Shown: one piece after another, positions 1 to 23,325 of the stretch
Layout of the letters: every line of letters begins with the position of its first letter
Numbering within the stretch: the stretch's first letter is position 1
Origin: a virus
Length of the DNA stretch: 23,325 nucleotides
Direction: 5' to 3' (one strand)
IMG/VR virus record: IMGVR_UViG_3300017956_000137
Coordinates: 1-23,325 of that record
The notes under the pieces: model-generated
The model's input: only the letters and a program-made list of their open reading frames with translations
Told to the model about the DNA's origin: nothing
Database searches by the model: none
Made by a program: the position numbers and the translations under genes

Positions 1-413
1 GGGTATTTTAACCCAGATATTGTTGCTATTCCTGAGACAGTTAATGTTGTGGAATTAATGTCTGCAGTACTCCCTGCAGAAATATTTGTTAATCCAGAAC
101 CATCACCAATAAAATATGATGCAGTGACAATTCCCGAAATGCTTGTGTCACCAACAACCGATAACTTAGATGTTGGAGTTGTTACGCCTACTCCAACATT
201 GCCTTCAGTAAAATACGTATTATATGTATTTGTTCCTACTCCGGTGACCCACGGGTTAATAGCAAAAACCGTGGTTCCTAGACCAACATTCTTTGAGGCA
301 AATAATCTACCATTATATGTGTTTAAGGCTAATTCACCAAGCGGTAACTGGTCACCTGTTGGAATTTTACCGGCAACAGCCGACCGTTTAATCTTAATTG
401 CAGGATTTGCCAT
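1..413 (-). CDS. Tail-fibre-like protein, N-terminal part (runs off the window)
   Basis: The frame opens at ATG 413 and stays open to base 1, giving 137 codons with the C-terminus missing. It begins MANPAIKIKRSAVAGK and continues through LGELALNTYNGRLFASKN, then a fibre-type stretch with GNVGVGVTTPTSKLSVVGD and GDGSGLTNIS. The last pattern (V-G-x-x-x-x-P-x-S-K-L-x-V-x-G-x-x-x-x-S-G) is common in trimeric phage tail fibres, usually just after the virion-attachment domain. A GAGG ribosome site ends 4 nt before the ATG. The gene lies 64 nt past the 71-aa gene and has its own late promoter motif and a palindromic leader. Likely role: distal fibre or host-binding protein, with the receptor-binding end outside the window. 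The fibre class is a confident inference; the receptor cannot be guessed. Confidence 0.8.
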   Translation of the reverse strand, partial: MANPAIKIKRSAVAGKIPTGDQLPLGELALNTYNGRLFASKNVGLGTTVFAINPWVTGVGTNTYNTYFTEGNVGVGVTTPTSKLSVVGDTSISGIVTASYFIGDGSGLTNISAGSTADINSTTLTVSGIATISGLKY

Positions 414-444
414 TCAACCTCATATCGTTGGTATAAACCGTAGA

Positions 445-462
445 ACTCAGTATATACTGAGT
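445..462. promoter_or_regulatory. Perfect 18-bp palindrome in the fibre gene leader
   Basis: ACTCAGTATATACTGAGT equals its own reverse complement. As RNA it can form a 7-bp stem with an AUAU loop. It lies between the late promoter motif (471-478) and the fibre ATG (413), and would start about 2-3 nt after the predicted transcription start. Neither strand has a following T-tract, so it is not an intrinsic terminator. A 5' stabilising stem-loop or a protein-binding operator are both possible. Confidence 0.6.
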
Positions 463-470
463 GTTAAAGA

Positions 471-478
471 TATTTATT
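471..478 (-). promoter_or_regulatory. T4-type late promoter motif for the fibre gene
   Basis: The minus strand reads AATAAATA within TAAATAAATA, close to the T4 late -10 box TATAAATA, which is read by RNA polymerase carrying the gp55 sigma factor and the sliding clamp. It starts on the last base of the TAA stop of the 71-aa gene (478-480). The predicted start is near 464, giving a leader of about 50 nt. Confidence 0.6.
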
Positions 479-693
479 TAAGTAAAGTCCTCTTGCTTAG
501 TACTTGTTGGTTTTCTAACTTTTGTCTTCAACTTCTCAAGTTCTGTATTTTGTTCGTTGATTTGTTTTGTTAGTGATTCAACTAATTCATTCAATTGTCG
601 AATCTTTGCCTCATTAGCAACTGATTGTGAAAACAAATCAAATGACCTTTGTTGATAAGACGCAATCAAATATTTTAAATCTTGTTCATTCAT
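478..693 (-). CDS. Small coiled-coil protein, 71 aa
   Basis: I do not recognise a named family. The product is acidic to neutral, has no membrane segment or signal peptide, and from about residue 25 to 60 shows a heptad-like pattern with repeated L, I and V among E, K, Q and N (for example IRQLNELVESLTKQINEQ). That predicts a coiled coil, so it may oligomerise or act as a small adaptor. Small coiled-coil genes of this size are frequent next to fibre genes in marine T4-like phages. The ATG directly follows a T7 run after a hairpin, so there is no normal Shine-Dalgarno sequence. Its TAA stop abuts the late promoter of the fibre gene. It is probably real because it fills the gap between two fibre-type genes in the same direction. 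Confidence 0.7.
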   Translation of the reverse strand: MNEQDLKYLIASYQQRSFDLFSQSVANEAKIRQLNELVESLTKQINEQNTELEKLKTKVRKPTSTKQEDFT

Positions 694-722
694 AAAAAAA
701 GAGGGGTTCTATAGACCCCTCT
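694..722 (-). terminator. Rho-independent terminator after the 565-aa gene
   Basis: On the minus strand AGAGGGGT (722-715) pairs with ACCCCTCT (707-700), an 8-bp GC-rich stem with a 7-nt loop, and the last T of the stem opens a run of seven Ts (700-694). It lies 23 nt past the TGA stop of the 565-aa gene. This is a textbook intrinsic terminator. The T-run touches the ATG of the next gene at 693, so it may also shape that gene's leader. Confidence 0.8.
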
Positions 723-728
723 ATTTAG
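721..728 (-). promoter_or_regulatory. Weak late promoter candidate (CTAAATAG)
   Basis: The minus strand reads CTAAATAG just before the hairpin at 722-700. CTAAATA-type boxes are known variants of late promoters in T4-like phages. If active, the transcript would begin inside the hairpin and serve the 71-aa gene. The match is short in AT-rich DNA, so confidence is low. Confidence 0.3.
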
Positions 729-744
729 AACTATGTGCTTAGAT

Positions 745-2442
745 TCAGAATGTGCCACCATCAATAGTGATGTTCTCAAGACTTCTTGTAGAACCACTAC
801 AGGAGATAACCTGAGTTTGACCTGCACAGTCATTGACCCACAGAGCACCAATCTCAACAGCTGCGTGAGAAGCGGCGGTCAGAACACCAGAACTTTCTGA
901 AACGTCATCAGAAAGAACAACTCTTGAAGTGCTGTCGTCCCAGTATACTGCTGCTTTTTTAGCAGTTCCACTATAGTAGTTGAACAGAACACCTAAGTCC
1001 TTATTCAAATCAGATGATGGTGCAGAACCATCAACCATACCCAGTTCCAGAAGTTGGTCTTCAATGGTTGTCTGGGAAGTATTTACCTGAGTTGTAGAAC
1101 CATTAACATAAAGGTTTCCACTAACAGTCAGGTTTTGTGCAACGGTAACGTTATCTGGAAGACCAATAGTAACAGTTCCAGAACTCTCTACTACTGTTGT
1201 TTCATTTGAAGTTCCGCTGAAGGTGATTGTTCCACCAAGAGCAGTTGCAGTGCTATTGGAACCATCACTTACAGTAATGGTGCTGTTTGCAAGGTTGGCG
1301 TTGGGGAGTGAACCAGTTACGTGACTAGCAAGATTGATTTGGCTAGCGGTAATTTGCTGATCACTGAGTGACAGATAACCTTGACCTGCAAGAGTTACAT
1401 CAGTTGAATTATCAGTTCCTGCAGCATCAACACCAAGGGTTGTTCTTGCAGCTGATGCATCAGCATCATCAATTAGGGTTCTACCAAATGCCGACAGATC
1501 GGTTGTAGCAGCAGTAGTTGAACTATCGAAGTATGGTAACTTGTTTGCTGCCTGGGTTAAACCAGAAAGGTCATCAAGGATATCGTCGTGAGCCTGAACA
1601 TTCGTTCCAATAACAAGGCCAAGGTTTGTTCTTGCACCAGCGGCAGTTGTGGCACCAATACCACCATTTGCCAGTGGAAGAGTTCCAGTTACATCGGTAG
1701 TCAGATCAATCAGACCCAGAGTGATTTGTTGACTAGAAAGAGTCAGATAATCGTATGAACCAGCAAGGGTTACATCGGTTGAGTTGTCTGTACCAGCAGC
1801 ATCAACACCAAGAGTTGATCTTGCGGTTGCTGCATCAGCATCATCAATTAAGGTTCTACCAAAAGAACTTAAATCTGTAACAGATGCAGTTCCTGAACCA
1901 GTAAAGTAAGGGAGTTTATTAGCAGCAGATGTTACTGAAGAAAGTGCTTGCAGTTCTGCATCAAGATCATATGAAACCTGATTATCTGAAACAGTAGCAG
2001 AAATACCGGTTCCACCAGTGAAAGTAAGAGTGTCTGAACCTACGGTCAGAGTATCTGTACCACTGTCACCAGCGAGACTTAAACTTGAAGAAAGAGTCGA
2101 GAATGATAAAGTTCCAGAACCATTGGTTGTTAAAACTTGGCCATTAGTTCCATCAGATCCTGGAAGTGTATATGTTACGTTAGATGCAAGACTATCAGGA
2201 GACTTTAACGCTACGTAGTTAGAACCATTGGATGATCCTTCAACAAGATTTACAGAACTTCCCGTAGAACTTCCTTCTCTAGTCCAATAACGATGAGAAC
2301 CAAAGAATTTATTTCCACCTGTTGTACTGTTGATACCAACATAAAGTTCGAAGGTATCAGTTGTAAGTGCTGGTTCGCCTGCCTGAAGTCCAGGAAGATT
2401 TGCAAAGGCACCCCTCTTAAACTGAATTACGGGAGAAGCCAT
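745..2442 (-). CDS. Fibre-like virion structural protein with internal repeats, ends in DGGTF
   Basis: The 565-aa product is rich in S, T, G, A and D, as in fibrous phage virion proteins. The first ~40 residues (MASPVIQFKRG, then LQAGEPAL and FELYVGI) form a tip also seen on the adjacent fibre gene at 413, probably the virion-attachment end. A middle block of about 85 residues occurs twice with a period of 125 residues, both copies carrying FGRTLIDDADA and TLGVDAAGTDNSTDVTLAG. A later stretch, NLTVSGNLYVNGSTTQVNTS, resembles a beta-repeat followed by a domain found near the ends of many phage fibre proteins. The protein ends ITIDGGTF, a tail shared with the two genes before it. A late promoter motif lies 24 nt upstream and a terminator follows. 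Likely a fibre, whisker or decoration protein; the exact virion site is unknown. Confidence 0.75.
   Translation of the reverse strand: MASPVIQFKRGAFANLPGLQAGEPALTTDTFELYVGINSTTGGNKFFGSHRYWTREGSSTGSSVNLVEGSSNGSNYVALKSPDSLASNVTYTLPGSDGTNGQVLTTNGSGTLSFSTLSSSLSLAGDSGTDTLTVGSDTLTFTGGTGISATVSDNQVSYDLDAELQALSSVTSAANKLPYFTGSGTASVTDLSSFGRTLIDDADAATARSTLGVDAAGTDNSTDVTLAGSYDYLTLSSQQITLGLIDLTTDVTGTLPLANGGIGATTAAGARTNLGLVIGTNVQAHDDILDDLSGLTQAANKLPYFDSSTTAATTDLSAFGRTLIDDADASAARTTLGVDAAGTDNSTDVTLAGQGYLSLSDQQITASQINLASHVTGSLPNANLANSTITVSDGSNSTATALGGTITFSGTSNETTVVESSGTVTIGLPDNVTVAQNLTVSGNLYVNGSTTQVNTSQTTIEDQLLELGMVDGSAPSSDLNKDLGVLFNYYSGTAKKAAVYWDDSTSRVVLSDDVSESSGVLTAASHAAVEIGALWVNDCAGQTQVISCSGSTRSLENITIDGGTF
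1301..1557 (-). repeat. Internal repeat of the 565-aa protein, downstream copy
   Basis: This encodes the second copy (in protein order) of an ~85-residue block running from AANKLPYF through FGRTLIDDADA and TLGVDAAGTDNSTDVTLAG to LSSQQIT-like and TGSLPNANL sequence. It matches the copy 375 nt away (125 codons). The DNA is diverged at many third positions, so this is an old or selected duplication rather than a recent one. Confidence 0.8.
1676..1932 (-). repeat. Internal repeat of the 565-aa protein, upstream copy
   Basis: This is the first copy in protein order, with AANKLPYF, FGRTLIDDADA, TLGVDAAGTDNSTDVTLAG, LSSQQIT and TGTLPLAN. A linker follows with GARTNLGL and AHDDILDDLSGL, a pattern common in phage tail fibres and probably trimeric. 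Confidence 0.8.
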
Positions 2443-2465
2443 TTTTTTCTAATACTGTTTTTTAT

Positions 2466-2473
2466 TATTTATT
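2466..2473 (-). promoter_or_regulatory. T4-type late promoter motif for the 565-aa gene
   Basis: The minus strand reads AATAAATA in the 42-nt gap between the 76-aa and 565-aa genes, 24 nt before the ATG at 2442. The predicted start near 2459 leaves a leader of about 17 nt that is A-rich and has no clear Shine-Dalgarno sequence. Confidence 0.6.
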
Positions 2474-2484
2474 TGAGACAAAGC

Positions 2485-2715
2485 CTAGAAAGTTCCACCA
2501 TCTATACTTGAAAACTGAATATTACCCGTATCGACTTTACTTTCAACAACGTCTACAAACTTTTGTGGTAATGCTGTGGTTAATCCTAAAGTTGTATCAA
2601 TATTAATCACATCAAATTTTCCAGTAGAAGCATTATATCTCATTACATTTTTGTTTTTTTGAGCATTCAAGGTGCCAAAGTCGGTATTTGTTAAATCCCG
2701 CATTCTTATTGGCAT
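2485..2715 (-). CDS. Small virion-type protein, 76 aa, ends in DGGTF
   Basis: No named family is recognised. It is a shorter paralogue of the 107-aa gene just upstream: both have DFGTL(D/N)A, then Y-x-x-x-T-x-K-F, then a D-x-x-L position, and both end in S(I/L)DGGTF after an acidic (E/D)-x-G-x-I-Q segment. It has no membrane segment. The ATG at 2715 overlaps the TAA of the upstream gene by one base (TAATG) and lies 8 nt after a GGAGGT ribosome site, which supports this start over the in-frame ATG four codons later. Coupled translation with the 107-aa protein is likely. A role as a small fibre-associated or decoration protein is inferred from context only. Confidence 0.75.
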   Translation of the reverse strand: MPIRMRDLTNTDFGTLNAQKNKNVMRYNASTGKFDVINIDTTLGLTTALPQKFVDVVESKVDTGNIQFSSIDGGTF

Positions 2716-3038
2716 TAGAATGTACCTCCATCAAGAGATTCGACTTGAATTGCTCCAAGATCAAGTTCTCCCTCAAGAGCAGTAATCAGTTCATCAGGTA
2801 CGTCATTGTCTTCTGCCGATACTGACAACAAATCATCCGCTGTAATCAAAACAAATTTATTAGTAGCGGAATCATAAGAAACAATTTGTCCATCTTTTGT
2901 CGCATCCAAAGTACCAAAATCAACGTCGCCCATTTCACTGACAATTGATGGTTGTCTAACAGACTGTGTTGATATTTTCTTTACCGCACCTTTTTTTGCA
3001 ATATTAGAAGTGGATTGTACCTTTCTGACTACTGCCAT
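2715..3038 (-). CDS. Small virion-type protein, 107 aa, ends in DGGTF
   Basis: No named family is recognised. Residues 1-30 are basic and Ser/Thr/Gln-rich (MAVVRKVQSTSNIAKKGAVKK) and probably disordered. From about residue 37 it aligns with the 76-aa product: VDFGTLDATKDG, YDSATNKFVLI, then an acidic stretch and a terminal SLDGGTF. It begins 4 nt after the stop of the 111-aa gene. Its last codons contain the ribosome site of the 76-aa gene, so the two are translationally linked. The Y-x-x-x-T-x-K-F-x-x-I pattern resembles short beta-hairpin units in phage fibre tips. Probably a minor virion component; this is inference. Confidence 0.75.
   Translation of the reverse strand: MAVVRKVQSTSNIAKKGAVKKISTQSVRQPSIVSEMGDVDFGTLDATKDGQIVSYDSATNKFVLITADDLLSVSAEDNDVPDELITALEGELDLGAIQVESLDGGTF
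2724..2729 (-). promoter_or_regulatory. Strong ribosome binding site for the 76-aa gene, inside the 107-aa gene
   Basis: The minus strand reads GGAGGT, 8 nt before ATG 2715. It is also the two Gly codons of the DGGTF ending of the 107-aa protein. It is the clearest Shine-Dalgarno sequence in the fibre region. Confidence 0.75.
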
Positions 3039-3042
3039 TGTT

Positions 3043-3378
3043 TTAAGTAGTAATGCCTGCTGTTACGAGTGCCATTCCTTCTACTAATCTGGATACCGCT
3101 CCACTTCCAGACGTTAACCTCACATCATAAAAGTATCTTCCTGGTTTTAAGTTTGTAGTGACACCAGATGTCATTGCTATAGAAACTTCTCCAGTTGCTC
3201 CAACAATGCTCACTGTGAATGATGTAGAATCAGTTGCTTCAGAATGTTTTTTTATTTTAGCGGCGGCAGAATATCCCGCAAGATTTGATGCAGATCCGTC
3301 ATTCTCAGTAGAAACAAATGTTTCTGAAAAATCCGAACCCTGTGGGATTGTTATATTGATAACTGGATTAGCTGCCAT
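3043..3378 (-). CDS. Small beta-sandwich (Ig-like) virion protein, 111 aa
   Basis: The protein has alternating short hydrophobic strands and a conserved-looking end, LKPGRYFYDVRLTSGSGAVS followed by RLVEGMALVTAGIT. The order 'polar strand, G-x-Y-x-Y-D-(V/L)-x-L, loop, R-L-(V/L)-E-G-x-x-x-V' is typical of small Ig-like phage proteins such as the N-terminal domain of baseplate upper protein BppU. The N-terminus, INITIPQGSDFSETF, also fits that fold. There is no signal peptide or membrane helix. It starts 13 nt after gp16 and is followed 4 nt later by the 107-aa gene. Probable role: a structural or adaptor protein attaching fibres or decorating the virion. The fold is a pattern-based inference, the exact role unknown. 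Confidence 0.75.
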   Translation of the reverse strand: MAANPVINITIPQGSDFSETFVSTENDGSASNLAGYSAAAKIKKHSEATDSTSFTVSIVGATGEVSIAMTSGVTTNLKPGRYFYDVRLTSGSGAVSRLVEGMALVTAGITT

Positions 3379-3391
3379 TGATCTTTTTTAA

Positions 3392-3399
3392 CTATTTAG
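3392..3399 (-). promoter_or_regulatory. Possible late promoter overlapping the gp16 stop (CTAAATAG)
   Basis: The minus strand reads CTAAATAG, whose final TAG is the gp16 stop codon. It could drive the 111-aa gene (ATG 3378) with a leader of about 8 nt. The sequence also simply encodes Thr-Lys-stop, so it may be chance. Confidence 0.3.
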
Positions 3400-3826
3400 T
3401 TTTATTGTCATTGGCCGTATCTTTAAGTAACTTTGCCAATTCTGCGGTTGAACCAACAAAAAGAGCATTAGTAACATTGGTTGGATTTTTAGTCTTTGTT
3501 TCCTCAGTAACTTCTTTCAGTTCTTTTTGAAGTTTCATCAATTTATCTGTCGCATCGGCAACATTTTTGATAAGTTGACCTGCAACCTCATATGCTCTTG
3601 GCATTTCACTTTCTTGAGCTAATTCAAGAATACCATTAAGTGCTTCTTGTCCCTTTTCTATAACTGAGTAAAGATTTCCTCTTGTATATTCATAATCTTT
3701 TATGATATCGTCTTTATCCAAAGATTTTTTTTCGACAGAAACAATCTCTGATTTTTCAGGTTTTACATCTATCATACTATCCTCAAGGTTAAAGGTATCA
3801 TTCAAATCTTTAAATTTATCGCTCAT
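3392..3826 (-). CDS. 16: Terminase small subunit gp16 (DNA packaging)
   Basis: The 144-aa protein is close to the 164 aa of T4 gp16. The family core is visible: GQEALNGILELAQES, then PRAYEVAGQLIKNVADA, a Lys/Glu-rich helix, and the terminal FVGSTAELAKLL, which closely matches the T4 ending as I remember it. In T4, gp16 forms ring oligomers that bind phage DNA and stimulate cleavage and packaging by the large subunit gp17 at the portal. The first ~45 residues are charged and variable, as expected. It starts 4 nt after gp15. In T4 gene 17 overlaps gene 16; here virion genes follow instead and no gp17 is present in the window. Confidence 0.92.
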   Translation of the reverse strand: MSDKFKDLNDTFNLEDSMIDVKPEKSEIVSVEKKSLDKDDIIKDYEYTRGNLYSVIEKGQEALNGILELAQESEMPRAYEVAGQLIKNVADATDKLMKLQKELKEVTEETKTKNPTNVTNALFVGSTAELAKLLKDTANDNKTK

Positions 3827-3830
3827 AAAA

Positions 3831-4835
3831 TTAGTTTATAGAACCACTAAATCCAAAATCATCTCCACTCTCAACAAGCAAGTTATCTGCTGCTGTAATT
3901 GGTTTCACTGCAGCACCTGTGATGTGAGTTTCTATATTTGTACCATCTCTGCCTCTTTGAACAGTGATAGCATTTCCATTGATGTTTGTAACATACATCT
4001 CTTCATCGTCAATGTCGATGTAGGTTTTATTTGTAATAGTACTTCCATCTTCTACATTGATTATTGTATCTGTCATAGAAACATCCTTTGACAGATTGGT
4101 TAGAACAGTTCCAGTATAATTTTGGATCGCTCTTGGAGTTGCTGTATAAGTAAGTTCTCTTGTTGTATTGGTTGTGTCTGTTCCAGTAAGGTAACTGATA
4201 GTAGCACTTCTGATAACATCGGAAGTTGCACTGGAAACAGGACCAAACAGATATGTCTTTGCAGTAAATCTTAAAGTATATGTTAAAGATCTTCTTGTCG
4301 TAAAATCTCCTTCGTAATCATCTTGAAAGGTAACATTTTCTAAAACAACAGGAATATCTTTCTTCTCGTTAATACCATTCTCTACAAGAGTAACTGATAA
4401 GTTATATGAGGGTTGGAAATATGGCAAAATTTGCTCTACAATTTGCAGAGCATCATCATTTAGTTTTGTCATAATACTCAATTCAAATTGCATATTGTAT
4501 GGAACTGGCATATATGCCTTTTTTGTTATAGATCCATCAGTAGCATCTTTTACTGTAAATTGCTGAGTTGTTGTTACTTTTCTTGAAGGATCATAAACAA
4601 TCCCAGTAAACTCAAATGACATTCTTGGCAGTGTCATTTGAGTTGATTTGCTTAGATTTGGAGACTGCTCCAGTCTAGCTAAAAACTTTTGAATAGGTCC
4701 ATATGCAAGAGGAACTTTAATCACGCTCACAACATCATCAGAAGAGTTTGTGTGCTTGATTGTAATATTATTAAACAGGGTGCCAAAAGCAATGACTGTT
4801 TTTCTCAATATCTCGTGATAAAAATACTCAAACAT
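3831..4835 (-). CDS. 15: Tail sheath stabilizer and completion protein gp15
   Basis: The 334-aa protein compares with 272 aa for T4 gp15, which caps the tail tube and sheath and joins the tail to the neck. Matches to the T4 family include the start MFEYFYHEILRKT, the PLAYGPIQKFLARL segment, LPRMSFEF, and the strong core FELSIMTKLNDDALQIVEQ followed by ILPYFQP (about residues 117-142), then RRSLTYTLRF. The extra length is a C-terminal module (about residues 241-312) with EEMYVTNINGNAITVQRG followed by RDGTN and a THITGAAV stretch. Similar sequence is seen in the DUF4815 protein and the gp7-slot protein of this window. A CATAAATA late motif overlaps the end of gp14 upstream. Identity is secure; the role of the C-terminal module is unknown. 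Confidence 0.93.
   Translation of the reverse strand: MFEYFYHEILRKTVIAFGTLFNNITIKHTNSSDDVVSVIKVPLAYGPIQKFLARLEQSPNLSKSTQMTLPRMSFEFTGIVYDPSRKVTTTQQFTVKDATDGSITKKAYMPVPYNMQFELSIMTKLNDDALQIVEQILPYFQPSYNLSVTLVENGINEKKDIPVVLENVTFQDDYEGDFTTRRSLTYTLRFTAKTYLFGPVSSATSDVIRSATISYLTGTDTTNTTRELTYTATPRAIQNYTGTVLTNLSKDVSMTDTIINVEDGSTITNKTYIDIDDEEMYVTNINGNAITVQRGRDGTNIETHITGAAVKPITAADNLLVESGDDFGFSGSIN
3900..4115 (-). other. C-terminal add-on module of gp15
   Basis: This codes for about residues 241-312 of gp15: a 'D/E-E-x-(M/I)-x-(V/Y)...G...I-x-V-x-R-G-x-D-G-T-x-x-x-x-H-x-x-G-x-x-V' unit. T4 gp15 as I remember it has no such unit. Similar units are encoded near 8588-8850 and 19355-19560. It looks like a small beta-domain that moves between virion genes. 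Confidence 0.55.
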
Positions 4836-4857
4836 TTTTCACTGACCTACTATTTTT

Positions 4858-4865
4858 TATTTATG
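4858..4865 (-). promoter_or_regulatory. T4-type late promoter motif for gp15, fused to the gp14 stop
   Basis: The minus strand reads CATAAATA and includes the gp14 stop codon TAA (4863-4861). It lies 23 nt before the gp15 ATG, with a predicted start near 4851 and a leader of about 16 nt. Confidence 0.6.
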
Positions 4866-6288
4866 GTTGCCCGAAAGGATTTATTTCTGTAAAATCAAGT
4901 ATTGCATCTGCCTCAATTTCTATCTGCTCGTTGTCAGTATACCCATCATCAACTGGATCCGTATCAATGAGTCTTAGTCTATAAGAAGCTGAAGACGCTG
5001 CTCCAACAATATTTTCTCCAGAAACAAACTCTCCTGCAATATTTCCAACTTCAAGAACGTTTGTAGATGCTGTCCAAGTACGAACTCTTGCTGTAGTTCC
5101 ACTGACTGATCCCGTTACTACTTCGTTGAAGACATATGTTCCGATTCCAGCAACAAATCCTGCGGTGAATGGAGAAGCAATTGTAATTGTCGGTGCAATA
5201 GTATATCCTGTACCAGCATTTGTTATGTAAATCGCTGAGATAGTACCTGCAGCACTTACTACAGCAGTCGCAGCTGCAGAGACTGTAGATACGCCTGTAA
5301 ATGTAATTGCAGGTGAAGAAGTATATCCAGATCCAGCATTGGTGACCGTAATGATGCCAACAGCATTATTTGCGATTCCAGAAGTTGCTATTGCACCACT
5401 TCCACCCCCACCAATAAACTTGATTCCAGGAGCAGCTGTATATCCTGCACCTGGATTTATAATACTGACACTTTGAACTGACTGTGCATTTGGATTTGCA
5501 CTGTCTGTGCAAACAATAATTCCAGCAATCATATTGGCAGTTGCTATACCAGTAATTCCTCCGGCAGGAGCAGAACCTATACCAACTGTAGGAGTGCTTG
5601 TATAACCACTACCACGATTTGTGACGTTAATGAACTGTATAGCACCATTTACAAGCATTGTAGATGCTGTAGCAGTGCTACCTGATCCAACCATAGTCAG
5701 AGTTTGGATTGGACCTAAAGCAGTATATCCATCATCAAGATTATCAGAAACTCCAGTCAAAACGTCGTCTATTTCATCCACTCCAGTATCAATGACTTCA
5801 TCTTCGTATCTGAAGAGTTCGCAAGTAAACTTATAGACGTAATTTTTTTGAAGTTGATAAAATGGTTTTTCGTGCTCTACATATTTTATCTCAAATAATC
5901 TATCACCCAAAGGAAAATAAATTAGATCTCCTTCTTTTGGTCTGGTAGATAATTTTACGTTGGATTTTCCACTGAGTAATGGTGAAATATAACTTTCATA
6001 TCTTTCTTTTGAAATAATCAGGGTTATCTCATTTGTTGCTTGAATTCCAAATTTTGTTAATATGCTGCTATTGTCATCATATCCTTCATAGTTATCAACA
6101 TATGCTTCTATAGGAAAAGCAGAATCAAACTTAGATTCTATGACTTCTCTTAATATAGTCTTTTCTGTAATATATTTTCTTGGAAGATAGTGGACTTCAA
6201 CACCATACATCCTCAACTGTTCGTTGATTAAGTCTTGAACTAGATTTTGTTCTCCAGAAGAACCCTGTAGAAAAAATGGATTTAACAT
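4861..6288 (-). CDS. 14: Neck protein gp14, enlarged by Gly-rich repeats
   Basis: The 475-aa protein is nearly twice T4 gp14 (256 aa). Residues 1-170 carry the family core: an N-terminal LQGSSGEQNLVQDLINEQ, the GVEVHYLPRKY strand, YVDNYEGYDD, and RPKEGDLIYFPLGDRLFEI followed by VEHEKPFYQL, all matching remembered T4 gp14 positions. gp14 acts with gp13 in the neck, closing the filled head and docking the tail. From about residue 190 to 395 four glycine-rich units occur (GSGYT 226, GAGYT 280, GSGYT 319, GTGYT 359), then a unit with VTGSVSGTTARVR and GEFVSGENIVG, then a short acidic tail ending NPFGQP. The ATG lies 3 nt after the gp13 stop, with no clear ribosome site, suggesting coupled translation. 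Confidence 0.9.
   Translation of the reverse strand: MLNPFFLQGSSGEQNLVQDLINEQLRMYGVEVHYLPRKYITEKTILREVIESKFDSAFPIEAYVDNYEGYDDNSSILTKFGIQATNEITLIISKERYESYISPLLSGKSNVKLSTRPKEGDLIYFPLGDRLFEIKYVEHEKPFYQLQKNYVYKFTCELFRYEDEVIDTGVDEIDDVLTGVSDNLDDGYTALGPIQTLTMVGSGSTATASTMLVNGAIQFINVTNRGSGYTSTPTVGIGSAPAGGITGIATANMIAGIIVCTDSANPNAQSVQSVSIINPGAGYTAAPGIKFIGGGGSGAIATSGIANNAVGIITVTNAGSGYTSSPAITFTGVSTVSAAATAVVSAAGTISAIYITNAGTGYTIAPTITIASPFTAGFVAGIGTYVFNEVVTGSVSGTTARVRTWTASTNVLEVGNIAGEFVSGENIVGAASSASYRLRLIDTDPVDDGYTDNEQIEIEADAILDFTEINPFGQP
5105..5725 (-). repeat. Glycine-rich GYT repeat array inside gp14
   Basis: Four degenerate protein repeats have the form I-x-(V/I)-x-(N)-x-G-x-G-Y-T-x-x-P-x-(I/V), followed by a G/A-rich stretch. 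Centres are at residues 226, 280, 319 and 359, so spacing is 54, 39 and 40. The DNA copies are diverged but each has a recurrent element around the reverse complement of GYT-x-x-P (plus strand gtATATCC-like). The array lies after the gp14 core and before its C-terminal tail. Confidence 0.75.
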
Positions 6289-6291
6289 AAC

Positions 6292-7137
6292 TTATCCAAT
6301 CATATCTAAAGGTGGAAGTTCATAAGTATTGGACATCTTCTCCATAAGATCATCCAACTCCTTTTGAGCATCATCATAAATTTGTCTTCCATTCAATTCG
6401 ATGCCACCTGGAAGTCTGACACCTTGGAATTTAATGAGGTTTTGTCCCCATTGTTTTTTGATCAATATCGTTAGATATTTTTTAAGGAAAGAATCATTCC
6501 AAACTCTACTAAAATCATTTGGATCTAAAAGTCTATTACAATCAATGACCAGATAATCTCCAACATTTACACTTCCCCAATCAATGTCCAAATATAATCT
6601 GTCTTGTCTCTGATTAAATCTTATCTGCTTTTCTGTCGTCAAAAGAAAATCAATATCTTCCAAGTACGTCTTTGTCATTGCATAAGTCAGAATCTCTGTA
6701 GACCCCCAATAGTAAATATCATTCAAAAATAGTTGATACTTAACACTGAACATATTGTTGGTGGTAGTATTGGTTCCATCAAAATGATACACCTTAGTTA
6801 CACCAATTACAGATGAAGGTACTTGTAAGAAGTTACTATTTTCTTTATATGAGAATGTGGTGGTTGATCCGTCTATTGTTGCAGATGCCGTTGTCGTCAC
6901 AATTCCTGCAACAGAATTATTTCCTGGAGCTCTACCTCTATCAATATCCGCTTGCGTTATCTGGTACTTGAGAAAGACTTGACTTACACCATCAAAATGT
7001 CTTTCGTGAAAATATTGTAATGCATCATCTACAAGATCATCTACCTGCTCATCGGCAACATTAATTTCCAATACTGGCGCACCCAGTTGCCTTTTGCAGT
7101 ATGAAATCAATTCTGCTCTATTTGATGGTTGCGCCAT
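6292..7137 (-). CDS. 13: Neck protein gp13 (head completion)
   Basis: The 281-aa protein is near the 309 aa of T4 gp13. The N-terminus has the pattern of cyanophage gp13: RAELISYCKRQLGAPVLEIN, then DEQVDDLVDDALQYFHERHF and DGVSQ. Further on are YYWGSTEILTYAMTKTYLED (about residues 142-161), RFNQRQDRLYLDIDW, YLVIDCNRLLDP and a C-terminal helix with KKQWGQNLIKFQGVRLPGG, all matching my memory of the family. gp13 attaches to the portal after packaging and binds gp14 to form the neck. Its ATG is preceded by a CATAAATA late motif and a GGAGAGG purine run 10 nt upstream, so it may be the head of a gp13-14 transcript. The identification is also supported by gp14, gp15 and gp16 following in T4 order. 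Confidence 0.92.
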   Translation of the reverse strand: MAQPSNRAELISYCKRQLGAPVLEINVADEQVDDLVDDALQYFHERHFDGVSQVFLKYQITQADIDRGRAPGNNSVAGIVTTTASATIDGSTTTFSYKENSNFLQVPSSVIGVTKVYHFDGTNTTTNNMFSVKYQLFLNDIYYWGSTEILTYAMTKTYLEDIDFLLTTEKQIRFNQRQDRLYLDIDWGSVNVGDYLVIDCNRLLDPNDFSRVWNDSFLKKYLTILIKKQWGQNLIKFQGVRLPGGIELNGRQIYDDAQKELDDLMEKMSNTYELPPLDMIG

Positions 7138-7146
7138 TTATACAAA

Positions 7147-7155
7147 ACCTCTCCT
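7147..7155 (-). promoter_or_regulatory. Purine-rich ribosome binding site of gp13
   Basis: The minus strand reads AGGAGAGG, ending about 10 nt before ATG 7137. It lies right behind the late promoter motif, so the predicted transcript start (near 7151) may leave only its GAGAGG part in the mRNA. Confidence 0.5.
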
Positions 7156-7157
7156 AA

Positions 7158-7165
7158 TATTTATG
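7158..7165 (-). promoter_or_regulatory. T4-type late promoter motif for gp13
   Basis: The minus strand reads CATAAATA, 21 nt before the gp13 ATG and in the 42-nt non-coding gap after the 59-aa gene. It has the same CATAAATA octamer as the sites before gp8 and gp15. Confidence 0.65.
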
Positions 7166-7179
7166 GTAATGGTGAGTGT

Positions 7180-7359
7180 TCAAGTTCTATTTGGCCTAAT
7201 TTCGGACAAAACTTCTTGTTGTTTATAATAAAGTTTGCAATATGACTTTGCAATATTTCTCAAAGTTTCAATGTCATCATAATTGTCTATCTCAGAAGCA
7301 ATCTTAAAATATTCAAAGTTTTTTGATAGACTTTCTAGACAAATATCATCAGGATTCAT
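7180..7359 (-). CDS. Small conserved-looking protein, 59 aa, upstream of gp13
   Basis: This short gene reads MNPDDICLESLSKNFEYFKI, then ASEIDNYDDIETLRNIAKSY, then CKLYYKQQEVLSEIRPNRT and TGA. It is predicted to be mostly helical and acidic in the first half, with no membrane segment. The frame overlaps the end of the 75-aa gene by 11 nt, and a GAGGAG ribosome site lies 11 nt before the ATG inside that gene. Clean start, ribosome site, direction and fit between neighbours make it credible despite its length. I recall similar small proteins beside gp13 in marine T4-like phages, but no function is known to me. Confidence 0.75.
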   Translation of the reverse strand: MNPDDICLESLSKNFEYFKIASEIDNYDDIETLRNIAKSYCKLYYKQQEVLSEIRPNRT

Positions 7360-7576
7360 CGTTTGCTAATCTCCTCAATAAATTTTTAATTTCATTCAAA
7401 TCATCTCTAATATTAGCAACATCAGATTCTAAATCTTGTATCCTTTGTTGCTCATTTTCTTTCGTCTGTTTTCTAGACATATACTGTTCATATTCAGTTC
7501 TATTAGTATTGATAATACTATTGGTTTTGGGATCCCTAACTAGGTGATCCCTCCCCTTTACTTTAATATAGTCCAT
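7349..7576 (-). CDS. Small coiled-coil protein, 75 aa
   Basis: The chosen start is ATG 7576, one base after the TAA of the 2532-aa gene; an upstream in-frame TTG would overlap that gene. The N-terminus, MDYIKVKGRDHLVRDPKTNS, is a short basic/polar segment followed by INTNRTEYEQYMSRKQ. From about residue 37 to 72 the sequence is a clear coiled coil with I/L/V at heptad positions (RIQDLESDVANIRDDLNEIK then NLLRRL). I recall proteins of this shape beside gp13 in cyanophages, but no assigned function. A small oligomeric adaptor or chaperone for virion assembly is possible. There is no good ribosome site, so translation is probably coupled to the giant gene. Confidence 0.75.
   Translation of the reverse strand: MDYIKVKGRDHLVRDPKTNSIINTNRTEYEQYMSRKQTKENEQQRIQDLESDVANIRDDLNEIKNLLRRLANDES
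7371..7376 (-). promoter_or_regulatory. Ribosome binding site of the 59-aa gene
   Basis: The minus strand reads GAGGAG, 11 nt before ATG 7359 and inside the 3' end of the 75-aa gene. It is the main support for calling the short frame a gene. Confidence 0.6.
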
Positions 7577-7577
7577 A

Positions 7578-10500
7578 TTATGCAAGAGTAATTACACGCA
7601 ATTCCTTAATTCTTGGAGGATAAGTTTGATCACTTGAGGTCAAGTTAATTTTGATTCTATATGACTTGAAGTTTGGAAGATTGTTGACGGTGAATGTATA
7701 CTCCTTAAAGTCTAAGTCTAAAGAATCAAATGATCCAACAGAGTTAACTTTTGAAATAAATGTGTCTGGTCTTCCATCACTTTCAGCAAGACTAATAACT
7801 TCACCTTTTTCATTCAAGTTAGCATAACCAGGGAATGGTACGAAGATGGGTTTAAAGTTTGCCTTATCGCCAATGGCATAGAATACTCTAATGTCAGAGA
7901 ACTCATTGATGTGTGCGGAAAGAAGAACTTTAATTGATGATGCAGACTCTTGCAAGTTAATCTCTTTGGAGAGGTATTGGCAAGCAGATGGATCAGTCTC
8001 AAATGCATTTACTCTATTATCAGTTGCATAATTTGAGATGAGATTATCAACTCTGTTGGAAACAAGAATTGCACTCATTCTCTGAGTATCAACCATAGGT
8101 GACAGTCTGTTATCGACTGTGCTCAGGTTCAATCTCAATCCAAGTGATCTATCACCAGGAAGAGCCTGAATCTGAGTATTGTTAGTTTCATTGACTCTTG
8201 AAGCAATGATTCTTGGCGAACTCAGATAATTTGATCTATTGAGATTAATTGGTTCGAATCCTTGATCAATGAATGGAATTTGAATTCCCTGACCATTTCC
8301 ATCATTCAGACTTGAACCAGAGGTTGTTCTGAGTTCAGCGGTCAAATTAGTTCCTTGAACGGTGGTATTGCCGATCACAGGAGATATGATTTCAAATGGC
8401 ATATTCTGAGTGGCTCTAATTTCTTTACCACCAGAAGACTTGGTTTGGTTTGCATACAGTTGTGGGAAACTTACACCATCAGTTCTTGCAACACCAGCAG
8501 ATGACATATCAAGTTTGATGTTGTACGAATCAAATGTGATTGGATTCGAAACAGTAGCATCACTCAAAACGTGAGTTTTATTGATTCTTCTGAGAGAAAC
8601 ACCACCCATTTCATACTTATAAACAGGAGTTCCTGCAATATAATTCTTTCTCAGAGTTCCATCAATTCCACGACTTATTCCAGAAATTACTCCACCAGAT
8701 GCACCAGTGTAACTAATAATCTCATTGTCGATGAGTAGATAACCAACATAAGTGGTTCCAACAGAAACATTTTCGAAAGTATCGAAGTTATCAGTACTAT
8801 CTACAGTAATATTTGCTGTAGAATCTGCGGAGTATGGAAGGGTTAACTTTGTTGGAATAATATCCGACTCAACATTAGAGAGGGTAACTCTGTTCAGTTC
8901 ATGATACATTCCATGGTTCTTATGATCAACCTCAATATGAAGTCCATCACTAATAACTTCAATGTTATCTACTTGTACACCTCCACCAGATGAAGCATTT
9001 AGTGTAGTTGTGATTCCAAGGTTATTGATATATTGTACGGTTTTTCCTGCGCCAGCAATTACAAAGTTTCCTTGGACATTATCCAAGATAAACTCATTAG
9101 TGCTTGCGATAGAAACAATGGAGAATCTAGCATTTCTACCAACAGAACTATTACCTATTGTTGAAATGCCAAGAACATCACCTACTTGATATCCAGTACC
9201 AGAAGTAACTACAGTTGCAGCAATAGCAACTCCATTTTCGATGGTAACATCAGCAGTAATATTCTTACCACTTCCAGTAACGTTTGTCAGACCAATTCCA
9301 GAGAAAGTGTATGATCCCAGAGAAGGAGTATATCCAATACCAGAGTTGACAATGCTCAGGGAACCAGTTGCAATTCCAGCACTTCCAACAAAGTTACCGG
9401 TTGCATTAGTTTCTTGCTGTAGAACCGTGTTTCCTAAGGATAATTGAGTAGAAATTCCAATACCGTCAGTAACACTAGAGGTCAGTCCGATTCTAATTCT
9501 TCTAGAATTGAGATTGACAGAATCTGTCATCAGTTTAGCAACCTGACCATTTCCTTCCGAAAGGATTGGGTTGTAAACTTGTACTTGACCTTCAGGAACA
9601 AATTCTGCTCTGTAAAGAATGAACTTAAGATCTTCCCACTGGCTTGGTTCCCAAGTAGATGCGTTTTGTGACTTAAATAGAGATCCAAGATATGGTTGGT
9701 TTGAAATAAATTCATCCGTTACCAAATCAGATTCGCCAACTCTGGAGATGAATACTCTATACTTGGTTGACCAAGATGCCAGAGTAATTGCATATTCCCC
9801 ACCACCCTCAAGATAAACTGGAGCCTCAAATGTAATTCTTGTGGGAACAGTTCCATTTTGTGATGTAACTATCTGATCTGGAGTAACAACAACTTCCGAG
9901 AATGGGAGAATTTTCTGTGTTGGAGTTCCATTTTGCATAGTACGCAATTGGAACGTCAGAGGAATTCCCATATCATCCTTAGTCTGGAAGAAGACATCAC
10001 AACTTGTAAGGAATACTCCAGTTTCGTCTTCTACTTGGAAGGATTGTGCAAGTGGGTCATAATAACCAACTTGAACTTGTTGACTCTTTGTACTAATAAC
10101 AGTGGATTTTACAAGTTCCATACCCAAAGATCTAGCAGCCGCTTTGGATTCGGATGCTCTTTGTTGCTGGATCTTAGCATTTCTAACAGAAATAATCTGT
10201 TCCTGAACCGTTTCTAATGTTCCAGATGCAGAGTAACTATCTTCGCCAACAGTATCTGCATTATCTTGATCATTATTGCTCAAGTTGCAAACAGTGAAAG
10301 TCTTCGTTCCAGTATTAAATCTAGGGTTGCTAGCAATATTTGGATTTGGAATATAGAAACTTCCAATAAGAGTTGCGCCAAGGTCAGAAACTAATCTGAC
10401 GTTTGAAATGGTTGCTTGCGCTCCACTAGTTTCTCCAACCAGAATCATTCCAGTTTCTACCCAACCATAGTAGTCACCCTGAGCTTGTTCAGACAGAGCA

Positions 10501-13500
10501 AAGGTGTCAACGTTTAAAACAGTTGTTGTTGATGAATACGTTGATGGAAGGATAGTTGCATTTGCATTAGTTTGTTGAACAGTACCTGGAGTTCCCTGAT
10601 ATGTTTCTAATCCAGTAGATGCAATTTGAGAAAGATATGGGTTATTTGTAAAGATTGCTGATGGTGCATTATAAGGTCCTTCTCTGTGATTAGCTTGAGC
10701 AACTCTGAATCTGATAGAAGGAATTGCTGAGTTATTTTCAATGGGTGCATTCCTCACAGTACCGATAACCTTTTCGCCTACCTGGAATACTCCAGAAAGC
10801 ATTTGAATTTCCAGAAGTTTTGGAACACAATACTTGGTAACATTAACTCCATCAAAGAAAGAATAAAGTTGTGTTAATGGTTTCGTTTTCTTAATAACAA
10901 ATTCAACGTTTCTAGAACGCATAAACTGAATGACTTCTCTGCTGAGAACTTTATCTCCCTGTGAAGTCTGATCAAACTGAGGAGTAACAACAGTTCTAAC
11001 ACCAGTTCTTGTAGAGGTTCCTGTCTGGATGGTCTCTACGTATTCATCTTCAAAGTCAGTTATGGTTCTAGTTCCATAGATAGCACCAGGTTGTCCTGGT
11101 CTATGGATATGACCAATGTGTCTTGGGTTTCTAGTCTCGGATCTAGTTTTCTTTACAGTTTGTTGATCTGTACCAGTCCAAGTAGTTTCCCAAGAATTCC
11201 AGAGAACTGGACCCATACCAGTTTGAGGATCAATATTATTGATTCTTGCCTGTTGGGCCATTGTTTCGGAGTAATTACCCTCAACGTTAATAATCTTTGC
11301 TTCAACTCTTGCAGTATCTACCCAAGTATCGTTTTCTGGTGTCAGTGCAACAGATGCTTGCCAGAAACTAACTAAGAATGGTGTTACGCTTTCGGTTCTA
11401 GTTGCAAAGGTTTGCTTTAACCACTCCTTTTCGGTATAGTCAAGAGTGATAACATCCAGAGATCTTTTAACTCCTGTTCCCTCTGGTTCAAGATATCTAC
11501 GATCTGCTGTGGGATCAACACCTTCAACAGGACCAACCATCAAATCAATAGAATTTGTATAGTGGCTTGGTCTCAGTTCTTGATTTTGGATATCAATACT
11601 ATTTCTTATTTGTTTGTTCTCGTCCTGAGGGACAAACGAAGTGAAGTTATCAACAAAGAATCCAGACTTAAACTTGTTCAATCCTGCTTGATCAGGAATA
11701 AACAGGTTTTCTGTCTTTTGCTCTAACAAACTCAGAGAAGTATAATACTCAAGATTCTTGATTCTTGTTTCTAACTCACGAATATCTTGCATTCTATATC
11801 TCTTATTGTTTAAGAAACTAATAGATGCTTGACTTGTGTGCAAAAGATATGCAGGAAGTTCTACCGTCGCAATCTCCAGTGCATCATCAATAGGAACGGG
11901 TTTTTCTGGTCTTTCTGATGGTTCACCATACTGAACTTGGAAAGTTCCAGACTTCGTTAAGAAAATGGAGTCTTTTCTTCCAAGATAGTATGAGTAATTT
12001 GTGGTGATTGATTCGTCAGAAGCTAAAATATTTGATACATTATTTCCAGATCCATCAAATCTTCTTCCAAAGAATTCCAGCGGAGATCTAGAATTTAAAG
12101 TTACTGTATAGTTGGATACTTTAGGTCTGATATCAATAATATCAGTATTTCTGTATCCATCAATGATCTGAATTTCGCGCTTGTAATTAAATGTATCATA
12201 AGAATTTTTGGTCAGTAAATCTCCAGTATCTGAAGATTCAAAATAACCATTTGCAAAGTATACTTTCAGTTTTTTGGAAGGTTCTCTTACATTTTTCTTT
12301 CTTTGAATGAATGAGTAATCGTAGAAAGTTCCTTGCTGATTGTTGTTGAACGTATATGATGCAGTCACGTCTCTACTTACAGTTTGTAAAACTGCAACTA
12401 CACCTTGTACCTTAGATTCTCCGAAAGAAACGGACTCCCCTTCCTTGAATGGAAGTTTGTTTCCTGGAATATATGCAATTTGAGAATCTGATGTCTTCTC
12501 AGCAACTGTTCCAACAGCTCCTGATTCGTCACCAACAATTCTCTCACCAATGACCAAATCAGACGTTTTTGCAGTTGGTCCATTCAATGCTGTCAGAATC
12601 ATTTTTGGAGCCGATGGAGCACTAGTGTCAGAAGACTCATAAATTGCGTGAATCTTAACGACATCAGCAACGTTTAAGCAAATGTCTTCATCCTGAACTC
12701 TAGTTCCATATGGATAATTTCCATAAAGCAATCCATCATTTAATGTAGTTGCTCCAACACCAGATCCTTCTGTTTTGGACTTATCAATGATAATAGAATT
12801 TACTCTATTCTGTCTCTTTATTTTTGCTACTGGTTTAATCTTTTTAAGAGTTGCAACTAGAGTAGCACCAGTATCATTTGCTCCAAGGTTATTAATTTGA
12901 ATAACCGTAGAACCTGAAGTATATGAGAATCTGTCTGAGGTCAGTTCTTCAGTTTTTCCATTTGAACGAATCAGAGTATATCTCTCTTCATCGAATGGCA
13001 AGAAAGTTTCATTTGCTCCAGCAACAAGTGCTGAAGAAAGTTGATTTCCAGAGATATTGACCGTGTACGATCTTCTAATGTTAATAGCAGCGTCAGTCAA
13101 ATCAACATTAGAAATCAAGTTACGCGGCATTGGCGTATACAGAGTGTTATCCTCAGACTTCAATAATGATGTAGTAAGAACCTTAAGGTCGGTAACACTT
13201 AAATTTGCACCAGTTGGCAGACCACCTTGAGCAACTCCTGTGACAGTTGTTACTCCTACAACTTCAATTGAGGTTGTTGCAACACTAACGACTCTTGCAT
13301 AATTATACTCAGGATTACCAGAATTTCCTGAATATTGGACAATATCATTTTCTTTAACGATAGTTCCTGGGAAAATTGGATTGGTGCTTCTAATAACACT
13401 TCTTCCCGTTGTTGCATTGTACGGAGTAATCGTAGCAATACCAACGTTCAAGAATTCACTTTGAATTGTATCTGCAGTAAATGTCTTTGCAAATCCAACA

Positions 13501-15176
13501 GAACCTAATTCTGGACCAGCATAGACAGATTTTACATCAGACAAACCATAGTTTGTTACTGCAATTGCAACTCGATTATTTTCTACACCATTGAATATAA
13601 ATGGCTCATTCTCTAAGAATTGTCCGACCTGTTCATATACAGTAAGTGCAGTTCCTGCAGACACAGAACTTCTTAAGAATGCAGTTGCTCCACTGTATTT
13701 TCCTTTTACAAAGGTAGGGACAGGAAGCGTAATTGGCTCGTTTACAGTGATTCTGCTGAATGTCTGTACGTCATACAGAGCAAGATCCCATTGGTTTATA
13801 TCAGAATTTAATAATTCATATGAACCAGATTCCAGTGCAAAGTCATATACTCTAGCTACTCCAACTTCAATTCCAGGAGAAGACAGACTGTTTACACCTA
13901 CTCTCTCACTTCTAAGACTAACAACGTATGTATTTCCAAGACCAATTACAGGGTGTCCAGTCAGATTATTGACCTTTAGCAGAGAACCTGTGTTGTAATT
14001 AATCGACTGATTGGTTAATGTTCTGGATGTTCTTGGTTTGGGGACATCCAAATAAGTTGTACTTAAAGTTTCTACCTCATATCCCTTTACAAATGCCTTT
14101 CCTGAAGAAAGAACATAGTTAACAAGATTTTCGCTGACAGGAATTCCATTATACGTGAACTCACCTTCTTGATAGAGACCATTGTTGCCAATTCTATTGT
14201 TTAAGGTCTCTTTTAAAGAAACATCGAATGGAGTTACCGTATAGTCACCAGACTCAGCATAAGTTCTTCTTGCAAGTTCGTCTGCAATAATGCTGTATTG
14301 GGTATTCTTTATCTGAGATCTGAGTTGGCCCTCATTGATAACCGCCAACTCAACAAAGTTAGAATCATTAAAATCATCTAATGGTTTAGCAAAAAGAGAT
14401 AGTGATATTTTAAGTCTATCTGCACCTGGAGCAGCATAGTTATTAAATCCCTTTGAGTTATCAGTCAGACTTTCATCTTCGTCTGCATTAACAATTTCTT
14501 CTTGTATTCTAAGACCAACTCTAACACTAGGTCTGTTAGTATATTGACTTAGAATGATCGTTTCATCATCTACATTGACAAAATGTCCCCTAACAAAGTA
14601 AACGCCATTAACAATCGAAAATGCAGATCCCGTTGCTGTAGCATTTTCGGAAATAAGAGAAGCAAACGCTTCTCCTGCAGGAATAAATGGATTGTTTAAT
14701 GGACCAGTTAAGATATCATTATCGCAAGATAACAGTTCCCCATCAGTAAAATTCTTCTGGTCATTGTCTGATCCAGTAGAAAGATATGAAATATAAAGAG
14801 TTGTATTACCAGTTTCTGAATCTTCTGGTGCTAATACTTTCGAAACAATTGCAGTTACACCAGATACAAGACCAATAATTCTTCTACCAACAAGTTGATC
14901 GTAATAATATGATACTGGAATTCCCAGGTGATTGTTATTTAACTGGATACAAAAATAATCTTGAGAGTATGCAGTGTTTCCTGGGATAACTTTAGCACCT
15001 TCTTTGAAGAAGTGTTGACCAAATTTCTCAATTTGATTTTGGAGTATTGACTGTAAACCAGTCAGTTCCCTTGCTTGAACTGGATAACCTGGCTTAAAAA
15101 GAACCCTATAATAGTTGTCATTCGGATCAAAATCATCAAAATAAGGTGAGACGTTAAGGTTGGTAAGTTGAGCCAT
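7578..15176 (-). CDS. Giant DUF4815-type baseplate-associated structural protein, 2532 aa
   Basis: The N-terminus (LNVSPYFDDFD at 7-17, YYRVLFKPGYPVQARELTGL at 22-41, then FGQHFFKEGAKVIPG) fits the DUF4815 family of phage structural proteins. A central region has SVTPFLVSFWQASVALTP, GPVLWNSWETTW, a His/Arg-rich RNPRHIGHIHRPGQPG, and MRSRNVEFVIK then LYSFFDGVNVTKYCVPKLLE near residue 1440. Around residue 1710 comes AQSFQVEDETGVFLTSCDVF, a motif of marine T4-like virion proteins. The last ~130 residues form a beta-rich domain with FSDIRVFYAIGDKANFKPIF. GYT-type units lie near 9190 and 9330. By position it replaces T4 genes 9-12 and wac, so a baseplate rim or fibre-attachment role is likely. It starts 6 nt after gp8 without a visible ribosome site. 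The structural role is well supported; the exact T4 counterpart is not. Confidence 0.85.
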   Translation of the reverse strand: MAQLTNLNVSPYFDDFDPNDNYYRVLFKPGYPVQARELTGLQSILQNQIEKFGQHFFKEGAKVIPGNTAYSQDYFCIQLNNNHLGIPVSYYYDQLVGRRIIGLVSGVTAIVSKVLAPEDSETGNTTLYISYLSTGSDNDQKNFTDGELLSCDNDILTGPLNNPFIPAGEAFASLISENATATGSAFSIVNGVYFVRGHFVNVDDETIILSQYTNRPSVRVGLRIQEEIVNADEDESLTDNSKGFNNYAAPGADRLKISLSLFAKPLDDFNDSNFVELAVINEGQLRSQIKNTQYSIIADELARRTYAESGDYTVTPFDVSLKETLNNRIGNNGLYQEGEFTYNGIPVSENLVNYVLSSGKAFVKGYEVETLSTTYLDVPKPRTSRTLTNQSINYNTGSLLKVNNLTGHPVIGLGNTYVVSLRSERVGVNSLSSPGIEVGVARVYDFALESGSYELLNSDINQWDLALYDVQTFSRITVNEPITLPVPTFVKGKYSGATAFLRSSVSAGTALTVYEQVGQFLENEPFIFNGVENNRVAIAVTNYGLSDVKSVYAGPELGSVGFAKTFTADTIQSEFLNVGIATITPYNATTGRSVIRSTNPIFPGTIVKENDIVQYSGNSGNPEYNYARVVSVATTSIEVVGVTTVTGVAQGGLPTGANLSVTDLKVLTTSLLKSEDNTLYTPMPRNLISNVDLTDAAINIRRSYTVNISGNQLSSALVAGANETFLPFDEERYTLIRSNGKTEELTSDRFSYTSGSTVIQINNLGANDTGATLVATLKKIKPVAKIKRQNRVNSIIIDKSKTEGSGVGATTLNDGLLYGNYPYGTRVQDEDICLNVADVVKIHAIYESSDTSAPSAPKMILTALNGPTAKTSDLVIGERIVGDESGAVGTVAEKTSDSQIAYIPGNKLPFKEGESVSFGESKVQGVVAVLQTVSRDVTASYTFNNNQQGTFYDYSFIQRKKNVREPSKKLKVYFANGYFESSDTGDLLTKNSYDTFNYKREIQIIDGYRNTDIIDIRPKVSNYTVTLNSRSPLEFFGRRFDGSGNNVSNILASDESITTNYSYYLGRKDSIFLTKSGTFQVQYGEPSERPEKPVPIDDALEIATVELPAYLLHTSQASISFLNNKRYRMQDIRELETRIKNLEYYTSLSLLEQKTENLFIPDQAGLNKFKSGFFVDNFTSFVPQDENKQIRNSIDIQNQELRPSHYTNSIDLMVGPVEGVDPTADRRYLEPEGTGVKRSLDVITLDYTEKEWLKQTFATRTESVTPFLVSFWQASVALTPENDTWVDTARVEAKIINVEGNYSETMAQQARINNIDPQTGMGPVLWNSWETTWTGTDQQTVKKTRSETRNPRHIGHIHRPGQPGAIYGTRTITDFEDEYVETIQTGTSTRTGVRTVVTPQFDQTSQGDKVLSREVIQFMRSRNVEFVIKKTKPLTQLYSFFDGVNVTKYCVPKLLEIQMLSGVFQVGEKVIGTVRNAPIENNSAIPSIRFRVAQANHREGPYNAPSAIFTNNPYLSQIASTGLETYQGTPGTVQQTNANATILPSTYSSTTTVLNVDTFALSEQAQGDYYGWVETGMILVGETSGAQATISNVRLVSDLGATLIGSFYIPNPNIASNPRFNTGTKTFTVCNLSNNDQDNADTVGEDSYSASGTLETVQEQIISVRNAKIQQQRASESKAAARSLGMELVKSTVISTKSQQVQVGYYDPLAQSFQVEDETGVFLTSCDVFFQTKDDMGIPLTFQLRTMQNGTPTQKILPFSEVVVTPDQIVTSQNGTVPTRITFEAPVYLEGGGEYAITLASWSTKYRVFISRVGESDLVTDEFISNQPYLGSLFKSQNASTWEPSQWEDLKFILYRAEFVPEGQVQVYNPILSEGNGQVAKLMTDSVNLNSRRIRIGLTSSVTDGIGISTQLSLGNTVLQQETNATGNFVGSAGIATGSLSIVNSGIGYTPSLGSYTFSGIGLTNVTGSGKNITADVTIENGVAIAATVVTSGTGYQVGDVLGISTIGNSSVGRNARFSIVSIASTNEFILDNVQGNFVIAGAGKTVQYINNLGITTTLNASSGGGVQVDNIEVISDGLHIEVDHKNHGMYHELNRVTLSNVESDIIPTKLTLPYSADSTANITVDSTDNFDTFENVSVGTTYVGYLLIDNEIISYTGASGGVISGISRGIDGTLRKNYIAGTPVYKYEMGGVSLRRINKTHVLSDATVSNPITFDSYNIKLDMSSAGVARTDGVSFPQLYANQTKSSGGKEIRATQNMPFEIISPVIGNTTVQGTNLTAELRTTSGSSLNDGNGQGIQIPFIDQGFEPINLNRSNYLSSPRIIASRVNETNNTQIQALPGDRSLGLRLNLSTVDNRLSPMVDTQRMSAILVSNRVDNLISNYATDNRVNAFETDPSACQYLSKEINLQESASSIKVLLSAHINEFSDIRVFYAIGDKANFKPIFVPFPGYANLNEKGEVISLAESDGRPDTFISKVNSVGSFDSLDLDFKEYTFTVNNLPNFKSYRIKINLTSSDQTYPPRIKELRVITLA

Positions 15177-15182
15177 AGTTAA

Positions 15183-16733
15183 TTAGAACTGCAGTATAAT
15201 TTTAATGTCTTCTTTTTGACTGGAAGATCGTTTAATCGCTGGTCTATTATCAACGTAAATGATGTTTCCAGAATATTTTTTAACCTCTGGATTTGAAAGA
15301 CCGTTGGTAAAATTTTGTCCAAGGTAGTATGTCTTATTATTTATTGAGGTAGTAAAGCCACTAAAACTTGTACTAATTGATAAATTGACAGATCCACCTA
15401 CGATTGTCAAATTTCCCCCTGATGTTGGTGAAGATGTAAATCGTGTAAGATCAAATCCATACTGTGGATTTGTTTGTGCTGTTCCAACAGTATTAAATCC
15501 TGCGAGAGTTCTATCTTGCCAATACTTAAGAACACCAGTTGTTTGGTCGTAACTTACAACTTTACCAACTGCAGTAACACCTGTTCCTGTTGTTTGAGTA
15601 ACAAAGGAGTCTGCAGTAAATCTTGCAGAACTATATCCAACTCCAGCCAAACGCATTGCATAAACTGCACTTGCTTTTTCTGATGTTAATTTTGTAGATG
15701 ATCCGAATATTAAAGGATTCTCAATCAATCCAATTCTTGCAATTTCATTTCCAGTAATGAAATCTGGATTTTCTACGTCGTTTTCAATTCTCGCATACAT
15801 CAAAACGTTACTTGCACCGAGTTCTTTGTAGATGTCAGCACCGTGACCTCCAGAAGGAGTCATAATAACATCTAAAACTGGTTCAGTATCTGCATCTGGA
15901 ATTCCACCTGCACTTAAATCAACATTTCCAAAAGTATATCCAGATCCTTGGTTTGAAATGGTTATACTTTCAACTTTTTGGTCGTTATTGATTACAACGG
16001 TACATTCTGCTCCAGTACCATCTCCTTTAATAGGAACTCTGGTATATGTTCTGTTAGCAGTACCAACACCAACTCCTCTATCTTTGATAACAACAATTTT
16101 AACACTACCATCAACTGCATTTCCTTTCACTGCAGATGTTTCTGCATTATTATCCCAGTCCTTTGGAACAGGAATAAAGTCCACAGTATCAAACTTTACA
16201 ATTTCAGTTGGTTTGATAGTGTACAAATATTTCCAAATATAACCATCACCACTAGGACCAGCAGTTCTTGGCTCCAAATCAACAAACTTTGGTTCATCTA
16301 ATGATGGTTTACCGTCTGGAGTTTCTGGAGTTGTTCCATTCTGCAAACAAATATAGACTCTGTTGTCACTGTTAATTACATAATAGTTTGCAGAATATAA
16401 TGTTGTGCCACTAGAGTTTGGTGGAGTATTTGAAACACTATAGTCGTGTCTATAGTAATCATATGTTGTTCCAGAAGCCCAAATTCTCTTGGTTACAACT
16501 CTTTGAACATCATCGGGGGTTATTTTCTTAAGTGCAATAATAGTGTCCCAAGTATCCCACTCATTTGAAAAATTATCCGTAGGACTTGGAGGATCATCAT
16601 CCCAATCAGTTTGAATACTCGTTGGGTTAGGAAGTCCTATAAATGCATAGTATGAATTTATAGAAGTACTAACCCCGGCAGCGAAATTCTTCGCATTTAG
16701 TATTCTAATTTGATCAGTTATAATTGCAGTCAT
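15183..16733 (-). CDS. 8: Baseplate wedge protein gp8
   Basis: The 516-aa protein is longer than T4 gp8 (334 aa). The family is recognisable at several points: YAFIGLPNP near residue 29 (T4 has an ITFGR-like strand), NEWDTWDTIIALKKITPDDV and RVVTKRIW, YYVINSDNRVYICL, GDGYIWKYLYTIKPTEIVKF then IPVPKDW (about 162-193), and the end VKKYSGNIIYVDNRPAI then QKEDIKIILQF, which closely follows the T4 ending HSGEMIYMENRPPI and EEINILFTF. gp8 dimers are part of each of six baseplate wedges and bind gp10, gp7 and gp6 in T4. Extra length is mainly a middle insertion with a GSGYTFGNVDLSAGG unit (near 15935) and a second beta-rich stretch. A CATAAATA motif lies just upstream. Confidence 0.92.
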   Translation of the reverse strand: MTAIITDQIRILNAKNFAAGVSTSINSYYAFIGLPNPTSIQTDWDDDPPSPTDNFSNEWDTWDTIIALKKITPDDVQRVVTKRIWASGTTYDYYRHDYSVSNTPPNSSGTTLYSANYYVINSDNRVYICLQNGTTPETPDGKPSLDEPKFVDLEPRTAGPSGDGYIWKYLYTIKPTEIVKFDTVDFIPVPKDWDNNAETSAVKGNAVDGSVKIVVIKDRGVGVGTANRTYTRVPIKGDGTGAECTVVINNDQKVESITISNQGSGYTFGNVDLSAGGIPDADTEPVLDVIMTPSGGHGADIYKELGASNVLMYARIENDVENPDFITGNEIARIGLIENPLIFGSSTKLTSEKASAVYAMRLAGVGYSSARFTADSFVTQTTGTGVTAVGKVVSYDQTTGVLKYWQDRTLAGFNTVGTAQTNPQYGFDLTRFTSSPTSGGNLTIVGGSVNLSISTSFSGFTTSINNKTYYLGQNFTNGLSNPEVKKYSGNIIYVDNRPAIKRSSSQKEDIKIILQF

Positions 16734-16749
16734 TTTATTGTTTTAATTT

Positions 16750-16757
16750 TATTTATG
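16750..16757 (-). promoter_or_regulatory. T4-type late promoter motif for gp8, fused to the gp7-slot stop
   Basis: The minus strand reads CATAAATA and contains the TAA stop (16755-16753) of the giant gene before it. It lies 17 nt before the gp8 ATG, so the predicted leader is only about 10 nt. Confidence 0.6.
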
Positions 16758-19700
16758 TGCTGTAACCTTGATATCTTAAGCGATTGGTTCTTCTAATATA
16801 AGGTCCAGTTCCAATTCCAGAGAATCCATTAAGGGTTCTTGCTTCATAATTGTAGAATTTATTTCTCTCAGATAATTGAACCTTACCCCAACTGTACTCA
16901 CCATAGAAGTTACTAAATCCAAGTCCCGTTGGAAGAGTTGTGTTTGTAGAAATACTCACAGTAACTCTTGTGACTGTAGTAACACCAAATCCAATTGCTG
17001 AGGTAGTAGCAGTAGAAACTGCTGCTGCACGGTAAACATTATCAATAAATGTTGTACCAATTCCAATAATTCCAGTTTCCGGATTGTTTGTTTCATCCAA
17101 AGATGTTACACCGGACCCAACATTTGAGTTGAATACACAGAAATAATAACCTGTTTGAATTCCACTTGTAGAAGTATATGCAGTGATGTTGGAATCTCTG
17201 AGAACTGAGTTTTCAGGGATGACCAAATCAAGAACTAATCCAAGAGGTGCTTCAGAAGTTGAGGTTGTTCCAATTCCAGTAATGATACCAAAATCGCCCT
17301 CATAAGACACGATGGTATTCTTTTCTTCTGTTATTGTAGGTGGTGCAATTAAGATGATTGGAGACACCTGATTAGTGTATCCAAATCCAACTGTAGAACC
17401 AACAGAGATTGCAGAGATAGATCCGCCAATAGAGACAGTTGCAGTAGCAGTTGCTCTTGCAGTAGTTCCAAATCCAACTGGAGTTCCGATAACAATTTCT
17501 GGTGGATTTGTGGAAGTGTATCCAATACCGCCATTAGATATTACGAAGTTCTCAATTCCCCCACTGTCTGTTACATGAACAGTTGCAGCTGCACCTACCT
17601 TATCTATAGAGTAATTAACAAGAGTAATGTCTCTTTGGAAATCAAGACTGATTGCACTCTCATTCAGTGGATTGAAGAATGGTCTTACGCTATCAACGAA
17701 AACAACGGTTGATCCTATTCCGACAGTTTTGATAATATTTGCTGTTGGATAAATTTCAGATTCATAGAGTTCACGATTCTTATAAACGTAGTTGCCATTA
17801 ATAACCTTATCTTCAGTTTGCTTTCTCCAAGCAACAGGTCTATAAAGAGTGGAATTTTCACTTAAACCTGGTCCATAGTAAACATTAGTTGAAGAAGAAC
17901 TTGAAGAATTCAACTCCGTAACGACTCTTGTTGTTTGTTTTTGGAAACTCTTTTGACCCAAAGTTGGATGCCATCCGATTGTCAGATTGTCTCCAGTTTT
18001 TACTGTAGTAGTTACATCTTTATCCAAAACATCCGTTCCACTTGTTCCTCTATAGAAGAGGAATTTAAGGGTATCGCCTGTCTTTGGAGCCTCTTCAAAT
18101 GTGATGTTACTGCCACCACCGAAAGGACCTCTTCTATTTTCAATGAAGAAGTATGAAACTCCAGGAACCTGAAGAACATCATTAATAAAGACAAGTAAAA
18201 CGTCTTCAATATTGACAAGAGAACCAAGATCAGATTGTAAAGAAAGTTGAGAACCAGATCTTGTAATTGGGAAAGTTTTGCGTTTTCCATCAAAGAGATT
18301 TGAGAAATCATCTAATGGTTCAATTTCACCAAGAGTCCAACCAGAGAAGGAATCTGTGATAATATCAGTAATTTCAAGTTGGAACTCTCTGAATTCATTT
18401 CCAATTGGAGTTGTAGGAATTCCTGTTGCTCCACCAGTAGGAATAGTCAGAATGTGGTTGAGTCCATAACCATACCCAGAGTTTGTTAATGTAAAGTCAA
18501 TTACGCTAGATCCTTGTCCAACGGTAATAGAAACTCTTGCACCAGTTCCACCGCTACCAACAGAATCAGAACTGTATTGTAGTGGGATATGATGATATGG
18601 AAGAGGTGCATCAATGATAACCTTTGGTGGATTTGTTGTTGTGTATCCAGCACCTGGATTTGTTACTGCAATGCTTACAATATGACCATCGCTGATTGCA
18701 GCCGTACCAATAGAAGTAAGATTCAAAACACCTCTAGAAGATGTTGCAACACTTACATTTACAGTGGTTTGAATTCCAGATCTATATCCAGATCCACTGT
18801 TTCCAATTGAAATTGATGCAATTGTTCCAGCAACAGAAACTACTGCTGTTCCACCTGCAGAAACCAGAGGTTGATATCCAAGACCTGTGGTTCCTGCAAC
18901 AGAAACAATAACACCGCCAATGGGAACATCAAGATCATTTGGATTATATGTTGTTGTGCTTGCAGTTCCAGTAAAGGTTATTGATGTAATACCAGCATTT
19001 TCAGATAAGGTATAATCTCTGGTTACTCCAGGTCCTTGGAAAATGCCATTGATCAAAAGAATTCCATTAAATGTTGAGATTCCAATTAGGTTTGTGTTGC
19101 TTGAGGTTAATGTATAAGTATCTCTTGAACCAGAGAAGTTCTGAGAAATATCATCAAAGATGTAGTTCTTAGAATATGTTTCTGTAGAACTGCCAACAAC
19201 ACCGGATCTCATAAATGATCTTCCACTAAAGGATGAAGAAGAACTAATTCCCAAGAAATCTCTACGATCTGTTGGGCCAACACTTGTTCCAATTGGACTT
19301 CTACCAAATGGAGCGTCAAGGAAATTCAATGTACTTCCGACAATGTTATAATCACCTCTCAGTTTAGTTACGGTTTCTCCAGGAGTGTGACTTACAAGTG
19401 AAGTGCCTGCTAGAGCACGAGTAAGTTTGATAGCATTGGTGCTGCCAATACCAACACCCTGAATCTTCATAATTTCATTTCCAATCTTAACCGAATCTCC
19501 ACCAAAGAATGATGTAATTCCAGTAAAGAATGCAATATCTTGAGAGATTGAGAAACTATCGGATAATGTAGTGGTAACAGATGTTCCTACGATTGGAGTT
19601 TGAATCTGGTTATCAATTGAAATGAGAACCTTGTTATTCTGTTTTGTTGATGTAATGACGTGGGATGTTCCAATGCCAACAGAAGTGAATTGCAGCGCCA

Positions 19701-22700
19701 CTGGATTAACTCTCAGAGCGTTTTCAGCCGTCGCTGCAAGTTGAATCTTCTTCTCATCAATCTTAATTACATATGCAGTTTCTGGTAACTTGTCAGTTGA
19801 TCCCAGTCCAGGAATTGAAGTTGCAGCAATACCAATAGCATTGGTAGAGAAACCTGTTGTGCAAGAATAATTAACTTCTTCACCACTTACAAAGTAGTGA
19901 TTTGGTATGAATAATGAGCTTTCTGATGTGTCTACAACTCCAGAATTAGAACCATCAAATACTCTTAAGAAAATTGGTTCATCATTATGGGTTAAGAAGA
20001 AGTCCTTCTTAACTTCAACTTCAGTTCCTGTATAAACATTGAATCCATCTTCAACAGAAATATTATTAAGTTCAACATTTTCGGAGATATCCGATGCTTC
20101 TGTATCTCTTAGTGAATGCAAGAATGTCTTGACGTGAACATCAATTCCTGGATTTGGAGTAAAGGTTATCTCAGTTCTATCACCAGTTCTTGTTCCATCT
20201 ATAGTTCCGAGACTTGTAAAAGTCTCAATGTTTGCATATTCTGTCAGATAAACATCATCATCGTCATCCATCACAATCACTTCAGATAACTGATGCCTGT
20301 TATTGGTTGTATCAGAAACTTGAATTAAGCAATATCCACCATCAAACTCATTAGCGAAACTTGCAATACCGACAGCAGATGGTGATCCAGATGCACTAAT
20401 TGAAGTTGACTTAGCAGTCAAGCTACCAAAAGCAAGATTAATTGTTCCAATGCCAAGATAAGATTCTGTTGCAATACCTATTGTTATGGTATTGATAATA
20501 GTCGTTGTAATGCCAGGATCAGAATCAAAACTCAGAATTACATCTGATCCAGAGAGATATGCATTGTATGTTCCCAAACCTGTTGCCGAAAACTCATCTT
20601 GAGAGTGAATACTCAGTTGACCATATTGTAAGAGTTCAATTTCCGAGTTATCGTGAATAAGGTTTAATTCATCATATACAATTTGATCGTCGCTAGTTTC
20701 TGCAAGAACAAGAATTTTTGCTGATCTAAAGTTAGATGCTGTTGTTCCAATTCCAGAAAGAGTTGCTAAAGTAACAGTGCTGCCACCACCAACAGAAACA
20801 CTAGAAGATGCAAGACTTACAAGAGAACCAGTAAATCCTGTAGAATCACCTATGGTTGTACTTCCAATTGAAGATACAGCATCTTCAATTTGGTCCATAC
20901 TATATGACAGGGTTATGACGTTATAATTATTCAGTCTGAATTTTGTTGGATAGAATCTTAATACGCTGTCACTACCTTCAATAACAGAATCAAAAGATCC
21001 AAGGTCTAAAACGGACTCCAATCTTCCATACTGGTTTATCATAGATAATCCACGAATAGTATCACTAAGAGTGGTTACCATTAAGACTTGTCTTTCTTGA
21101 GTGAAAAGTCTATCCTTAACATAGGTGATATATTTTTGAAGTCTTGACTCGCCAAGAGTTCTTCTGAATACTTCGCCAAAAGGAGTCGCTCTTGGCTCAC
21201 TATTGAAGAGATAACTGATGTCATCAATTCTAAGAACTCTGTTTGAGATAGATTCTGTATAATCTGTCAGAATTCTTGTTGTAAAGTTAATTTCATCTGA
21301 GAAAGATACTTCACCGTTTGTAAGATAATTTTCGTGTACTAAGTCATAATTGAAATATGAATTTAGGTCATAGAAACTATCAAGTTTTACTGTAACACTT
21401 GTACCATCAATTGTAGATGGAGTCATCTTAACTGATGGTGTGGATTCTACTTGAAGGTCACTAAACTTCCTAAATCCACTGGTGTGGTTCAAACGACTTA
21501 CAACATTATTCCATTTTTCATAAGGAATTGAAGATTTAATAGAATATGAGAAGTTTTGATAATACTCGTTATCGTGTATCTTCTGTAATTGATTATTCAG
21601 GAAACCTGTAGTATATTCCCATCCATTTTCTGTGATAGAATAGAAATCCAGGTGATATCTAGAGTCAAAGAATATTCTTTCCTTGACTAAACCTTTAGCT
21701 CCTGTAATCGTTGACTTCAGTTCGGTGCCGACTTCAAAATCATCATCAGATTCAACAATCAAATACTTACTTGAAGGATCTAATGTATAAACAGTACCCT
21801 GTGATACTCCATCTGTTACAGTATCTAATTGTCTAAACTCAAACGTTTCTAAAGTTGGGTCAAATTGTGGGAAATAATGTGAAGGAACAATAATTCCAGA
21901 AGAATTACCTGCATCATAGAATCCAGGAGTTTCTCCATCACCCAAAACACTGGACATACTAAATGTAACAATACCAATTCCACTCAGATTCGGATGAACA
22001 CTCTTCACAGTAAACAATGTGTAGTCATAGTTTGCAGAGTTGTATCCAAGACCAGTTGATCCTACACCAACACTGGTATTTTCAACTAAAATCTTATCAT
22101 CAACTGCGAATGGAAAGTTGACGCTAAAGATATCTTTTAAAGTGACAGTAACATCCTTAGTTACAGAATCAAAAGTCATATTTGAGACTCTGATTCCATT
22201 TGAGTTCTGAACTGGGATAATAGATGGAGTTATATTTGATAAACTAAAGGTATTTCTAACAATTGTTAAAGTTTCCTTATTAAATTCATATCTCAGATCA
22301 ATATCTTCAATTGGTTTTTTGGTTCTACCATCAACAACGACCAATTTTGGTTCGACACTGTAATTCCTACCAAATGAAGTTACTCCTACTCTGGAGAATC
22401 CTGCAAGTTGCTCAATTCTAAGAACCTGGGGTATCTTTGCATCTGGGCTTAAAGTTTTATCTGCAGGATAGTCAAATCCAATATTCTGTATTGTTACCTT
22501 TTCAATTTTACCAATCGACTTACTTGATGCCTCCAAGATTGCTCCAGTTCCAACATCAGAGAAAACTGTAGTAATTCCAGGTACTTTTGTATAACCCTTT
22601 CCTCTATCACTCAAGATAACTCTTGTGATCGCTCCATATGCAGTAGTAGAATCGGTTTGATACTCAATTGTAGAACTTGCAGAGTTGTATATTGTATTTT

Positions 22701-23325
22701 CGGGATACTTGGGCAAACCATAAGTGAATGTGTTTGCAGAAGTTTTGATTATATCAAATTCTCCACTGTAAGCACTCTTTTCGGATAAAAGTTCATTATT
22801 TAAATCTACAGAGTTATCAATTACAATTTCTTTGTTGATTCCTGGGTTTTCTGGATTATTAAGTGGAAGAAGTCTGTAGTACAGAACTTTAGGAGTAGTT
22901 TCATTGATGCTTACGGTGACTTTCGCATCAGCTGTAACGCCAACCGTTCCTGCTCTAATTACATCAAAGGTTGGATTGGATCCATTAGTTTCATAAGCAT
23001 TTTTGAATTTGGAGTCAGTATATAACTCAAACTTAAATGCAGGATAACGAAGACCACTTTGGTCATATGACAGAGATAGATCTGAAAGATCAAAAATCAA
23101 AGTAGAGTTCTTATAAACTCTAATTGGTGGGTTGACTGGTGAAATGGTTCCTGAAGATGAACTTGTAATAGAAACAATTTCTGGTTTTTTCTTTAATGCA
23201 TTAAACTTGGTATTTGAGAGTTTAATGTTATTTCTGTCAACGACATAAACGAAGTATTCTTTATCGCTCTCAAGGCCACCAGAAGGAGAATCTGCAGTAT
23301 GAATGATCTTTTGACCATTTATTAA
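16753..23325 (-). CDS. Giant baseplate structural protein in the gp7 slot (5' end outside the window)
   Basis: The frame is open from base 23325 to TAA 16753: 2190 residues are visible and the true start lies upstream. A TTG at 23100 is only an internal codon, because the 75 codons before it continue the same protein (LESDKEYFVYVVDRNNIKLS then PVNPPIRVYKN). The protein is beta-rich and modular. It has two copies of an 'ING-x-x-Q-x-PG-x-x-x-x-Y' unit (near 19025-19080 and 18150-18195), a QKQTTRVVTELNSSSSSS then NVYYGPG stretch, RPVAWRKQTEDK and KNRELYES segments known to me from marine T4-like baseplate proteins, several GYT units, a DDDDD run near 20265, and an R-A-L-A-G-T unit near 19400. 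It precedes gp8, as gene 7 does in T4. T4 gp7 has 1032 aa and bridges wedge components. Assignment as gp7 is by position; direct similarity is not visible to me. Confidence 0.8.
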   Translation of the reverse strand, partial: LINGQKIIHTADSPSGGLESDKEYFVYVVDRNNIKLSNTKFNALKKKPEIVSITSSSSGTISPVNPPIRVYKNSTLIFDLSDLSLSYDQSGLRYPAFKFELYTDSKFKNAYETNGSNPTFDVIRAGTVGVTADAKVTVSINETTPKVLYYRLLPLNNPENPGINKEIVIDNSVDLNNELLSEKSAYSGEFDIIKTSANTFTYGLPKYPENTIYNSASSTIEYQTDSTTAYGAITRVILSDRGKGYTKVPGITTVFSDVGTGAILEASSKSIGKIEKVTIQNIGFDYPADKTLSPDAKIPQVLRIEQLAGFSRVGVTSFGRNYSVEPKLVVVDGRTKKPIEDIDLRYEFNKETLTIVRNTFSLSNITPSIIPVQNSNGIRVSNMTFDSVTKDVTVTLKDIFSVNFPFAVDDKILVENTSVGVGSTGLGYNSANYDYTLFTVKSVHPNLSGIGIVTFSMSSVLGDGETPGFYDAGNSSGIIVPSHYFPQFDPTLETFEFRQLDTVTDGVSQGTVYTLDPSSKYLIVESDDDFEVGTELKSTITGAKGLVKERIFFDSRYHLDFYSITENGWEYTTGFLNNQLQKIHDNEYYQNFSYSIKSSIPYEKWNNVVSRLNHTSGFRKFSDLQVESTPSVKMTPSTIDGTSVTVKLDSFYDLNSYFNYDLVHENYLTNGEVSFSDEINFTTRILTDYTESISNRVLRIDDISYLFNSEPRATPFGEVFRRTLGESRLQKYITYVKDRLFTQERQVLMVTTLSDTIRGLSMINQYGRLESVLDLGSFDSVIEGSDSVLRFYPTKFRLNNYNVITLSYSMDQIEDAVSSIGSTTIGDSTGFTGSLVSLASSSVSVGGGSTVTLATLSGIGTTASNFRSAKILVLAETSDDQIVYDELNLIHDNSEIELLQYGQLSIHSQDEFSATGLGTYNAYLSGSDVILSFDSDPGITTTIINTITIGIATESYLGIGTINLAFGSLTAKSTSISASGSPSAVGIASFANEFDGGYCLIQVSDTTNNRHQLSEVIVMDDDDDVYLTEYANIETFTSLGTIDGTRTGDRTEITFTPNPGIDVHVKTFLHSLRDTEASDISENVELNNISVEDGFNVYTGTEVEVKKDFFLTHNDEPIFLRVFDGSNSGVVDTSESSLFIPNHYFVSGEEVNYSCTTGFSTNAIGIAATSIPGLGSTDKLPETAYVIKIDEKKIQLAATAENALRVNPVALQFTSVGIGTSHVITSTKQNNKVLISIDNQIQTPIVGTSVTTTLSDSFSISQDIAFFTGITSFFGGDSVKIGNEIMKIQGVGIGSTNAIKLTRALAGTSLVSHTPGETVTKLRGDYNIVGSTLNFLDAPFGRSPIGTSVGPTDRRDFLGISSSSSFSGRSFMRSGVVGSSTETYSKNYIFDDISQNFSGSRDTYTLTSSNTNLIGISTFNGILLINGIFQGPGVTRDYTLSENAGITSITFTGTASTTTYNPNDLDVPIGGVIVSVAGTTGLGYQPLVSAGGTAVVSVAGTIASISIGNSGSGYRSGIQTTVNVSVATSSRGVLNLTSIGTAAISDGHIVSIAVTNPGAGYTTTNPPKVIIDAPLPYHHIPLQYSSDSVGSGGTGARVSITVGQGSSVIDFTLTNSGYGYGLNHILTIPTGGATGIPTTPIGNEFREFQLEITDIITDSFSGWTLGEIEPLDDFSNLFDGKRKTFPITRSGSQLSLQSDLGSLVNIEDVLLVFINDVLQVPGVSYFFIENRRGPFGGGSNITFEEAPKTGDTLKFLFYRGTSGTDVLDKDVTTTVKTGDNLTIGWHPTLGQKSFQKQTTRVVTELNSSSSSSTNVYYGPGLSENSTLYRPVAWRKQTEDKVINGNYVYKNRELYESEIYPTANIIKTVGIGSTVVFVDSVRPFFNPLNESAISLDFQRDITLVNYSIDKVGAAATVHVTDSGGIENFVISNGGIGYTSTNPPEIVIGTPVGFGTTARATATATVSIGGSISAISVGSTVGFGYTNQVSPIILIAPPTITEEKNTIVSYEGDFGIITGIGTTSTSEAPLGLVLDLVIPENSVLRDSNITAYTSTSGIQTGYYFCVFNSNVGSGVTSLDETNNPETGIIGIGTTFIDNVYRAAAVSTATTSAIGFGVTTVTRVTVSISTNTTLPTGLGFSNFYGEYSWGKVQLSERNKFYNYEARTLNGFSGIGTGPYIRRTNRLRYQGYST

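Follow-up and report, generated by a model that had tools for sequence, protein, structure and literature searches.

The ring that closes the head of a T4-like phage is usually seen as fixed plumbing. What, then, does a long tract of GYT repeats do in one of its proteins? The question is raised by a virus record of 23,325 bases, referred to here as the window (the whole stretch of DNA that was analysed). In an initial annotation its gp14 gene was read as encoding a T4-like neck protein with a repeat domain appended, which might project from the collar and possibly replace a missing wac fibritin. The comparisons described below suggest that ocean viruses use the arm of this ring protein as a site of variable display. 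All genes and protein features of the window given here lie on its minus strand.

Identity of gp14 and its conserved core

The gp14 gene (4861..6288) is an ORF encoding a T4-type neck or head-closure (Hc2) protein of 475 residues. The Pfam family T4_neck-protein (PF11649) covers residues 2–177 (E 4.3e-32; 112 bits against a cut-off of 25), and among the PHROG profiles, in which the Hc2 families are phrog_460 and phrog_679, phrog_460 matches at E 4.7e-135. Residues 27–187 of T4 gp14 align with residues 2–172 of the window protein (E ~1e-27), bearing out the earlier reading of the N-terminal ~170 residues as T4 gp14-like. Foldseek places the predicted model onto T4 gp14 (9mkb_0) at E 1.5e-10, with 36% identity in the fold alignment. 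The core, residues 1–177 (5758..6288), consists of a stopper β-barrel and an N-terminal helix; VIA superposes it on T4 gp14 (9lu5_M) over 126 residues (Z 10.6, rmsd 3.7). By homology to T4, gp14 would form a six-subunit head-closure ring that closes the channel. The gene order gp13-gp14-gp15-gp16 is that of T4, both in the window and in S-SM2, with ORFs named by profile.

The core is followed by a variable linker, residues 178–191 (5716..5757), in which pLDDT falls below 50 at residues 180–190. The protein closes with a conserved C-terminal anchor, residues 446–475 (4864..4953), ending in DFTEINPFGQP and recognised by its tail pattern. Mean pairwise identity over 95 rows is 0.69 in the core, 0.29 in the linker and 0.58 in the anchor, with 0.49 and 0.46 in the two intervening parts described next, the array and the C-terminal part of a barrel.

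An insertion within the C-terminal arm

In an alignment with 16 phage proteins, T4 and DLP6 have no counterpart to most of residues ~178–445, after which comes the conserved tail NPFG (SPFD in T4). A loose form of this pattern (DFTEINPFG; ESSPFD in T4) is found within the last 45 residues in 387/387 complete gp14 proteins. As judged from the alignment, the cyanophage-specific segment has been inserted within the gp14 C-terminal arm; the conserved motif downstream of it rules out a C-terminal extension, so the repeats are not the appended terminal stretch for which they had been taken. In the passages of a preprint that deal with T4 gp14 (PMC12270204), residues 178–256 are disordered in the isolated neck and grip gp15 after tail joining, with extensive contacts. 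The cyanophage insert would thus sit in an arm at the neck-tail joint.

Three parts can be distinguished within the insert. Residues ~192–204 (5677..5715) are the putative first strand of a cyanophage-specific barrel, assigned from their likely pairing with residues 379–445 in one aligned domain, 192–445. The GYT array, residues 205–378 (5155..5676), follows in a loop of the barrel, as delimited by a unit profile and AlphaFold2. It holds four units, at residues 215–241 (5566..5646; HMM score 37.0 bits), 270–296 (5401..5481; 31.2 bits), 309–332 (5293..5364; 29.8 bits) and 348–373 (5170..5247; 33.8 bits). The C-terminal part of the barrel, residues 379–445 (4954..5154; GTYVFNEVVTG ... ARVRTW ... 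GEFVSGENIVG), is found by a barrel profile. The repeats noticed at the outset are therefore present, and the array proper is shorter than the ~205 residues then proposed, at ~174 residues; the first 'GYT' (residues 187–189) belongs to the linker and to no unit. A further 'Gly-rich unit' described with them exists as a segment and corresponds to the C-terminal part of the barrel, lying mostly beyond the span (5105–5725) first given to the repeat domain.

The barrel profile matches 385/387 gp14 proteins, the exceptions being T4 and DLP6. The GYT unit profile finds 1144 units in the 387 complete gp14 inserts, compared with 2 after one shuffle of each insert, so the signal does not come from composition alone, these counts being no independent test of a profile trained on the same proteins. 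Units were scored solely downstream of the core, a strand of which (~152–175) gives a false match. Over 95 rows, most of the invariant or near-invariant array positions are Gly, Tyr and Pro residues belonging to the unit.

An 18-base near-repeat, both copies of which code for DDGYT, flanks the insert at 4935–4952 and 5721–5738. It was considered as an insertion scar or target-site duplication. DDG occurs on both sides in only 8/385 gp14 proteins, window copies included, making the near-repeat a local likeness rather than a target-site duplication.

Predicted structure

The whole of gp14 was modelled with AlphaFold2 on 107 rows, comprising the window protein and non-redundant IMG/VR proteins, of which 94 (from a set of 100) were mid-length and 12 (from a set of 19) short. 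Overall pTM is 0.61; pLDDT is 92–98 in blocks over residues 201–440, except for 77–82 at residues 251–270 and 81 at residues 371–380. The array modelled by itself (residues 205–378, 95 rows) reaches pLDDT 94.4 and pTM 0.87, and is predicted to be all-β.

The domain spanning residues 192–445 was aligned by VIA-align to residues 765–846 of 9f4a_A0 over 73 residues (rmsd 2.3) with a Z of 8.0, which is borderline for models without a clear match; the domain III barrels of aIF2-gamma reach Z ~5.5–6 against the same span. Since the 73 aligned residues are spread across 192–445, residues 192–204 and 379–445 are read as one barrel, and the GYT array is predicted to be nested inside a loop of this small domain.

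A Foldseek search of the PDB yields nothing for the array at E <= 0.001 (its top match has E 2.4), a null that means no relative in that search and not proof of a new fold. The array profile finds nothing among PDB sequences at E <= 10, and the array has no Pfam or NCBIfam match. Its best VIA row, for the first half of the array, is residues 99–187 of the T4 sheath protein gp18 (PDB 3fo8; Z 5.3, rmsd 3.0, 75 residues), a fold match too weak to indicate kinship. Ig rows are weaker (Z <= 3.6), and Pfam gives the array no match to an Ig family.

Variation among relatives

A search covered 396 loci, from which nine with incomplete gp14 were left out; the remaining 387 complete proteins (325 distinct) form a query-biased sample. 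Their lengths range from 251 to 1109 residues and they carry 0–11 GYT units, so that the extra repeat domain measures anything between zero and several hundred residues. Among the matches listed for each query set, 80/80 proteins have four units in one set, while in another 78 have two and 2 have one; further sets have 4 to 10 units (76 complete of 80 loci), zero units (80/80) and 3 to 11 units (54 complete of 59 new loci). The 17 own and named loci have 0 to 8. The proportions of unit counts mirror the queries and the best 80 loci for each, not natural frequencies, and the counts of 1 and 2 for the diverged arrays of S-CAM7 and ACG-2014f are lower bounds. Repeat number had been proposed to vary among cyanophage gp14 proteins, and it does, on a conserved core. 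The alternative put forward with that proposal, one fixed segment in every cyanophage gp14, packed inside the neck ring, is ruled out by the same range of units and lengths.

The array occupies either of two sites. At site 1 (the window type) it lies ahead of the C-terminal part of the barrel, and at site 2 (the S-RIM2 type) it splits the barrel at the second loop. The 387 proteins divide into 219 of site 1, 85 of site 2, 81 without an array and 2 without a barrel; a cruder site rule gives 216 and 88 for the two sites. An array is thus present in 304/385 barrel-bearing proteins of this query-biased sample. The P-SSM3 type has the barrel without the array; P-SSM3 gp14 itself has 308 residues and 0 units, and DLP6 gp14 251 residues and 0 units, while S-SM2 and P-SSM2 have four units each.

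The longest gp14 proteins, of 1021–1109 residues (loci L229, L252, L255, L235, L224, L226 and L233), contain a non-GYT domain of ~230 residues at about 480–720, which is longer in the 1109-residue forms and in three proteins holds a further stretch of ~87 residues. This domain looks lectin-like, resembling LamG. Pfam gives long gp14 proteins only sub-cut-off matches, to DUF2345 (E 0.04, L229 and L224) and eIF2_C (0.0086, L224); the L252 segment has no PHROG match and one match among PDB sequences, at E 0.71. Outside the cyanophages, a 619-residue 'neck protein' of Tenacibaculum phage PTm1 (BFVD A0A5S9C1A0) was matched in the fold search at E 3.8e-8.

History and selection

On a tree built from 48 chosen gp14 cores, the zero-unit group is a single branch (100/100) within a group holding six site-2 rows (100/100). 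With the zero-unit branch nested in this way, a single loss is the simplest reading, and the array was probably lost once, the exact sister of this branch being unsure (80/0). The site-1 rows require two changes on the tree. S-CAM4 and S-H9-2 form long branches next to DLP6, and T4 and DLP6 are long branches too, which leaves the order of the two insertion loops unsure. Expanded arrays stand beside four-unit relatives at several places: the 9-unit L389 groups with the window-type L001 (95/72), the 6-unit L205 with L230 (96/86), and the pair L371/L377, with 6 and 11 units (99/96), adjoins S-SM2 (94/60). This suggests that the array has expanded more than once.

Among close pairs with four units (150 of 167 candidates), median pN/pS is 0.076 in the core, 0.226 in the array and 0.222 in the barrel. 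Purifying selection acts on the array about three times less tightly than on the core. No positive selection, a sign of an arms race with a receptor, is seen in region-averaged pN/pS for the 150 pairs, and at 0.23 the array does not evolve fast as a receptor-binding tip would. Taken together, the unit range, the two insertion loops and this constraint argue against packing within the ring and for exposure at the surface.

The GYT module in other virion proteins

Searched with the array profile, 6 cyanophage genomes yield 8–17 matches apiece, the longest ORF concerned having 7312 residues, compared with 0 in T4 and 2 in DLP6. P-SSM3 (NC_021559.1), whose gp14 has 0 units, has 17, with 10 in a 7312-residue ORF (~138300–159200), 3 in a 1265-residue ORF and 3 in an 830-residue ORF. 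In the window, weaker unit matches occur in two baseplate wedge ORFs: four in an ORF cut by the window end (16753–23325; phrog_2885), gp7 by position, and one, also weak, in gp8 (15183–16733; phrog_438, PF09215). Baseplate wedge, tail fibre and virion structural families are among the PHROG matches, and in a Foldseek search of BFVD cyanophage structural proteins rank under the neck proteins, for example S-ShM2 E3SJZ4 at 1.4e-7. By tblastn the window array finds only 10 phage records at E <= 1e-3; annotated gp14 accounts for 7 of these and the other 3 lack an annotation, so the case for a module common to other virion proteins comes from profiles of a Gly-rich repeat. These matches support rather than prove a general decoration module across cyanophage virion proteins. 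As a repeat with no Pfam or NCBIfam match, and no PDB relative by sequence or at Foldseek E <= 0.001, has recurrent profile matches in cyanophage virion proteins, one solved GYT repeat structure could annotate many large uncharacterised cyanophage structural proteins.

The window also holds an ORF of 2532 residues matching a PHROG without an assigned function. Three successive ORFs of 565, 76 and 107 residues (745–2442, 2485–2715 and 2715–3038) have a common C-terminal DGGTF, and the first of these opens with an Mtd_N-like domain.

Role of the insert at the neck

Rather than belonging to the plug itself, the insert probably forms an exposed appendage resembling a collar. The explanation favoured here, with moderate confidence, is that it is a modular exposed virion decoration, a collar at the neck-tail joint whose role at the virion surface would be a generic one, weak adhesion or shielding. 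In such a scheme, the C-terminal arm of gp14 in T4-like cyanophages would have gained a small β-barrel, one of whose two neighbouring loops would carry a rigid array of GYT β units. After the barrel the chain would return to the NPFG tail, probably still docked at the neck-tail joint. Six lobes would then project around the joint as a collar, with a reach set by unit number (four in the window, 0–11 in relatives). The hexamer geometry, the outward position and the adhesive or shielding role are what we infer from these comparisons, the outward position following naturally from the range of sizes. The decoration domain projecting from the neck that the initial annotation envisaged thus stands as the likeliest reading of a segment that varies by so many units, with its exposure deduced rather than seen.

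Matches to the module profile in large baseplate and other virion proteins make a generic surface decoration the most likely function. The array has no Pfam, NCBIfam or PDB relative that names a binding function. In another cyanobacterial myophage, A-1(L), which has neck fibres, the distal carbohydrate-binding module is reported to have shown no binding to the host (PMC10966104), so a decorated neck does not have to imply attachment to host cells. Unit numbers of 0, 2, 4, 8 and 11 among natural relatives form a dose series in which the function of neck decoration could be followed.

A more ambitious version is doubtful. Here the array would have a fold for which no solved structure exists and would serve T4-like cyanophage virions generally as a 'bolt-on' decoration, with gp14 an adjustable six-fold collar, built on either of two barrel loops and enlarged by repeat gain and further domains to ~800 residues per subunit, its size tuning adsorption or the parking of fibres.

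The neighbouring neck proteins

The tail sheath stabiliser gp15 (3831..4835; PF16724) has 334 residues and, by alignment, an inserted module of its own at residues ~241–315. This module of ~75 residues (~3891–4115) is found in S-SM2, S-CAM9 and P-SSM3 and is absent from P-SSM2, S-RIM2, S-CAM4 and S-CAM7. Among loci with complete gp15, the long form occurs in 71/71 of the array-less P-SSM3 type compared with 2/79 of the S-RIM2 type (L149 and L150), and a similar split is seen when loci are sorted by unit number. It is on this pattern that a tentative alternative, rather unlikely in our view, can be built: the barrel and array would brace the gp14–gp15 joint, with the array a stiffening buttress on gp15 and the upper sheath. 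The extensive contacts of T4 gp14 178–256 with gp15 after tail joining, in the portion of PMC12270204 already cited, fit such a clamp, as does purifying selection on the array, and the alternation of gp14 array and gp15 module could hint at a common mechanical job at the joint. The alternation may, however, be a single event on the tree, and it is not strict; array and long gp15 occur together in L149 and L150, as in 144/177 window-type loci with complete gp15. Moreover, 0 to 11 units fit poorly with a fixed contact, and the module profile has matches in proteins distant from the neck.

The head-tail adaptor gp13 (6292..7137; phrog_211) has 281 residues and, in the T4 alignment, lacks the full fibritin-binding domain III of its T4 counterpart. 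Cyanophage gp13 proteins are without two T4 stretches of ~20 residues in and beside this domain: only 29/50 residues of T4 gp13 190–239 are faced in all 13 non-T4 rows, and the other 20-residue stretch lies directly before. S-CAM9 gp13 (L083:1371-2489) has 373 residues with an additional stretch in its first half, so this adjacent neck protein can be enlarged too.

A fibritin profile (phrog_1056) matches 0/14 cyanophage records, and not DLP6, at E <= 0.01, with T4 as positive control at 2e-208; the search is not a strict one, as the profile also matched in 3/14 control genomes of cellular organisms. It is not among the PHROG matches of the window gp14 up to E 1. A tblastn search with T4 wac gave 1428 phage records, with Synechococcus outside the ten commonest names, which corresponds to at most 28 such records. 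In a phage group so poor in fibritin, the lobes might stand in for whiskers, holding or sensing retracted long tail fibres, and a domain thought to protrude at the neck, together with GYT-type matches in tail-fibre families, would be in keeping with this. It is nevertheless improbable. A fibritin match and an array are both missing from P-SSM3 and DLP6, so the absence of the one and the presence of the other are not coupled. Fibritin is a coiled coil, while the array is predicted to be all-β. Furthermore, fibritin attaches in T4 to gp13 domain III (residues ~190–239) and not to gp14, as stated in the relevant part of the preprint (PMC12270204). The proposed replacement of wac fibritin is thereby ruled out as a linked pair of changes, and the array is no obligatory fibritin replacement.

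Least probable is neutral accretion, in which a promiscuous repeat would have spread among virion genes by recombination with no role at the neck: variable unit number and insertion loop, apparent loss in one group and profile matches across many virion ORFs are all compatible with it, but it sits badly with the array pN/pS, with Gly and Tyr positions invariant over 95 rows, and with retention of the array in most barrel-bearing proteins of the query-biased sample.

Comparison with known systems

No published account of the gp14 insert was found among the open-access papers listed, and a word search of a paper on cyanobacterial myovirus genomes (PMC3037559) gave no 'neck', 'gp14', 'wac' or 'fibritin'. 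The closest known relative is T4 gp14 (PF11649; PDB 9mkb and 9lu4–9lu7), which shares the ~177-residue core and the C-terminal SPF/NPF motif; it differs in having 256 residues, no barrel and no GYT units. For the barrel, the closest fold is that of 9f4a_A0 765–846, a domain of the baseplate wedge protein gp7 of a Klebsiella phage KP1 variant (A0 being assigned to gp7 by the length of the chain; in the same entry AY bears the gp7 name), to which no sequence relation is shown.

Among neck decorations, T4 wac fibritin shares with the proposed collar a place at the neck. Unlike the array, it is a separate fibre, carried by gp13, and its coiled-coil helical build differs from the predicted all-β array. 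The Ig-like domains of phages are, like GYT units, optional β domains in or on virion proteins, proposed in part of one account to bind surface sugars weakly (PMC10721106); GYT units differ in having no Pfam Ig match. The neck is also decorated by the collar D domain of phage Milano and by the neck fibres of A-1(L), according to the sections of the two reports that concern them (PMC10491603, PMC10966104). These are separate proteins, whereas the GYT array lies within the polypeptide that forms the head-closure ring.
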